Origin: Pirellula sp.
Lineage (GTDB): Bacteria; Planctomycetota; Planctomycetia; Pirellulales; PNKZ01
Reading direction: 5' to 3'
DNA length: 64,000 bases
Assembly: GCA_013822735.1 (NCBI GenBank)
Contig: PNKZ01000012.1
Span: 62,001-126,000, forward strand
The notes under the pieces: model-generated
Databases searched by the model: none
What the model was told of the DNA's origin: nothing
Seen by the model: only the letters and a program-made list of their open reading frames with translations
Position numbers and translations under genes: made by a program
Part shown: positions 1 to 64,000 of the stretch, piece after piece
How positions within the stretch are numbered: the stretch's first letter is position 1
Layout: each line of letters opens with the position of its first letter

Positions 1-653
1 GGTTGGCCGGCTAAGAGCTTATTGGCTTGGGCCACAAATTCGGCCGCGGCCGCCGCGGTCTTCTCGCTCGCGGCGTTGGCCGCCTTCGGCTTGAGCGGCG
101 GCACGCCGACGGCTTGCGGATCGGTATCGTGCACGTCGCCGCCGAGCCCTTCGCCGCGCAACACCACGACGAAGCGATGTTCCTTCACCGGTTCGACGAA
201 CACTTCGATGCCGGGGATCTTCACTTCGCGCAGCTTCACGGCCAAAGGCGCACTCTCTTCGCTGCTGATGCGGCCGGCGCGGCGATCGGTGATCTTGCCG
301 TCGGGTCCGAGCGTGCAGAAGTTGCCGCGGATCGCGACGTCCTTCGGTCCGAGCTCGAAGCCGATGCCCGTGGCTTCCAAAGCACCGCGGCCGATCACGT
401 ACGCAAGCGGATCATAGCCGAAGAGCCCTAAGTGCCCGGGGCCGCTCCCCGGAGCGATGCCGGGCTTCACGGGAATGCTGCCCCCTTGCACGCCGCGGGC
501 CGCCAGTGCGTCGAGATTCGGCGTCTTGGCGGTTTCGAGCTCGGTGAGCCCCCCCGGAGCTTGCGGCAGTCCGCCGAGGCCGTCGGCGACGAGCATGACG
601 ATTTTGGAATCGTTCTTGGCGTGCAAACTTCGAGTCAGCTCGTGCATGTCCAT
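1..653 (-). CDS. apgM: 2,3-bisphosphoglycerate-independent phosphoglycerate mutase, archaeal (ApgM) type, 3' end outside window
   Basis: Reading the minus strand from ATG at 653 gives about 217 codons that run off the left edge. The N-terminus contains KIVMLVADGLGG, the metal-binding Asp of the alkaline-phosphatase superfamily, followed by GIAPGSGPGHLGLFGYDP, the Ser-containing ApgM signature. Downstream come an AYVIGRGALEATG block and a REVKIPGIEVFVEPVKEHR segment typical of the ApgM insertion domain. The enzyme interconverts 3- and 2-phosphoglycerate in cytosolic glycolysis and gluconeogenesis. An alternative ATG lies two codons downstream (647) and neither start has a clear Shine-Dalgarno. 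It is divergent from the PGI-like gene at 821, so two glycolysis-related families share one 167-base intergenic region. Family assignment is confident; only the C-terminal part is missing. Confidence 0.88.
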   Translation of the reverse strand, partial: MDMHELTRSLHAKNDSKIVMLVADGLGGLPQAPGGLTELETAKTPNLDALAARGVQGGSIPVKPGIAPGSGPGHLGLFGYDPLAYVIGRGALEATGIGFELGPKDVAIRGNFCTLGPDGKITDRRAGRISSEESAPLAVKLREVKIPGIEVFVEPVKEHRFVVVLRGEGLGGDVHDTDPQAVGVPPLKPKAANAASEKTAAAAAEFVAQANKLLAGQ

Positions 654-820
654 GCGAAAAAACCTTATGCAGTAGGGAGTTTGCCGAAGTCGCGCGGCAC
701 TTGCGGACGGCAATCCTATTGTGTTAACAAAATGCGGCCGCGCGACAAGGGCTGAAACGCCGTTCCCGCCGTTTCCCACGTCTCGCGGGCCTCGCCAACC
801 TTCGCAGATCGCAAGCTTTT

Positions 821-2008
821 ATGACCAACCGCAACGCCCCCGTATCGTATGTGCGCAGCCGCTTTCCGGCCGTGCCGCCGACGGAGCGCGCGGCTTCGGC
901 ATGGCACAGGCTGATGCATGACAGGTTAGCCGGCGAAGCTTTGGAAGCGCCCGGCGGGCTGCTCTCATCGTACTTCCGCGAGCGCTCGCGGAGCCCGCTC
1001 GGGCAGGTCGTCGCCCCCGCCAATATCGTAGCTGCGGAATGCGAGACGCTGCTGATCGTCGGCCCCGCCGCGGAGATCGGTCAAGCGCGTCGACTCGTCG
1101 ATGCCTGCGCACATCCGTTTCATAATTTGCTAATGCAAGGGGGCAGGGCAGGGCGGGCCCGCGTCGTGCTGCTGGAAGCCTCGCACGACAACGATCTCTT
1201 GCAGGCCGCGCTCGACCTCGTGCGCCGGGCTTGCGACGGCCCGACATTGCATGACCGCTGGGCTTTGGCGATCGTGGGGCCGACGGAGGACGCAGTCGAC
1301 GCGCAACGCCGGGCCGTTGCCGATTGCGCCGCACCGTTAATTCAAGCCTTGCGCGAAGTCGCTGCGAGCGATGACGAGCTCCGCAATCGACTGTTCGTGC
1401 AAGCGGCGAGCGAAGTATCGAGCGTGGCGCTGCTTCCCGAAGGCGTGCCGCATACGTTCATGCCGCTGTTGCCGGCGATTGATCCCGCAAGCGGGCCGGC
1501 CTTACTAGCGGCGACGGCCATCGGCGTCGACACGGTTTCGCTCTTGAAGGGCTCCGTCTGGTTCTGGGAAGCGGCAAAAAAGCTTGATGCCGAGTCGAGC
1601 CCCGTCGTGCAATTGGCCGACTACCTGCGCCGGCCGCATTGCCGCATCGCAGCTTGGCAGCAGGCGCTGCTGCCGATGGCCGAGAGCTTGGCACAACTAG
1701 CTGCCGTATCGGGTCTAGTACCGCCGGAAGTCGTCGCCCCCTTTCGACGCGACGGCGTACTTCGACTTCTGGCTCGGGCTCACCACCCGACCTTGCATCT
1801 TTGCTGCGACTCGCCGCGCCGCGATCGGCTGTCGCCCACGCTGACCGATCAATTGGCGGTCGCTTACGCATCATGGGAACCGGAAGCGGAGATTCGCCTG
1901 ACAAAGCTTCATGACATCGGCATCGGGGAATTGTGCCAATGGTTCGCCGCCGTTAAGGTGCTGGAAGCCATCCCGCCCGAAAAATCGCCCGCCGCAGCGT
2001 TATCCTGA
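821..2008 (+). CDS. Glucose-6-phosphate isomerase-like protein lacking the sugar-phosphate binding motifs
   Basis: 395 residues, shorter than the roughly 550 of bacterial PGI. The layout follows planctomycete PGI: an N-terminal MHDRLAGEALEAPGG / SSYFRERSR block (about 31-55), an HPFHNLL segment, a DNDLLQAALDLV segment, then LLAATAIGVDTVSLLKGS (matching the usual LLPAALMGLD..LLEGA) and a C-terminal LTKLHDIGIGELCQWF segment resembling the LPALDE..GQFFQ end of PGI. The glycine-rich GIGGS, SKSGGT and TGETG phosphate loops and the catalytic Glu (KQEQG) and His (QQHQEGT) regions are not recognisable. I infer a catalytically inactive PGI paralogue, perhaps regulatory or structural. It is followed 28 bases later by the hydrolase gene at 2037, probably the same transcript. 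The alternative is a diverged SIS-domain protein of other function. Confidence 0.6.
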   Translation: MTNRNAPVSYVRSRFPAVPPTERAASAWHRLMHDRLAGEALEAPGGLLSSYFRERSRSPLGQVVAPANIVAAECETLLIVGPAAEIGQARRLVDACAHPFHNLLMQGGRAGRARVVLLEASHDNDLLQAALDLVRRACDGPTLHDRWALAIVGPTEDAVDAQRRAVADCAAPLIQALREVAASDDELRNRLFVQAASEVSSVALLPEGVPHTFMPLLPAIDPASGPALLAATAIGVDTVSLLKGSVWFWEAAKKLDAESSPVVQLADYLRRPHCRIAAWQQALLPMAESLAQLAAVSGLVPPEVVAPFRRDGVLRLLARAHHPTLHLCCDSPRRDRLSPTLTDQLAVAYASWEPEAEIRLTKLHDIGIGELCQWFAAVKVLEAIPPEKSPAAALS

Positions 2009-2036
2009 CCCCGTTATCGAAAACAGGAGTCGAACG

Positions 2037-2720
2037 ATGTCCGTCGTCGTCACTTGGCTCGGGCACAACTGCTGGACTATCCGCAGCGGCGAACACTTGC
2101 TGCTCATCGATCCGTTTCTGAACGATTCACCGACGGCGCCGCTGAAGGCGAAAGACATCGCGCCGAACTTTATCCTCGTGTCGCACGGCCACGGCGACCA
2201 CGTGGGGGACACGGTTGAAATCGCCAAGCGCACCGGGGCGAAGGTCATCTCCAACTACGAAATCTGCACTTGGCTCGCCGCGCAAGGCGTGGAGCATACG
2301 GTAGGCGGCAATCTCGGCGGCTGGTCACGGCACGCGTTCGGCGACGTGCAATCGACGCCGGCCTTCCACAGTTCGCAACTTCCCGACGGCTCTTACGGCG
2401 GCAACCCCGGCGGCTTCCTCTTTTCGATCGCCGGCAAGATGTTGTACTTCGCTTGCGACACGGCCCTCTTCTCCGACATGCAATTGATCGGAGCCCGCCA
2501 GCTCGATCTAGCGGTCGTACCCATCGGCGACCTCTTCACGATGGGACCCGACGACGCACTGCAGGCCGTGAAATGGCTCGCGCCGAAGCAAGTACTCCCG
2601 GCGCACTACGGCACCTGGCCGCCGATTGCGCAGAATCCGGAGCAATGGGCCGCGCGCGTGCGAGCCGAAACGTCCAGCGTGCCGACCGTATTGAGGCCGG
2701 GCGAATCGATCACAGTTTGA
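2037..2720 (+). CDS. UPF0173 metal-dependent hydrolase (metallo-beta-lactamase fold)
   Basis: 227 residues from ATG 2037, chosen over longer in-frame starts because an AGGAG lies just upstream (AACAGGAGTCGAACG) and the family begins with VTWLGH. Residues 50-55 are HGHGDH, the metal-binding motif. A FACDT segment supplies the later Asp, and PAHYGTWPP near the end supplies the last His. The length matches the UPF0173 (YtkL/UlaG-like) family. The substrate is unknown; members are presumed zinc or manganese hydrolases of the cytosol. It is likely cotranscribed with the PGI-like gene upstream and ends four bases before the converging Rieske gene. Confidence 0.85.
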   Translation: MSVVVTWLGHNCWTIRSGEHLLLIDPFLNDSPTAPLKAKDIAPNFILVSHGHGDHVGDTVEIAKRTGAKVISNYEICTWLAAQGVEHTVGGNLGGWSRHAFGDVQSTPAFHSSQLPDGSYGGNPGGFLFSIAGKMLYFACDTALFSDMQLIGARQLDLAVVPIGDLFTMGPDDALQAVKWLAPKQVLPAHYGTWPPIAQNPEQWAARVRAETSSVPTVLRPGESITV

Positions 2721-2723
2721 TCG

Positions 2724-3059
2724 TTACGGTGCGGCGGTCGGCGGCACCTTCGGCGGTACGCACACCTGAATCTCCGTGCCGACCACGCGCGTGTCGAAGC
2801 GATCGACCTTCAGCTTCGGGTTATCGCGCCACGTGCCGTCGCAGAGCCCGAATCGCCAGGCATGCCAGGGGCAGATCACCGCGCCGTCGTGCACTTCCCC
2901 CGCGCCGAGCGAGGCACCCATGTGCGGGCACAAGTCGTCGATGGCGAAGTACTCGCCGCCGTCATTGAACACGGCGACCAACCGGCCGTTGACGACGACC
3001 GTAATACCTTGCCCCTCGGGAATGCCGCCGGCCTGAGCAACAGTGGTGAATTCAGACAT
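2724..3059 (-). CDS. Rieske [2Fe-2S] ferredoxin-like protein (NirD/BphF type)
   Basis: 111 residues from the ATG at 3059 (MSEFTTV). An in-frame start at 3077 would add six residues and lies in the G/C-tract repeat, so the shorter form is preferred. The two cluster-binding boxes are C44-P-H46 (CPHMG) and C63-P-W-H66 (CPWHAWRF), the canonical Rieske pattern. There is no signal peptide and no fused oxygenase domain, so it is a small soluble electron-transfer protein. Its redox partner is not visible; the neighbours are unrelated. It is divergent from the aldolase at 3209 and convergent with the hydrolase at 2037. Confidence 0.85.
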   Translation of the reverse strand: MSEFTTVAQAGGIPEGQGITVVVNGRLVAVFNDGGEYFAIDDLCPHMGASLGAGEVHDGAVICPWHAWRFGLCDGTWRDNPKLKVDRFDTRVVGTEIQVCVPPKVPPTAAP

Positions 3060-3069
3060 GGAAGTGGTC

Positions 3070-3088
3070 GGGGGCAAGGGGTGAGGGG
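3070..3088. repeat. G-tract repeat before the Rieske gene start
   Basis: Three runs, GGGGG (3070-3074), GGGG (3078-3081) and GGGG (3085-3088), are separated by CAA and TGA. They lie just upstream of the minus-strand Rieske start. The same GGGGTGAGGGG core recurs at 5085-5109 and, inverted, at 3177-3203. Confidence 0.7.
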
Positions 3089-3176
3089 TCAGAGTATTGA
3101 CTGTATCGTGAGTACCACCATTGCAAAAGGGATTGCGATACCGAGCCGCTTTGCGACAATATTTGTCACTTACTCA

Positions 3177-3203
3177 CCCCCCGGCCCCTCACCCCCGGCC
3201 CCC
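3177..3203. repeat. C-tract repeat occupying the Shine-Dalgarno position of the aldolase gene
   Basis: Runs C6 (3177-3182), C4 (3185-3188), C5 (3192-3196) and C5 (3199-3203) have loops of 2-3 bases and end five bases before the ATG at 3209. The complementary strand fits a four-run G-quadruplex pattern. It is the inverted counterpart of the tract at 3070-3088. Confidence 0.7.
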
Positions 3204-3208
3204 AGCGT

Positions 3209-4006
3209 ATGCGCACCAATCCCGTCAAGCGTAAGCTCCGTGAAGGCAAACCCTCTTTCGGCACTTGGCTCGCCTACGGCGACCTGTACGCCACGCGCGT
3301 GCTCGCGCGCATGGGCTGGGATTGGCTGACGCTCGACATGGAGCATTCGGCCATCGATTGGTCGCAAGCCACGTCGATTTTCGGCTGTATCGCCGACGCC
3401 GGTTGCGTGCCGCTCGCCCGCGTGCCCGAAGGTTCGCACCACTACATCAAGCGCGTGCTCGACGCTGGCGCTTGGGGCATCGTGGTGCCGATGGTCGACA
3501 CGGTCGAGCAAGCGCGCACGGCGATCCGCGCGGCGAAGTACCCACCCGTGGGCAACCGGAGCATTGGCGGCGGCATGCACTCGATGAACTTCGGTACGAC
3601 GGCGCTGGAATACTACGAAAAGTGGAACGACGAAGTGCTCGTGGTGCTGCAAACCGAGAGCCCGCAAGGCGTGGCCAATGCCGAAGCGATTTACGCGGAG
3701 AAGGGTTGCGACGCGATCTTCGTCGGCCCCAACGACCTGCGGTGGCAGATGCGGAAAGAAGAATCTCCGCCCCCCACGGAAGCGGAATTCGAAAAGATGA
3801 TCGACGGCGTCGTCGCAGCCGGCAAGAAGACCGGCTGCCCGACCGGCATCCACGCGATGGACGTCGAATCGGCGCAAATGCGCGCCAAGCAAGGGATGCA
3901 GTTCATCGCCGTGGCGAGCGACCTGCGCTTCATGTCGCAAGCGGCCCAGGCGGCGCTGAAGGCGGTGAACCCGGAAGCGTCAGGCAAAGAAGTCGCTCGC
4001 TACTGA
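3209..4006 (+). CDS. HpcH/HpaI-family aldolase (2-dehydro-3-deoxyglucarate or 4-hydroxy-2-oxovalerate-type)
   Basis: 265 residues, the usual family length. The N-terminus GTWLAYGD..ATRVLARMGWDWLTLDMEH holds the catalytic His (H46). Next come LARVPEG (substrate-binding Arg), the GIVVPMVDT strand, QTESPQG (metal-binding Glu) and FVGPNDL (metal-binding Asp). This is a class II metal-dependent pyruvate aldolase of the cytosol that cleaves 2-keto-3-deoxy sugar acids or related hydroxy-keto acids. The exact substrate cannot be read from sequence and no sugar-acid pathway genes are adjacent. The start ATG lies directly behind a C-rich tract, with no Shine-Dalgarno. Confidence 0.85.
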   Translation: MRTNPVKRKLREGKPSFGTWLAYGDLYATRVLARMGWDWLTLDMEHSAIDWSQATSIFGCIADAGCVPLARVPEGSHHYIKRVLDAGAWGIVVPMVDTVEQARTAIRAAKYPPVGNRSIGGGMHSMNFGTTALEYYEKWNDEVLVVLQTESPQGVANAEAIYAEKGCDAIFVGPNDLRWQMRKEESPPPTEAEFEKMIDGVVAAGKKTGCPTGIHAMDVESAQMRAKQGMQFIAVASDLRFMSQAAQAALKAVNPEASGKEVARY

Positions 4007-4030
4007 GCGACGGAATCTATCAAGCTTGGC

Positions 4031-4048
4031 CGCCGCGTCCGCGCGGCG
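4031..4048. terminator. Short GC hairpin between convergent genes
   Basis: CGCCGCG and CGCGGCG form a 7-bp stem with a TCCG loop in the 134-base gap between the ends of the aldolase and the ABC ATPase. No T-run follows, so terminator function is only suggested by position. Confidence 0.3.
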
Positions 4049-4140
4049 AATCGACGCGGCTCTTGATCCCCGCTCATGGACCAGCAGGGTAAGCGCGGTT
4101 GCCGGCTCGCCAGATGTGCGAACGTCGACAGTTGCTGTCT

Positions 4141-5070
4141 CTAAGCGGTGATTCCCTTCGTCAACTCCATGAACGCCGTTTCCAAGTTGATCTCTTCCGG
4201 CTTGAAGAGCTTCAGTTGGAATCCGGCGCCAATCAGCATTGTCGGCAATTCCGAGTACTCGACGATCTCCGGTCGCAGCACCACCGAGATTTCGCCGGTG
4301 GGCGATGTTTCGATCCGTTCGACCGACGGATGATCGGACAGCAGCTTGCAAGCTCGATCGATTTCGCCGGACACTTGAATCTTCAGCACGATGCTGCTGC
4401 GGACTTGGCGCATCACGTCTGCGACGTCAGAGTTCACGAGCAATTCGCCCCGCTCGATGATGCCGACCTTGTTACAAATGTCCGCTAGTTCCGGCAGAAT
4501 GTGGCTCGAGACCATGATCGTCTTGCCCATGCCGCGCAGCTCTTTCAGCAGTCCGCGAATCTCGATGCGCGCCCGCGGATCGAGACCGCTGGCCGGTTCG
4601 TCGAGCAATAGCACCTGCGGATCGTGCAACAGCACGCGAGCCAGGCCGAGCCGCTGCGTCATGCCGCGCGAGAGGCTCGTCACGAACGCATCGCGTTTGT
4701 AGCCGAGATCGACTAGTTCCAACACGTCGTCGCACACTTTGCGTCGGGCCGGGCCTTTGATGCGGTAACAAGCCGCGAAGAACTCCAGATATTCGATCAC
4801 CTTCATATCGTCGTACACGCCGAAGAAGTCCGGCATGTAGCCGATCGAACGGCGGATCTCTTTCGGATTCTTGTAGATCGACTGCCCGCAAACGTACGCC
4901 TCGCCCCACGACGGGTTCAGCAGCGTCGCCAAGATGCGCATCGTCGTCGTTTTGCCGGCGCCATTGGGGCCGATGAAGCCGAAGACGTCTCCCTTGTCGA
5001 GCTTCAGGTTCAACGATTTCACGGCGAACAGTTCGCCGTACTTCTTCGTGAGGTCGCGGGTTTCAATCAC
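4141..5070 (-). CDS. ABC-2-type transporter ATP-binding protein
   Basis: 309 residues. Walker A GPNGAGKTT is at residues 34-42, followed by a Q-loop-region segment (GYMPDFFGVYD), the signature LSRGM, Walker B VLLLDEPASGLDP and the switch segment VSSHILPEL. The roughly 90-residue C-terminal extension resembles DrrA/CcmA-type ATPases of ABC-2 exporters. It should power a membrane exporter, but no permease gene lies beside it. Its upstream neighbour on the same strand (5134-7434) encodes a large exported protein with only a short membrane section. The leader between them holds a perfect four-run G-tract at 5085-5109. Confidence 0.85.
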   Translation of the reverse strand: MIETRDLTKKYGELFAVKSLNLKLDKGDVFGFIGPNGAGKTTTMRILATLLNPSWGEAYVCGQSIYKNPKEIRRSIGYMPDFFGVYDDMKVIEYLEFFAACYRIKGPARRKVCDDVLELVDLGYKRDAFVTSLSRGMTQRLGLARVLLHDPQVLLLDEPASGLDPRARIEIRGLLKELRGMGKTIMVSSHILPELADICNKVGIIERGELLVNSDVADVMRQVRSSIVLKIQVSGEIDRACKLLSDHPSVERIETSPTGEISVVLRPEIVEYSELPTMLIGAGFQLKLFKPEEINLETAFMELTKGITA

Positions 5071-5084
5071 GGTGCATCTTCGAA

Positions 5085-5109
5085 GGGGTCAGGGGTGAGG
5101 GGCGAGGGG
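5085..5109. repeat. Perfect four-run G4 tract in the leader of the ABC ATPase gene
   Basis: GGGG occurs at 5085, 5092, 5099 and 5106 with exact 3-base spacers TCA, TGA and CGA. This is an ideal parallel G-quadruplex pattern on the plus strand, the template strand for the minus-strand ATPase that starts 15 bases away. It shares its core with 3070-3088 and 3177-3203. Confidence 0.8.
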
Positions 5110-5133
5110 TCAGCGGAGGACTTGGAACAACGA

Positions 5134-7434
5134 TCATTTGCCTTCCGTCTTCACGTCGCGGCGAACGGGAATCGAAAGTCTTACGATCGTGCGGTGCAGG
5201 TCGTGTTCGCGAGCAATGTCCGCACCGCCGACGGCGACGACCAAACGTGGCTCCGCGGCCTGTTCCGCCTCGGAGCCTGTCGTGCCGAGCGGCGCCACGA
5301 GAATCGCCCGGCGCAGTTTCAAAAGTTCGCTAAAGTCCAACTGCGTAAGTTCGTCGTTCGCCAGACGTGCGTGCTCGGCCCCGCCCAGCGATTGATAGAA
5401 CATCATCTTCATCAGAATCTCGCCGGGGTCTTGGCTCGAAACGTCGTGAATTTGCGTTCGCACGCCGGGGCTTAGTTCGCGTTGCTTGCGCATCATGATC
5501 TCGGCGTTTGCCAACAGTCCGGTCAGGTCGCGCGATTCCAAATCTTTGAGATTTTTCGATTCGCCCGGAGCGAGCGCCGGAACTTTCACGGCACGCGATC
5601 CGTAGCATAAGAGCGAGGGTTCCAACGCGATGCGGAACGGATTCGTCAACGTGCCGGTCAGTTCACCGTCGGCGCCCTCTGTAAGTTCGGCGTGCAGCTT
5701 GGCATCGGTGTGCGCTTGCCAAGCGCCGAGAAAGAGCTTGCTCGACCACACCTTGATCGGCGCCCCTTCGAGCATGCTCAAGTCGGCGGAAGTCTGGTAG
5801 CCCGTCGAAAACCAGGACGAAGCCATATCGCGACGGTGCATCCCGCCGAGCCCTTCGCCCGGCGCGCCGAACCAAGTTGTCGTAAGCCGGTCCGCCGTGA
5901 GCTTGCCGGGCAACAATTTTGCCGGCATGTCGACGCGAATATCGTAGGTTTGACTCACGGGACTAAACACGCCCGCGAAGGTGCGGCCGCGCACCAGACC
6001 GAGTTCCGCATCGCAATCCACCACGTCGGCTTGGTTCGCGCGGAGCTGGTCTCCTTTGAGTGCCACGGCGGCAAAATAAGCCGCGGTCGACGTCACGACC
6101 ACAATCACGGGAAACGTGAGCCACGTGAGCTCGGTCCGTTTGAACAGCCGACGCACCAGGAGATAGTCGCCGGGGCCGATCAGCGCGATGTAGGTGATAA
6201 CGAGCAGCGCCAACGCAAAGAACGGCACGACGCGCACGCCCGCGAATTGGTCGACGGCTTGATGCAGCTGCCCTGCCAGATCGTTGTAACCGTAGTTCGA
6301 CGCATATATAGTCTGAGGAGCGGAATTTATCTGGCCGTCGGTCGCGGCGCCGCCGAGCGCGGCATTCATCGTCTTCGCCAACAACAGCGGACGGCCGGGC
6401 CAATCGGCGAGCACGCCGTGTTCCAGATCGAGCGTCACCCAAGCGATCGAACCGAAGCCGACCGCTTGCCGCACGATGAGCGGCAGGTCGCCTTCGGCCA
6501 GTTCGACGACGCCGGCCGGTGCATCGGCCCGCGGGATGCTGAGCTGCGTCAGCGACCTCGCCGGAATTCGCAGCGGTTTGTTGCCGCCGACGTACTCCTC
6601 CAACGCCGCAGTGCGGGGCAGCGGCACGGCGTCTCCCAGCTTGAGCCCGGCGACATCCGCAAGCGGTCCGCGGGCGCCAAGCAACTGCCGCGCATCCGTG
6701 CCGCAAACGACGATCACGCGCCCGCCGAACTGCACGTATTCTCTCAGCGCGGCGGCTTGGGCGGAATCCGATGTGAGCGCGGCATAACGCCCAAGCTTAT
6801 CGGCCGCCAATACGACCGCGTCGACTCCTTCATATCCCATCGCGCGCGTCGGGAGCCGGAGCACGTCGTCGACCTGCGCAACGCGCACCTTCTTCGCACG
6901 TTCGCCGCGAGACGATGCTTCGGCGACTTGACGAAGCGTCGAAGAACGGCCGACGCAAAACACCAAACGCTCGCCGAGCGGCACCGGGTAATCAAGATGC
7001 GGGCGTTCGTCGAACGAATCGGTTTGAAACTTTTCCGAAATCAGGCCGTCGTGCTCGGTGAGGAGCTTTGCTTCGAGCGTCACTTCGGCATTGCCGAAAC
7101 GGACGTAGCCCGTGGCGCTCGTGACGCGTCCGCCCAGCAATTGCACGGGAATCGGCGGATAGTCGCAAGGCACGCCGTCGGAGTCGGCGACGGAAAACAC
7201 GAGCATCGCCGATTGCGACTTGTCGCTCGCTTCGATCCCGACGGTGACCGGCGTCCAGCAACCGAGCTTATAGAAGCCTTCGGTGCCGGCTCGCACCGAA
7301 CGAAACATCGGCGCCTTCAGGGGCGTCTGCGGCGCTTGCGCCCGAACGGTTGCCGGAACGTTCGCGCACACGAGCGCGCAGGCGAATAAGGCGAACCTAT
7401 GAAAACGAAGCGGCGCGTGCGAAGGTCCGACCAT
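5134..7434 (-). CDS. Large exported/membrane protein of unknown function, possible glutamine-amidotransferase-like fold
   Basis: 766 residues from ATG 7434. This start is chosen because the TGA of the upstream MazG-like gene overlaps it by one base (TGATG, translational coupling) and it opens a signal peptide (FHRFALFACALVCANVPATVRA). A long extracytoplasmic region contains VDAVVLAADKLGRY and GGRVIVVCGTD, reminiscent of the amidotransferase-like domains seen in gliding/ABC-associated proteins. Around the middle are two membrane spans (VVPFFALALLVITYIALIG and LTWLTFPVIVVVTSTAAYFAA), then another roughly 250 residues. I do not recognise a named family. With the downstream ABC ATPase it may form an envelope system, but this is inference from adjacency. 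Confidence 0.7.
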   Translation of the reverse strand: MVGPSHAPLRFHRFALFACALVCANVPATVRAQAPQTPLKAPMFRSVRAGTEGFYKLGCWTPVTVGIEASDKSQSAMLVFSVADSDGVPCDYPPIPVQLLGGRVTSATGYVRFGNAEVTLEAKLLTEHDGLISEKFQTDSFDERPHLDYPVPLGERLVFCVGRSSTLRQVAEASSRGERAKKVRVAQVDDVLRLPTRAMGYEGVDAVVLAADKLGRYAALTSDSAQAAALREYVQFGGRVIVVCGTDARQLLGARGPLADVAGLKLGDAVPLPRTAALEEYVGGNKPLRIPARSLTQLSIPRADAPAGVVELAEGDLPLIVRQAVGFGSIAWVTLDLEHGVLADWPGRPLLLAKTMNAALGGAATDGQINSAPQTIYASNYGYNDLAGQLHQAVDQFAGVRVVPFFALALLVITYIALIGPGDYLLVRRLFKRTELTWLTFPVIVVVTSTAAYFAAVALKGDQLRANQADVVDCDAELGLVRGRTFAGVFSPVSQTYDIRVDMPAKLLPGKLTADRLTTTWFGAPGEGLGGMHRRDMASSWFSTGYQTSADLSMLEGAPIKVWSSKLFLGAWQAHTDAKLHAELTEGADGELTGTLTNPFRIALEPSLLCYGSRAVKVPALAPGESKNLKDLESRDLTGLLANAEIMMRKQRELSPGVRTQIHDVSSQDPGEILMKMMFYQSLGGAEHARLANDELTQLDFSELLKLRRAILVAPLGTTGSEAEQAAEPRLVVAVGGADIAREHDLHRTIVRLSIPVRRDVKTEGK

Positions 7435-7781
7435 CACGGTTTCTCCGCGTTGTCGCAAGTGCAGAGAAACTGATTGCAGCCGGGGCAACCGGAGCCGTAT
7501 TTCTTCATAACGGCATCCGTCAGGTCGACGCCGGCCACGTTGGCGATTGTCGTCAGCCAAGCAATCACGTCGGCGAACTCGCCGAGGCGCTCTTCGTGCG
7601 TACCGTTGCGGAGGCAACTCGCCAGTTCGCCGATCTCTTCCATCAGCCACATGAACGTGCCGTCAATCCCGCGGGCCTGATCCTTCTCAAAATACATTTT
7701 GCGGATCAAGTTCTGAAACGCGCGCAGAGAAATTTCGCCGGCAGGCGTGGCAGGAGCGGAGGTGGACGCGGCGTCGATCAT
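7434..7781 (-). CDS. MazG-like nucleotide pyrophosphohydrolase with Cys-rich C-terminal tail
   Basis: 115 residues. The core ALRAFQNLI..EEIGELASCLR..EFADVIAWLTTIAN carries the EExxE...ExxD metal-binding pattern of all-alpha NTP pyrophosphatases (MazG/RS21-C6 group). These enzymes hydrolyse NTPs or dNTPs to the monophosphate, often for house-cleaning. After the catalytic domain comes a tail with CPGCNQFLCTC, two CxxC-like pairs that could bind a metal. It lies 13 bases after the TPR-peptidase gene and overlaps the next gene by one base, so the three probably form an operon. Confidence 0.8.
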   Translation of the reverse strand: MIDAASTSAPATPAGEISLRAFQNLIRKMYFEKDQARGIDGTFMWLMEEIGELASCLRNGTHEERLGEFADVIAWLTTIANVAGVDLTDAVMKKYGSGCPGCNQFLCTCDNAEKP

Positions 7782-7794
7782 AAGAGTTCCGTCG

Positions 7795-10707
7795 TTACTG
7801 CAAGCGAAGTGTTCGTTTCAAGGCGGCGTGTTCGGGGTCGAGCTTTTCCAACATCGTGCGGGCTCGCTTGGCGACCTCGTCTCGCTTCGCCCCTTCGGCG
7901 GCCGCGAGTAGACCGGCCCAAGCTTCGGCATCGTCGGCGTCTAGTGTAACCGAGGCTTCGTACTCCGCCACGGCCGCCGCGAAGTCCTTCAGTCCCAGAT
8001 TCGCCTCGGCGGCAAAACGGTGCGCCGTCGCGTCCTGAATGTCGCAGTGCAAAGCCTCTACCGACCAGCGGCGGGCCGCCTTGAAATCTTCGGCGTCCAG
8101 CGCCATGCGGGCCAATTTCTTGCGGATCACGCCGTCGTCGGCGTCGGCCCATGCGAGTTGCTCCAGGGCCGTCGACAGCTTCGCGTCGTCGCCGCTGACG
8201 AGATACGCCTTCGCCAACGCCTTTTTCCATTTCGCTTCGAAGGGGAATTTCTCGACGCCGACGGCGAACAGCAATTCGGCCTCATCGTAATCTTTCGCTT
8301 GAAACTTCAGCGTCGATAGGAGCCAGAGCGCCGCGGCGTCGGGCTTCGTCTTATCGAGCGCACTTTCAAGCACGCGCGCCGCCTCATCGTCCTCGCCGAC
8401 TATCATGCGCACCTTGGCCAGCGCATAAGCCGCCGGCTGGTTCTTCGCGTCTTCATCGAGCACCGCTTGGGCCAATTTTCGTGCTTCCGGATATTCTTCG
8501 CGGTCGGCATAGGCCGCGGCCAAACGGCCGGAGGTCGCCAAATCGTCAGGCTTCGCGCGATGGGCCTTTACAAGATCGGAGAACTTAGTTTCGTCGGCGG
8601 GCGTGCCGGCCGACAACCCCTTCGCGATAGAACTCACATATTCCAAATATCCCTTTTCAAAGTCGGCCTGATCGACGTCGAACGAACGCTTGAGCGCCCC
8701 GCGCGTGTCGAGGTTGTCGCGATAGGCGGCCAGCATTTTGGCCAGAGCATCGTCGCCGTAGGTCTTTCGCATGTATTGGGCGTAAAGCTGTGCCTGACAG
8801 TAGGCCATTTGCCAATCGAGGCTGCTCTTCGGCCGAACGAAGCCGATGTTGATGTTGTCGAGGTTGAGCAACTCTCCCTTCGGCACGCGCTCCACCAAGA
8901 GCTTGTTCCAAACTTCCGACCGAGGGTACCCTTCGCTTTCGACCGCGAGCGCCTCGGTGTACCAGTGTGGAATGTTGAACCGACTCTGCTGCAGATTGAG
9001 CACGTGCACGAACTCATGCTTCAAGACGCGGGCCCAATTAAACTTCTCCGGCATGTCGTTGGGAGATGCCAGCGCGACCATTTTTCCCGCGCACGCCCCG
9101 ACTGTGCCGACGAACGGCAGCCCGACCATGCGGGCGCTAAACCAACCGTGGCCGCCGGTATTGCGCGAGCGATTGAAGATTTCAAACAGTGATTTACCTT
9201 CCGGCTCGAAACCGTATAGCTTGCACAATTCGGGGAACACTTCGTCTTCCAAGTAGCGCGCCGCGTACTTGGCGAGCATTTCGTCCTTGCCGCGATCGAA
9301 CTTGATGACGAAGTGCTCCGTCTCGATCACGGCGTACTCCGACAGCACGTCGAGCACCTTCCGCATGTTGCTCACGCGCACGTTGAACGGGTCGATATCA
9401 AACGATTCATCGAGGTACTTCCGCGCGGCGATTTCGTCACCGAGCCGCATGTACATCAGGCCGAGCTCGCCGCGGGCCGTGGTCAGCTGCGGCAGTCGCT
9501 CAATCGACCGCTTGTAATAGTCGGCCGCCGCCGGGAACCGGCGCAACGAATCGAACGCGCCCGCCAGCGCGGCATAGAACTCGCCGGCATGCGGATTTCG
9601 GGCTTCGACGTCGGCGACGATCTTCTTGAACCGTTCCGACTTTTCGGCCGCGTCGCTCCAGCCGTCGATCACGGCGTAGGCAGCCGCCAGCCGTCCCAAG
9701 GTTTCTTCGGAGCGAGGATTCAGCTTTAGTGCCGCTTCCAACACGCGCGCCGCTTCCGCCGCTTCGTAGTTGGCCAAGTGCACGTCGGCCGAGGCCCAAT
9801 GCGCGGCCAAGAGGTTCGGATTGATGTCTAAGGCACGCTCGATGGAGCGTTTGGCGACGTCCATGTCGAAGTTGATAATCGCCAACTTCGCGAGCGCCGC
9901 GTAAACTTCGGCGGCCCGAGGGTTGAGCACGAGCGCCGCCTTGAATTCCTTCTGCGCCTCGGGCTCGTTGTACTTTTCCAGAAAGAGCATGCCGGCTTCA
10001 TAGCGGGCCGGCCAGTAATCTGCCTCAAGTTCCAAGGTGCTCGGGTAGAGATCATTGACGAGAAAAGTGAATTGTTCGCTCAAGCGACTCCAGCGGGCAT
10101 ACTGCGCCGCGCCGAGGCCGATGCAGCGTAAATCGTCGGGATCGGTGAACTCGTCGGTGTCGTTATAGTCGTCGACGAAATACTTGTAGCCGGCCTCGGC
10201 GTCGTCAAGCCGGCCGGCCGTGCGATGGAGTTCGGCGTCGATCCAGCGGGCCTGCCGATTCTTCTCATCGGCGGTAAGCGATTGCTTCACGCGATTCGCC
10301 GCTTCGTCGTAGTCGCCGGCGTCGAATGCCAAGCGGGCAAGCTCGGCATGCAACTTCGCAACGCCCGGCGAGTCTTCTTTATTTGCCTTGGCTAGGCCGG
10401 CTGCTAGCGTTTGCTGAGCCTCGTCGAGCTTTCCTTCAGCCGCCAAGCAACGAGCCAGCCCGAGCGGGGCAGCGAGCGGATCTTTGGCGAGCGCCGCTTC
10501 GTACTTCTCTTGGGCTTCGGCGTAATTACCGCCGAGGTAGAGCTTGTGGGCTTCGGAAAGCTCGGCGGACGGGGCCTTCGTCGCGGCCGGTGTATCATCC
10601 TTTTTCTCAGGATCCGCCGCGACGCCCGGTGCGAGCGAGCAGGAGAGCGTGAGCGAGAAACAAAACGCGGCAAGCAGGCAAGCGAAGCGAAGCTTTCGTC
10701 GTCGCAC
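7795..10707 (-). CDS. Secreted TPR protein with an internal HExxH (peptidase MA-like) metallopeptidase domain
   Basis: 970 residues. The N-terminus is a signal peptide (LRFACLLAAFCFSLTLSCSLAPGVA), and a lipoprotein reading at Cys 23 is possible. Residues 50-450 are tetratricopeptide repeats (YLGGNYAEAQEKYEAAL, YKRSIERLP and similar). Residues 460-680 hold a gluzincin-like domain: HEFVH at 564-568 and the downstream Glu in WYTEALA at about 585. This is the peptidase MA/M1-like pattern. A second TPR block fills 690-970. The protein likely acts in the periplasm or on the outside of the cell, with TPRs holding protein partners. The substrate is unknown. It is first in a probable operon with the MazG-like and large exported protein genes. 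Confidence 0.8.
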   Translation of the reverse strand: MRRRKLRFACLLAAFCFSLTLSCSLAPGVAADPEKKDDTPAATKAPSAELSEAHKLYLGGNYAEAQEKYEAALAKDPLAAPLGLARCLAAEGKLDEAQQTLAAGLAKANKEDSPGVAKLHAELARLAFDAGDYDEAANRVKQSLTADEKNRQARWIDAELHRTAGRLDDAEAGYKYFVDDYNDTDEFTDPDDLRCIGLGAAQYARWSRLSEQFTFLVNDLYPSTLELEADYWPARYEAGMLFLEKYNEPEAQKEFKAALVLNPRAAEVYAALAKLAIINFDMDVAKRSIERALDINPNLLAAHWASADVHLANYEAAEAARVLEAALKLNPRSEETLGRLAAAYAVIDGWSDAAEKSERFKKIVADVEARNPHAGEFYAALAGAFDSLRRFPAAADYYKRSIERLPQLTTARGELGLMYMRLGDEIAARKYLDESFDIDPFNVRVSNMRKVLDVLSEYAVIETEHFVIKFDRGKDEMLAKYAARYLEDEVFPELCKLYGFEPEGKSLFEIFNRSRNTGGHGWFSARMVGLPFVGTVGACAGKMVALASPNDMPEKFNWARVLKHEFVHVLNLQQSRFNIPHWYTEALAVESEGYPRSEVWNKLLVERVPKGELLNLDNINIGFVRPKSSLDWQMAYCQAQLYAQYMRKTYGDDALAKMLAAYRDNLDTRGALKRSFDVDQADFEKGYLEYVSSIAKGLSAGTPADETKFSDLVKAHRAKPDDLATSGRLAAAYADREEYPEARKLAQAVLDEDAKNQPAAYALAKVRMIVGEDDEAARVLESALDKTKPDAAALWLLSTLKFQAKDYDEAELLFAVGVEKFPFEAKWKKALAKAYLVSGDDAKLSTALEQLAWADADDGVIRKKLARMALDAEDFKAARRWSVEALHCDIQDATAHRFAAEANLGLKDFAAAVAEYEASVTLDADDAEAWAGLLAAAEGAKRDEVAKRARTMLEKLDPEHAALKRTLRLQ

Positions 10708-10785
10708 GGCACGCTCCTTCGGTCTTCAGTGGCAAACCCGATCTCGGCGGCGTCTTATCACACGGCATCTTACCCGGCGGCTGCG

Positions 10786-11622
10786 TTATTTGCCCGCGAG
10801 AATCCAGCGAACGACCTCGGCGAGGCCGTCTTCATCGTGATGCGGGGCAATGCGGTCGGCGGCTTGCTTCAATTCGTCGACGGCATTCCCCATCGCCACG
10901 CCCAGGCCGGAACCTACGAGCATCGGCAGGTCGTTGACGTCGTCGCCGACGGCACAGATCTCTTCGTCGGCGATGCCCCAGAGGTCGGCCACATAGCGGA
11001 CGCCGCTCCATTTCGTGGCCCCGGCCGGCGCGATCTCGCACATGAACCCGTCGTAGCGCGGACTCCGAATAACGTGCGTATACAACCGCCCGGGCAGCGC
11101 CGCTTGCAGGGCGTCGTCAAGCGCGAGCATCTCGGAACGCGAGCCCATCGCAAAGCCGGCAAACACGTCTTCGGGCGGGTTCGCGTAGAGATCGGGCGTC
11201 ACGCGGCCGCAACCTTCGTTGAGCGCGTGGTACTGGCCGAGCTCGGGACAGATACCGTCGAAACTATGGAAGTAGTAATCGAACCCTTGATCGTACGTAT
11301 CGCCGTAGAGCACGGCATCATGACCGCGTTTGGTCGTCACTTCCAACGTCTTGAGTAAATCGGCGCGCGAGAGAGCCGCGACGTGCAACGTGCGATGGCT
11401 CAACGGGCACTTGATCAACGCGCCCGACGCACTGATGATCGGCGCATCGATCCCGAGCGGCTCGACCAACGGCAGCGCCCGACTATAGCGGCGCCCGGTC
11501 GCCAACACGATGCGAATTCCCTCCGCGGCGGCCTCTTGCAAAGCGTCGCGCACGCCCGGCGTCAGCTCGTCGCGGCTGTTGACGAGCGTGCCATCGATGT
11601 CGAGTGCGAGGAGGCGATACAT
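10786..11622 (-). CDS. Cof-type HAD-IIB family phosphatase
   Basis: 278 residues. The first motif LDIDGT gives the nucleophile and acid Asp (D8, D10). Motif II is VLATGRR, followed by a Cof cap domain, and motif IV is AVGDDVNDLPML with a GVAMGNAVDELK tail. All are diagnostic for Cof/YidA-like sugar-phosphate or nucleotide phosphatases of the cytosol. The substrate cannot be specified. The start ATG at 11622 lies immediately beside the CTAGC-type repeat at 11627-11657. There is no operon partner: the TPR gene downstream is 78 bases away on the same strand. Confidence 0.88.
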   Translation of the reverse strand: MYRLLALDIDGTLVNSRDELTPGVRDALQEAAAEGIRIVLATGRRYSRALPLVEPLGIDAPIISASGALIKCPLSHRTLHVAALSRADLLKTLEVTTKRGHDAVLYGDTYDQGFDYYFHSFDGICPELGQYHALNEGCGRVTPDLYANPPEDVFAGFAMGSRSEMLALDDALQAALPGRLYTHVIRSPRYDGFMCEIAPAGATKWSGVRYVADLWGIADEEICAVGDDVNDLPMLVGSGLGVAMGNAVDELKQAADRIAPHHDEDGLAEVVRWILAGK

Positions 11623-11626
11623 AGGA

Positions 11627-11657
11627 AGTTGCTAGCAGCTGATAGCTAGTTGCTGGT
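11627..11657. repeat. CTAGC/AGTTGC-word intergenic repeat, copy 1
   Basis: This is a chain of TAGC and TTGC words beside the HAD gene start. Its reverse complement shares CAGC..CTAGCAACT with copies at 11692-11723 and 17430-17453. Copies 1 and 2 form an inverted pair flanking the HAD/radical SAM junction. Confidence 0.65.
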
Positions 11658-11691
11658 TCGGAGGGAAACTCATCGAGATTGCATCGTCTGT

Positions 11692-11723
11692 TCTAGCTAC
11701 TAGCAACCAGCTACTAGCTACTC
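11692..11723. repeat. CTAGC/AGTTGC-word intergenic repeat, copy 2
   Basis: CTAGCTACTAGCAACC followed by AGCTACTAGCTACT, just outside the 3' end of the radical SAM gene. It is inverted relative to copy 1 and could pair with it over much of its length. Confidence 0.65.
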
Positions 11724-11728
11724 CGTCG

Positions 11729-13591
11729 TCAGACGGCCGCGGCCATCTCTTCCAATTGCACGACCGCGCGCTGCTGTTCCTTCTCCAGGAATGTGCGCCC
11801 TTTCTTCACGTTGATATGGTCCCACGGCAGGCGGTCCATCAATTCGTACGGGCGGTGCACGAAATCGTCCGGCGGCAAGTTCAGATCGCGCATCACCTCC
11901 CACCACAGCTTGGCATCGAAGTATTCGAACCAACTATTCAGCCGCGAGCCGCGACGCCACGCGAGTTCGATGACGTCGGCCGTGCGGCGATCGCCTCGGC
12001 TCAGCAACCCTTCGAGCATGCTCGTTTCGATGTCGTGACATTTGATCTTCACCGCCTTCACCGCACAGCGATGCCGCATATAGCGATGGGCCCAGGCAAA
12101 GTACTCGCGGGTCTGCATGCCGTTCCACTGGTACGGCGTGTGGGCCTTGGGAACGAAGTTCGAGACGCTCGCCGTCACTGGAATGTTGCGCCCTTTCACC
12201 TCCTTGCCGATCCGCGAAATCGTCTCGGCCATGTCGACAATGCCGTCGAGATCGACCTTCCGCTCGCCCGGCAGGCCGATGAGGAAATAGAGCTTCACGT
12301 GCGTGTAGCCGTTGGCCAAGGCCACGCGCACGCCGTCGTACAGGTCACTATTCTTAATCTTCTTGCGGATCTGCTCGCGCATGTCGTCACGAGCCACCTC
12401 AGGTGCCAGCGTTAGGCCGCGGTTGTCCCCTTCGATCAAAGCCGTAAGTGCTTTAAGTTGTTCGTTCACACGCAGGCTCGGCAACGCCAAGCGCACGTTG
12501 TGCGGCGAGAACGTGGCGTGCATCCGGTTCACGAGTTCTTCGAAATACGGGTAGTCGCTGCTCGAAAGTGAAAGGAGCGACACTTCGTCGAGGCCCGTAT
12601 TGCGATACATCTCCCAGGCGCTCTCGACGATCTTGTCGACCGAGCGAATTCGGAGCGGCCGCTTGATCACGGTGCTCTGGCAAAAACGACACTGCCACGG
12701 GCAGCCGCGCATGATCTCCACGGCGATGCGGTCGTGCACGCACTCGGCCGAGGGCAAGATCGGCGCCAGCGGCAACACGGCCGATTCCAAGTCGCCGATC
12801 ACCGACGGCTCGATCGACGAACGCGCCTCGGAGCGCAAGGCCCGCAAGCCGCGGAAGCGTCCGTCGTCGGCATACTCAGGCTCGTAGAAGCAGGGGACGT
12901 AAGCAAAGGGAAGCGTGTCGGCGAGCCGAGCCAACGCTTCGATGCGTTGCCTACGGCCGGCTTCTCCCTCGGCAGGGATCGCGCCTTGCAATACTTCCCG
13001 GCGTACTTCTAGCCAACGATCGCAGACGATCGGTAAGGAGGGCTCGCCGTCGCCGGTGATAAATACATCAATAAACGGCGCGACGGGCTCAGGGTTCTGC
13101 GCGCAAGGTCCGCCGGCAATCACCAGCGGATCGGCCAGCGTCCGCCCTTCGCTTCGTAACGGTATGCCCGACAGGTCGAGCATCGTCAGAATGTCGGCGT
13201 AGCTGATTTCGTACTGGAGCGAGAAGCCGAGCACATCGAACTCGCCCAGCGGCGTAAAGGTCTCCAGCGAGTAGAGGGGCAGGCCTTGGCCGCGGAGCGT
13301 TTGCTCCATGTCTTTCATCGGGGCATAGGCCCGTTCGCAGGCCCAGTCGGCCCGTTGATTCATCTGCGTGTAGAGCACCTGCAGGCCTTGGTTGCTCATC
13401 CCGATGGTGTAGAGGTCGGGAAACGCCAAGCAGAGTCGCCCGGCTACCGTTCGGGGGTCCTTACGAACGCTATTGAGTTCGCCGCCGACGTAGGCAATCG
13501 GGTTCTGTACCCGGGGAAAGACGGAGCGGTCGAGCTGATCTTTTAAGGCGTGATTTATAGGACCTTGGGCCCCTGGAATTTGGTCAACCAT
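11729..13591 (-). CDS. B12-binding-like radical SAM protein (TIGR03960-type)
   Basis: 620 residues. The N-terminal part (about 50-190, FPDLYTIGMSNQGLQVLY, FDVLGFSLQYEISY) matches the B12-binding-like Rossmann domain. The radical SAM cluster motif CPWQCRFC puts the iron-sulfur Cys at 297, 301 and 304. LTLAPEV, LYFLIGLPGE and the terminal AWRRGSRLNSWFEYFD block are typical of the TIGR03960 family that precedes the TIGR03936 partner, or is fused to it, in many bacteria. No TIGR03936 domain is present here. The family is linked to tRNA/RNA modification only tentatively; the function is unproven. It is divergently arranged from the PCMT gene at 13774. Confidence 0.88.
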   Translation of the reverse strand: MVDQIPGAQGPINHALKDQLDRSVFPRVQNPIAYVGGELNSVRKDPRTVAGRLCLAFPDLYTIGMSNQGLQVLYTQMNQRADWACERAYAPMKDMEQTLRGQGLPLYSLETFTPLGEFDVLGFSLQYEISYADILTMLDLSGIPLRSEGRTLADPLVIAGGPCAQNPEPVAPFIDVFITGDGEPSLPIVCDRWLEVRREVLQGAIPAEGEAGRRQRIEALARLADTLPFAYVPCFYEPEYADDGRFRGLRALRSEARSSIEPSVIGDLESAVLPLAPILPSAECVHDRIAVEIMRGCPWQCRFCQSTVIKRPLRIRSVDKIVESAWEMYRNTGLDEVSLLSLSSSDYPYFEELVNRMHATFSPHNVRLALPSLRVNEQLKALTALIEGDNRGLTLAPEVARDDMREQIRKKIKNSDLYDGVRVALANGYTHVKLYFLIGLPGERKVDLDGIVDMAETISRIGKEVKGRNIPVTASVSNFVPKAHTPYQWNGMQTREYFAWAHRYMRHRCAVKAVKIKCHDIETSMLEGLLSRGDRRTADVIELAWRRGSRLNSWFEYFDAKLWWEVMRDLNLPPDDFVHRPYELMDRLPWDHINVKKGRTFLEKEQQRAVVQLEEMAAAV

Positions 13592-13773
13592 TAACCACCT
13601 TATGCCTTACGGCCGGCCGCAACTCGCTTAACACCAGGGCATTATCGCAAATCACTCCGGGTTGCAGTAGGGGATTTGCCGATAAAGCGTGTAGTATGAC
13701 GTAAAGTTCGATCGTGTCGTCATCGCCTTTTGCCGCGCAGCAACGCGTGGCGCAATAACCACTCGAACAAGCT

Positions 13774-15045
13774 ATGCGATCACTTTCTGTCGGCCGCAAC
13801 AGCGCGACATTACTTCATCCGGCATCGTTACTTTGGGCGCTCGTCGCATCGGCGACGGTCGCCTGGCCCGCAACGGCGCAAACGAGCACCGCGGAGTTCA
13901 CCGCCCAGCGCGAAAAGATGACGCGCGACGAAGTACAAGGAGCCGGCGTCAAGAACGAGCGCGTGCTCGATTCGATCCGCAAAACGCTCCGGCACGAGTT
14001 CGTCAACTTCCGCGATCGTCCGTATGCCTACTACGACATGGCGCTGCCGATCGGGCAAGGGCAAACAATCTCGCCGCCGTTCATCGTCGCGTACATGACC
14101 GAGCAACTCGATCCGCAACCTAACGACAAGGTGCTTGAGATCGGTACCGGCAGCGGCTATCAGGCGGCCGTGCTGAGTCCGCTCGTCAAAGAAGTGTACA
14201 CGATTGAAATCGTCGATCCGCTCGGCCGGCAAGCGGCGCGCGTGTTGCAAAAGTTGCGGTACACGAACGTCTTCACCAAAATCGGCGACGGCTATCAAGG
14301 CTGGCCCGAGAAGGCGCCTTTCGACAAGATCATCGTCACCTGCTCGCCGGAGAAAGTTCCGGCACCGCTCGTGGCACAGTTGAAGGAAGGGGGTAGGCTG
14401 ATCGTGCCGCTCGGCGAGCGCTATCAGCAGATGTTCTATCTCTTCAAGAAAGAAAACGGCCAACTCGTGAGCGAAGCCCTCCGGCCGACGCTCTTCGTAC
14501 CGATGACCGGCAAGGCCGAGACGTTGCGGGAAACGAAGCCGGACGCCGCCAAGCCGAAACTCATCAACGGCAGCTTCGAGCAGACGTATATCGAGAACGA
14601 AAAGGAAGTGCCTTCGAACTGGCACTACGTGCGTCAGGCTCAGATTGTCGCAGACGAAACGGAAGCGCCCGACGGCAAGCAGTTCCTCGTCTTCTCGAAT
14701 AGCACGCCGGGACGCGGCAGCCAAGCTCTGCAGGGCTTTGCAGTCGACGGCAAGGTTTGCAAAGCGATCGAAGTGATGTTTGAAGTGCGCGGCAAAGACA
14801 TTCGCCCGGGCGCCACGCGCGATCAGATGCCGCTCGTAGCCATTACGTTCTACGATGAGCGGCAAGACGTGGTCGGCGATCGCGCGATCGGTCCCTGGCG
14901 CGGCACGTTCAAATGGCAGCGTGAGCATGCCGAGATCGAAGTTCCGCTCCGTGCGAAGACGGCGATCATCCGCATCGGCCTACTCGGCGGCCAAGGTGAG
15001 ATCGCTTTCGACTCGCTGGACATCAACGCCGTCGAGAAATTTTAG
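13774..15045 (+). CDS. Exported protein-L-isoaspartate O-methyltransferase with C-terminal extension
   Basis: 423 residues against about 210 for normal Pcm. The N-terminus has a hydrophobic signal segment ending near ATAQT (about residues 17-37). Residues 43-250 are a complete PCMT domain: QGQTISPPFIVAYM, the SAM-binding VLEIGTGSGYQA (120-131), the IEIVDPL strand and a GGRLIVPLGER segment. From about 265 an additional domain begins LINGSFEQ.. and ends LLGGQGEIAFDSLDIN, the look of a carbohydrate-binding/jelly-roll module. PCMT normally repairs isoaspartate in cytosolic proteins with SAM. Exporting it implies either periplasmic repair with an unexplained SAM source or another use. It ends 25 bases before trpA, on the opposite strand. 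Confidence 0.85.
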   Translation: MRSLSVGRNSATLLHPASLLWALVASATVAWPATAQTSTAEFTAQREKMTRDEVQGAGVKNERVLDSIRKTLRHEFVNFRDRPYAYYDMALPIGQGQTISPPFIVAYMTEQLDPQPNDKVLEIGTGSGYQAAVLSPLVKEVYTIEIVDPLGRQAARVLQKLRYTNVFTKIGDGYQGWPEKAPFDKIIVTCSPEKVPAPLVAQLKEGGRLIVPLGERYQQMFYLFKKENGQLVSEALRPTLFVPMTGKAETLRETKPDAAKPKLINGSFEQTYIENEKEVPSNWHYVRQAQIVADETEAPDGKQFLVFSNSTPGRGSQALQGFAVDGKVCKAIEVMFEVRGKDIRPGATRDQMPLVAITFYDERQDVVGDRAIGPWRGTFKWQREHAEIEVPLRAKTAIIRIGLLGGQGEIAFDSLDINAVEKF

Positions 15046-15070
15046 AGACGGCCATCGGCACGGCGGTCGC

Positions 15071-15886
15071 TTAGTTCAGCGCCGCTAAAAGTGATGCGAC
15101 GTACGCGCCGACGTCGTTCAACACTTTGGCTCGCGGCTCAGTCGCGGCGGCTGCCACGCGTCGCACCAGGGCCGAGCCGACGATCAGGCCGTCGGCGGCC
15201 GGAGCGAGGAGTTTCACATGCTCCGGCGTGCTGATACCGAAGCCGATGCAGATCGGCAGTTCCGTCTGCGAACGCATCCAGTTGACGTTTTCGATCAAGT
15301 CCGGCGGCAGCTGCGTCCGCTCGCCGGTGATGCCCGTGATCGAAACATAGTACAGAAACCCGGTCGAACGCTCGGCGATCCGCTTTGCTCGATCGCGCGG
15401 CGTCGTCGGCGTCACGAGTTGAATGAGACTAAAGTCTTCCTTCCGGCAAAGCGCAGAAAACTCAGCCGACTCTTCCACCAGCAAGTCGGGCACAATTGCT
15501 CCGGCAATGCCGCACCGCTTCGCGTCGGCCACGTACTTCGCTAACCCGTGGCGATGAATAATGGCGTAACTCACCATGGTGACGACCGGCACGGCATTGC
15601 CGTTGAGTGCGAGCTTCGGGGCCACGGTCGCGGCCGTTTCCAGAATCTGCCCGAGCTTTACCTTCTTCTCCAGCGCTCGCGTATAGGAAGCCTGAATTAC
15701 TGGGCCGTCGGCGATTGGGTCGCTGTACGGAATGCCCAGTTCGCACAGGTGCGCGCCGCGGGCGGCGAGCTCTTTCAGCACGGCCGCGGTGAATTCCAAA
15801 TCGGGATCGCCCGCCGTGACGAACGGCATCAACGCCTTGCGGCCTTCGGAGCGGAGACGGCGGAAAAGATCGTCGACTGCGGACAT
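15071..15886 (-). CDS. trpA: Tryptophan synthase alpha chain
   Basis: 271 residues. Catalytic Glu49 in CELGIPYSDP and Asp60 in PIADGPVIQ fall at exactly the classical positions. The phosphate-binding GFGIS and GSALV segments are near the C-terminus. TrpA cleaves indole-3-glycerol phosphate and channels indole to TrpB for the last step of tryptophan synthesis. It lies downstream of trpB on the same strand with a 93-base gap, which contains a TTCAGGG heptad repeat abutting the trpA start codon. Confidence 0.95.
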   Translation of the reverse strand: MSAVDDLFRRLRSEGRKALMPFVTAGDPDLEFTAAVLKELAARGAHLCELGIPYSDPIADGPVIQASYTRALEKKVKLGQILETAATVAPKLALNGNAVPVVTMVSYAIIHRHGLAKYVADAKRCGIAGAIVPDLLVEESAEFSALCRKEDFSLIQLVTPTTPRDRAKRIAERSTGFLYYVSITGITGERTQLPPDLIENVNWMRSQTELPICIGFGISTPEHVKLLAPAADGLIVGSALVRRVAAAATEPRAKVLNDVGAYVASLLAALN

Positions 15887-15923
15887 GGGTTCGGTTCAGG
15901 GTTCAGGGTTCAGGGTTCAGGGT
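15887..15923. repeat. TTCAGGG heptad tandem repeat abutting the trpA start
   Basis: Four exact tandem copies of TTCAGGG occupy 15895-15922, preceded by a partial GGGTTCG unit that touches the trpA ATG. In the mRNA sense it reads CCCTGAA repeats, placing C-tracts where a ribosome binding site would be expected. Confidence 0.8.
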
Positions 15924-15979
15924 GCGAAATTCATTGAGTTCCCGTGCTTGTCACCGGGAGTATACGACGACGACCGATT

Positions 15980-17203
15980 CTATTCCAAACTCATTCCCTT
16001 AAGTCGTGCCACTTCAAAGGCGTCTTTGTCGCCGCGGCCGGAAAGGCAGACGACGACAATCTCGTCCTTCGATCGCTTCCGCGCCTCTTCCATCCCCTTG
16101 GCGATAGCGTGCGAGCTTTCCAAGGCCGGCAAGATCCCTTCGGTCCGGGCCATGGCGTCGAACGCTTCGAGCGCCTCGGCATCTTCGCAATAGGTGTAAC
16201 GCACGCGGCCGGCGTCTTTCCAATAGCTGTGTTCGGGACCAACGCCCGGATAATCGAGTCCGGCCGAGACGCTATGCACGTCCGAAGTCTGGCCGTCGTC
16301 ATCTTGCATTACGTAGCTGAAGCTCCCATGCAACACGCCTGGAGTGCCGTGCGACAGGGGTGCGGCATGATCCCCCGGCTTCGCGCTCCGTCCGCCGGCC
16401 TCGACGCCGACAAGCTCCACGCCCCGATGCTCGACGAACGGATAGAACATGCCCGCCGCATTACTGCCGCCGCCGACACACGCCACGACGCAATCCGGCA
16501 GCCGCCCGAACTGGGCCTGCGATTGTTCGATCGTTTCGCGCCCGATGACCGACTGGAAGTCGCGTACGATGCGCGGAAACGGATGGGGGCCGACGACCGA
16601 TCCGATGATGTAGTGAGTCGACTCGACCGACGACATCCAATCGCGCATCGCTTCGTTGATGGCGTCGCGCAGCGTTCGCGAGCCGGTGGTGACCGGCCTG
16701 ACTTCGGCACCGAGCATCCGCATATTGAAGACATTGAGCTTCTGCCGGCGAATGTCTTCTTCACCCATGTAAACGATGCATTCGAGCCCGAACCGCGCGC
16801 AGGCGTTGGCCGTGGCGACGCCGTGCTGGCCGGCGCCGGTCTCGGCGATCACCCGCTTTTTTCCCATTCGCAAAGTGAGCAGCGTCTGACCGAGCGTGTT
16901 GTTGATCTTGTGAGCGCCGGTGTGATTCAGGTCTTCGCGCTTCACGTAAAGTTTCGCGCCGCCGCACTTCGCGGTGAGCCGCTCCAAGAAGTAGAGCGGG
17001 TTCGGGCGGCCGACATAGTTCTTCAGCAGGTAATCCAGTTCGGCGCGGAACTTCGGATCGGCCTGGGCCGCCGCGTATTCGCGCGTCAGCTGATCGAGGG
17101 CCTTAGTCAAAGTTTCGGGCACATAGCGACCGCCGAACAAGCCGAATCGCCCGGCCTCATCGGGTACCTGAGCGACGGCGGGGGAAACTTCAGAAGAGGC
17201 CAT
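15980..17203 (-). CDS. trpB: Tryptophan synthase beta chain
   Basis: 407 residues from ATG 17203 (MASSEVSP). The longer open frame up to 17398 is leader, because TrpB proteins begin shortly before [18 protein letters not shown]-binding Lys99 lies in HTGAHKINN; the [23 protein letters not shown] and [12 protein letters not shown] phosphate loop and the [14 protein letters not shown] segment are all canonical. It condenses indole with serine to give tryptophan, in complex with TrpA. It is divergent from mutM; no other trp genes are in the window and no Trp-rich leader peptide was found upstream. Confidence 0.96.
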
Positions 17204-17429
17204 GATCGAACCTACCCAGCGTGCGATGCGAACCGAAACTGCCGGCTTCCGGCAACTAGACGATCTGCCGGAACCTGCGAAAATCCAATTGTCGAATGCG
17301 GTCTGCCGTTGGTCAAGCGGGGCGGATTGTACGCAGCGCCGATTACGTCGTTCCCGCTCCTGAATGAGCAGGCTAAGCCGGTCAGTGACATCGACCACGA
17401 CTCTTCTATTTTTCTATTCTTCTCTCCCA

Positions 17430-17453
17430 CTAGCTACCAGCTACTAGCAACTT
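17430..17453. repeat. CTAGC/AGTTGC-word intergenic repeat, copy 3
   Basis: CTAGCTACCAGCTACTAGCAACT ends seven bases before the mutM start codon. It is the same word set as 11627-11657 and 11692-11723, 6 kb away. Confidence 0.65.
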
Positions 17454-17459
17454 TCTCCC

Positions 17460-18332
17460 ATGCCCGAACTTCCTGAAGTCGAAACGATGCGGCGCGGCAT
17501 TTTGTCGATCGTCGGCAAGCGCATCACCGCGGCCGAGCGGGTGCCGTGTCCACGAAAGCCGATTCTCGTGGCGCCAGGCCCGGCGGCATTTCGCAAGCGG
17601 ACCGTCGGTCGCAAGGTCACGGCCGTCGATCGGCTCGGCAAACGCGTGGTCGTACGGCTCGAAGGGGGCGACTCCATTATTCTCGAACCCCGCATGACGG
17701 GACTCGTACTCTTGGCCGATCCGCCGACGACCGAGCATCTCCGCTTCCGGTTCGAATTCGACGACGGACGCAACGTTTACTACTGGGACCGTCGAGGGCT
17801 TGGATCGGTTCGCCTGTATTCCGAAAAAGAACTCGCCCAAAGGTACGACGACGGCACCCTCGGGCCGGACGCCTTGGCCGTCGAACGGGCGGCGTTTGAA
17901 ACGCGGCTCAAGCCGAGCCGGCGCGAAATCAAAGTGGCGTTGCTCGATCAAAGGGCCGTGGCGGGGATCGGCAACTTATATGCCTCGGAAATACTGCATG
18001 CCGCGTTCATCGATCCGCGGCGGCGCTGCACGCGACTCAAGAGCGACGATTGGGACCGGCTCTTCGCGGCGATGCGCGACGTACTGCTCACGGCCGTGAA
18101 GTACGAAGGGTCGACGCTTTCCGACGGCACGTATCGCAACGCCTTAAACAAAGCCGGCGGCTACCAAAACCAGCATCGTGTTTACGATCGGGAAAAGTCG
18201 CCGTGCGGAACCTGCACGACGCCGATCGTGCGCATTGTGCAGGCACAGCGCGCGACGTTCTACTGCCCGACATGCCAAGGCAGGGGAAAGCAAAGCTTTG
18301 CAAAACCGATTAGCGGGAAGCGCAAGAAGTGA
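17460..18332 (+). CDS. mutM: Formamidopyrimidine-DNA glycosylase
   Basis: 290 residues. The N-terminal MPELPEVET supplies the catalytic Pro2 and Glu3. Other family blocks are RLGKRVVVRL (catalytic Lys), RMTG, the helix-two-turn-helix segment AVAGIGNLYASEILHAA and a C-terminal zinc finger with CGTC and CPTC pairs. It excises oxidised purines such as 8-oxoguanine and nicks the abasic site in base excision repair. It converges on the GH88/105-like gene with only 11 bases between stops. Confidence 0.95.
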   Translation: MPELPEVETMRRGILSIVGKRITAAERVPCPRKPILVAPGPAAFRKRTVGRKVTAVDRLGKRVVVRLEGGDSIILEPRMTGLVLLADPPTTEHLRFRFEFDDGRNVYYWDRRGLGSVRLYSEKELAQRYDDGTLGPDALAVERAAFETRLKPSRREIKVALLDQRAVAGIGNLYASEILHAAFIDPRRRCTRLKSDDWDRLFAAMRDVLLTAVKYEGSTLSDGTYRNALNKAGGYQNQHRVYDREKSPCGTCTTPIVRIVQAQRATFYCPTCQGRGKQSFAKPISGKRKK

Positions 18333-18343
18333 ACGCGGCGACG

Positions 18344-20122
18344 CTATTTCCGTTGCTCGGCGAGATAAAGCTCCATCTCGGTCGCGATCATCAGGGCCAT
18401 TGCGCCGCCGCGATCATCGCGGCCGAGAATCGCCGGGCGGTCGTAGTAGTCGCGGAGAGATTTCTGCTTACCGGTCCCGGTGCAAACGTCGACCAGCGAA
18501 CCGTCCGCGGCGATCCGCGTGCGTAGAGCATACCAAGCTTTCTCGATCGGCTTGGCAAACGTCTTCGCATCGAGGCGACCTTGTCGCACGCCGCGCGTCA
18601 TCGCGTAGGCGATCATCGCCGTCGCCGTAAACTCGGCGTAGCTCTCTCGCTTATCGATGACTTGGTGCCACATGCCCGACGGGTCTTGATGCTCGAGCAA
18701 CGCGCGCAGATGCTTCTCCAGCGCGGCGGCCACTTCGCTTCGTCCGGCGTACGACTCGGGCAGCGCGTCGAGCGTCCAAGTAAGTCCTAGGGCAGGGAAG
18801 CCGTTGCCGCGACCCCATGCGGCTTCATCGAGCGGCGAGTGGCGGTAGATGCCGTCGTTGCGGAGGCAGAGCTTCTGCATGAACTTCATGTTGCGCACCG
18901 ACGCCTCGTAATATTTCGCGTCCCCCGTCAGCTTGCCGGCGTAGGCCAGAATCGGCCCGGCCATAAACACGGCGTCGCTCATTTCGCTATGGCTCGGCAT
19001 CGACGGGAGCGGCTTACCCGACGCATCGAAGGACCGATCGCCGACCGCCTTCACGAGCGCCGTGTACTTCGGATCGCCGGTGCGTTCGGCAAGCTCGGCG
19101 AAGATCAAGTGACCAGAGAAAGTCGAACCGCTCGTCTTCGCGTCGAGCGCCGACTTCGTGCCCGAGACAAACGGCTCGACGGCCTTCAGCACGACGGGCG
19201 AAATTGCGACCTCGGCCCCGTGAGTATTCCGCTCGTGCCGCAATCGGCCGACCAGCGCCAGCGCCGGGATGTATTGCACGGCACTGAGTTGCTTGCCGTA
19301 GACTTGCAATAGCTGTTCGGCGATTTGCTCGGGCGTGCGATTCAGTCGTTTCAAGATTTCCAGATGCGCCGGCGAGCGTGAGAGCTTCGACTTCGCGACC
19401 GCTTGCACGACGCGCATCACATACTTGTTTTCATCAGTAACCACACGCAAGGCGGGGATCGGGCCTGTGTTGCACGGCGACGCTTTGACGATTTGCGGCA
19501 CGAGTTCGTCGGAGTCGGCCAGCGGGTTCACATCGGGCAGGTGCTTTACGAGTTCGGCAAGTTGCGGCAGGTCGCACTTGGGGGCGTACCAGCTTTCGCC
19601 CTTACCGGCAACGACTTCGATCACCAAATCCGGAGCATGAACGCCTAGCCAACGCCAAAGGTAGCGCGATTCGGGAGTCTTCGCGTCGTCGTAGAAGCCG
19701 GCTTGCGGAGGATAGCCGCGCGACGGATCGCCGTCGGAACCGTTCTGTTGCGAACCGGGCTTCCCGTCGGGGTTCAGAACCACGGCACCCCAGAGCGTCG
19801 ATTTGTCATCGAGAATCGCCTCGATGAACGACTCAATCTCCTTCTCGTCCATTTGCTGGAAGACAAAGACAATGCGCGGACGCGGGTCTTCGTACGGCGC
19901 GCTGACCGACGCCGCCTCCATTACCGTGCCCAATCGGGTAACACCGACGGCCGACGGTCCAAAGTCGGGAAAGTCGAAGTTGAAATTGAATCCAAAAAAG
20001 CCCTCGCCCCCGGTCTCCTCAACCTCGGCGGATGCTGCCTGCTCGGCCCCCGTCGCAACAACGGTAGTCGCCAGGATCAGCGTAAACACGCCCAGAACGA
20101 CACGGTTTGGAAGCGGATGCAT
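18344..20122 (-). CDS. Exported glycoside hydrolase family 88/105-like protein with an N-terminal unknown domain
   Basis: 592 residues with a signal peptide (VVLGVFTLILATTVVATGAE). Residues 60-250 (RIVFVFQQMDEKEIESFIEAIL and following) form an unrecognised region of planctomycete type. Residues about 290-590 resemble the alpha/alpha-barrel of unsaturated rhamnogalacturonyl/glucuronyl hydrolases (GH88/GH105): SHSEMSDAVFMAGPILAYAGKLTGD, AAWGRGNGFPALGLTWTLDALPE, and HQDPSGMWHQVIDKR..AEFTATAMIAYAMTRGVRQG. The predicted role is removal of unsaturated uronic acids from polysaccharide-lyase products outside the cytoplasm. The GRGNGF..W and MWHQV blocks make the hydrolase part reasonably firm. Confidence 0.75.
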   Translation of the reverse strand: MHPLPNRVVLGVFTLILATTVVATGAEQAASAEVEETGGEGFFGFNFNFDFPDFGPSAVGVTRLGTVMEAASVSAPYEDPRPRIVFVFQQMDEKEIESFIEAILDDKSTLWGAVVLNPDGKPGSQQNGSDGDPSRGYPPQAGFYDDAKTPESRYLWRWLGVHAPDLVIEVVAGKGESWYAPKCDLPQLAELVKHLPDVNPLADSDELVPQIVKASPCNTGPIPALRVVTDENKYVMRVVQAVAKSKLSRSPAHLEILKRLNRTPEQIAEQLLQVYGKQLSAVQYIPALALVGRLRHERNTHGAEVAISPVVLKAVEPFVSGTKSALDAKTSGSTFSGHLIFAELAERTGDPKYTALVKAVGDRSFDASGKPLPSMPSHSEMSDAVFMAGPILAYAGKLTGDAKYYEASVRNMKFMQKLCLRNDGIYRHSPLDEAAWGRGNGFPALGLTWTLDALPESYAGRSEVAAALEKHLRALLEHQDPSGMWHQVIDKRESYAEFTATAMIAYAMTRGVRQGRLDAKTFAKPIEKAWYALRTRIAADGSLVDVCTGTGKQKSLRDYYDRPAILGRDDRGGAMALMIATEMELYLAEQRK

Positions 20123-20426
20123 GGGTGTACTCCAGCGGACGACAAGCCAAGTTTGTGCGGCAATCGCGGCCCGGATTATAGCCGTCGCGGCGGCGGTAAG
20201 CAGCCTGGTGAAACGTGGTAAACCTTAACGACGCTGCCCATGCCGGCGGTCGCACCGAAGAAAACGATTTTCTGAATTGTCCGCATCGTACGGGTCGATA
20301 GACCGGGTAGGAACGCCGTGGTGCCCGACATTTCGCCATGGAGTTGCCCCTACGTGCGGCCGCGCACTTTGCCGCCGCCGCTTCACCTGTCCGCCCCGTG
20401 GGACGAACCCAGAGGAATCGAACTCT
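20123..20426. other. Divergent intergenic region, no gene seen
   Basis: 304 bases between the starts of the GH88/105-like gene and the small exported protein gene. No credible ORF or strong inverted repeat. It must carry both promoters, but I cannot assign boxes confidently. Confidence 0.6.
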
Positions 20427-20750
20427 ATGAAACGCCTACTAATGGCCGCGTGCATGTTGGCGCTCGTCGCGGGTGCGGAATCGTTCGCGCGCGCCGACTA
20501 TCTGCAAACTTGCCAGCAATGCCAAACCCAGCGCCCGCATCACCACGGCCATCGACAAGCGCAGGCCTGCCCGCCGCAGAAATGCAGCCCGTTCGCCTCG
20601 CTGATGAACTGCCTCGGCCTCGGCCCCGGCAGCCAGCAACAGCAAATGGCCGCCCCGCCGATGCAAGGCCCGACGGTCGCCTACCCGTACTACACGACGC
20701 GCGCCCCGCGCGACTTCCTTGATCCGAACCCGCGCAGCATCGGCCCGTAA
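20427..20750 (+). CDS. Small exported Cys/His/Gln-rich planctomycete protein of unknown function
   Basis: 107 residues from ATG 20427, preceded by AGAGGAATCG. The N-terminal signal peptide is LLMAACMLALVAGAESFARA. The mature part has four to five Cys (TCQQCQTQ, ACPPQKCSPF, NCLG), a HHHGH run, a QQQQ run, and the C-terminal YPYYTTRAPRDFL..PRSIGP motif that I associate with small secreted planctomycete proteins. The Cys/His pairs could bind metal. Expression ends at the strong hairpin at 20789-20828. Confidence 0.75.
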   Translation: MKRLLMAACMLALVAGAESFARADYLQTCQQCQTQRPHHHGHRQAQACPPQKCSPFASLMNCLGLGPGSQQQQMAAPPMQGPTVAYPYYTTRAPRDFLDPNPRSIGP

Positions 20751-20788
20751 GCCGCAAGTCTGCCGAAAGTCGGATCAGTGCAAACATT

Positions 20789-20828
20789 CGCCGGCGGGAA
20801 GGGCGCGGAACAGCCCTTCTCGCCGGCG
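20789..20828. terminator. Strong intrinsic terminator between convergent genes
   Basis: A 16-bp stem with one G-U pair, left arm 20789-20804 and right arm 20813-20828, loop of 8, is followed by TTGTTTCGTTT. It lies 38 bases after the small exported protein gene and 30 bases from the end of the opposing redoxin gene, so it may serve both; the T-rich tail favours the plus direction. Confidence 0.85.
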
Positions 20829-20858
20829 TTGTTTCGTTTGGGTTCACAGTCGGTTGAG

Positions 20859-21494
20859 CTACGGCGCGGCGGCGGGCTTCGCAAACACCAGCGGACACCC
20901 GAAGGCCGGCGTTTCCCGAGCCGCAGGCGCTTCGCCGGCGAGCAGCGCCGCCACAGCGTCTTCTAATTCGTGCGTGCGAGGCACGTCACGACGCTTTCCT
21001 TCCGGCGACCAGCGATCGTCGATCCGGCCGCGATAGACGATGTTGCCCTCGGGGTCGACGACGATGACTGTAAGCACTCGCCGAATACCCGCTTGTCGGG
21101 CCAATGACTGTTCCGTGTCGAGCAAGCACGGGAACTTCAGCCCATATTCCTCGCCATGGGCCGCGGTCTTTTGGCGAGTCGCGTCAAGCTCGCTATAAAC
21201 GCCGACCAAGGCGACCTCTTGCGGGGCGAACTTCTCGGCGAGCCGCTGCATCTGCGGAGCGTATCCGTTCGACACTGGGCACTCGACGCCGAGGAAACAG
21301 TAAACAACTCCCTTGCGATCGCTCCAATCTTTTGCGGTGCGCGGAATGCCCGCGGTGTCGCGCAGCGAATAGCCGTCGATCTTGCCCAGGTTCGACGGAC
21401 CCGGCGGTTCCGCGGCCAAGGCCCCGCCTATCGTGATGCCGGTCGCCGCGACGATTGCCGGAAGCAGTCGCGCCGAACATTTCCATCGCTTCAT
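20859..21494 (-). CDS. Exported redoxin/AhpC-TSA family protein
   Basis: 211 residues with a signal peptide (LLPAIVAATGITIGGALAAEP). The thioredoxin-fold core has YCFLGVECPVSNGYAPQMQRL, with the peroxidatic-type Cys72 followed by Ser75 instead of a second Cys. LVGVYSELDATRQKTAAHG and PEGNIVYRGRIDDRW follow. The C-terminal ETPAFGCPLVF adds a second conserved Cys that may resolve Cys72. Planctomycetes carry similar redoxin domains linked to cytochrome modules; here it stands alone. The predicted role is extracytoplasmic thiol or peroxide chemistry. Confidence 0.8.
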   Translation of the reverse strand: MKRWKCSARLLPAIVAATGITIGGALAAEPPGPSNLGKIDGYSLRDTAGIPRTAKDWSDRKGVVYCFLGVECPVSNGYAPQMQRLAEKFAPQEVALVGVYSELDATRQKTAAHGEEYGLKFPCLLDTEQSLARQAGIRRVLTVIVVDPEGNIVYRGRIDDRWSPEGKRRDVPRTHELEDAVAALLAGEAPAARETPAFGCPLVFAKPAAAP

Positions 21495-21714
21495 GAACGC
21501 TCACTCCTGAAGGGCGACATCGACACGGCAACAAGGATGCATAACGCACCGCCAGCGATTCTACCCGGCCGCGAACCACAAGTTTTCGAGGCCGGCGAAG
21601 TTTTGCCCGCACCCCCGTGACTTCTGAGGCGTACAAGCGTGCCGGGATCGGCCTGCGTCGATGCATAGGCAACCGCGAAAAAAAATGTAGAATACTAGGT
21701 CTCGCCGTCGGTTA

Positions 21715-21831
<117 letters not shown>

Positions 21832-22043
21832 TTACATCTCTCGCCGAGTCTTGAGTTTAAAGTGCCTAACGACGGTCGCGAGCAGTGGCGAGTTCCGCCA
21901 CACTTGTCGGCGGAAAGTCCCCGAATTGTTCGCCGTCCGGCGAGCTAATCGTCGTTACAATGGCCCTGTGATCTGATCGCCGACGGCTTACACGTGTGAC
22001 GCGCCGAAGCATTCCATTCGTTCTTGTCGAATAGCAAGCGGTC

Positions 22044-24272
22044 GTGCCGAAGCGAAAACGTAATTCCGCCGCATCGGCTTCCTCAAGCGAGGCCAGTCTG
22101 CCGGCCGCATCCTCTTCTCTTGCCATTCAGCCGGGCATCGGCGAATGGATTCGTCGACGGGCATGGTGGATCGTCGGCATTTGCGGATGTTGCGTGCGGG
22201 TCCTGTATATCGGCGAAATCCGCTCCTCGCCGTTTTTCAACATGCTTCCGGGCGATGCCGCGGCGTACGACGCCTGGGCCCACGAGATTGCCGGCGGCGA
22301 CGTGGTCGGTCGGACCGTCTTCTATCAGGCGCCGCTCTATCCCTATTTTTTGGCTCTGGTGTACACGTTGACCGGCGGCGGAGCGCTCGTAGCACGATAT
22401 GTTCAAGCACTGCTGGGAGGTTGCGCATGCGTACTATTGGGAAAAACGGCCGAGCGTTGGTTTGATCGCCGTACCGGACTTACGACCGCGTGGCTCTTGG
22501 CGTTGAACCCGACGGCGATCTTCTTCGACGGCGTCATTCAAAAAACGGCGCTCGAAACATTTCTCACAACGCTTTTCCTATGGTCTGCGAGTCGGACCTT
22601 GGGCGACGCCGAGGCACGGCCTCGACGCCGGCTAGTTGCCGGCTTCGCATTGGGCTTGTTGTGCTTGGCGCGCGAGAATGCCGTGATTTGGATTCCTGTG
22701 TTGTTCGCCACCTTGTGGTGGTGCGCCTTCGCCGATAATCGCCGGCGCCGAGCCGTCGCGACGGCATGGTGCGCGGCCGGATTGATGTTGCCGCTCGGCG
22801 TTACCGCAGTCCGGAATTTCGCCGTCGGCGGAACCTTCGCGCCGACAACGTCGCAGTTCGGCAGCAATTTCTACATCGGCAACCATGCGGGCGCCGACGG
22901 GCTCTATCATCCGCTGCGTCCTGGTCGAGGCCAAGCCAAGTTCGAACGAGTCGACGCGGTCGAATTGGCCGAAGCGTCGACTGGCCGCAAGCTCCGGCCC
23001 AGCGAAGTTTCGCAATATTGGTTCGGCCAAGCCTGGAATTGGATTCGCACGGAACCCGCGGCCGCCATGAAGTTGCTACTGTATAAGCTGAGGCTGGCGG
23101 TGGCCGCCGTCGAGATCGGCGATACCGAAGATCAGTATGCGTATGCCGACGATTCGATGACCATCCGAACACTCGGGACCGTTGCGCACTTCGGTGTTGT
23201 GTTGCCCGCCGCGATCATCGGAGCGGTCGCCACATGGAAATCGCGGCGCGCGCTGATTCTGCCGTACGCCCTGTTCGTCAGCTATGCAATGAGTACGGCG
23301 TTGTTCTACGTTTTCGCCCGATATCGGTTTCCGTTAGTAGTGTTATCGCTGCCGTTTGCGGCAGCGGGAATCTTAGCGTGCGCCGACGCCGTGCGGATGC
23401 GCAATACTCGGCAACTTGCAATCTACGGCATCTGCGGGTTGGTAGCGGCTGTGGGGGTCAATTGGCCGATTCCCGCACTAAACCCGGATCGATTCGCGGC
23501 AACGAGCTACTACAATTTGGGCGTCGAAGCGACCGAGCGCAGTCAATTGGAGATCGCGGAGTTTGCCTATCAGCGCGCCGTCGCTCGTTGGCCGCAATAC
23601 GCCGCCGCTTGGAACAACTTAGGAGAGTTGTTGCATCGCCACGGCCGCGACGCTGAAGCCGCGCGCTCGTATGCATCGGCTCTGGAAGCCGAACCGCACT
23701 TCGGCCCCGCTCTGAACAACCGCGGGATCCTAGCATTGGAGCGAGGAGACGGGCATGCCGCGGAGTCAGACTTCCGCGCGGCCCTGGCCGATCCGCTCGA
23801 CGCGGCAAGCGCGCACGTTAACCTCGGCAACTTGGCACTCCGTCGCGGCAACCTCGACGAGGCGACATTCCAACTCGAAGCTGCGCTGAAGCTCCGGCCG
23901 AACGACTCCGGCGCCTTGATTAACTTAGGTAACGCCCGACATCAGCAAGGGCGACTTCAAGACGCGGAGAAAATGCTGCGAACGGCCGTCGATTTGGCGC
24001 CGCAGCGCGTCGAAGCCCGCCAGAATCTCGGCAACGTGCTCGCCGAACAGGGCCGCCGGGAGGAAGCGATTGCGGAATTTCGCTCGGTGCTCGCAGTTCA
24101 GCCCGCCTTGGTTGCCGCGCGGATCAGCTTGGGCCAAGTTTACTTGTTGCAAGGCCGCGCCGCCGACGCAGAGGCGGAGTTTCGCACGGCCCTCTCCATT
24201 GCGGCTCCCGAGAGTCGCGACGCCGCGCAGCTGCAAGAATTGCTGCGCCGCGCGGAAGCCGCTCCTCGCTAG
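22044..24272 (+). CDS. GT39-type glycosyltransferase-like membrane protein with C-terminal TPR domain
   Basis: 742 residues from a GTG start; no better ATG is in frame before the first membrane helix. Residues 35-460 contain about ten hydrophobic segments. An Asp-rich first loop (LPGDAAAYDAWAHEI) and FYQAPLYPYFLALVYTL resemble the catalytic loop and PPLYP-like block of ArnT/PMT (GT39/GT-C) lipid-linked sugar transferases. From about 480 to 740, at least six TPR units follow (YYNLGVEATERSQLEIAEFAY, AAWNNLGELLHRHGRDAEAARSY and others). The product is probably an inner-membrane glycosyltransferase with a TPR arm for protein partners. Acceptor and sugar are unknown. It is preceded by tRNA-Arg. 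Confidence 0.8.
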   Translation: MPKRKRNSAASASSSEASLPAASSSLAIQPGIGEWIRRRAWWIVGICGCCVRVLYIGEIRSSPFFNMLPGDAAAYDAWAHEIAGGDVVGRTVFYQAPLYPYFLALVYTLTGGGALVARYVQALLGGCACVLLGKTAERWFDRRTGLTTAWLLALNPTAIFFDGVIQKTALETFLTTLFLWSASRTLGDAEARPRRRLVAGFALGLLCLARENAVIWIPVLFATLWWCAFADNRRRRAVATAWCAAGLMLPLGVTAVRNFAVGGTFAPTTSQFGSNFYIGNHAGADGLYHPLRPGRGQAKFERVDAVELAEASTGRKLRPSEVSQYWFGQAWNWIRTEPAAAMKLLLYKLRLAVAAVEIGDTEDQYAYADDSMTIRTLGTVAHFGVVLPAAIIGAVATWKSRRALILPYALFVSYAMSTALFYVFARYRFPLVVLSLPFAAAGILACADAVRMRNTRQLAIYGICGLVAAVGVNWPIPALNPDRFAATSYYNLGVEATERSQLEIAEFAYQRAVARWPQYAAAWNNLGELLHRHGRDAEAARSYASALEAEPHFGPALNNRGILALERGDGHAAESDFRAALADPLDAASAHVNLGNLALRRGNLDEATFQLEAALKLRPNDSGALINLGNARHQQGRLQDAEKMLRTAVDLAPQRVEARQNLGNVLAEQGRREEAIAEFRSVLAVQPALVAARISLGQVYLLQGRAADAEAEFRTALSIAAPESRDAAQLQELLRRAEAAPR

Positions 24273-24663
24273 CCGTCTCGCGGCGGCGCTGCGAGCAGTC
24301 ATTCTTCGCGTCGAGATTTCTCAACGCAGATGCGTTTCAACGCGGCTTGTAGTTAGGCGTGGGTGTCGGCTAGGAAATCCGAAAAGTTCGCGCTGCTTAG
24401 CAACGTGCTTAGCGGTGAGGCAGACACTGTCGATTCTCGCGGACGCATTCCAATCAATTCGAGGAGGACAGCGGAAAGTCCCGCTAAATGCCGGGATTTC
24501 TTTAAATGAATGCACTTAAAGGCGTTAGTGAGTTGATAGATGATCTCGGACAGCCGAGCGGTGTTGGGCCGGCATGCACGCTGCATTGCCTGATTGGGGC
24601 CGCGTTCTTTCGCGCTGCGCTCCATCAGGTTCGCCCCCTCTCTCGGACAAGTAGTTCGCAAGT
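24273..24663. other. Intergenic region upstream of the giant surface protein, no gene seen
   Basis: 391 bases. No ORF with coding character. A small CTCGG-ACAG-CCGAG hairpin lies at 24545-24558. The promoter of the 11-kb gene is presumably here, but no convincing box pair or Shine-Dalgarno is visible. Confidence 0.5.
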
Positions 24664-27600
24664 ATGGCTTCATCGCAATCGTGTGAGGAACATTCTCAAT
24701 TTCGCAGTAGCATCAGCCGTTACGTGTGGCTCGTAGCGCTAATCGCTTATTCAGGAAACTTATCGAACGTCGCGTCCGGCGCAACCTATACCTGGACCAA
24801 TACGACAGGCAACTGGAGTTCCGACCCGCTATGGGGCGGATCACATGTAACCGGAACCGACCCCGCCGACATTCTCATATTCGGCGGCACGGGCACCACG
24901 CAGTATCGTGCGACGAACGATATCCTCCCGGGAGGAGTCGCGGGCCCGTTCAAGCTCAATCAGCTGCACCTCAATAGTTCTGCCAGCGTCACGGAGTATC
25001 TCTTCGGAAACGCGCTGCAGTTCGACAACGCCGGCAGCAAGATCACGATCGCCAACACAGGCGGCTTTGCGATCAACAACAAGCTCATTCTCAACACGGG
25101 CGTCACGGTCGATAGTTCCGGCACCACGACTGCCGCCGCCGGAATCACTTTCGGGCGGCTCGGCATGGCCGGCGCCCTCAGCGGTTCCGGACTATTAACC
25201 CTCAACAGCTCGCGTACGACACCTCTCTACACATTGTTCGGCAACAACACGGACTTCAGCGGCGGCGTTACGTTAACAACGGGCACGCTCGCCATCGGCG
25301 AACGAAACGCCTTGGGAACCGGCACACTGACGCTCGCCGGCGGCACCACCGTTCGTGCCGCTTCCGGATCGACGGGAACTATCGGCAACACCGTACTACT
25401 CAACGGCAACGTTACGTTTTCCGGACAAGCGGCCGTACTCGGCTCCCTTGATTTCGGCGGCTCATTCCGACTGCAGAATGCCGCCCGCACACTGACGGTA
25501 TCGACGTCCGAAGTCTTGATTTCCGGCGTCATCGACGATGGTGCGGGAGCGCTCAAGGGCTCGATCGTCAAGGCCGGCACCGCGGCACTCATTCTCGGCG
25601 GCGCGAATACCTATACAGGCGGTACCACGATCAATGCCTCGAGCGGTACGCTCCGCGTCACGGCATCCGGTCGGCTCGGAGCAAACGTCTCCGGCAACGA
25701 CATCGTCCTTGGCGCAGGAAGCTTCTTGCGATTGGCTTCCCCCTCGAACATCGGCAATTTACAGAAGCTCACCGTGAACGGAACCGCCGCCAATTACGCG
25801 GTGTTAGGACTCGGGTTCGACGCTCTACCGTCGACCTTGGGCAGTTCGGGAATCGTCTCGACAACTCCTAACGTGCTCGCGGTCGACGGTATTCGCTACA
25901 CCCAAACGATCGACCTAGCCGGACTCGGCGGCGGCGACTGGTCACTCGGTGCGACGAACGCAAACGGAGTCTTCGCCGGAACCCTCTTGCCGGGAAACGG
26001 AAGCGTCTACCGTCTCGGCGGCGGCGGCGGGGTGTTGCGCGTCGTTGCTTCCAATGCGCTGAGCGATTCGGCAGCCTCATTACAGGTCGGCGTCGGCGGC
26101 GTCACAAACGGCGGCGGAACGGTCATTTTGGAAGCCGCTCAATCGTACGGCGGCGGAACCACGGTTTCCGCGGGAGCCACGTTGATCGCGCTGACGAACG
26201 CGGCGCTCGGCTCCGGTAACAATATCACCCTGTCCGGCGGCACACTCGATCTACGCGTCTCGAACGTTTTCGGCGCCGTCGCAACGAACTACGCGCTTCG
26301 CAATATCACGACTACCGCAAATTCGACCATGGTGTTCGGCTCGTACAACGGCGGCGTCACGCCGACGATCACCGTCGGCTCGCTGACATTCGGCTCCGGC
26401 ACCTCGCTGACGGTGAACCCCTCGTTCAACGGCACGCAAGGCAATCCGCAATTGCGATTCGGCGGAAGCACGATGCTGAACGGCAATAACACCATTACCG
26501 TCAACACGGGGGCGGGGGTCGCCCTCGACGGATCCATCGACGGAACCGGAAGCCTCACCAAGGCCGGCGCCGGCCGGCTTATTCTGAGTTCCGCCAATTC
26601 CTTTAACGGCGACGTCACGCTCTCGGCAGGGTTGCTGACCCTGGCGGACCCGAGCGCTCTGAGCAGCGGCAGCTTGACGCTTTCTGGCGGCGAGTTGGAA
26701 TTAAGGTCGGACGGCACCGGCAGTGGTCAAACAATTCCTTTCAACATTACCGGCGCCGGCGGTTTGACGATCACGGCGAGTAGTGCGATTAATGTCGATC
26801 GGCTGTCGTACGGCGGTACGAGTTTCAACAACACCATCGAAATTTCGGCTCCGACCAACCTCAATGCCGCGGGCCTGACGCTCACCGTCAATTCGGCTTC
26901 CGGCACCTCTGACAATTCGCTCCAAGGCGCCAACCCCTTGGGAATTTTCGCCGGCACGGGCTACCGCCTGAAGTTAAGCGGTCCCATGTCGCTGGCGAAT
27001 GCCGGAGTCGCAACATTTACGTTCAGCACGATCTCCGCCCCATTGGAGATTTCCGGCAACATCACCGAGACCGGCAGCGGAGCCAAGTCGCTCAGCAAAT
27101 CCGGTCGCAACAATCTCATCCTCTCCGGCACGAACAACTATACCGGCTCCACTGCGGTGACCCGCGGAGCTCTGTTCGTCATGAACAACGGCGCTTTGGG
27201 CAGCACGACCGGAATCACGCTCGCAGACGCTACGGCGGGAACGCTGGCGATCACCTGGAACACCGACCTGTTCGCCGGGCCCGGCATCACCGTCACGGCA
27301 CCCATCACCGTGGGGACCATTACGGGCAGCACTACCGGCGGCAGCGCCGCCATGGGGACGCTCGTCGCCGGGGCTTCGAGCTTCTCCGGCAATGTCACGG
27401 TAACGCGGAATCTTGTTCAGCTCATGGCCTTCGACGCCGCAAGCACCGTGAACTTCACCGGGGTCATCTCCAATACGGGCGGCGTAACCAAACTCGGCTC
27501 GGGACTCGTCGTGCTTAATCCAAGCGCCGGCACCGGGAACACCTTCAGCGGTGCGGTGACGGTCGCCGCCGGTAGATTGCGCGGGGTGGTACCGACCACG

Positions 27601-30600
27601 AGCGGTAGCCCGTTCGGCACGGGGACCAGCCTTACCGTGAGCGGCGGCTCGCTCGAACTGGAAGGCATCAGCACCGCCAAAACGATCAGCGGCCAATCCC
27701 TCACAACCGGCGGCGGTCGCCTCGTACTCGACGCCACCGCCGGCGGCGTGACGAACTGGACCTTTAACAGCGTCGCTCGAACCGGGTCCGGGACCTTGAC
27801 CGTCGTCCCTTTCAGCGGCCAACTCGATTCGAAAGAGATCTTCACATTCACGGGTGCGACGACGACGAACAGTATCCTCTCCCCGTGGATTGCGGCGCAA
27901 ATAAGCGGCGCCAATTCCAGCGGCGATTTCCTCAAACTCAGCGGTTCGCAGTTGAATGTCGCCGACTATTCCGGCCTACTCGACATCAATTCCGCAGTGA
28001 ACACGACGGTCTTCTCGGCCACCTCTTCGACGACGAATGCACTCGTGCTCGACGGCCTCACATTCGCGCTCAAAGTCGACAACGCGACAATTAGCGGCCC
28101 GGGCTTGACGCTCACCGTCGGCAACGACTCCGCCACGATTCCCGGCGGTATTATCCTGAACAACAATGCGTCCATCACCACCGGTCGACTGGCTTTCGGA
28201 GCGTCGGAAGGGGCGATCTACGTCGGCGGCGCCTCGACGGGCACGGCTGTCGGCACGATTAGCTCGGCACTCTCGACGACCAATGCCAACGGCATTACGA
28301 AATTCGGCCCCGGGACGCTCATCCTTTCCGGCGCCAGCTTATACACCGCTCCGACCAATGTTAACGAAGGAACGCTCCAAGCGTCCGCTGCCAACGTTTT
28401 GGCCGGCGGACTTGTCGGCAACGCGCTGACCGGATCGATCTACAACGTCGCAGCCGGAGCGACGCTCGACATCGCCGGATTCAATCAGCGGATCGGCGGC
28501 CTCAGCGGCGACGGTAAAGTGCTGCTCGGTACCGGTTCGCTCACCGCGGGACTCAACGGCAGCACCAATACCACGTTCAACGGCACCATCATCGGCGGCG
28601 TCGGCAGCAAATTTGTGAAGAACGGATCAGGGACGCTCACCATTAGCGGCGGGTATCAAGGGGCGCCGGCGATTGATGTCGACGAACTCGTCGTCGAACG
28701 GGGCGTGTTGCTAATGAACGTCCGCGATCCTTCCTGGCACGGCCCGTTACCGGGCGGACCCGCGATCCCCGAGTCGACCAAAATCACGCTCCGCGGCGGT
28801 ACGCTTGAATTGCGCAACGGGTCCGATGTCGGCAACATCAATCAGAACATTGCGTTTCGCAACAACGTTACCGTTACCGCCTCGTCGACTTTGAGTTTAG
28901 CGCGAATCGAAAACGACGGCTCGGGGAGTAAGGATTTGCTGCTCGGCAACCTGACGATCGGCAATCAAAGCCTTACGAGCGGGAGCAGCGTCGGCGGCGG
29001 CTTGCACTCGCTGCTCTTCGGCAATACGACGCTCATCGGCTCGGCCATCTTCAATGCGAGCTCGAACGCCCTTGGTCTCCAGGGGACGATTTCCGACGGC
29101 AATGCCGGATACACGATTAATAAACTCGGCGCCAACTCGATGTATCTCGGCGGAGACAGTCTTTCGACGTTTTCCGGCGGAGTCGTCGTCAATGCGGGCA
29201 CCCTGCAATACGGCTTCCGGGTCGGTATCACCAACATACCCAGCGCGACGGCGAACGCAGGCACCGGCCATGTGCTCCTTAATCCGACGACGACGAACAC
29301 CGCCGTACGCTTAGCGAGCGCTGCCAACTTGGCGACCGGGAGCAGGCTATTTGTCTACAGTACTCCGTCGTCAATTTCACGCGTGGAGCTTTGGGCCGAT
29401 CTCGACTTCGCGACGATCCCCATCAGTTCTACCGGCAGAGGTACGCTCTCGATGTCGACGCAGTTTTGGACCACGCCGCTCGACATGGCCCGTTACGGCG
29501 ACGGCTCGTGGTATCTCGGGGCATTTCAATTTGTGGATGAAGGTTCGACTTCGAACACCATTCAGCCCTATACCACGCTGTACACGGCGACGACCCTCGG
29601 CGTAGGGAAGGACAACACTTATCGCTTCGGCGGTTCGAACGCCGGTTCATCCGGCGCCGGCGGCATCGGCGTCGTCGCCGTGCAAGAGGCGAACGTTCTG
29701 ACCGGCGGCGCTGCGGTCGTCGTCGGCGCACCGCTGAGCGTAGTCAGCTCTACGGGTTCGCCGGTCACCCCCTCGAGCACAACCGGCACGTTGCAACTCA
29801 ACTCCAGCCAGAACTACACCGGCAACACCGTGGTCTACCGCGGCGGCTTGAACCAGTTGCTGCTGAGCACGCTCGATTTCCGCGGCACGCTCGCCTCGCC
29901 GACAATCGAAGTCGAAGGAATTCTCGCCGCCGTCGGCGCCGGCCGCTTTTCCGACGACGGACTGACGAACCTGAACACCGTCGTCCTCCGTCCCGGCTCG
30001 ACCTTGCGACTCGACTACGGCATTGCCCAATCCGTGTGGGGCTTCACGCCGGTGCTGAGCACTACGCCGCAATCGGCGACCGGATTCACGAACAAGTGGG
30101 GCGACGCCGTGCCGCTGTTTCTCAACGGCGCAACGCTGGATCTGGTGAGCGGAAGCAGCCTGGTCACGACGGAATACATCAATCAGTTGCAACTCGCCGG
30201 CGGTGCCGATTTACGCATTCGCAGCTTGGGCACCAATGGGCAAATGCAATTGATGCTCGGATCCGCGCTGTCGCGCAGCGGGTTGGCGACTCTGAGCGTG
30301 GAAACCACGGTCGCGGGCGGACTCGGCGGTGCGGCGGCCACGGGACAAATCGGCCGGCTCTTCTTTACAAACATCGTCGACGCGCCGGCACGAGGCCTAG
30401 TCGGATCGACGACCGTGAACATGGTCGCACCGTGGATCGTGAACGGCATCGACAACTCGTTCGTCGACTACGATCCCATTCTCGGCCTGAGGAATGCCGC
30501 GTTCGCCGCCAACAATACCTCGGCAACTTTTAACGCCGGTTCAAACAACGGCACCGACATCATTGACGGCACCTTCAACGTCAACACCACGACGACGCAG

Positions 30601-33600
30601 ACGAATACCGGCACATCGAGTATTTATGCTCTGCGACTAGGCAACAACTCGACGACCACCACCACCGTCAGCCTGACCGGCGGCACCATCAATATCTTCG
30701 GCGGCGGATTGATCACGCAAATCTCAAGTCAGCCGCAATCGATTGGAATTTCCAGCAATCTTTACTTCGGCAACGGTTCGACCCCCGTCGAAGCCGCAAT
30801 CTACACCTCCAACGCCACGACGACCGCGGTCGCCCAGAATACGACGACGTTGAGCGGCGGCGTCACCTCCTCAGGACTGTCGAAAGGGGGCGCCGGCACT
30901 TTAATTCTGAGCGGCACCAACGCGATCGGCGGCACTATTCAAGTCAATAACGGCATTCTGCAGCTCAACGGCTTGCCGGCGATGGGAGGCGCATCGTCCT
31001 TGGTGATCGGCGGCGCAAACTCCTCGTTCAATTCCGTACTCACGGCCGCCAACACTCCGTTCGCCACGCTGTCGCTCCGCAGCGATACGCCGGTTAGCTT
31101 CGCGCCGATCACCGTGCTCGAAGGAACTCCGTATCTTACGCTCACCCTCGGGTCGGTCTCGAGCGGTTCCGGTGTCGTGATCTCCATTCCGTCGCTCACG
31201 CTCAATACCGGCAACGTCGCAGGGGGACAGATCCTCAACTTCTCAAGCAGCAGCTCTTATATCGGCACGGTCACCGGCGCCACGACGATCAACGGCGGCG
31301 GCTCCCTTGTGCTTAACGCCGCCGCTACGCTCAACCTAAACGGAACCGTCAGCGGTATCGGTGCTAAGATCGTCAAGCAAGGGGTAGGTTTGGTGAATCT
31401 GGCCGTCGCCAACACCTTTTCCGGAGGCGTCGAAGTCCAGAGCGGTACGCTTCAGCTCCGCACGTCGACCTCCCAGGGTTCCGGCGACGTGACGCTCGGC
31501 GGCGGTACCATCACGCTCATCAACGCCGCTTCAACGACCTTCTTCACCGGCAGCAATCTCACCGTCACGGGCAGCTCCACGCTCAGCCTCGACCGCAACG
31601 GCGCAGCCGGTGCGACGACATTCACCATCGGCGCAACCGGTTCGAACAAAGCGTTAACCCTCGTCGACGGCCTGTTTACCGTCAGCTCGACCACTACGTT
31701 GAACTCGCTGGTCGTCAGCGTTCCCACGGTGTTGGCGGGCAATCCGGGCATTAGCTCCAGTTCCAATAGTCCGCTGGTGCGATTCGATTCACCGATCTCC
31801 GGCGGCGGACAATCGCTCACGAAAACGGGACCGGGCCGCGTCGGCTTCTCCGACGTCAACACCTTCGACGGCACGCTCTCCGTCCTCGACGGCATCGTAC
31901 AAGCGCAGAACGCGACGGCCCGATTTACCGGCGTCGGAGGCAAAGTCGAAGTGCTTCCCGGAGGGTCCGTGATCGCCTCAGGCCTTAACTCTTTTGCGAA
32001 TAGCGGAGGCATTACACGGTTGGTCAGCACTGCGGTCGGCACGGCTTCGCTGGGCGTCAACTTCGTGCCGGCGTCGCAGTCGGACTACGCAACATTGCTG
32101 CCGGCCTCGGGCGTCACATCGCTCGTCGGCAACGGCGGTGCGCTACTGATCGAAATCACCGGCTACAACCAACCGCTCAACATGAGCACGCTTTACAACG
32201 GCGACTGGTGGCTCGGCACGACACTGACTTCCACCACTCCTTCGATCACAAGTACGCTGACGGCGGGCCTGAATAATTCCTATCGCTTCGGCGGCGGGAA
32301 CGGCAACTTTATTCTGAGCGCTGCGAACCTTCTTACCGGCGCGAATCGCGTACTTTACGGCAAGCCGAATGCCGTCAATACCATTACCCAGCCCATTCTC
32401 TCCGGCAACTACAACTACTCGCTCGGCACGACGATCGCACGCGGATCGATCGTGTTCGCTCGCAGCGGCAATGCGAACACGCCGTTCGGCACCGCCGCCG
32501 TCGACGTGTTCGGCACGCTCGAGTGGGACGGCGTCGCCGGCTCCGCCGTTAGCGGGCTGGTCGGAGCCGGCGGCTCAAGCGCCAATAGCAACGTCGTGAC
32601 GCTCCATCCCGGCTCCATCCTGCGTTTCGACAACCTTCAGCCCGGCAACTTCAACTCGGGCACGGCCACGGGAGGTCGTTGGGCGGACGCCGCGCCGATC
32701 GCCCTAAACGGAGCGACGGTGACCTTGCTTGGTTCCGGCACCGCCGTAACGACCGAGGTGGTCGGTGCATTGTCCTACACTCGTGGTTCAACCGTGATCG
32801 TCACCCGCGGCACGGCGGCACTATCGGCGACGCTCGACTTCAGCTCCCTCACGCGCAACGCCGGCGGCACGCTCACCATCTCCACGACTGCCGCGGCGCT
32901 CGGAGCAGCGACGAACTTCGAGCGAGTTCTGTTCAGCGGCATCGCACCGACGCTCACCAGCAACATGCTCAGCCCGTCGATCGTCGGGCAAACCGAGAAC
33001 GTCTATCTCACGTACGATTCCACGCTCGGCCTGAAGGCGATCGACACTACCGTCGCCAACACGTTCTATACGGCCATCACAAATGGCGCGTTTACCGGAA
33101 TCACCGGCGGCACCAAGGTAATCGACATCACCACGACCGCGGCCACGCTGTCAGGCAACCCCGACATTTACGCCCTCCGCACTAACCAAAACGTCAATAA
33201 TTCGTCAGGCGGCATATTCTCGCAAATCACGATTCGCTCCGGCGGTTTCCTCGGATATGCCAACACGACCGTGGCGCCCGATCTGCTCTTTGCCGCCGAC
33301 GGTTCCACGCCGTCGGAAGGGCTGATGTACTCCGGTTCGGGATTCACAACCACGATCAACGGAAAAATCCGAGCTTCGAGCCTCGTCAAGTTTGGCGCCG
33401 GCACGCTTATCCTCAACGTCGATCAAACGAACATGACCGGCAATTGGGTCGTGAACTCCGGCACTCTTACGGTCGCGACCCCGGGAGCGCTGGGAAGTTC
33501 CGGCAGTGAAGTGACCCTCAACGGCGGCGCAGCCGGCGGACCGGTATTAAACTTCGTATACGATGTCGGCACGATCGACGTCATGTCGTTCGTGTCCGGT

Positions 33601-35673
33601 AAGATTACCGCCTGGGACAATAACACCATACAGTTCGGCGCTGCGACCACGACAACCGACCGCACGGCTGCAATCGCCGACATCGATCTTAAAAGCACGG
33701 CCGGCAGCCCGGGCGGCGAGACCACCGGCAACCGCATTCTCTTCAATATTCTCGGCAGCCGTAACACGCTGACCACGGGCACGGTGACGCTGTACGACGA
33801 CTACATGGTGAACGTCGACGGCGGAACCACGACCTTTACGCTCGGTTCCTCGGGCAACGTGGTATTCGACGAACTCAATAACCAAGGGACCCCGCTGTTT
33901 AATGCCGGCCTGACGAAAACGGGAGACGGCACGTTGACGCTGAGGGACAACGGCACGAGTTTCGTCAACGGAAAGATCGTCGTCGCTCAAGGGACGCTGC
34001 GCGTAACCGCCAACGGCAGCCTCGGCGATGCGACGTCCGCGGCGACAATCGACTACGGCGGCGCACTCGATGTCGCCGCTTCCAACTTCGCCCCCCTCGG
34101 GTCGCTAACGTTCAGGCCCGGCTCGATTGAGCGTTGGTCGGTCGAGAACGCCCGTAATCCGACGAGCACTTACACCGTCGACCCCGGCGTAACGCTGCAA
34201 TTGAACACCAGCCTCACAACCGCTCGCACGATCATCTTAAACGGCGGCGGCGTGCAAGGCTTCCTCCGCGCCGACGACGACGCGACGGTCGTCTTCCGCA
34301 AGGCCGGAGCCGGAATCAATTGGGTCTTGTCGGCTGATTCATTCGTCGGCACCGCAGGCCCGCTGTACACGGTTACCGCCGGCGCGCTCACCGACCCGGG
34401 CAAAACGCAACCGTTCGGCGTTCCGTACAACACCACGATCGTCGGTGCCGTACTTGAGCTACAAGGATCGATTAGTGAGTCCGGCGGAGCACGCAGCCTC
34501 ACGAAGCTCGGCCCGGAGCTCGTGATCCTCTCCGGCACCAATACCTACAGCGGCGGCACGTTTGTCCGCGAAGGGACCTTGCAACTCGGCTCGTCGAACT
34601 CAATGCCTTCATCGAGCTTCCTTTGGACCACGGCAGGCTCGATGTTCGACGTCAACGGCTACAACGCCACGGCCGCCTATTTGCAAGGGGCCGGCGGTTC
34701 CATCGTCAACGGCAACCCGACCATGAGCACGCTTACGTTCGGCAACGGCGTCAGCTCGACGTACGCAGGACAAATTTCCGGTCCGCTCTCACTCTCAAAA
34801 GTCGGTGCCGGAGTGCAGACCTTGTCGGGAATAGCAAGCCACCTCGGCTCCACAAGCGTTCTATCCGGCGGACTAACGATCGCCCCGACCGGCGCCGTTC
34901 AGAATGTCGGCGGCATTGTCGTCGCCGGTAGTGCAACGTTGAACGTACAAGGCAGCGTCAGCGGCTCCGGCACGGTGTCCACCGCCGGCGTCGTCAACGT
35001 CAGCGGCGCGCTCAACACCACCACGACGGTAACAGTCTTAGGCGGCGGATCGCTGACAGGAGCCGGCGGCACCGTGAGCGGCGCGGTGAGCGTGCAAAAC
35101 GCCGGCATCTTGGCCCCCGGCGACGGCGGAGCAAACCCCTACAACGGCATCGGGCAATTGAATATCAGCGGCTCGGGCAACGTGCTGACGCTGCAAGGAG
35201 GCTCACAGATCTACTTCGAGTATCAAGACCCGCTCGGTTCAAATCCCGGCACGAACTGGGATCTCATCAATCTGACTTCTTCCGGAAATCTGCTGGTGCA
35301 AGCTACGGCCGCCTCTCCGATTACTTTGCATCTCGGCGTAACAGGCGGCGGAGGCTTCGACGCCGGCACTTCGTACAGTTGGAAGTTTCTGCAAGCGGCC
35401 GGCATTTCGACAACGGGCCCCGATCTCATCGGCGACCGGTTCCTTGTCGAAACCGGCGCCATGTTTGGATCCGGCGCTCCGTTCGAGGGGCAGATGGTGG
35501 GAGGTACCTTCTACGTCAGTCAATTAAACAACGATCTCTACCTCAACTACGCGTACGAGAGCGTACCGGAACCGGGCTCCCTGATGTTGTGCACGCTCGC
35601 AGGCGCGGCAGGCTACCTCCGACGCCGGTTCCAGCGCCGACGACAGACGAGCTTGCTAAAAAGCTGTGCTTGA
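24664..35673 (+). CDS. Giant autotransporter-associated beta-strand repeat protein with PEP-CTERM sorting signal
   Basis: 3669 residues. An N-terminal hydrophobic segment (YVWLVALIAYSGNLSNVASGA) is the likely signal peptide and is followed by YTWTNTTGNWSSDPLWGG. The body is a Gly/Thr/Ser/Asn-rich beta-helix made of many PATR-type repeats (for example SLTKAGAGRLILSSANSFNG, LTKLGPELVILSGTNTYSGG), with LSGxNTYTGGT as the recurring word. Three copies of a G(D/S)W-x-LG...YRxGG module occur near residues 422, 1610 and 2510. The C-terminus EPGSLMLCTLAGAAGYLRRRF plus a basic tail is a PEP-CTERM exosortase signal, without a beta-barrel, so this is not a classical autotransporter. It is probably a cell-surface or matrix fibre. 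No exosortase gene is in the window. The start is uncertain: no ribosome binding site is visible. Confidence 0.85.
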   Translation: MASSQSCEEHSQFRSSISRYVWLVALIAYSGNLSNVASGATYTWTNTTGNWSSDPLWGGSHVTGTDPADILIFGGTGTTQYRATNDILPGGVAGPFKLNQLHLNSSASVTEYLFGNALQFDNAGSKITIANTGGFAINNKLILNTGVTVDSSGTTTAAAGITFGRLGMAGALSGSGLLTLNSSRTTPLYTLFGNNTDFSGGVTLTTGTLAIGERNALGTGTLTLAGGTTVRAASGSTGTIGNTVLLNGNVTFSGQAAVLGSLDFGGSFRLQNAARTLTVSTSEVLISGVIDDGAGALKGSIVKAGTAALILGGANTYTGGTTINASSGTLRVTASGRLGANVSGNDIVLGAGSFLRLASPSNIGNLQKLTVNGTAANYAVLGLGFDALPSTLGSSGIVSTTPNVLAVDGIRYTQTIDLAGLGGGDWSLGATNANGVFAGTLLPGNGSVYRLGGGGGVLRVVASNALSDSAASLQVGVGGVTNGGGTVILEAAQSYGGGTTVSAGATLIALTNAALGSGNNITLSGGTLDLRVSNVFGAVATNYALRNITTTANSTMVFGSYNGGVTPTITVGSLTFGSGTSLTVNPSFNGTQGNPQLRFGGSTMLNGNNTITVNTGAGVALDGSIDGTGSLTKAGAGRLILSSANSFNGDVTLSAGLLTLADPSALSSGSLTLSGGELELRSDGTGSGQTIPFNITGAGGLTITASSAINVDRLSYGGTSFNNTIEISAPTNLNAAGLTLTVNSASGTSDNSLQGANPLGIFAGTGYRLKLSGPMSLANAGVATFTFSTISAPLEISGNITETGSGAKSLSKSGRNNLILSGTNNYTGSTAVTRGALFVMNNGALGSTTGITLADATAGTLAITWNTDLFAGPGITVTAPITVGTITGSTTGGSAAMGTLVAGASSFSGNVTVTRNLVQLMAFDAASTVNFTGVISNTGGVTKLGSGLVVLNPSAGTGNTFSGAVTVAAGRLRGVVPTTSGSPFGTGTSLTVSGGSLELEGISTAKTISGQSLTTGGGRLVLDATAGGVTNWTFNSVARTGSGTLTVVPFSGQLDSKEIFTFTGATTTNSILSPWIAAQISGANSSGDFLKLSGSQLNVADYSGLLDINSAVNTTVFSATSSTTNALVLDGLTFALKVDNATISGPGLTLTVGNDSATIPGGIILNNNASITTGRLAFGASEGAIYVGGASTGTAVGTISSALSTTNANGITKFGPGTLILSGASLYTAPTNVNEGTLQASAANVLAGGLVGNALTGSIYNVAAGATLDIAGFNQRIGGLSGDGKVLLGTGSLTAGLNGSTNTTFNGTIIGGVGSKFVKNGSGTLTISGGYQGAPAIDVDELVVERGVLLMNVRDPSWHGPLPGGPAIPESTKITLRGGTLELRNGSDVGNINQNIAFRNNVTVTASSTLSLARIENDGSGSKDLLLGNLTIGNQSLTSGSSVGGGLHSLLFGNTTLIGSAIFNASSNALGLQGTISDGNAGYTINKLGANSMYLGGDSLSTFSGGVVVNAGTLQYGFRVGITNIPSATANAGTGHVLLNPTTTNTAVRLASAANLATGSRLFVYSTPSSISRVELWADLDFATIPISSTGRGTLSMSTQFWTTPLDMARYGDGSWYLGAFQFVDEGSTSNTIQPYTTLYTATTLGVGKDNTYRFGGSNAGSSGAGGIGVVAVQEANVLTGGAAVVVGAPLSVVSSTGSPVTPSSTTGTLQLNSSQNYTGNTVVYRGGLNQLLLSTLDFRGTLASPTIEVEGILAAVGAGRFSDDGLTNLNTVVLRPGSTLRLDYGIAQSVWGFTPVLSTTPQSATGFTNKWGDAVPLFLNGATLDLVSGSSLVTTEYINQLQLAGGADLRIRSLGTNGQMQLMLGSALSRSGLATLSVETTVAGGLGGAAATGQIGRLFFTNIVDAPARGLVGSTTVNMVAPWIVNGIDNSFVDYDPILGLRNAAFAANNTSATFNAGSNNGTDIIDGTFNVNTTTTQTNTGTSSIYALRLGNNSTTTTTVSLTGGTINIFGGGLITQISSQPQSIGISSNLYFGNGSTPVEAAIYTSNATTTAVAQNTTTLSGGVTSSGLSKGGAGTLILSGTNAIGGTIQVNNGILQLNGLPAMGGASSLVIGGANSSFNSVLTAANTPFATLSLRSDTPVSFAPITVLEGTPYLTLTLGSVSSGSGVVISIPSLTLNTGNVAGGQILNFSSSSSYIGTVTGATTINGGGSLVLNAAATLNLNGTVSGIGAKIVKQGVGLVNLAVANTFSGGVEVQSGTLQLRTSTSQGSGDVTLGGGTITLINAASTTFFTGSNLTVTGSSTLSLDRNGAAGATTFTIGATGSNKALTLVDGLFTVSSTTTLNSLVVSVPTVLAGNPGISSSSNSPLVRFDSPISGGGQSLTKTGPGRVGFSDVNTFDGTLSVLDGIVQAQNATARFTGVGGKVEVLPGGSVIASGLNSFANSGGITRLVSTAVGTASLGVNFVPASQSDYATLLPASGVTSLVGNGGALLIEITGYNQPLNMSTLYNGDWWLGTTLTSTTPSITSTLTAGLNNSYRFGGGNGNFILSAANLLTGANRVLYGKPNAVNTITQPILSGNYNYSLGTTIARGSIVFARSGNANTPFGTAAVDVFGTLEWDGVAGSAVSGLVGAGGSSANSNVVTLHPGSILRFDNLQPGNFNSGTATGGRWADAAPIALNGATVTLLGSGTAVTTEVVGALSYTRGSTVIVTRGTAALSATLDFSSLTRNAGGTLTISTTAAALGAATNFERVLFSGIAPTLTSNMLSPSIVGQTENVYLTYDSTLGLKAIDTTVANTFYTAITNGAFTGITGGTKVIDITTTAATLSGNPDIYALRTNQNVNNSSGGIFSQITIRSGGFLGYANTTVAPDLLFAADGSTPSEGLMYSGSGFTTTINGKIRASSLVKFGAGTLILNVDQTNMTGNWVVNSGTLTVATPGALGSSGSEVTLNGGAAGGPVLNFVYDVGTIDVMSFVSGKITAWDNNTIQFGAATTTTDRTAAIADIDLKSTAGSPGGETTGNRILFNILGSRNTLTTGTVTLYDDYMVNVDGGTTTFTLGSSGNVVFDELNNQGTPLFNAGLTKTGDGTLTLRDNGTSFVNGKIVVAQGTLRVTANGSLGDATSAATIDYGGALDVAASNFAPLGSLTFRPGSIERWSVENARNPTSTYTVDPGVTLQLNTSLTTARTIILNGGGVQGFLRADDDATVVFRKAGAGINWVLSADSFVGTAGPLYTVTAGALTDPGKTQPFGVPYNTTIVGAVLELQGSISESGGARSLTKLGPELVILSGTNTYSGGTFVREGTLQLGSSNSMPSSSFLWTTAGSMFDVNGYNATAAYLQGAGGSIVNGNPTMSTLTFGNGVSSTYAGQISGPLSLSKVGAGVQTLSGIASHLGSTSVLSGGLTIAPTGAVQNVGGIVVAGSATLNVQGSVSGSGTVSTAGVVNVSGALNTTTTVTVLGGGSLTGAGGTVSGAVSVQNAGILAPGDGGANPYNGIGQLNISGSGNVLTLQGGSQIYFEYQDPLGSNPGTNWDLINLTSSGNLLVQATAASPITLHLGVTGGGGFDAGTSYSWKFLQAAGISTTGPDLIGDRFLVETGAMFGSGAPFEGQMVGGTFYVSQLNNDLYLNYAYESVPEPGSLMLCTLAGAAGYLRRRFQRRRQTSLLKSCA

Positions 35674-35816
35674 TAGCCCGATCCGATTGATCAAGTGCGT
35701 GCATGGGCAAAAGTGCGGGCCGGCGAAGCGCGGTATCCGATACCGACGCGTCGCTCCGAAAACCTCCGGCCCTCGTGTTCGTCCGAGTAAGGGCGTCGAC
35801 AAACGCGGTAACCTGG

Positions 35817-36743
35817 CTACCGCACAGCCCCGTCGAGACGGCGATCGCAGGCTTCCCACGGGGCCAACGGCAGATAGAGGCAGAGCATGTAGATTGGAAA
35901 CATGGCGATCTGGAACAACGCCATCGTACCGAGATGGAAGCTCACACCAATGAGCAAGGTCGGCAGACGCAACCGCGGGATAAGCATCAGCAGCGGAAAC
36001 CCGAGCTCCCAGCAAAGCGTCGTCCAAGTCATTGCGACAATTGCCGCCTCGGGAATCGGCAGCGCGTCGGTGGGAAACCTCGTCCAGCCAATGTGCCCGA
36101 GAACGTCGTGCATCACTTGGCCGTTGCGCCAATCGCCCCCGGCAAACTTATAAGCGCCGTTCATAAAATAGATGGTCGCCAACTGCACGGTGAGCAATCG
36201 AACCGGCCAAGGATAAATGAGCACGGGACGTGCCGGACCTGAGCGCAGGCGCCGCCGAAGTCCGTCGAGAGTCCATGCCGCACCGCAAGGGGCAAGCATC
36301 AAGTAGAAGAGCCCGATGTTCCGGACATTGTCGCCGGAGTTGTGCAGATAGAAATTGGCGTTCTGCACGGAGACGGCCAGCATCCAGGCAATTGCGGCAC
36401 AAACCCGGGGATAGACGCCGAGCGTCAACAGCAAAGCCGCCGCAGCCCATACGGACAACGCCGCGCGCATCCGTTCCACGTCGGAAATGCCGCCGAGCAG
36501 CGACCAACGGCCGAAGTCGGCCAGCCGGCCGGCGAAGATTTCCGGACTCCCCAAACTATTGCCGCCGAAGAAATCGTGCACGCTCGGCAAGTAGAAACAA
36601 AAGATGTCGACCAACAGCGCGAGCCCCATGCCGATGCGAAACGCCGCCATTCGCTCGGCGCGAATCGGCTTGGTCCACCACGCAGAGCCGGCAAGCGACC
36701 CGAATAGCCGCGGCTTCGTTCCGACGACGGGAATGCTATTCAT
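35817..36743 (-). CDS. HTTM (vitamin-K-dependent gamma-carboxylase-like) multi-pass membrane protein
   Basis: 308 residues from ATG 36743, eight bases inside the upstream gene's 3' end. Segments RAERMAAFRIGMGLALLVDIF, YLHNSGDNVRNIGLFYLMLAP and QLATIYFMNGAYKFAGGDWRNG..VM are hallmarks of the HTTM family (horizontally transferred transmembrane domain, related to gamma-glutamyl carboxylase). About seven membrane spans are visible. The bacterial function is unknown; proposals include carboxylase-like or scaffold roles. The overlap with the gene at 36736-37587 implies translational coupling and joint function. Confidence 0.82.
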   Translation of the reverse strand: MNSIPVVGTKPRLFGSLAGSAWWTKPIRAERMAAFRIGMGLALLVDIFCFYLPSVHDFFGGNSLGSPEIFAGRLADFGRWSLLGGISDVERMRAALSVWAAAALLLTLGVYPRVCAAIAWMLAVSVQNANFYLHNSGDNVRNIGLFYLMLAPCGAAWTLDGLRRRLRSGPARPVLIYPWPVRLLTVQLATIYFMNGAYKFAGGDWRNGQVMHDVLGHIGWTRFPTDALPIPEAAIVAMTWTTLCWELGFPLLMLIPRLRLPTLLIGVSFHLGTMALFQIAMFPIYMLCLYLPLAPWEACDRRLDGAVR

Positions 36744-37587
36744 CGTCTTGCTCCGTGCCGTCGGGTTCCCCATCGCGCGCGACGGGAATAAAGAGTTTCG
36801 CAAACGGATCGTAAACTTCGAGCCGTGCCGCGTCCGCCTGAATATCCGAAGTTGGGTCCGAAGCGTTCAGCGGCAAGCGAGCCAAGGGGACTTCGCTCGG
36901 TTCGCCCCGCATTGCCGTTCTATTTGCTTGAGAATTTGTAGGATAGATTCGCACCGACAAGATCAGTTCCGACGGCGAAGGGACACCGACGTGCTCGGCC
37001 TGCCACGTGCGCAATCGCCAACGAAGATAGGCGGAAATCGACTTTGATTGTCGACGCACGCAATCCCGGAAGAACTGCCGCCAACCTTCCATTTGGTCCG
37101 GCGCTACATCCGCTTCCTTCCAATAGGCCAGCGGCGAGGCCAAACGCACCTCGTAGTGAAACAGGCGATCCAAGCTGCTCGGCACGCGCACATACGAGCC
37201 GGGATCAGCGGGATCGTGGGCCGATCGCAATAGCACCGGCGGATGAATCGGCGGCGCATCGGCGCCTGCATCCCAACGCAACGCGACGGCCGGAAAAACG
37301 GCTTGCGAAGGAAACTGGGGTGCGAACAGCCACCACATCTGATACTGGCCGGTGAGACGCGACCACGCGTCGGTCGCCGTCGCAGCCAAATCGATCAACG
37401 GAGATTCCACCCTCTGTTCAGGGTACACCTCGCGTAGTTCCGACAGTTCGTCAAACGTCATCGTCCGGTGCGGAAAGGCGTCGACGAGGTTCGATAACGG
37501 GATGAAGGTCAGCTGCCAACAAACCAGCAGCCCCAACAATGCCGATCGCACGTTCGAAAGGTCGGTAATTTCTCGAAGCCGGAACAT
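36736..37587 (-). CDS. HTTM-partner protein with one N-terminal membrane anchor, unknown function
   Basis: 283 residues from ATG 37587 (MFRLREITDL); upstream in-frame codons look non-coding. One hydrophobic helix is near residues 14-33 (SALLGLLVCWQLTFIPLSNLV), followed by an extracytoplasmic domain with QYQMWWLFAPQFPSQAVFPAVALRWDAG and REFF-like aromatic segments. Genes of this layout commonly sit beside HTTM genes in planctomycetes, which is also the case here with an 8-base overlap. No catalytic motif is recognised. Confidence 0.65.
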   Translation of the reverse strand: MFRLREITDLSNVRSALLGLLVCWQLTFIPLSNLVDAFPHRTMTFDELSELREVYPEQRVESPLIDLAATATDAWSRLTGQYQMWWLFAPQFPSQAVFPAVALRWDAGADAPPIHPPVLLRSAHDPADPGSYVRVPSSLDRLFHYEVRLASPLAYWKEADVAPDQMEGWRQFFRDCVRRQSKSISAYLRWRLRTWQAEHVGVPSPSELILSVRIYPTNSQANRTAMRGEPSEVPLARLPLNASDPTSDIQADAARLEVYDPFAKLFIPVARDGEPDGTEQDDE

Positions 37588-37793
37588 AGGGAAACGCTGT
37601 GATAAACGAGTGGTGCGCCTGTAGGAAAGATTAGCTCGCGCACATGCCGACAAACGACCTTCCGACTCGACGATTCCGCGGCAGGCACTCACGAATAATC
37701 GGCACGTTCGCTACAATCGGCCCCCGGGTCGACGTCGCCGGAATGGCCGCCGGCCGACAAACTAGATATCTCCTTCATTCGATCGACGACCAC

Positions 37794-38006
37794 ATGGACG
37801 AAGCCGACAACAATCCGTCCCCCGATTCGCAGCGGCTAGACCATTTCGTCAAAATCGTCGCCGAGGCCGGCACCGGCGGGCAGGCGAAACTGCTGATTCA
37901 AGGGGGCGAAGTCAAAGTTAACGGCGAGATTGAAACACGCCGACGGCGAAAACTAATACCGGGAGATGTCGTCGAATTTGCCGGCCGGCAGCACACCGTT
38001 ACCTAA
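37794..38006 (+). CDS. Small S4-domain RNA-binding protein (YbcJ/YaaA-like)
   Basis: 70 residues from ATG 37794. QRLDHFVKIVAEAGTGGQAKLLIQGGEVKVNGEIETRRRRKL..GDVVEF is the complete minimal S4 fold. Such proteins bind structured RNA, often rRNA or stalled ribosomal complexes. A longer frame back to 37644 lacks coding character. It is first in a run of tiny plus-strand genes and divergent from the HTTM pair. Confidence 0.8.
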   Translation: MDEADNNPSPDSQRLDHFVKIVAEAGTGGQAKLLIQGGEVKVNGEIETRRRRKLIPGDVVEFAGRQHTVT

Positions 38007-38076
38007 GCCGAGACCTCTTTTGCGACGCGATCCAACGGGCGTCCAATCTTGTATTTCTATTGTGAAAGGGACTGCG

Positions 38077-38265
38077 ATGGCATTTTCCGCCGTGATTGAA
38101 GGAGATGAACTGGTGATCCGCGTCCCTATGAGCGCGAAACCGGAGCGATCGGCCAGCGGCAAGACGCTCGTCGTCGCCTCCACGCGCGGCAACAAGGAAA
38201 CCGACTGCGTCGTGCAAGGGAAGAAGGTCGTCGTGGGCGTGAACGCCTACATCCCCGTGAAATAA
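38077..38265 (+). CDS. Small conserved-looking protein of unknown function (62 aa)
   Basis: Starts at ATG 38077 after GTGAAAGGGACTGCG, an acceptable Shine-Dalgarno. The sequence (FSAVIEGDELVIRVPM..PERSASGKTLVVASTRGN, KVVVGVNAYIPVK) looks like an all-beta fold with a short basic loop. No family is recognised with certainty. It is 70 bases behind the S4 gene and 63 bases ahead of the 27-aa gene. Confidence 0.65.
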   Translation: MAFSAVIEGDELVIRVPMSAKPERSASGKTLVVASTRGNKETDCVVQGKKVVVGVNAYIPVK

Positions 38266-38328
38266 CAAATCTGCTATAACAACGACTGTTACGAATCAAC
38301 CACAACACGCCGGCCGGGAGAAAATGCC

Positions 38329-38412
38329 ATGGGTAAGGGAAACAACAGCCAAAAGAACGACAAGAAGGCGAAGAAGCCGAAGCAAGACAAGAAGAAGCCG
38401 GCCGGCAAGTAA
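38329..38412 (+). CDS. 27-residue lysine-rich microprotein
   Basis: The ORF begins MGKGNNSQKNDKKAKKPK and ends KKPAGK; 12 of 27 residues are Lys and there are no hydrophobic stretches. GGGAG lies 9 bases upstream of the ATG. A competing ATG five bases earlier opens a different frame, but that product is an Arg-rich string without a good start context. I recall similar MGKGNNSQ-type microproteins in planctomycetes, which supports translation. A nucleic-acid-binding role is only a guess from charge. Confidence 0.6.
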   Translation: MGKGNNSQKNDKKAKKPKQDKKKPAGK

Positions 38413-38518
38413 TTGCACAGATCGTGACGTTGCCAAAATCGTTCGATTAGCGACGATCAGGACGTGATGAGTCAAAAATAGCCGCGCTTAAATACCTATA
38501 AAGAGCTATATGGGGGCT

Positions 38519-38547
38519 TTGACAACTTGCGCCACAATGCCTAGCGT
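38519..38547 (+). promoter_or_regulatory. Possible sigma-70-type promoter for the HTH-like gene
   Basis: A perfect -35 box TTGACA is at 38519-38524 and a weak -10 TAGCGT at 38542-38547 with a 17-base spacer. It sits in an unusually AT-rich 100-base leader. The -10 match is poor, so this is tentative. Confidence 0.35.
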
Positions 38548-38557
38548 AGGTAATTAC

Positions 38558-38577
38558 CTTTATATCTTTATATAAAG
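38558..38577 (+). repeat. AT-rich inverted repeat in the leader of the HTH-like gene
   Basis: CTTTATAT-CTTT-ATATAAAG is a perfect 8-bp palindromic hairpin, 21 bases before the start codon at 38599. Direct repeats ACCTATAAAG (38494) and ACCTATAAGG (38581) flank it. It could be an operator or a leader RNA hairpin. Confidence 0.5.
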
Positions 38578-38598
38578 AACACCTATAAGGATTTTGCT

Positions 38599-38982
38599 AT
38601 GGCAAAAAAGCCCACGAAGAAGGTCCCCGCCGAAGCCGGCAAGAACGGCGCGCCCAAGGTCAACAAGTCCGCCGCGATTCGCGACTACTTGAAGGCCAAC
38701 AAGAAGGCGATGCCGAAAGAAATCGTCGCCGCCTTGAAAGTGAAGGGGATCGACGTTTCGCCCAACATGGTCTCGATCATCAAGGCGAAGTCGAAGGTGA
38801 AACGCGCCCGACGCCAAGCGACCGCTGCAACCGCGGCGCATGAACTCGGCGCCGGTTCGAAATCGAGCAAGGCCGACGGTTTGGACGCTGCTCTGATTCT
38901 GTACAAAGCGGCCCAAGGTCAAGAAGCACCGGTGACGAAGGTTCGCGGCGCGTTCTTGCGTTTGGTCGAACTGCTCGGCTAA
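38599..38982 (+). CDS. Small basic HTH-like planctomycete protein
   Basis: 127 residues; AAGG lies 9 bases upstream of the ATG. The N-terminus is Lys/Ala-rich (AKKPTKKVPAEAGKNG), followed by NKSAAIRDYLKANKKAMPKEIVAALK and GIDVSPNMVSIIKAKSK, a helix-turn-helix-like segment. I have seen the same arrangement repeatedly in small planctomycete proteins. A C-terminal helical segment (DAALILYKAAQG..RLVELLG) may dimerise. It is probably DNA-binding, perhaps nucleoid-associated; targets are unknown. The gene ends at a very strong hairpin and has an AT-rich, repeat-containing leader that could be autoregulated. Confidence 0.7.
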   Translation: MAKKPTKKVPAEAGKNGAPKVNKSAAIRDYLKANKKAMPKEIVAALKVKGIDVSPNMVSIIKAKSKVKRARRQATAATAAHELGAGSKSSKADGLDAALILYKAAQGQEAPVTKVRGAFLRLVELLG

Positions 38983-39022
38983 TGTGCCTTTAAATGCGGA
39001 TTGATCTCGATTCAAAATCTCC

Positions 39023-39058
39023 GGGCCCCACTTTCTTCTTGGGAGGAAAGTGGGGCCC
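39023..39058 (+). terminator. Strong hairpin terminator after the HTH-like gene
   Basis: A perfect 13-bp stem, 39023-39035 (GGGCCCCACTTTC) with 39046-39058, loop of 10, starts 41 bases after the stop codon. No long T-run follows, but the stem strength and position argue for transcription termination or 3'-end protection. Confidence 0.75.
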
Positions 39059-39270
39059 GTCTGCGTTTAAATACCTGCCGGTGCGAAAGCAACCTCTCTT
39101 ACATCCGCTAAAGTCGGCCCATTGGCCATGAAAGGGGATTGCTCAAGCTACGTCATTCCACGTCGCATGGCTCAACTGCGATAACTCAATCTACCGTTGC
39201 AGTGAAGCCTTTCGACTCCGCGGCGGCCGTCCCGCTCGCGTCGCCCCTTGTGGAACATACCGGCACACAC

Positions 39271-39906
39271 ATGACCAGCGTCGACTGCAATCCTTGTCGA
39301 CGATCAAGCCCGACGAGCCGCTACCGATCGGGCTTGATCGTTGTAATCGTATTACTACTTGGCTCGGGCAACGCAGACGCCGCATCACTACCCAAGTACG
39401 ACGAAGTGCGCGAGATCGTCGAGACACACTTTGCGGCTAAGCCCGGATATAAGGACGGCGACCTCGTTTCCAAGGGAGACGTCGAGCCGATACTGAAACA
39501 GCTTGCGGCGCGAGGCTTTGACGTGCGTCGGAAAGAACAAGGAGCCGAAATGCTGCTCGCCGACGGTCATCCGTTGGTCAAGCTCTTTCGCACGCCGGCC
39601 GGCTTGCAATTCATGCGGAAGGTGAAGGACATTCCCGACGTCTACGATCGCTTTGCGCGACTGTCGAGCTTCGCTGCAGGTCATGCGATCGTCGTGAAGA
39701 TCATCAATACTAAGAACGTGGCAGCCGCGACGCTGCTTTGCAGCCCCGCAGCTGCTCGTGAAATCGAAGAGATGTTTCCGAACGAACAGGCCTGCATCAA
39801 TTTCGAGGTCTCGGCGGGACGCACGTACACGGTCGAACAGTATCTTGACCACCTCCGTTCGATGCTGCTTTTGACCGAGCGTAATTTGTCACGGCCCGGC
39901 GACTAA
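39271..39906 (+). CDS. Exported or anchored protein of unknown function upstream of the Tad-like genes
   Basis: 211 residues from ATG 39271. The open frame continues upstream to a TTG at 39139, but the ATG places a proper signal/anchor (RYRSGLIVVIVLLLGSGNADAA) near the N-terminus. The mature part (YDEVREIVETHFAAKPGYKDGDLVSKGDVEPILKQL, a VKDIPDVYDRFARLS segment) is mostly helical and matches no family I recognise. It is 14 bases upstream of the first TadE-like gene, so it may belong to the same export/pilus unit. Confidence 0.6.
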   Translation: MTSVDCNPCRRSSPTSRYRSGLIVVIVLLLGSGNADAASLPKYDEVREIVETHFAAKPGYKDGDLVSKGDVEPILKQLAARGFDVRRKEQGAEMLLADGHPLVKLFRTPAGLQFMRKVKDIPDVYDRFARLSSFAAGHAIVVKIINTKNVAAATLLCSPAAAREIEEMFPNEQACINFEVSAGRTYTVEQYLDHLRSMLLLTERNLSRPGD

Positions 39907-39920
39907 ACCGAGTTACATCC

Positions 39921-40370
39921 ATGTGCTTTCCGTTAACCACTCTAGGCAAGGCCGGGCCGCGCGGTCGCATCGCGCGGAGAAACGTCACCGCGCGAATGCG
40001 TCGCGGCACGGCGGCCGTCGAGTTTGCCGTCTGCTTGCCGTTGCTGGTCTCACTGGTGCTGGGGGTTATCGAAACCAGCAACGCCGTATTCGTCCAACAA
40101 GCGATCACGTCGGCGGCGTATGAAGCGGCCAACGTGGCTTCGGCCACCGGCGGCACGTCGACCGCGGCCACGTCGCGGGCCAACAGCGTTCTAACCAGCT
40201 TGGGCATTAATTCCGCCACGGTCGCGATTAGCCCGACCGTCACGGCGCAAACGCCGCTCGGTACGACGATTACCGTTACTTGTTCCGTGCCGCTAGCTTC
40301 AAACCTTACGGCCTTCGGATATCTAGGCAATCCCACGCTGAAATACGTCATCAAAACCGCAAAGCTTTGA
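39921..40370 (+). CDS. TadE-like pseudopilin
   Basis: 149 residues. RRGTAAVEFAVCLPLLVSLVLGVIE is the TadE N-terminal processing and membrane segment (G-x-AAVEFA), and a Val/Thr-rich C-terminal beta region follows (VAISPTVTAQ, TTITVTCSVPL). TadE-type minor pilins are matured by a TadV-type peptidase and act with Flp/Tad pili or other secretion machines. It is first of three related genes; the Tad ATPase and platform genes are not in the window. Confidence 0.82.
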   Translation: MCFPLTTLGKAGPRGRIARRNVTARMRRGTAAVEFAVCLPLLVSLVLGVIETSNAVFVQQAITSAAYEAANVASATGGTSTAATSRANSVLTSLGINSATVAISPTVTAQTPLGTTITVTCSVPLASNLTAFGYLGNPTLKYVIKTAKL

Positions 40371-40430
40371 TCCTAGCGCGGCATATTACTACGACGCTGA
40401 CATTCCGGATGTAAAGAAGCACGACCACTA

Positions 40431-41621
40431 ATGCAACAACACCGTCACGCCGATAGCGCACGTATAACCCTCGGCTCTCCGCGGCGCGGCGCCGTCATCG
40501 CGCTCGTTGCCGTATTTCTCGTGATCATGCTCGTCATGGCCGCGTTCTCGATTGACGCCGCTTATATCCAACTTGTAACGACCCAACTCAAGGCGGGTTC
40601 CGACGCCGCCGCGAAGGCCGGAACCTCGGCGCTGGTACAAGGCAAGAGCGACTCGGCGGCGATTCAAGCCGCTATTGATATGGCCGCGTTGAATTATGTC
40701 GCGGGACACACGCTCAAGCTGACGACGTCCGACATCACCGTCGGACAATCGCAATTGCAAACCGACGGATCTTGGAAATTTGTCGCCGGAGCCAAGCCGT
40801 CGCAAGCCATGCAGATCAACGCCAACCTATCCGGCAGTACGGCCAACGGCAACGTCGGCCTGTTCTTTGCGCCGGTCTTGGGAACCAACTCCGTTTCCTT
40901 ATCCAACACGTCCGTCGCATCGGCATTCGCGGTGGAAGTTTGTCTCGTGCTCGACCGATCGCATTCGATGTGCTTCGATCAATCCGGCACGATTTGGAGC
41001 TATCCGTCCCCAATACTTTTGAACTGGGTTTCGGGTATCAAATCGGAACCGGTTAACGGAAGTCGCTGGGAGTCGCTTGATTCCGCCATGACTTCCTTTT
41101 GCAATATTCTGAAGAGCACTAATGCTCCTCCGCGTGTCGCCGTCGTTACTTGGGCCTCGGACATCGACAAAAACACCACGGAATACTCGCTGACGGGCCA
41201 AACCTCGCCGGAAGTGACGACCGACCTCGCCCTCTCCACCGATATGACGGCCGTCTACAACGCCGTGCATGCCCGTTCGAGCAAGGTGATGCTGGGCGGC
41301 ACGAACATGTCGGCCGGCATCGACCGCGGCGTGAGCATCTTGACGGCGTCAAACGTCAAACCTTACGCCAAAAAAATCATGATCCTCATGACCGACGGCC
41401 AGTGGAACGAAGGCCGCGATCCGACGGACGCCGCGGACGACGCAGCAGCGGCGAATATCACGATCCATTGCATTTGCTTTCTGCAAAACGCCGACCAAAC
41501 CACGACCCAACAGATCGCTTCAATAACGGGCGGCAAGTTTTACTACGCAGCGAACTCGGCGGCTCTCACCGCCGCTTTCCAGGATATTGCGTTCTCGCTT
41601 CCCGTGGTTCTCACAAAGTAG
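40431..41621 (+). CDS. TadG-like protein with von Willebrand factor A domain
   Basis: 396 residues. RRGAVIALVAVFLVIMLVMAAFSIDAAYI is a TadG/Flp-type membrane segment, followed by QLKAGSDAAAKAGTSAL. From about 168 a vWA domain starts with VCLVLDRSHSM, giving the DxSxS MIDAS (D175, S177, S179). TNMSAGIDRGVSIL supplies the Thr-containing second motif and MILMTDGQWNEG the Asp. The vWA domain should bind a divalent cation and a protein ligand outside the membrane, fitting adhesion. It lies between two TadE-like genes with short gaps. Confidence 0.82.
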   Translation: MQQHRHADSARITLGSPRRGAVIALVAVFLVIMLVMAAFSIDAAYIQLVTTQLKAGSDAAAKAGTSALVQGKSDSAAIQAAIDMAALNYVAGHTLKLTTSDITVGQSQLQTDGSWKFVAGAKPSQAMQINANLSGSTANGNVGLFFAPVLGTNSVSLSNTSVASAFAVEVCLVLDRSHSMCFDQSGTIWSYPSPILLNWVSGIKSEPVNGSRWESLDSAMTSFCNILKSTNAPPRVAVVTWASDIDKNTTEYSLTGQTSPEVTTDLALSTDMTAVYNAVHARSSKVMLGGTNMSAGIDRGVSILTASNVKPYAKKIMILMTDGQWNEGRDPTDAADDAAAANITIHCICFLQNADQTTTQQIASITGGKFYYAANSAALTAAFQDIAFSLPVVLTK

Positions 41622-41643
41622 CATTCGCCACGAGGCTACCTCT

Positions 41644-42078
41644 ATGAACATTTCGAGCACAACGAGCATCCGTCGAAATCGTCGCTCGCCATGCGCACGG
41701 CGTCGCGGCACGACCGTCGTCGAATTCGCGCTGGTCTGCCCGTTGATCTTTACGTTCTTTTTTGCGGCGATTGAGTTCGCGCGTGCAAACCAAATTCTCA
41801 ACGCGACGGCCAACGCGTCCTATCAGGGATGTCGCGCGGCGATCATTCCCGGAGCCACCGTGACGAGCACTACCGCCGCAGCGAGAAAATATCTAAATGC
41901 CGGTCTCATCTCGACCGCGACGATCAGCGTCAATCCTTCGACGATCACCAACACCACGACCACAGTGACCGTGACGGTCTCCGTGCCGCTCGACAGCAAC
42001 TCCTGGATCGGGCAAACGTTCACCAGAGGAAAGTCGGTGACGCGTTCGTGCACGTTAACACGCGAGAAGACGAACTAA
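41644..42078 (+). CDS. TadE-like pseudopilin, second copy
   Basis: 144 residues from ATG 41644, 22 bases after the vWA gene. RRGTTVVEFALVCPLIFTFFFAAIEFARA is the TadE processing/membrane motif, and the C-terminal half (STITNTTTTVTVTVSVPL) parallels the first copy at 39921. It is likely a minor pilin of the same unit. It converges on cysA with 37 bases between. Confidence 0.82.
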   Translation: MNISSTTSIRRNRRSPCARRRGTTVVEFALVCPLIFTFFFAAIEFARANQILNATANASYQGCRAAIIPGATVTSTTAAARKYLNAGLISTATISVNPSTITNTTTTVTVTVSVPLDSNSWIGQTFTRGKSVTRSCTLTREKTN

Positions 42079-42115
42079 TCGCGACGTTGCAGACGAAGCC
42101 GCATTTCACGGGCGT

Positions 42116-43171
42116 CTAAATACTGTATTCCGGCAAGAATACGCGGACGCGACGTGGAGCGACGTACACGACTTCCCCCTCCCGGAGATCGAGTTCCGCG
42201 TAGCGGTCGGCAGTGAGTTCGACATGAACATCGGACCCGAAGTCGACCGACACGCCGTAGACCTTGGCCACCGCGCCGGCCGGATTCACGCGTTTCACTT
42301 CGATGCGTATCGATCCCTCGACTTCCAATCGCTCGATATCGAGCTCGTGCGGGCGCACATACACCGCGGCATCGCGCGATTCGCCGTGCGGATAATCGGG
42401 GTAGGCGACTTCGACGCCGCCCCAATGCGCCTTGCCGTTCTGCACCCGCCCGCTGAAGACGTTCACGTGCCCGAGGAAGTCCATCACAAACGGATTGGCC
42501 GGGTGTTCGAATACCTCGCGCGGCGAACCGAGTTGCTCGATGCGCCCCTTGTTCATCACCACGACTTCGTCGGCCACCTCGAACGCTTCTTCTTGGTCGT
42601 GCGTTACGAACACCGTGGTCATGCCGATTTCATCGTGCAGTCGACGGAGCCATTGCCGGAGTTCCTGCCGCACCTTCGCATCGAGCGCGCCGAACGGCTC
42701 GTCGAGCAACAGCACTTGAGGCCGAATTGCCAAGGCCCGGGCGAGCGCGACGCGCTGACGCTGACCGCCGGAAAGTTGCGACGGGAGCCGGCGTTCCATG
42801 CCCGACAAGCGTACGAGGCCGATCAGTTCCTCGACGCGGCGATTCACTTCGGCCTTGGGTGTCTTGCGCACGCGCAGCCCGAAGGCGACGTTCTCAAACA
42901 CGTTCATGTGCCGAAACAGGGCGTAGTGCTGAAAGACGAAGCCGACGTTGCGATCGCGGGCGGAGCGCGACGTAACGTCTTGCTCGTCGTAGAACACGTT
43001 GCCGGAGTCGGCAGTTTCCAAGCCGGCGATGATGCGGAGCAGCGTCGTCTTGCCCGAGCCGGAAGGGCCGAGCAGCGCCAAGAGCGAACCCTGCGGCACG
43101 TTGAGCGACACATTGTCAAGCGCGCGAAAGTTACCGAACTGCTTCGTAACGCCGTCGATGCGAATGCTCAT
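42116..43171 (-). CDS. cysA: Sulfate/thiosulfate ABC transporter ATP-binding protein
   Basis: 351 residues from ATG 43171, which overlaps the cysW stop by four bases (ATGA). The open frame beyond is not used. Walker [10 protein letters not shown] begins at residue 35, the signature LSGGQ is at 133-137, Walker [13 protein letters not shown] begins at 153 and the His switch lies in [10 protein letters not shown]. The C-terminal region ([35 protein letters not shown]) is a TOBE-like domain as in CysA. It energises sulfate import through CysT/CysW with the binding protein encoded at 44960. Confidence 0.93.
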
Positions 43172-44073
43172 ACTTGCTCTCCTGGCTGACGCAGGGCGGC
43201 CACTTCGGCCAACTCCCCTTGAGTTTTTCGTTCGAGAACCACCTTCACGAGCAGCGTCACCAAGGCCAGAAACGTGAGCACCGAGGCGACCGCGAATGAG
43301 GCGGGATTGTCGTAATCTTGAAACAGCTTTTCGACACGGAGCGGCATGGTGTAGGTCTGACGCTCGATGCGCCCCGACACCACGTACACGGCGCCGAATT
43401 CTCCCATGGCTCGGGCATTGCAGAGGATCACGCCGTAGAGCAAACCCCATTTGATGTTCGGGAGCGTCACGCGCCAGAACATCTGCCACGCGTTAGCTCC
43501 CAAGCTCACGGCGGCAACTTCTTCTTCATCACCGATCGCTTCCATCACCGGCAATAATTCGCGCACGACAAACGGCATGGTGACGAACATCGTCGCCAGA
43601 ATGAGCCCCGGTAGAGCGAAGACGATTTGGATATTGTGCTCGCGCAGCCACGGCCCGAGCACCCCTTGCATGCCGAAGATCAAGAGCAGCATCAAGCCTG
43701 CGACGACCGGCGACACGGCAAACGGCAAATCGATGAGCGACACTAAGAGCGTGCGCCCCGGAAAGCGAAACCGAGCGATGGCCCAGGCCGCAACGACGCC
43801 GAACAGCACGTTGGCAACAACGGCGGACGGCGCGACGATGAGCGTCAGCATGATCGCGTGGCGCGTGTCGGCGTCGGCCGTGAGGTTGTTCCAATAGGTC
43901 GCCCAGCCCGGCTTGAGCGCTTGGTAGAACACGTGCGTGACGGGAATCACGATGAGCACGCCGACCACGGCCACGGCCAGCGATGTGAGGAGCCAGCGCA
44001 CCCACGCGGGGTCGCGGCGTGCGGCGGCGCGAAATCCGTGCGCGGCCGGCTTTAATTGTTTACTAGGTTGCAC
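43168..44073 (-). CDS. cysW: Sulfate ABC transporter permease CysW
   Basis: 301 residues with six membrane spans, and the EAA-loop segment [31 protein letters not shown] that docks on Cys[18 protein letters not shown] and [13 protein letters not shown] are CysW-type signatures. It overlaps cysT by 11 bases and cysA by four, a tightly coupled operon. Confidence 0.93.
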
Positions 44074-44878
44074 GGCTCGTGCTCCATCGTTCGAGCTGAT
44101 TGATCACCAAGAGCATCGCCAGCGAGAGCCCCAGCAGCACGACGGCGATTGCCGTCGCTTCGGCATACGCGAACTCTTCCAATCGTGAGACGATCAACAC
44201 CGGCGCGATTTCCGTCTTAAACGGCATGTTGCCGGAAACGAACACCACGCTGCCGTATTCGCCGAGCGAGCGTGCGAAGGAGAGTGCGAAGCCGGTGACC
44301 GTGGCCGGCAGAATCGCCGGAAAGATCACGCGAAAGAACGTTTGCAGTCGCGAGGCGCCGAGCAGAAACGCGGCTTCTTCCGTATCGGCGTCGATTGTTT
44401 CGAGCACCGGCTGAATAGCCCGCACGACGAACGGCAGTCCGAGAAACGTAAGTACAAGCACCACGGCAAACTTCGAGTACGCCCCTTCGATGCCGATCGG
44501 CACGAGATACTGACCGAGCCAACCTTGCTTCACGTAGAGGCTTGAATACACAAGCCCGGCGACGGCCGTCGGCAATGCAAATGGTAGGTCGATCAGCGAA
44601 TCGAAGACGCGCTTGAGCGGAAACTCGTAACGCACCAAGACCCAAGCGACTAAGAGCCCCAGCAGCACGCTGGCCGAGGCCGACCAAAGCGAAACTTCGA
44701 GCGTGAAACGATACGCGGCTTGCGTCCGCGGCGTCCAAACGGCGCCGAGAAACTGCGAACTCGAAAGGGCTGACGCCTTATAGAGGCACGCCGCCATCGG
44801 CAACAGTAGCAGCAATGCCAAGTAGGTGATCGTGAAACCCAGGCTGAATTTGAACCCGGGCAGAATACGGCGGCTCAT
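44063..44878 (-). CDS. cysT: Sulfate ABC transporter permease CysT (CysU)
   Basis: 271 residues with six spans. LIDLPFALPTAVAGLVYSSLY, the EAA loop EEAAFLLGASRLQTFFRVIFPAILPAT and RSLGEYGSVVFVSGNMP identify CysT. It forms the heterodimeric channel with CysW. It lies 81 bases downstream of the sulfate-binding protein gene. Confidence 0.93.
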   Translation of the reverse strand: MSRRILPGFKFSLGFTITYLALLLLLPMAACLYKASALSSSQFLGAVWTPRTQAAYRFTLEVSLWSASASVLLGLLVAWVLVRYEFPLKRVFDSLIDLPFALPTAVAGLVYSSLYVKQGWLGQYLVPIGIEGAYSKFAVVLVLTFLGLPFVVRAIQPVLETIDADTEEAAFLLGASRLQTFFRVIFPAILPATVTGFALSFARSLGEYGSVVFVSGNMPFKTEIAPVLIVSRLEEFAYAEATAIAVVLLGLSLAMLLVINQLERWSTSRAT

Positions 44879-44959
44879 GAGTCAATCGCTCCGATGGTTC
44901 GGTTGCGACTTCGGCGGGCCCGCGCTCCGAAAAGAGCGCGAACCCGTCGCGAAGCCAAA

Positions 44960-46003
44960 TTATTTGGCTGCCGGAGCGTAGATCTGATCGAACGCGGCCC
45001 CTTCGGCGAAGAATTTCGCCTGAGCTTGGTTCCAACCTCCAAACACTTTGTGGACGCTGAAAAGTTCGATCTTCGGGAACGACTTGGAGAATTCGGCGGC
45101 GACCCCTTGGTCGATCGGGCGATAGAAGTTCTTCGCGATGATCTGCTGCCCGGCCGGCGTGTAAAGAAACTCCAGGTACGCCTTCGCGTCGGCCTCCGAC
45201 CCCTTGCGCTTCACGTTGGCATCGACCCACGCCACGAGCGGTTCGGCCAGCACGCTGACCGGCGGATAGACGATCTCCAACGCGTCGCCGGCTTCCTTCA
45301 CTTCAAACTGGGCTTCGTTCTCCCAAGTGAGATGCACGTCGCCGATTCCCTTCTGCGCGAAGGTCGCGGTTGCCGCACGAGCACCCGAGTCGAGCACAGG
45401 CACGTTCTTGTAGATGGCGGTCACAAGCTTCTTGGCGTCGTCGTCCGAACCGCCGCGCTCCAGCACCGATCCCCAAGCGCCGAGTAGGCTCAGCTTGCCG
45501 TTGCCCGAGGTCTTAGGGCTCGGCGTGATGACCGCCACTCCTTCGCGCCCGAGATCCGTCCAATCTTTGATTCCCTTCGGGTTCCCCTTGCGGACGACGA
45601 ACACGATCGTGGAAGAGTAGGGGAGTGAACCGTTCGGTAGCCGCTGTTCCCACTTGTCGGCAATGAGGCCCGCCTTTTGAATGGCGTCGATATCCTGCCA
45701 GATGGCGAGCGTCACGACGTCGGCCGGAAGTCCGTCGACAACTTGCCGCGCCTGGCTCGATGAGCCGCCGTGCGATTGGCGAATTGCGACCTTGCGCCCG
45801 GTCGTCTTCTCGTGGTGCGGAATGAACGCTTCATTGAGCTGCTTCCACAGCTCGCGCGTCGGGTCGTATGAGACATTGAGGAGTTCCAAGGAACCGGATT
45901 CCCCCGTGGGGAATTCCGGGGTCGTGGTATTGCTGCACGACGACAGCGCAACCACGAAAAGTGCGACCAGCGAAGCGGCCATCCGTTGCAACGACACCGA
46001 CAT
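44960..46003 (-). CDS. sbp: Sulfate-binding lipoprotein of the ABC transporter
   Basis: 347 residues from ATG 46003, preceded by GAGGAG; an earlier start at 46072 is unlikely. The N-terminus is a signal with lipobox ALSSC. ELLNVSYDPTRELWKQLNEAF, QSHGGSSSQARQV, DVVTLAIWQDIDAI, NPKTS-like ITPSPKTSGNGK and VDANVKRKGS follow the Sbp/CysP pattern for sulfate or thiosulfate binding. It delivers substrate to CysTW. A lipoprotein rather than a free periplasmic form is inferred from the Cys. Confidence 0.92.
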   Translation of the reverse strand: MSVSLQRMAASLVALFVVALSSCSNTTTPEFPTGESGSLELLNVSYDPTRELWKQLNEAFIPHHEKTTGRKVAIRQSHGGSSSQARQVVDGLPADVVTLAIWQDIDAIQKAGLIADKWEQRLPNGSLPYSSTIVFVVRKGNPKGIKDWTDLGREGVAVITPSPKTSGNGKLSLLGAWGSVLERGGSDDDAKKLVTAIYKNVPVLDSGARAATATFAQKGIGDVHLTWENEAQFEVKEAGDALEIVYPPVSVLAEPLVAWVDANVKRKGSEADAKAYLEFLYTPAGQQIIAKNFYRPIDQGVAAEFSKSFPKIELFSVHKVFGGWNQAQAKFFAEGAAFDQIYAPAAK

Positions 46004-46168
46004 GGGGAGATCTCCTCGATTAGTTACCGCGGACAGCACGTTCATCACTTTGTTTATCGTTATCGTAAACATTCGTATCCAAGTTGAGGCAATGAAGCTA
46101 ACTTATTTTCCGCCATGGCTTTGCGACAACAATCGCCGCGTATGCGGACTACTCAAATACAAGGCTGG

Positions 46169-47770
46169 TTAGCCCGGTGCTGAGGAGCGAAACCTTCGCC
46201 AGTCGAGGCCGAGCGTTCTCATCCGGCCCCGTAATGTGTGCGGATTAATCTGCAAAAGTCGTGCCGCTCCGAAAGGCCCTTCAATCCGACCGTGCGATTT
46301 CCGGAGCGCATCTTCGATATGCCGACTCATCGCTTCGTCCAACGTCGGGAAGTCCCCCGCGTGCGATAGCACGCTCCCGGCAAGATCGGCGCGCTGGGGC
46401 AAAGGAAGTGTTTCCGTGGCCGGGGCGATGCGCAAGGCTAGGCTAGGCGACTGCCCACCCAGCGCTGCCGCCACTTCAATGCGTTTGCCGTCCCCCAAGA
46501 TCACGGCCCGCTCAATCACCGCCGAGAGTTCGCGCACGTTGCCCGGCCAAGTGTAAGCCTCCAGCGCCAGCAGGTCGGCGGGCTGCAAGACCAAGGGAGG
46601 CATCCCGAGTCGCTGCGTCGACCGCTGCACGAAGTGGGCCGCCATGGCGGCAATATCGTGCGGACGCTCCCGTAGCGACGGCAGCCGGACAGGGAACACC
46701 GACAAGCGATACCACAGATCGTGCCGAAAGCTTCCTTCGGCCGTCATCGCCTCGAGGTTCCGATGGGTCGCCGCGACGATGCGCACGTTCACGGTCACCT
46801 GCGATTCGCCGCCGACGCGCTCGAACGTGCCGTCTTGCAACACGCGCAGCAATCGCACTTGGGCGCCCGGCGTCAACTCGCCGCACTCGTCGAGCAACAA
46901 GGTTCCGCCGTCGGCCCGCTCGAACCAACCTTTCTTCAAACCCAAGGCGCCGGTGAAGCTTCCTTTCTCATGTCCGAAGAGTTCCGAGTCGACGAGCTCC
47001 GAGGCGATGGCACCGCAATTCACCCGCAAAAACGGCCCTTTGGCGCGCCCGGAGCGTTCGTGGATGGCCCGCGCAATGACTTCTTTACCGGAGCCCGATT
47101 CGCCGAGGATCAAGACCGGCACGTCGGTGCGCGCTACTTGCTCGACACGCTGCATCACATCGCGCAACCCGGATTGTGCGCCGACGATCGACTCCGTGAG
47201 CCCGACCTTACCGAGCTTCGTACGCAACGACTGGTTCTCCGCTTCGGCGGCCTCGCGGAGAATGCGCAGTTCCCGCTGCCGGCGGTCGTTTTCGACCCAA
47301 ACACCGAACGGCTCCAGCAGATGGCCGACAATCTCGACATGCCGCTCTTGAAACTTGCGGGGCGCATCCGTGGTGAAGATCGCCAAGCCGATCGGGCCGT
47401 TCTCACCTTGCAAAGGTCCGATGACCGCCTCGCCGGTGAGATCCTCGGGAATGGCTCCGGCCGGAAGGTCGTGCAGGTCCCGCAAGTCGCCATGCAGCAA
47501 CGCTCCGGCGCGGCACCAAGCGAGCAAATGCTCAAATTGCGCTTCGGCAAACTCATGCTTACGGGCTTGCGGAGTCGGCGTCGGACGGCAATGCCCGACG
47601 GCGATCGTTTCCAACGAACGCCGCGAAAAGTCGAAGCGCCGAATGAGTACGAGATTGATCGGCATTCGCTGAAACAACTCGGGCGCGGCCGTCGCCACGG
47701 CCTCGCCGATTTCGATATGACGGCAGGCTTCTCGCCAAACATTCAGGAGCAGCGGAGCAAAACGTTCCAT
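46169..47770 (-). CDS. Sigma-54-dependent activator with GAF-like sensor (candidate sulfate-operon regulator)
   Basis: 533 residues. Residues 1-165 look like a GAF sensor, and a short coiled linker (REAAEAENQSLRTKL) follows. The AAA+ core has Walker A GESGSGKE (223-230), a GSFTGA loop (270-275) in place of the usual GAFTGA, Walker B TLLLDE (290-295) and WPGNVREL. A Fis-type HTH (ARLLQINPHTLRGRMRTLGL) ends the protein. It should activate RNA polymerase-sigma-54 in response to a small ligand. It lies 165 bases upstream of sbp on the same strand and divergent from DUF2292, so sulfur control is the natural inference. The A-to-S change in the sigma-54 contact loop is noteworthy but may be tolerated. 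Confidence 0.85.
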   Translation of the reverse strand: MERFAPLLLNVWREACRHIEIGEAVATAAPELFQRMPINLVLIRRFDFSRRSLETIAVGHCRPTPTPQARKHEFAEAQFEHLLAWCRAGALLHGDLRDLHDLPAGAIPEDLTGEAVIGPLQGENGPIGLAIFTTDAPRKFQERHVEIVGHLLEPFGVWVENDRRQRELRILREAAEAENQSLRTKLGKVGLTESIVGAQSGLRDVMQRVEQVARTDVPVLILGESGSGKEVIARAIHERSGRAKGPFLRVNCGAIASELVDSELFGHEKGSFTGALGLKKGWFERADGGTLLLDECGELTPGAQVRLLRVLQDGTFERVGGESQVTVNVRIVAATHRNLEAMTAEGSFRHDLWYRLSVFPVRLPSLRERPHDIAAMAAHFVQRSTQRLGMPPLVLQPADLLALEAYTWPGNVRELSAVIERAVILGDGKRIEVAAALGGQSPSLALRIAPATETLPLPQRADLAGSVLSHAGDFPTLDEAMSRHIEDALRKSHGRIEGPFGAARLLQINPHTLRGRMRTLGLDWRRFRSSAPG

Positions 47771-47911
47771 GTGTGATCCGTTAAATACGACGGCTATGTT
47801 GCATACGATGGAAAAACCATTTTATTCGACGGTTCTGTAGCCGGTAAATCCGAATCTACCAACTCGTCGGCCAGCATTTGCCGTGATTCGTGAGAATCTC
47901 GGCTTTGGCAC

Positions 47912-47926
47912 GGAACTCGCTTTGCA
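47912..47926 (+). promoter_or_regulatory. Tentative sigma-54-like -24/-12 element upstream of DUF2292
   Basis: GG (47912-47913) and GC (47924-47925) are exactly 10 bases apart, with TTTGCA at -12. A consensus TTGGCAC (47905-47911) lies five bases too far upstream. The divergent gene encodes a sigma-54 activator. The match is imperfect, so confidence is low. Confidence 0.3.
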
Positions 47927-47994
47927 AGAGCTACGCCAAAGACGACAGTAAGTTGACAATAATAGTAAACTATCGGCGGCATAGGAACAACACG

Positions 47995-48285
47995 ATGGCT
48001 GCCTCGATTCGAACCAATGCCCGTACGCCGCACCATTCGCGAGAATCGAATATGGCTGAGGAGTTGCCGCCATCGCTAGTTGCCTCGGAAGGAACCGACG
48101 CCTCAGAGCAGCTTGGTTCCGCCGGCGCCGGTTCCAACAGCGACCCGCGCGAGGCGCGTTTGCTCCAAGCTCTGGAGCACGTTCGCCAAGCCCTCCGTTC
48201 GTTGCGATACGGCCAAGTGGTCATCACGGTGCAAGACGGGGTCGTCGTGCAAGTGGATCGAACCGAAAAGACACGGTTACGTTAA
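47995..48285 (+). CDS. DUF2292 (YezD-like) small protein
   Basis: 96 residues from ATG 47995, with AGGA eight bases upstream; an internal ATG at 48052 is possible. The C-terminal half LLQALEHVRQALRSLRYGQVVITVQDGVVVQVDRTEKTRL is a full DUF2292 domain. The N-terminal 40 residues are disordered-looking. DUF2292 genes are, as I recall, often adjacent to sulfate uptake genes, and here the gene is divergent from the regulator-sbp-cysTWA unit. The molecular function is unknown. Confidence 0.8.
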   Translation: MAASIRTNARTPHHSRESNMAEELPPSLVASEGTDASEQLGSAGAGSNSDPREARLLQALEHVRQALRSLRYGQVVITVQDGVVVQVDRTEKTRLR

Positions 48286-48451
48286 ACGCCGACGAAGCAT
48301 GAATCGCTTCGCGGCTTTTGTTTGCCAAGTTTCGCTCACCGGTCTCCCGGAGGCATTGCCTTTCGTTTTTAGGAGCCCGGATATGACTCAAGGAAGATTT
48401 CTACTTCGCGGCAGGAAACGTCCGCATCTTTTCCGCAACCTCGCCGGGGCG

Positions 48452-48532
48452 ATGAGCGATCCTCCTGCGCCCCATGCTCGGGTTGCCTACTCCTCCGCGC
48501 ACCGCAGCTGCTGCTGTTGTCGCATGCGTTAA
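48452..48532 (+). CDS. Short ORF with four terminal Cys codons, candidate cysteine-sensing leader peptide
   Basis: 26 residues (MSDPPAPHARVAYSSAHR, then SCCCCRMR). The codons TGC TGC TGT TGT sit five codons before the stop (48530-48532). A longer in-frame start exists at 48299 (77 aa). The nearest upstream gene is DUF2292, in a sulfur-uptake neighbourhood. A hairpin follows directly at 48545-48571. Polycysteine short ORFs act as cysteine-responsive attenuators in mycobacteria; the same logic is inferred here, not shown. The start has only a weak GGGGC upstream. The next gene downstream is the BON protein at 48678, which has no obvious sulfur role. Confidence 0.45.
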   Translation: MSDPPAPHARVAYSSAHRSCCCCRMR

Positions 48533-48544
48533 CGTTCCGCGCAC

Positions 48545-48571
48545 GCAACTGAACGGTTGAGTTCCGGTTGC
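48545..48571 (+). promoter_or_regulatory. Hairpin directly after the polycysteine ORF
   Basis: GCAAC/GTTGC and GAAC/GTTC stems, separated by a T/CG bulge, enclose a 6-base loop; it begins 12 bases after the stop codon. CGCATGCG at the end of the ORF offers an alternative pairing partner. No T-run follows. Confidence 0.4.
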
Positions 48572-48677
48572 GCATCGCACGCGGGTTCTCGTTCGACTTC
48601 TCCCGACGGCGGCGTCGTATCCACACGGCTCCGCATCAGGGCTTGGCCGCAGTTTTTGTACGCAAGAGGAATGTGTT

Positions 48678-49550
48678 ATGGCTACCGCTCCATCCCGACC
48701 GCCGCTTACGAGCGACATGAACCTGCCGCTGATGCACCGCGTCGCGGAGACGCTCATGTCGTTCGACGCAAAGGCGTATCGCGCCATCGACGTCGCGGCG
48801 AGCGGTTCGATCGTCACGCTGCAAGGGCGCGTCGTCGGCGTCGAAGCCCATCGCCAAGCGGTAAGCTTGGCCCGTTCGACCTCCGGCGTTACCGAAGTCG
48901 TCGATCTGCTGCGCGTCACGGCCGCGCGAGGCTCTTCCGTCGATCTTCCGCTCGTGCGCATCGAACCGGGCCATTCGCAATCGACAAGTGCGGCGCAGCA
49001 AGTAGACGAACTGCACCCCCAACCTCGTCGGAATCTCGCGATCGCCGGGCTGCTGAGCGTCATCGTGCTTGCGAGTGCAAGCTCGCTGTGGGCGCTCGGC
49101 GTCGTCAAGTTCGGTGAAGAGGAAAAAGTGATCGTGGCGCCGCCGCGTCCGCGCGTGGTGCCCGCGGAAGGCTCCATTCTTTATGAGGGACGCCCGGCCG
49201 CAGGCGCGCGACTTGTCTTCCATCCCTACGGAGATTACCGCGCCGTACCGCAACGATCTTTCGCCGTGGCCGATTACGAAGGCCGGTTCCATGTTTCGAC
49301 GTTCGGCAGCGGCGACGGCGCCGTGCCGGGCAACTACGTCGTGACCGTCGATTGGATTCCGCCTTGCCCGCCCGGGGGCGACCCCGAGAAGTATTCCGAT
49401 CTCGGCAACGTCGCGCCGAAGCGATTTCAGAATCTCGATTCGACGCCGCTGCGCATCAAAGTCGTCGACACGAACGCCGTCGTGAAACTGCCGCCGCTCA
49501 ACATGAGCCGCGGTTACGGCGCCGGCGACGTCCGCCAACTCCTGCCGTGA
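48678..49550 (+). CDS. BON-domain / single TM / carboxypeptidase-regulatory-like fusion protein
   Basis: 290 residues; AGAGGA precedes the ATG. Residues 12-80 form a BON domain (FDAKAYRAIDVAASGSIVTLQGRVVGVEAHRQAV..GVTEVVD), expected to bind membranes or lipids. A helix at about 115-135 (LAIAGLLSVIVLASASSLWAL) spans the membrane. Residues 160-270 (VVPAEGSILYEGRPAAGARLVFHPYG, GAVPGNYVVTVDWI) are a transthyretin-like carboxypeptidase-regulatory domain common in planctomycete proteins beside DUF1559 genes. The DUF1559 gene follows 93 bases later, so the pair likely works together at the envelope. Confidence 0.72.
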   Translation: MATAPSRPPLTSDMNLPLMHRVAETLMSFDAKAYRAIDVAASGSIVTLQGRVVGVEAHRQAVSLARSTSGVTEVVDLLRVTAARGSSVDLPLVRIEPGHSQSTSAAQQVDELHPQPRRNLAIAGLLSVIVLASASSLWALGVVKFGEEEKVIVAPPRPRVVPAEGSILYEGRPAAGARLVFHPYGDYRAVPQRSFAVADYEGRFHVSTFGSGDGAVPGNYVVTVDWIPPCPPGGDPEKYSDLGNVAPKRFQNLDSTPLRIKVVDTNAVVKLPPLNMSRGYGAGDVRQLLP

Positions 49551-49643
49551 CGCTCCGTTGAGCGTCGCGACCACCGATTCCTGTTTGCGGGGATGAATAG
49601 TCGTTGTTTTTGTTTTTCGTCTTTTTTTGGAGGGGACCGAGTC

Positions 49644-50786
49644 ATGAAGATCTCTTGGAAGTTGCGTCGAGGGAAACGACGCGGGTTTTCGCTGGTCGAG
49701 TTGTTGGTGGTCATCGCGATTATCGCGGCCTTAATCGCCATTTTGTTGCCGGCGGTGCAATATGCTCGCGCTACGGCGAGGCGTTCGACCAGCCAAGCCA
49801 ACTTGCGCAACATTACGTTGGGCATTCTGAACTTTGAAACGGCGAACGGTCATCTTCCCGTCGCCGGCCGCGTGCCCGGCGACACGAAGCCGCGCGCCGG
49901 ATGGATTACGCATATTCTGCCGCAACTTGATCGTCGCGATCTTTACGAACGGTACGACTTCAGCAAAGACTGGTTCGCGCCGGAAAATCTCGCCGTCACG
50001 TCCACTCGACTTCCGGTGCTCCTCGATCCCTCGTCGCCTGCTCAAGATCGCCTCGACGGCAGACCGGAAGCATTTGCCGGGATTGTCGGCGTTACCGACT
50101 ACGCCAACATTCGCGCCGTCGATCAGCGGCTCTTTACGGGAAGTGGCGCAGCGACCGGATCGCCGGGCGTCGACGGACCGAACACTCCGACGACGACTAT
50201 TATCGGCGGCGGTAAAGGATTGGCGACGGGCGGAACCTACGCTGCCCAAAAGACGCTCGGCGCGTTCGTCAACGGCTGGGGAATCGGCGCCCTGGCACCG
50301 AACACGAAGGCTCGCTTGGCCGACATCACGGACGGGCCTTCCCATACGATCTTCCTCGCCGAATCGCATGCTCGGCCGTATCTCTATCAACGGGGCGTAA
50401 AGATCAGTGACGATCTCACGACGGTGCGTGTGAACGGAGGCGGCTGGTCGCGCAACGCGAACGACATTCGCCTTACCGGCTTCAGCAAAGACGGCAAGAC
50501 GCCGATCGGTCCGTGGGGCATTAACGCCGCCAACGGCGTGCAGGTACAAACCTCCGACGGTCAGGCGCCCGGCTGGGTCGGCGGCGGAACACACGCCGAC
50601 GCGGCACGCGACGGCAGCGGCGGCATCTATAGCTTCCACCCGGGGGGCGCACATGTTTCCTTCGGCGACGGCTCGGTGAAATTCTTGAGCGAATTCATCG
50701 ACATCGCGGTGCTCGCCGCCTTGGCGACGCGCGATCAGAACGAACTCGTCGACGACTTCCTCGTGGACAACCCGATCGCTCGCTAG
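49644..50786 (+). CDS. DUF1559 prepilin-like (type IV pseudopilin) protein
   Basis: 380 residues from ATG 49644, chosen for the strong TTTGGAGGGGACC ribosome site and because it puts the prepilin signal at the start: RRGKRRGFSLVELLVVIAIIAALIAILLPAVQYAR (cleavage before Phe of FSLVE). The rest is the DUF1559 domain, including ADITDGPSHTIFLAESHARPY and the C-terminal FHPGGAHVSFGDGSVKFLSE, the H-X9-DG tail. Planctomycetes carry many of these; they are thought to form surface or periplasmic pseudopili. The gene ends at a strong terminator. Confidence 0.92.
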   Translation: MKISWKLRRGKRRGFSLVELLVVIAIIAALIAILLPAVQYARATARRSTSQANLRNITLGILNFETANGHLPVAGRVPGDTKPRAGWITHILPQLDRRDLYERYDFSKDWFAPENLAVTSTRLPVLLDPSSPAQDRLDGRPEAFAGIVGVTDYANIRAVDQRLFTGSGAATGSPGVDGPNTPTTTIIGGGKGLATGGTYAAQKTLGAFVNGWGIGALAPNTKARLADITDGPSHTIFLAESHARPYLYQRGVKISDDLTTVRVNGGGWSRNANDIRLTGFSKDGKTPIGPWGINAANGVQVQTSDGQAPGWVGGGTHADAARDGSGGIYSFHPGGAHVSFGDGSVKFLSEFIDIAVLAALATRDQNELVDDFLVDNPIAR

Positions 50787-50850
50787 TCCGGTGCTCGCTA
50801 GTCACACGGATGGAACCGTACGCATTTCCAGGATGCGACGGATAACGACG

Positions 50851-50886
50851 TTCGGCCCTCGGCAGCAGACCTTGCCGAGGGCCGAA
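50851..50886 (+). terminator. Strong intrinsic terminator after DUF1559
   Basis: A perfect 14-bp stem, TTCGGCCCTCGGCA (50851-50864) with 50873-50886, loop of 8, followed by TTGTTGG. It lies 65 bases after the DUF1559 stop. Confidence 0.85.
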
Positions 50887-50984
50887 TTGTTGGTAAAAGG
50901 CTCTCAACCGCCGCGACGAAAGCGGCATACTGTTTCGAAGGGGGCGAGTCGCGAACATAAAGGTGCAAATACAGGAGACTGGAA

Positions 50985-52082
50985 ATGCCGTCGGCGATTT
51001 ATCGGATGGTTTGGGTGGCCGGGATGCTTGCCGCCGGCTCGTCGGTATCCGCAGCCCTCGCCCAAACCGCCGTTAAGAGCCCCGACAGTTCAAAGTCCAG
51101 CGCCGATGCCGGCGTAGCGGACAAGGCGGCCGCGGCGATGCCGTTGGTGCTGGTGCTACGCGAAGAAGCGGTGCGCGAGCAACTGCGGCTAACGAAGGAA
51201 CAAGCGACTGCGCTCGACACGCTGCTCGCCGAGGTCGATTATCCGCTCTGGTATGTGCGCGACGCTAAGGATGTCGAAACCCAGTCGAAATGCGCTCGGG
51301 CATTCGATCACTTGGAGAAGAATCTGCAAACTCTTCTGCCGGCGGCGCAACGGGCGCGCGTCGACGGCATCCTGTTGCAATCGCACGGTTGGCCTACTTT
51401 GCTTGTACCAAGATTCTCCGCGGCGCTCGCGCTCACGGCCGATCAGCAGAGCCGCATTCGTGAATTGCTCCGGCCCGCCGCCGATGCCCCGAGCGCGACG
51501 GCGAACGAAGCGCTCAGTGCCGTGAAACAGAAGCAGATCAAAGAAGTGCTCGACGCGGCACAGCAAGGCAAACTTTCGCAACTCATGGGCCCCGCCTTCT
51601 CCGCGACGCGAATTCGTCGCCGCCCCTGTTTTGCGCCGGAGTTCGTCGAGGTCGACCAATGGTTCCATTCGGAGCCGCTGGACCGACGAAAACTCGCTGG
51701 CAAGGTCGTTGCCGTGCACTTTTGGGCGTTCGGGTGCATCAACTGCGTCCGCAACTTGCCGCACTATAAGTCGTGGAACGAAAAGTACGCCGACCGAGGG
51801 CTCGTCGTGATCGGCTTCCATACGCCGGAGACGCAGGCGGAGCGCAATATCGATTCGGTCGGCGCAAAGGTGAAAGAGAACGGCATGCGCTACCCAATTG
51901 CGATCGACGGCGCGGCGAAGAACTGGAACGCCTGGGCCACACGCTGGTGGCCGAGCGTCTACCTCGTCGACAAGCGGGGCTACGTCCGCTACTGGTGGTA
52001 CGGCGAACTCAATTGGGAAGGAGCCCAAGGCGAAGCGTTTCTCCGCAAGAAGATTGAAGAGCTCTTGGCGGAGACGAACTAA
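50985..52082 (+). CDS. Exported TlpA-like thioredoxin-fold protein with a helical N-terminal domain
   Basis: 365 residues; CAGGAGACTGGAA precedes the ATG. A signal peptide (MVWVAGMLAAGSSVSAALAQT) is followed by a helical region (about 50-210) with two LTKEQ/LTADQQSRIRELL-like segments often found ahead of such domains in planctomycetes. Residues 225-365 are a thioredoxin fold: KVVAVHFWAFGCINCVRNLPHYKSWNEKYADRGLVVIGFHTPE with C251-INC-C254 as redox pair, and the cis-Pro in RWWPSVYLVDKRG. It should carry out extracytoplasmic disulfide or thiol exchange. The GCINC active site recalls the DipZ/CcdA-linked thioredoxins. Confidence 0.85.
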   Translation: MPSAIYRMVWVAGMLAAGSSVSAALAQTAVKSPDSSKSSADAGVADKAAAAMPLVLVLREEAVREQLRLTKEQATALDTLLAEVDYPLWYVRDAKDVETQSKCARAFDHLEKNLQTLLPAAQRARVDGILLQSHGWPTLLVPRFSAALALTADQQSRIRELLRPAADAPSATANEALSAVKQKQIKEVLDAAQQGKLSQLMGPAFSATRIRRRPCFAPEFVEVDQWFHSEPLDRRKLAGKVVAVHFWAFGCINCVRNLPHYKSWNEKYADRGLVVIGFHTPETQAERNIDSVGAKVKENGMRYPIAIDGAAKNWNAWATRWWPSVYLVDKRGYVRYWWYGELNWEGAQGEAFLRKKIEELLAETN

Positions 52083-52124
52083 GGCTCGCGGTTTCGCAGG
52101 AATAGCTTATCGAGGTTGGGCGAA

Positions 52125-52472
52125 TCAATAGTCTGATTCCAGCAAGCAAACGAACTCATCCCAGTTTTCTGCCGTTTCGACCGCCTCAAGCCACCTCGAT
52201 CCATCGTCACGAGGAACGCGGCACACGAACGTAGCACTCGTCGTAATCGGCCAGCCAAATTTCTGCAGCGCCCGGCCGAAGACTTTGTCCCTGAGTTGGA
52301 GTTGCTCGATCGTTCCGTCGGTGACTACCGGGACTTCGTCGAACCAAAGCAAGCAACCGCAATGCGGACAGGTCGCATCACGCGTATCGAGCGAGGGAGT
52401 CATCCAGACTTCCATGCCGCAGATCGGGCAGGTGTTCCGTTCGCCGTCGGGGGTGCGCGACGAGATCTGCAT
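52125..52472 (-). CDS. Zinc-ribbon protein of unknown function
   Basis: 115 residues from ATG 52472 (MQISSRTPDGERN). CPICG and CPHCG, separated by about 16 residues, form a zinc ribbon (C-x2-C...C-x2-C) at the N-terminus. The rest is an acidic region with DKVFGRALQKFGWPITTS and AENWDEFVCLLESDY. No enzyme motif is visible. It may be a small adaptor; function unknown. The longer frame to 52541 has a low-complexity Arg/Ser start and is not favoured. Confidence 0.6.
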   Translation of the reverse strand: MQISSRTPDGERNTCPICGMEVWMTPSLDTRDATCPHCGCLLWFDEVPVVTDGTIEQLQLRDKVFGRALQKFGWPITTSATFVCRVPRDDGSRWLEAVETAENWDEFVCLLESDY

Positions 52473-52747
52473 CCGTTCATCGTACCGGCGGCGATCGGAG
52501 CGGCAACGCGATGCGGGGCAGGGGTGTTTGCCGCCGGCCAAAAATCGCCTGGATTGCGAGCATCCGGGTTGAGGATAATGCGGCGTGATTCGCTGTGATT
52601 TCCCACGCCTTGGGCGAATGCGCCGGGGGCGAGGAGCATCACGACACTAATGAGCGGCCTGGCCGCAGGAGTTTTCCGTGCCCTGCTCACTTATTCGCTA
52701 CGGAACGACGATTTTGCGGCGTCCTCCACATCCGCCCCAACGGGGCA

Positions 52748-52770
52748 CCTTCTCCCGCGAGGGGAGAAGG
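52748..52770. repeat. CCTTCTCCC palindromic repeat element (REP-like)
   Basis: CCTTCTCCC-GCGAG-GGGAGAAGG is a perfect 9-bp inverted repeat with a 5-base loop. The same kind of CCTTCTCCCGCGAGGGG text occurs as dispersed intergenic repeats in many planctomycete and proteobacterial genomes. Confidence 0.65.
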
Positions 52771-52804
52771 GAGGCATCTCTCACGGCGGATCGTCGGCGA
52801 TTAC

Positions 52805-53143
52805 GCGCATTGCAAAATCGACGTAAGTGGTGCGCACTAAATTGTGCGATTGCGTACAAAAGCACCCCCGTTGTGCGCGTCGGAGCGCTTACCAACAAGG
52901 CCGCGCACGCCGCACTCGGCGCAGTGCGCACGGGACTCGGAGCGATCCGAGCACTTACGTCGATTCCGAGAATCGCCGACGGCGCTAATTGCCGCGAACG
53001 GCGCGCTACGTCGATCGAGGCGCGTTGCGGAGTGCGCAATCAGACCGAAGTCGCGCACATTAGGGAGACGGGCGTCGGGCGCACCGCGCACGAAATTGTC
53101 GAACCGGCGCACGAAGATGCGCTTACAAAGTGCGATGCGCGCA
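52805..53143. repeat. Dense cluster of TGCGC/GCGCA words in non-coding DNA
   Basis: GCGCA or TGCGC begins at 52805, 52831 (palindromic TGCGCA), 52874, 52903, 52919, 52925, 53033, 53053, 53079, 53086, 53107, 53118 and 53136, which is 13 sites in 339 bases against roughly one expected for this composition. Two copies of GCGCACGAA are 21 bases apart (53086, 53107). Confidence 0.6.
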
Positions 53144-53217
53144 TCAAAACGCGGGAGGCGCCATGTGAAGCGATCCCTGCCGTCGCAAGCGTCGTCGCGA
53201 TCCGTTCGTCCCGAGTT

Positions 53218-54876
53218 CTACTTCGCCGGCTCGCCGTGCGATTGTTCGGCGGCACGCGCCGCCTTGAGCTGCTGAAGCGTCTCTTCCATGATCGTCGTCG
53301 GCACGAAGCTCGGCGGGAACGAACGGGGAGGAAACTCCTGAAACGTTGCGACGAACTTGCCCACTTCGTCCATCGCGCCGTAAACGTTGCCGACGTGGTT
53401 CAAGATCCAATCCCAATAGGTATTGGAGGTGATATCGGCCCGTTCGAACGGATCTTGATACAGGTTGTAAATCTTCGCGAGTCGCAGCTTTGTGAACGGC
53501 TCGGCCCACACTTGCAGCGTCCCCGGCGCGCGTTGCTCGGCATAAACGTACTTGTAGTCTCCTTGCCGAAACGCCACGAGCAGGCCGTCGTCGTCGGCGT
53601 AGAAGAACTTGTCGCGGGCACTCTTCACGCCGCGCTCGTTCGATACGCCGCCGCTCACGGCCCTAAGAAATGCGGATTGATCGTAGCCGTCGAGGTGCAC
53701 CTTGTAGGTCCGGCCGTTCGCCTCGTAGCCCTGCTTGCACTTGCCGACGATATCCGGCTCGCCGGCGAAAGCGCAGAGCGTGGGAATCCAATCGTTGTGG
53801 CTCATCAACTCGTTCGTCACGGTGCGGGCTTTAATGACGCCCGGATAGCGGACCAAGCAGGGAGCGCGGAAGGCCCCTTCCCAGTTGGTGTTCTTCTCGG
53901 AACGGAAGTGGGTCATCGCGCCGTCGGGCCAGGAGTTCATGTGCGGGCCGTTGTCGCTGGTGTAGACGACGATCGTATTCTCGGCGATGCCCAGGTCGTC
54001 GAGCGACTTCAGAATCTCGCCGATGGTCTCGTCGTGCTCGATCATGCCGTCGATGTATTCGCTGTCGCCGTGCCGGTAGCGGCCGCGATGCTCGGCGCGG
54101 ACGTGCGTACGAAGATGCATGCGGGTGCTGTTGAACCAGCAGAAGAACGGCTTGCCGGCCTTATGCTGCCGCTGCATAAAGTCGATCGCGGCGGCCGAGG
54201 TCTCGTCGTCGATCGTTTCCATCCGCTTCTTCGTGAGCGCGCCGGTGTCTTCAATGGTTTGCTTACCGATTTTGCCGAAGCGCGGATCGACGGTCTCGTC
54301 GTCGACGTCGGTCGCTTTGCACTTCAGCACGCCGCGCGGGCCGAACTTCGCGAGGTAGGCCGGATCTTTCGGGTAGTCGGGAAGCTCGGGCTCTTCCTCG
54401 GCATTGAGGTGGTAGAGGTTGCCGAAGAACTCGTCGAAGCCGTTGACCGTGGGAAGCGACGGATTGCGATCGCCGACGTGGTTCTTGCCGAATTGGCCGG
54501 TAGCGTAACCGAGGCTCTTGAGAAGGCCGCCGATCGAAGGGTCGAGTTGGCTCATGCCCATCGGCGCTCCGGGGAAGCCGACCTTCGTGAGCCCGGTGCG
54601 AATGCCGTGTTGTCCGGTGAGAAACGCGGCGCGACCGGCGGTGCACGACTGCTCGGCGTAGTAGTGCAGGAAGCGAACCCCTTCGTTGGCGAGGCGATCG
54701 ATGTTGGGAGTGGTGTAGCCCATCAAGCCGTCGCTATAGGCGCTGATGTTTGTGACGCCGATGTCGTCGCCGAAGATCACGAGGATGTTCGGCTTGTCGG
54801 CAGCTTGAGCGGAGCAGGCCGAGCCGATGAGAATCGCGGCGATCAGCGACAACAGGTAGCAAGAGGTGCGATTCAT
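53218..54876 (-). CDS. Arylsulfatase-family sulfatase
   Basis: 552 residues with a signal peptide (YLLSLIAAILIGSACSAQAA). Metal site GDDIG (36-40) is followed by the formylglycine motif C78-T-A-G-R with AAFLTG after it. This is the C-T-A-G-R variant rather than C-x-P-S-R, which is found in a large bacterial arylsulfatase subgroup. FGKNHVGDR supplies the active-site Lys/His, TRMHLRTH and VVYTSDNGPHMN the later metal ligands and Asn. Maturation requires a formylglycine-generating enzyme (not in the window). It presumably desulfates an organic or polysaccharide sulfate outside the cytoplasm. It is last of three minus-strand genes with the Gly-rich and NTF2-like genes. Confidence 0.9.
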   Translation of the reverse strand: MNRTSCYLLSLIAAILIGSACSAQAADKPNILVIFGDDIGVTNISAYSDGLMGYTTPNIDRLANEGVRFLHYYAEQSCTAGRAAFLTGQHGIRTGLTKVGFPGAPMGMSQLDPSIGGLLKSLGYATGQFGKNHVGDRNPSLPTVNGFDEFFGNLYHLNAEEEPELPDYPKDPAYLAKFGPRGVLKCKATDVDDETVDPRFGKIGKQTIEDTGALTKKRMETIDDETSAAAIDFMQRQHKAGKPFFCWFNSTRMHLRTHVRAEHRGRYRHGDSEYIDGMIEHDETIGEILKSLDDLGIAENTIVVYTSDNGPHMNSWPDGAMTHFRSEKNTNWEGAFRAPCLVRYPGVIKARTVTNELMSHNDWIPTLCAFAGEPDIVGKCKQGYEANGRTYKVHLDGYDQSAFLRAVSGGVSNERGVKSARDKFFYADDDGLLVAFRQGDYKYVYAEQRAPGTLQVWAEPFTKLRLAKIYNLYQDPFERADITSNTYWDWILNHVGNVYGAMDEVGKFVATFQEFPPRSFPPSFVPTTIMEETLQQLKAARAAEQSHGEPAK

Positions 54877-54951
54877 GGGGTGCTCCTGAACTTCGCGGAA
54901 ACGATTAAAGCGGACGAGCCATCGCGATTAGCGACGGAGTTGCCCGCGGCA

Positions 54952-57144
54952 CTACTTGTGAAACGTCAACTGATCCGTTTGGCCGGTCGGCGAGAAGACG
55001 AGCGTCTGGTCGTCGGTGAGCTGGATCGTGCTGAGCATCGTGCCGCCCGAGTTGGGCTGCATCACGAGGTTGTTGCCGCGCACGACGTAAGCGCCGGTGA
55101 CGCTTTGCGGCTTATCGCCGCGCGAGAACGACCACGTAAAAGCGTCGTCCTTGTCGAGCGTGAGCGTGAATTGGCCGCCGTCTTGGTCGGCTTTCCACGT
55201 TCCTTCCAGTTTCTCCAGCGGATAGGCGGGCTTATCGAGATCGGTCGGCGCGGCGGCTACCGGAGCCGAAGCGGGGTCGGGTTGCGGTCCGTACATCTTG
55301 AGCAAGTCGACCGAGAGTTGATCCTTGGGTTGAATCTCGATCACTTGCTTCCACATTTCGACGGCCGCGTCTTTGTGGTCGGCGGTGAGGTATTGATAGG
55401 CCAAGAGAAAGCGTTCGTCGGCCGACGACGGATCGGCCGAGGCGGCGGCCTCGAGCCTGCGGAGCTGCGCCGTGTAAACCGCTTCGCTGGAATAAAGACT
55501 GACCATGGTCGTCCAATCCCAACCGGGTCCGGCGGCGAGCACGGCATGAATCGTGGCGGCCGATTCACGATAGCGCCCCAGCGCAAAGAGGCACAAGCTA
55601 CGGAACTCGTTGATCGCCGCATCGCGCGGAGCAGTCTTCAAGCATTGATCGGTAAGCTGCAACGCTTGCTCGAACTGGTCGCTCTTAAACGCGGCGCGCG
55701 CTTGATCGAATGTTTGCGTCAGCGGATCGGAAGCCGGATCGACGGCGGCATTGTCGGCGGATTCGTACGCCGGGTCGCCGGTGATCGGTTGGTCGTACGA
55801 GGCGACCGGTTGGTTGTCGACGTAGACCGGCTGATTGTCGTAGTAGGGGTTGTAGTAGCTATCGACGCCGAACGTGTAGGCCACGGCGTTAAGCCCCCAC
55901 ATCGTCGCCCCGAACGCCATCGCGACGGGATACTGATTCCACAAATAATCCCAACGACCGTTGCCCCAGCCGGGACCGTAGCCGTTGTACCAACCGCCCC
56001 ACGAGCGCGACCAATAACCGGCGGGTCCGGCGGCGTGAGCCCAACCTACAGCGCCGTTCGGGCCGATCGCACCGCCGTGTCCCCAGACGTTGCCGTTGGG
56101 TCCCCAAGCGGTCGTGCGTCCGTACGCGCCGTTCGGACCGATGCCGGTCGAGTGTCCCCAGTGGCCGCCGTTGGGGCCGTTGACGCCCGTGTGGCCCCAA
56201 TAACCATTGGGTCCCCAGAAGCCGATGTGATTGATGTCGCCGCCGTTGGGACCGGTCCAAGAGTGCCAATCGCCGTCGCCCCAATTCTTCTGCAGGCTAT
56301 CGAATTGGCCGGCGAGGTCGTCGTGGCGCTGCGGAACGGAATCAGCGGAGAACCGCGTCCCTGCGCCTCCGGCACCGAGTCGATCGGCCGCGCCGCCGTT
56401 GATGCGTTCTCCGGCGCCGCCGGCTCCGAGGCGATTGGCCGCGGCACCTGCGGCCGGACGCGCGCCGCCGCCGCCAAGGCCGGGGAGAGTTGCGGTGTTG
56501 GCACCAGGGCGAAAGTTACCGGCGCCATCGGGATTGATGCGATCTCCGGCACCGGGACGATTTGCCGCGCCGGGAAGCTGCGCAGGACGGCCCGCTCCGG
56601 AAAGGCCCCCGGGTTGAAAGTCACGCGTGATCGCGCCTCCCTCGCCGATCTGCGGGCGACCACCAAGATCGAGTCCGCCTCCCTCGCCAGGCATGTGAAC
56701 CACTCCGGCACCATTGCCGAAGCCGCCGCGATCGCCCAGGCCTGCTCCACCGCCGAAGCTGTCGCCGCCACGGAAGCCGCCGTCACTGAAGCCACCTGCG
56801 CCACCGAAGCCGTCGCCGCCGATCGAAGGTCGATCGGGCATAGAAGGACGAAAGCCGCCGCCGGAGAGTCCGCCACCGCCGAAGTTGCCGCCTCCTCCGC
56901 CGCCGGGAAACCCACCACCGCCAAAGCCTCCGCCGCCGCCTGGGAATCCGCCACCACCGCCGCCGAAACCTCCGGAAGGCATGCGTGCTCCACCACCGCC
57001 GCCACCAAAACCTCCACCACCACCGCCGCCCATACCTCGACCGCCGCCGCCACCGCCGCCGAAGCCGCGGCTCCACAACGGTTCGACCAAGTAAGCCGAT
57101 ACGACGAGGCAACAGCCGAGTTTGAAAAGAATGGTGCGTTTCAT
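54952..57144 (-). CDS. Secreted Gly-rich / WGPNG-repeat / TPR-like protein
   Basis: 730 residues. A signal segment (LFKLGCCLVVSAYLVEPLWS) is followed by about 120 residues of (G)n-F/R/M low complexity, then a Gly/Ala/Arg region with repeated RLGAGGAGER-type units. Residues about 285-380 hold a WGPNG-type repeat of roughly 12 residues (WTGPNGGDINHIG, WGPNGYWGHTG, GIGPNGAYGRT and others). A short Tyr-rich link leads to a helical TPR-like part (FDQARAAFKSDQFEQALQLTDQCLKTAP, ADERFLLAYQYLTADHKDAAVEMWK). A C-terminal beta domain follows (LEGTWKADQDGGQFTLTLDKDDAFTWSF). The protein looks envelope-associated; no enzyme motif is seen. Confidence 0.75.
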   Translation of the reverse strand: MKRTILFKLGCCLVVSAYLVEPLWSRGFGGGGGGGRGMGGGGGGGFGGGGGGARMPSGGFGGGGGGFPGGGGGFGGGGFPGGGGGGNFGGGGLSGGGFRPSMPDRPSIGGDGFGGAGGFSDGGFRGGDSFGGGAGLGDRGGFGNGAGVVHMPGEGGGLDLGGRPQIGEGGAITRDFQPGGLSGAGRPAQLPGAANRPGAGDRINPDGAGNFRPGANTATLPGLGGGGARPAAGAAANRLGAGGAGERINGGAADRLGAGGAGTRFSADSVPQRHDDLAGQFDSLQKNWGDGDWHSWTGPNGGDINHIGFWGPNGYWGHTGVNGPNGGHWGHSTGIGPNGAYGRTTAWGPNGNVWGHGGAIGPNGAVGWAHAAGPAGYWSRSWGGWYNGYGPGWGNGRWDYLWNQYPVAMAFGATMWGLNAVAYTFGVDSYYNPYYDNQPVYVDNQPVASYDQPITGDPAYESADNAAVDPASDPLTQTFDQARAAFKSDQFEQALQLTDQCLKTAPRDAAINEFRSLCLFALGRYRESAATIHAVLAAGPGWDWTTMVSLYSSEAVYTAQLRRLEAAASADPSSADERFLLAYQYLTADHKDAAVEMWKQVIEIQPKDQLSVDLLKMYGPQPDPASAPVAAAPTDLDKPAYPLEKLEGTWKADQDGGQFTLTLDKDDAFTWSFSRGDKPQSVTGAYVVRGNNLVMQPNSGGTMLSTIQLTDDQTLVFSPTGQTDQLTFHK

Positions 57145-57240
57145 GGGTCGGGTCCTAAGCCAAATGGTTCGGCAATGAATGTGTTCGAGGAAGCACCGCG
57201 TGTAGCAAGCGCGGCCAGGGAAACCGACTGTTGCGCCGGA

Positions 57241-58170
57241 TTACTTCTTCGCGGCGGGCACGGTCGGTTGCGGCGGCTGACGCACGACGCGACTCGAGAT
57301 CGCGGGCAGACTTTCGTCGCCGACGATGCGCTGCTGTTGTGCAATCGTGAGCGTGTCGACGCCGTCGCGAACATACGTCAGCACCGACGAAACGCGTGTT
57401 CCGGCCGCATTGACGCCGTGCATCGGCACCGACCAAGAACCGTCGGCGCCGCGGGCCCACCAACCTTCGCCGGCTCCGCCGTCGGCGTCGAAGACCCAAG
57501 AGCGAAATTGTTTGCGCTCGGCATCCCAGCCTACGCGATGCGTACCGCTGCGCGACTTAGGATCGACGCCGCGCAAGGTAAAACGACTGACCAGCGCGTT
57601 GCCGTCTTCGGACCAGGTCCACTCCGTGTCGAGGCTGCGGCCGCCGGAATCTTCGCGCCATTTGCCGACCAGCCAGGCGAGTTCCTGGAGGCGATCGTGC
57701 GACGAAACCTCGGGCTCCGACAATTCACGCACGCTCGCGACGAGCCACGAGTCGTCCGACTGGTGAATGTGCAGGGCCGTGTATCTTGTGCGCGAGGCGA
57801 CTCCCTCGGCAGCCGCGGGTCGGAACGTCGACACGCCCTCTTCCACCACCACGCCCGCGGCGATCGGACGAATCGAAGTAACGGCGATGGTCATCGCGCC
57901 TTTCGGCGCTACGGCGAAGCGAGCGGCATACTCGGCCTCGATTGCTTTGCGACCGTGGAAGACGGTGCCGTCGGAATCGATGCATTCGGCTTCCGGCGTG
58001 AAGAGCAGGGCCAGCGCCGCGGCGTCGCGATCGGTGAACGCCTTCGCGAACAGTTCGGCCGATGCCGAAATTGCGGCTTGCAGTTGCTTCGCATCCGGTG
58101 GATCGGCTGCAACACCTGCGGTTGCGAAAAGAGATACGGCCGCGAATGCGGCGAGTCGTCGCCAGTTCAT
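57241..58170 (-). CDS. Exported NTF2/SnoaL-like (DUF4440/SgcJ-type) protein with a second lipocalin-like domain
   Basis: 309 residues; signal peptide MNWRRLAAFAAVSLFATAGVA. Residues 28-150 form an NTF2-like cone (AELFAKAFTDRDAAALALLFTPEAECIDSDGTVFHGRKAIEAEYAARF) of the TIGR02246/SgcJ type. Residues 160-300 (LQELAWLVGKWREDSGGRSLDTEWTW..RFTLRG) are a beta-rich domain like DUF1579. The same two-part layout recurs in secreted planctomycete proteins of unknown function. It is first in the minus-strand set that continues with the Gly-rich protein and the sulfatase. Confidence 0.75.
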   Translation of the reverse strand: MNWRRLAAFAAVSLFATAGVAADPPDAKQLQAAISASAELFAKAFTDRDAAALALLFTPEAECIDSDGTVFHGRKAIEAEYAARFAVAPKGAMTIAVTSIRPIAAGVVVEEGVSTFRPAAAEGVASRTRYTALHIHQSDDSWLVASVRELSEPEVSSHDRLQELAWLVGKWREDSGGRSLDTEWTWSEDGNALVSRFTLRGVDPKSRSGTHRVGWDAERKQFRSWVFDADGGAGEGWWARGADGSWSVPMHGVNAAGTRVSSVLTYVRDGVDTLTIAQQQRIVGDESLPAISSRVVRQPPQPTVPAAKK

Positions 58171-58385
58171 GGTGGAGGTGCTCGCAGAGAGTACGACGAA
58201 GGCGAAACAGCGCGGTTAATATAGCAACCCGCCGACGGCAATGCAGGGTGCACACGCATCATCAAATGAGAATGCAATGACGCGTTCACGTACCGCGCAA
58301 CGGCCGAGCGTTCCCCGGCATTGGAATCGACGGAAACTGTGTTCAAATCGCACTATCACTCATTTTAGAGGGCCTGCGTCGGCAC

Positions 58386-58735
58386 TCACTTCAGGTCGAC
58401 GGTGACTTCACGAATCTTGCCGTGCCCGTCGCGGCCATAGAGACCGAGCAACGAGATCGCGCCGTCGTTTCCTTCCTTGCCGATCTCGAGGTCGGCCGTG
58501 ATGGACAACGGCTTGTTCAGCACGTTCGCACTGCCGGCAGGCAACGCGGCTACGCCGGGATAATAAGTGAACGAGGTTCGCTTGCCGGCCAACGACGGCC
58601 GACCTTGTAGTTCGTCGTTCAGGCGTTCGATTTTGCGACCATCCAGCGGCAACACGGCGTTACGCGAGGCGTCGGCTTACCAAAGGTCCTGCATTTGGCG
58701 AGTTTCGCGGGATTCTCGGTTCGCCCTGACGTCTT
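58386..58735 (-). pseudogene. Decayed C-terminal fragment of an arylsulfatase
   Basis: The minus strand reads ENPAKLAK in one frame, shifts by one base at AAATG into MQDLW, meets a TAA at 58677-58679, then continues in frame as ADASRNAVLPLDGRKIERLNDE..RPSLAGKRTSFTYYPG and ends VTVDLK. NVLPLDxRxxxRL and TxFTYYPG are signature words of the sulfatase C-terminal region (M-Q-x-L-F..NVLPLDDR). The part after IGKEGND looks shortened. The rest of the gene is gone: only about 170 bases separate it from the next gene. A 1.6-kb intact sulfatase lies 3.5 kb away. Confidence 0.7.
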
Positions 58736-58907
58736 AATAACGGGGAGACTTGCTTCCCCCCCGACTGAAGCAGCAGAAGGCAGGCGGAATTCCGCTTCCG
58801 TTTTTTTTACCCATCGCTGGACATTGAAAACACGGAGGATAGTATGCGACGTACCCCCCGACCGCAGGTCATCCATTGCGGTACGCGACAATCTCTAGGT
58901 GTGCTTT

Positions 58908-61900
58908 ATGTTCGCGCGCGTCACAAAGAAGCTTCGGTCGTTGTTGAAATCAAATTCGTCTCCGGCTGCGAAGCAGAGACGGGATGCTTTCACCCAACTA
59001 AGTGTTGAAGCGCTGGAAACGCGCAACGCGCTGACGACTGTGTTGTACGTCGATTTCAGCGGCAGCTTCGGTGGTGGAACCCTCGGCCAACTGTCGTCGG
59101 CCGCGGTCGCTAACGGCCCCGATCTGACGAATGTCTTCGGCGCGGAGGCCGGCGGTCCGCTCACAACCGCGACGGAGTTTAGTCTCAACACGTTTTCCGG
59201 TAGCCGGTCAGACGTGATGGCCCTCGTGCGGCGATACTTTGAGCCCTTCGACGTGGCCGTCGTGGAGCTCGCCAATCCCACTCCGATCACAGTGAACGGT
59301 AGCACCGTCGTGCTCGGTCAAGCGTCCACACTCACTGACGTCCGCACCACGTTGCAGACATTCAATACCACGAACGCCAATACCTATGTGCTTGTCGGAA
59401 GAATGTCGATCGACGTCGACGGGCCGGCGCTCAACATAGTGCCGCCGTTCGATCCGGGAAGTTCGAACAATGCTACGGAATGGGTCGGATTCTCCGACAA
59501 CGTTGGTCGGGACACGCTGGTGTCGGGGAATGTGCAAGCGGATACGGGCATCGTTTTCCAAACGGACAATAGCAACACCTATACGATTGCAACCGCCATC
59601 GCCCGCGTGGCCGCGCGAAACTTTGGACTCGGCAACGCGTTTAGCAATGACCCGGGTGGAGAAGATCCCAACGAGCTGACGATCGACGACACGAAAACGA
59701 CGCCGATCTATCCGAACGTACCGGCAACCCCCAATCTCGAGTTGTATCGCTCGGAAATCATGTCGGACTTCGCGTTCGAGTCGAATGCCCAGCCGAAATA
59801 CAACGGCTCCGTCTTCTTCGGGCAGGTGGGACAGACGAGCTACGACGACCTAGCACGGGCCAACATCGTCGGCCTCAATCGCAACGTCATCTACATCAAC
59901 GGCACGGGGGCCCATGATCAGATAACCGTCAGTATTTCTGCAAGTTCGCCTACGCAGATTACATACCTTGTTACGGTATCGTCGTATCGAGACCCGATTG
60001 GTGACAGCGGGCCTTATCGCCTGGCAAACGAGGCGATATTCACCAACGTAACCCGAACTTTTAATACCGTAAACTATGCGAACCGCAATGTTCCCATTCT
60101 GATCGAAGGGGGTGCCGGAAGCGACCTCGTCATCCTCTCTCCGTCGCTCGCAAGCGGCAGCAATCTGAATGTGATGGTGCGCGGCATGCAAGGAGGAAGC
60201 TCCCGGCCTCCGTTCTCGAACATCGTGGAATACCCGCGACTCGATTTCGATCAGATCGAAATTCAGGCGAGCGCCATTTCCGCCACGTACGAACCGACCT
60301 ATGCCGCGCTCTATGCACAGCCTTCCAGTACGGTTTTCCCGAACGCCAATCCCGGCGGCCCCACCGACAGGGGTTTCACGGAAACCGACACGCGCGGAAC
60401 GGTCACGCTGCGCGACGTCCTCAACGCGCCGCTGCTGACGGTTCGCTTTCAAGAACTCGGCGGTATTTCCCGCGAGAATCCCAACGATCCGACAAGAACG
60501 GCGATCGTAGCGTTGACGGGAACGGTTCCCACGATCAACGTACAAACCGGGGCGACCGCGGACACGTTGACGCTCGATATCGGCACGTACGGGGGCACGA
60601 ACTACCAGCGAATCAGCGGTTCCGTGGGCGGCGCCGAAATCGCGCCGCTCTACAGTCGTCCGACGACGCTGCTCGGCATCAATTCGAACGGCCCGAATTC
60701 CGCCAACCCTCTTCTGTTCGATTCGGCTACCGATAACGACACGATTACGATTAACCAGTGGCTCACGGGCATCTCCGCGGTTGCCATTAATACCGGCAAC
60801 GGCAACGACATGATTCGCTTGGCCTCGACGGCGGCGTTTCAAGGTACTTCGATTACCAGTTTCTTTGCCAACGTCGGCAACGGCGACGACATTCTGTGGC
60901 TCGATCTATCCAATTTCCAATTGTCCAACGGAGCGAATATCAGCTTCGACGGGTCGGCCGGGAACGACGCCATTTTCGTGAGCAACGACGTCAACATGAC
61001 GTTGAGCGCCAACCGAGTTGCGCTGACGGCAACTCCGACGAACTTCGTAGATCTCACGAGCGTAGAGAATGCGGCGCTGACAGGCGGCAACTCTAATAAC
61101 AGCTATATCATCAATGGCTGGAACGGCACTACGGCTGCTATCAACGGATCAGGCGGCGTCGACAATCTTGATATCCAAGGCAGCAATAGCGGAGCGGTCT
61201 ATACGCCGTCGACCTCCCCTGCGAACGCCATATCGGGCACCATTTCTCTGCAGTCCGGCCTTACGATCAACTTCGGTGCGTTCGATGCCGGAAGCACCAT
61301 GACGATTCAAGGAGCGACGGTCGCAACGCTCCGCACGCTCGGCGGTAGCGACGTCCTCACCGTGCAAGCCGCCCCGACTGCGGGCCGCACACAAGTCGTC
61401 GGCTCTTCGTCCGGCGCCGCCATTGCGGCCTTGCAGTTCGTTAACAACACGTCGCTTACCGTTGATGCCGGAAACGGCGACTCATCGAGCGGCAACGACC
61501 TTATCGCCGTAGGTTCGGTGGTCGGCTCCGGCTTAACGTCCCTCGTCGTCTCCACCGGGGCGGGTTCCGATACCGTTTTGTTCAACACTGCGTTCACCGG
61601 TTCGACCCTCCAGAACGTCACGGTCAACGGCGGTACCGAAAACGATGCATTGAACCTTTCCCTCGACAACTATGCCTTGCCCGTCGTCGGCGGAGCTTTC
61701 ACCTATAACGGTGATCTCGGCTCCGACGTCATGAATATTTCCAACAACGTCCCTACCATGACGCTGACGACGGCGGCGGTCAGCAGTTCTAGCGGCGGCG
61801 TGCTGGCATACACCAGCGTTGAGAATGCCGCGCTATCCGGAGGCGCGGGCAACAACGCGTTCAACATCAACTCTTGGAGCGGCTCGACGATCGCCCTCAA

Positions 61901-63455
61901 CGGCGGCGCCGGCGACGACACGTTCACACTGGCCGGCGGCAACCTCGACACCGTCTCCGGTACCACCGCCGTCGACGGCGGCACGGGCACGAACGACCAA
62001 CTACGATTGTTCGACAACGGCAACGCACTGTCGGCAAACTACACGATCGGCACGTCCGGCGTAACAACGGCGCTCGGCAACGGCGCGGCCCGCACGTTCG
62101 GAGGGGTCTCGTTTAATGCGACGGTCGAGAACCTTTCCCTGGCGGCCACGACCGCGGCCAATACGTTCTTCGTAACGCCGAGCACCACGACGACGATCAA
62201 CATCGACGGCAACTCCCCCACCGGCGCAACGGGGGATGATCTCGAAGTCAACTTTATCGGTACCGGCGGTCGACAGATCACCTACAACGGCGCCACCGGC
62301 AACGGCAATTGGAAGTTCCCGGGGAGCGGAGCGCCGTTGTTCGGCGTACGCAAAGACATCAACTTCCTCAGCATCGAGAAATTCAATAACCAGATCGCCT
62401 TTGGCGCGGCCGGGTCCGTGGCCGCCAACACCAGTGCGCCGTGGGTCAAGTACGTCGATCTCGTTTCGGGCGAAGTCGTAGAGTTTCTGGCTTACGAGTC
62501 GTCGTTCCGCGGCGGAGTGCAAGTAATCACTGCCGACATTACGGACGCCACCGGATTCGGCGCTCCGGACGGCATTCCGGAAATTATTACGGCGCCCGGC
62601 CGGGGACGTGCGCCGGAAATTCGCGTCTTTACCAGCGCCGGCGTCGAACTCACGCGTTACCGTCAGATGGTCTACGCAACGAACAATCTCAACGGCGTAA
62701 ACCTCGCCGTAGGCAACATCGACGGCGAACCGCTTCCGGAACTGATCGTCGTTCCCCAACGCGGCGTAGCCGAGGTTCGCGTCTTCGACATCGTCGCGGG
62801 CAACGCCGACCCCATTACCAACAACCCGCTCTATCGCTTCAACGCGTTTCCGAAAAACTTCATCGGCGGAGCGGCCGTCGGAGCGGGAGATCTCGACGGC
62901 GACGGGCGTGCCGAAATCCTCGTCGGCTCCGGATCCGGTACCGCCGCATCCGTCGTCGTCTTCAACCCGGCGGTGAATTTCCCCGGACTCATCGCCCCTA
63001 ATGCCGCCACGCCGGCGAATCCGCCGATCGCTTGGGCCAAGTACACGAACTTCTTCGCCAACAATTTCTTGGGGGGCATCTCCAGCATCTCCGTCGGGCG
63101 AATCAACGCCGATCTTAGCCCGGACATCATCGTCGGGCAGGGAACGGGAGGGAATTCACTCATTGCGATGCTCGACGGCACCTCGGGCCGACGACAGGCG
63201 AACGGCAGTTACGCGGTGACGTCGCAGGTTGCCGCGCAGTTCAGCGCTTACAACGACTCGGGGAACAGGGCCGCGGCATATGCCGCCGTTCGCGATGCCG
63301 ACGGCGACGGCATCATCGACATGATCTTCACCGGCCAGGCGGCCGACGGTCGCACTAAGGGCGTGATTCGCCTCTTCAAGCCGACGGCTCCATTTCCGCC
63401 GGTAGGGCTGCCGATTTTCGGCAACATTAAGCCGACCGGCGTTACCGTCGGCTAA
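58908..63455 (+). CDS. Large LEPR-XLL-like / FG-GAP repeat surface protein
   Basis: 1515 residues from ATG 58908 (an in-frame GTG at 58899 is possible). The basic N-terminus with QLSVEALETRNALTTVLYVDFSG is close to the LEPR-XLL sorting domain (xxEALExRxLL). Residues 40-330 hold a region with FSLNTFSGSRSDVMALVRRYFEPFDV that might be a reprolysin-like fold, but no HExxH is seen. The middle is a Gly/Asn/Ser/Thr-rich beta-repeat with VENAALTGGNxN(N)S/AFxIxxW words repeated at about residues 720 and 970. The end has FG-GAP-like units (GAGDLDGDGRAEILVG, RINADLSPDIIVGQG, DADGDGIIDMIFTG) that could bind calcium. A cell-surface role is likely. Confidence 0.75.
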   Translation: MFARVTKKLRSLLKSNSSPAAKQRRDAFTQLSVEALETRNALTTVLYVDFSGSFGGGTLGQLSSAAVANGPDLTNVFGAEAGGPLTTATEFSLNTFSGSRSDVMALVRRYFEPFDVAVVELANPTPITVNGSTVVLGQASTLTDVRTTLQTFNTTNANTYVLVGRMSIDVDGPALNIVPPFDPGSSNNATEWVGFSDNVGRDTLVSGNVQADTGIVFQTDNSNTYTIATAIARVAARNFGLGNAFSNDPGGEDPNELTIDDTKTTPIYPNVPATPNLELYRSEIMSDFAFESNAQPKYNGSVFFGQVGQTSYDDLARANIVGLNRNVIYINGTGAHDQITVSISASSPTQITYLVTVSSYRDPIGDSGPYRLANEAIFTNVTRTFNTVNYANRNVPILIEGGAGSDLVILSPSLASGSNLNVMVRGMQGGSSRPPFSNIVEYPRLDFDQIEIQASAISATYEPTYAALYAQPSSTVFPNANPGGPTDRGFTETDTRGTVTLRDVLNAPLLTVRFQELGGISRENPNDPTRTAIVALTGTVPTINVQTGATADTLTLDIGTYGGTNYQRISGSVGGAEIAPLYSRPTTLLGINSNGPNSANPLLFDSATDNDTITINQWLTGISAVAINTGNGNDMIRLASTAAFQGTSITSFFANVGNGDDILWLDLSNFQLSNGANISFDGSAGNDAIFVSNDVNMTLSANRVALTATPTNFVDLTSVENAALTGGNSNNSYIINGWNGTTAAINGSGGVDNLDIQGSNSGAVYTPSTSPANAISGTISLQSGLTINFGAFDAGSTMTIQGATVATLRTLGGSDVLTVQAAPTAGRTQVVGSSSGAAIAALQFVNNTSLTVDAGNGDSSSGNDLIAVGSVVGSGLTSLVVSTGAGSDTVLFNTAFTGSTLQNVTVNGGTENDALNLSLDNYALPVVGGAFTYNGDLGSDVMNISNNVPTMTLTTAAVSSSSGGVLAYTSVENAALSGGAGNNAFNINSWSGSTIALNGGAGDDTFTLAGGNLDTVSGTTAVDGGTGTNDQLRLFDNGNALSANYTIGTSGVTTALGNGAARTFGGVSFNATVENLSLAATTAANTFFVTPSTTTTINIDGNSPTGATGDDLEVNFIGTGGRQITYNGATGNGNWKFPGSGAPLFGVRKDINFLSIEKFNNQIAFGAAGSVAANTSAPWVKYVDLVSGEVVEFLAYESSFRGGVQVITADITDATGFGAPDGIPEIITAPGRGRAPEIRVFTSAGVELTRYRQMVYATNNLNGVNLAVGNIDGEPLPELIVVPQRGVAEVRVFDIVAGNADPITNNPLYRFNAFPKNFIGGAAVGAGDLDGDGRAEILVGSGSGTAASVVVFNPAVNFPGLIAPNAATPANPPIAWAKYTNFFANNFLGGISSISVGRINADLSPDIIVGQGTGGNSLIAMLDGTSGRRQANGSYAVTSQVAAQFSAYNDSGNRAAAYAAVRDADGDGIIDMIFTGQAADGRTKGVIRLFKPTAPFPPVGLPIFGNIKPTGVTVG

Positions 63456-63497
63456 ACAAGCCTGCACCGCCGAACAAATTCAGCAGTCGCGCGTCGT

Positions 63498-64000
63498 TCA
63501 CCAGCTGAACGTGGCGCCCAGGCTGAATCCATGCATAAAGACGCTGCTGTCGCTGTAAATAGCCGTGCCGCTATCGAAGTTGTCGGTGAGGTCGACTTGC
63601 TCCGGAGCGCGCGTCAGACCTTGAATCCACATCATGGTGTAACCGATCCGTAGATCGACGCACTCGGCAGGATTAAAGCTCTGAATAATGGAGCATTCCC
63701 CAAGGTAGGACGTTCGGTTGTCGAAGCCCCCCGTGGCGGGACGCAAATCGAACGTGTTATTCAAATCCATCAGGGTTTGGCCCTGCGAGGCATGCGTTCC
63801 AAAGATGCCTCCGCGCAATTTTACAATCGTGTCGCCCCAAGCCGTGTCCACGATGCCGTTCCAGCCGACCTGACCGCCGTACATGCGATTCGTTGCGTTA
63901 ACGACATAGTCGCTCGTAAATTGGTCGCTATCCGTCGATTGAAGATCGAACCGCTCCTTCCAATAAAGGAAGCGAGCACCGATCACGAAAGAGCCGAGGC
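63498..64000 (-). CDS. BBP7-like outer-membrane beta-barrel protein, 5' end outside window
   Basis: The frame is open to the window edge (LGSFVIGARFLYWKERF..). A start at GTG 63986 is an artefact of the edge. VGWNGIVDTAWGDTIVKLRGGIFG, SYLGECSIIQSFNPAECVDLRIGYTMMWIQGLTRAPEQ and the terminal GFSLGATFSW show amphipathic beta strands ending in an aromatic, as in outer-membrane barrels of the planctomycete BBP7 family. It converges on the FG-GAP gene with 42 bases between stops. Confidence 0.7.
   Translation of the reverse strand, partial: LGSFVIGARFLYWKERFDLQSTDSDQFTSDYVVNATNRMYGGQVGWNGIVDTAWGDTIVKLRGGIFGTHASQGQTLMDLNNTFDLRPATGGFDNRTSYLGECSIIQSFNPAECVDLRIGYTMMWIQGLTRAPEQVDLTDNFDSGTAIYSDSSVFMHGFSLGATFSW

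Follow-up and report, generated by a model that had tools for sequence, protein, structure and literature searches.

A putative cysteine-sensing leader peptide and a conserved upstream hairpin in a proposed planctomycete sulfur regulon

Why should a short open reading frame (ORF) that ends in a run of cysteine codons lie between a DUF2292 gene of a sulfate-uptake locus and a gene encoding a BON-domain protein? The question arises in a 64-kb stretch of Pirellula sp. DNA (64,000 nucleotides, hereafter the window), in which the first-pass annotation had proposed a 26-codon, cysteine-sensing ORF followed by a hairpin. Pfam matches bear out the surroundings that it described, as DUF2292 is located upstream of the ORF, the sigma-54 activator and solute-binding protein genes are divergent from it, and the BON and DUF1559 genes follow downstream. 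The short ORF with its contiguous Cys codons is positioned among sulfur and cysteine genes, and cysT/W-like genes are located beyond the solute-binding protein gene. The DUF2292 protein also matches the OscA sulfur-starvation model with E=9e-10, a score under that model's cut-off. The features discussed below are as follows:

44960-46072, minus strand: extracellular solute-binding protein (sulfate uptake; PF13531, E=1e-37)
46169-47770, minus strand: divergent sigma-54 activator (PF00158, E=4e-66)
47906-47921, plus strand: sigma-54-like promoter TGGCACGGAACTCGCT (GG-N10-GC), putatively serving DUF2292 and the genes after it
47995-48285, plus strand: DUF2292 (OscA-like) gene (PF10055, E=2e-16)
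48330-48360, plus strand: conserved hairpin, the candidate sulfur-regulon RNA element, with core GCTCACCGGTCTCCCGGAGGC (models R1 and R2; covariation)
48371-48375, plus strand: AGGAG, Shine-Dalgarno sequence of the short ORF (its spacing is constant across other leaders)
48383-48532, plus strand: putative leader ORF of 49 codons, MTQGRFLLRGRKRPHLFRNLAGAMSDPPAPHARVAYSSAHRSCCCCRMR and stop (open frame, and placement matching related leaders)
48509-48520, plus strand: four consecutive Cys codons, TGC TGC TGT TGT
48678-49550, plus strand: BON-domain protein, the proposed first regulated gene (PF04972, E=7e-8)
49593-50786, plus strand: DUF1559 protein, in a unit with the BON gene (PF07596, E=5e-43)

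Further downstream, positions 52678-58224 (plus strand) hold a mechanically called open frame of 1848 residues that is partly low-complexity and may be antisense to real genes.

The cysteine run is present as annotated: TGYTGYTGYTGY occurs once in the 64-kb window, where 0.05 occurrences are expected, and it is the sole run of four Cys codons there. The 26-codon frame (48452-48532, plus strand) does read MSDPPAPHARVAYSSAHRSCCCCRMR up to its stop, but the start assigned to it fares less well, as an earlier in-frame ATG at 48383 extends the ORF to 49 codons. This ATG is preceded at 8-12 nt by AGGAG, and the conserved hairpin begins 53 nt upstream of it (at 48330). It is the likelier start, because the leaders of related genomes begin equally far from the conserved upstream element. 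When the 49-residue peptide was used directly as a protein-search query, only noise was returned outside the genus: what is conserved is the tail and not the peptide itself.

The upstream hairpin, which the first-pass annotation had missed, emerged from a comparison of the locus in 57 related genomes with DUF2292 as the anchor. In G001, G002 and G003 (same genus) and G006 (same family), DUF2292 is followed by a short ORF and then by BON, and in these four genomes and the window the pattern GCTCACCGG-N3/4-CCGGAGGC is found just upstream of the short ORF. The pattern recurs behind DUF2292 across the order, and at some of these loci CUGG/CCAG replaces CCGG/CCGG. A covariance model built from 15 DUF2292 loci (R1) scores the window hairpin at 3.3e-5 and returns three clear hits in the window's genome (the window itself and the 5' leaders of cysK and of a family-2B encapsulin gene), as well as further copies in relatives. 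A second model (R2, 44 sequences) finds a match in 35 of the 296 genomes of the order at E≤0.001, and in its alignment pair 11-22 is C-G in 22 sequences, U-A in 13 and U-G in 9, and is never broken. In a sample of the phylum, 2 of 246 genomes match at E≤5e-4, one of them being the window's own, and an exact-pattern scan of 84,980 genomes returned planctomycete MAGs plus scattered single matches that resemble chance; a phylum-wide or general bacterial motif was rejected on these grounds. The hairpin spans several families of one planctomycete order and is found essentially nowhere else. Searches of Rfam gave no cis-regulatory match at the element, either in the window at gathering scores or in 14 loci at up to E=5. 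DUF2292 was considered as a hairpin-binding protein, and its gene is absent from two hairpin-bearing genomes (G005 and G054). In about ten of the 70 leaders the hairpin is preceded, 35-43 nt upstream, by another one with the same flanks and a different inner stem (CCCG/CGGG, CTCAC/GTGAG). In a joint alignment of 13 rows two pairs flip between G-C and C-G; these rows were chosen for their ability to pair, which makes the pairing percentage partly circular.

The genes behind the hairpin center on sulfur. The set of 70 leaders was curated by hand, with the removal of weak model matches that fell within coding genes. In a hand tally of the first recognized neighbors, 26 of the 70 copies are located behind DUF2292, a figure that is in part circular, DUF2292 loci being the source of R1; no such circularity affects the remaining 44 copies. 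They precede family-2B (SrpI-type) encapsulin genes (10 of 70), cysK (7, one of these through BON), cysE (1), a Cys-rich protein without a family (5), PSCyt or 2-oxoacid-type genes (6), DUF1559/dockerin genes (5) and other genes (4), or reside in DUF1559-sulfatase operons (6). Sulfur starvation induces the family 2A encapsulin of Synechococcus, which carries a cysteine desulfurase (PMC8049743), and family 2B encapsulin systems with cysteine desulfurase cargo are known (PMC8346489). Two arrangements may be recorded here. A Cys- and Met-rich protein of ~155 residues is encoded directly behind the element at L112:4557-5021 (minus strand) and L128:4568-5044 (plus strand), and also in L117, L127 and L130; it has no Pfam match (nor, for the L112 copy, an NCBIfam match) and is possibly a cysteine or metal store. 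At L113:9103-9772, two successive units of element plus Cys-tailed ORF and a third, weaker element occupy ~700 bases before a DUF1559-sulfatase operon.

Do cysteine tails recur behind the hairpin? In G001, G002, G003 and G006 the peptides differ from one another except at their ends (RRRCCCRRHLACLS, SSCRCRR, RRSCRRRRRAD and ACACCCCRPTTTR, respectively). To define the ORFs by rule, we took the ATG nearest to 52.5 nt from the element and allowed at most 80 codons, which yielded 30 leaders with a short ORF. Cysteine makes up 17.8% of the last 8 residues of these ORFs as compared to 3.2% of the rest, an excess that was never reached in 20,000 residue shuffles (p<5e-5), and 22 of the 30 have a Cys within the last 8 residues, leaving about a quarter without a C-terminal Cys. 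Removal of the five ORFs in which a Cys codon overlaps the downstream start (ATGY) leaves 19 of 25 with Cys, at 19.9%. With L226, whose start was picked with its Cys tail in view, included in all three counts, terminal Cys occurs in 12 of 59 out-of-frame control segments of the same DNA, 20 of the 23 occurrences of TGYTGY are in frame, and the tail codons are TGT 42 : TGC 18 versus 60 : 317 in the ordinary genes of the loci (p = 1e-20); the rule-only tail count is TGT 39 : TGC 18. The rare codon UGU therefore accounts for about 70% of tail Cys codons, whereas its share in the ordinary genes at these loci is 16%. The polycysteine ORF is genuine, and it does not stand alone. In L115 (14698), L225 (4211), L114 (40747) and L128 (9438), the short ORF runs into the following gene, whose ATG shares bases with a Cys codon of the ORF (ATGY), an arrangement that may reflect coupling or a trivial effect of the overlap. 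Behind DUF2292 in L038 and L037 (G019 and G035), Cys-dense short frames are found near the start codon (MFRCCRCRDALRL and MFCCSRCCRCRRL), a layout unlike that of the end-tailed leaders, and a hairpin copy was not found in L038.

The position of BON is clarified by MAG SJ810, a genome that was reached by DNA pattern alone and lies outside the model-building set. It contains two divergent leaders, each with the element, an ATG led by a Shine-Dalgarno sequence ~50 nt further on, and a Cys-tailed ORF. Leader 1, which ends in ACCCPQAGLALCCCPQSC (longer excerpt, FLACCCPQAGLALCCCPQSC) and uses TGT for 6 of its 7 Cys codons, is followed by a BON-like gene and DUF1559, and leader 2, which ends in SCCRSRFAFR (longer excerpt, FASCCRSRFAFR), precedes DUF2292 and cysK. 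As matching leaders precede BON-DUF1559 and DUF2292-cysK in the same genome, the puzzle that BON had posed is answered. Cys-tailed ORFs are succeeded by BON in SJ810, in G054 (BON-cysK) and in five genomes from the window's own family; judged by this gene order, BON travels with sulfur genes. The first-pass annotation had offered three options (control of the DUF2292-side mRNA, a sulfur-responsive BON/DUF1559 unit, or a stand-alone sensor), of which the second fits best, given the recurrence of BON behind Cys-tailed ORFs in these genomes.

What might the ORF act upon? The hairpin that had been noted 12 bases past the stop is no more stable than shuffled sequence (z = 0.13), no consistent extra structure was found after 15 Cys-tailed ORFs (mean z -0.57), and this downstream hairpin was set aside as chance. 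Intrinsic terminators after or overlapping the short ORFs show no excess over shuffled sequence in the 30 leaders. Rho-dependent termination or translational coupling is a more likely output than an intrinsic terminator, since no output structure was found after the ORF. Forcing the hairpin in folding calculations produced no clear change in the accessibility of the Shine-Dalgarno sequence or AUG. In five cysK/cysE leaders (L078, L114, L115, L120 and L240), the 3' arm of the hairpin overlaps the 5' arm of a strong terminator, an overlap not seen in the window copy. As this arm is shared with the terminator, the predicted structures suggest that the hairpin is an antiterminating form in the cysK/cysE leaders. 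The cysK leaders have the hairpin and lack a Cys ORF, and in one family no short ORF accompanies the hairpin; hairpin and Cys ORF therefore need not work together.

These data bear on three other explanations. A chance open frame, or an effect of a DNA or RNA repeat, is barely credible as the source of the Cys run: CCCC plus a nearby stop does arise by chance elsewhere in the genome, where other matches are no commoner than in a reversed control and the one inspected (C4:111758) sits within a membrane-protein gene, but the run in question holds its orthologous position in five genomes, is frame-specific and recurs in other families, and the in-frame bias has already made a chance origin very unlikely. 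It is also quite improbable that the ORFs encode functional small Cys-rich proteins such as metal or sulfur carriers. The Cys-rich tails, and the presence of a separate, longer Cys-rich protein behind the hairpin, would agree with such a role; however, ORF lengths range from 6 codons (MNLTCC and MTLTCC) to 75, almost nothing is shared beyond the cysteines at the very end, no family is matched, and a bias toward a rare codon is unexpected for a product. Because of this range of lengths and the lack of other conservation, the short ORFs fit leader peptides rather than products.

A less remote explanation, though still an unlikely one, is that the hairpin alone, as a riboswitch or when bound by a protein, regulates transcription or the next start codon, with the ORFs as by-products whose Cys tails tune translation. 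The hairpin is indeed the common denominator, it stands directly before cysK, encapsulin or DUF1559 in several genomes, and it overlaps terminators, yet its acting alone leaves unexplained the convergence of unrelated short ORFs on UGU/UGC codons that are terminal and in frame.

We consider it likely instead that the terminal, mostly rare Cys codons of the leader peptide measure the supply of cysteinyl-tRNA within a hairpin-marked planctomycete sulfur regulon, a sensor role that we infer from the anatomy of the leaders. The recurrence, frame, position and codon choice of the tails lend good support to the Cys-sensing ORF of the first-pass annotation, which had overlooked the regulon hairpin upstream of it. 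Initiation is probably sulfur-controlled as well, as DUF2292 has sigma-54-like sites upstream of it both in the window and at many related loci, and the window also encodes a divergent sigma-54 activator. A second sigma-54-like site, TGGCGTAGCTCTTGCA (47922-47942, minus strand), faces the activator gene, and G001 has the same site. In the proposed mechanism, sulfur limitation would lead to transcription from the putative sigma-54 promoter. Under a shortage of cysteine, ribosomes would stall towards the 3' end of the ORF, the nascent RNA would stay covered or coupled, and RNA polymerase would thereby reach BON-DUF1559. With ample cysteine, ribosomes would dissociate at the stop codon, and the GC-rich stretch that follows, being untranslated, would be lost to termination or poor translation. 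The hairpin would be a second, separable switch, which if stabilized would be an antiterminator in the cysK and cysE leaders. The chances appear evenly balanced that the regulon is controlled in two tiers, namely by an undescribed, sometimes tandem class of hairpin RNA that responds to a ligand or protein and by interchangeable Cys-tailed leader peptides that respond to Cys-tRNA.

In the literature that we searched, neither a cysteine attenuator nor a sulfur-regulon RNA is described from planctomycetes, and if the two-tier reading is true, the phylum would gain its first reported amino-acid attenuation system. Through the element, cysteine supply is tied to DUF2292/OscA, BON, DUF1559, sulfatases and family-2B encapsulins, a group that includes several proteins of unknown function, and the predictions are directly testable by codon-swap reporters. 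In classical amino-acid attenuators, such as the trp and his leaders, the regulatory codons are located near the end of a short leader ORF. The terminal codons described here are alike in this respect, whereas no terminator/antiterminator pair was detected behind the short ORFs. Ribonucleic antiterminators of the BglG/LicT type are ~30-nt hairpins with an asymmetric internal loop that overlap the 5' arm of a terminator, depend on a protein and control sugar genes. The planctomycete element resembles them in its ~30-nt size, its asymmetric internal loop and, in the cysK/cysE leaders, its overlap with the terminator 5' arm, but its sequence is unrelated as far as known and it accompanies sulfur rather than sugar genes. 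The Rhodopirellula-1 candidate RNA has been reported from planctomycetes and Proteobacteria (Weinberg et al. 2010, PMC2864571); planctomycetes are common to both, whereas our element was not found in Proteobacteria, and the hairpin, though it may correspond to Rhodopirellula-1, is likely, short of proof, to be new. The nearest known system is the mycobacterial polycysteine attenuator, which is described as a leaderless short ORF that carries consecutive Cys codons and precedes genes related to sulfur (Canestrari et al. 2020, as presented in PMC9031893 and PMC13236596). As far as those accounts go, the two share the short, contiguous-Cys ORF before sulfur genes and a proposed sensing through ribosome speed. 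Unlike the leaderless mycobacterial ORFs, the window ORF, with its start site read from sequence, has an AGGAG, an upstream conserved hairpin and DUF2292, and the planctomycete ORFs use mostly UGU and often lie inside an operon after DUF2292. The best reading is that the leader is a variant of the mycobacterial attenuator equipped with a sulfur-regulon RNA element, which would extend Cys-run leader ORFs from leaderless mycobacterial forms to Shine-Dalgarno-led ones in a distant phylum.
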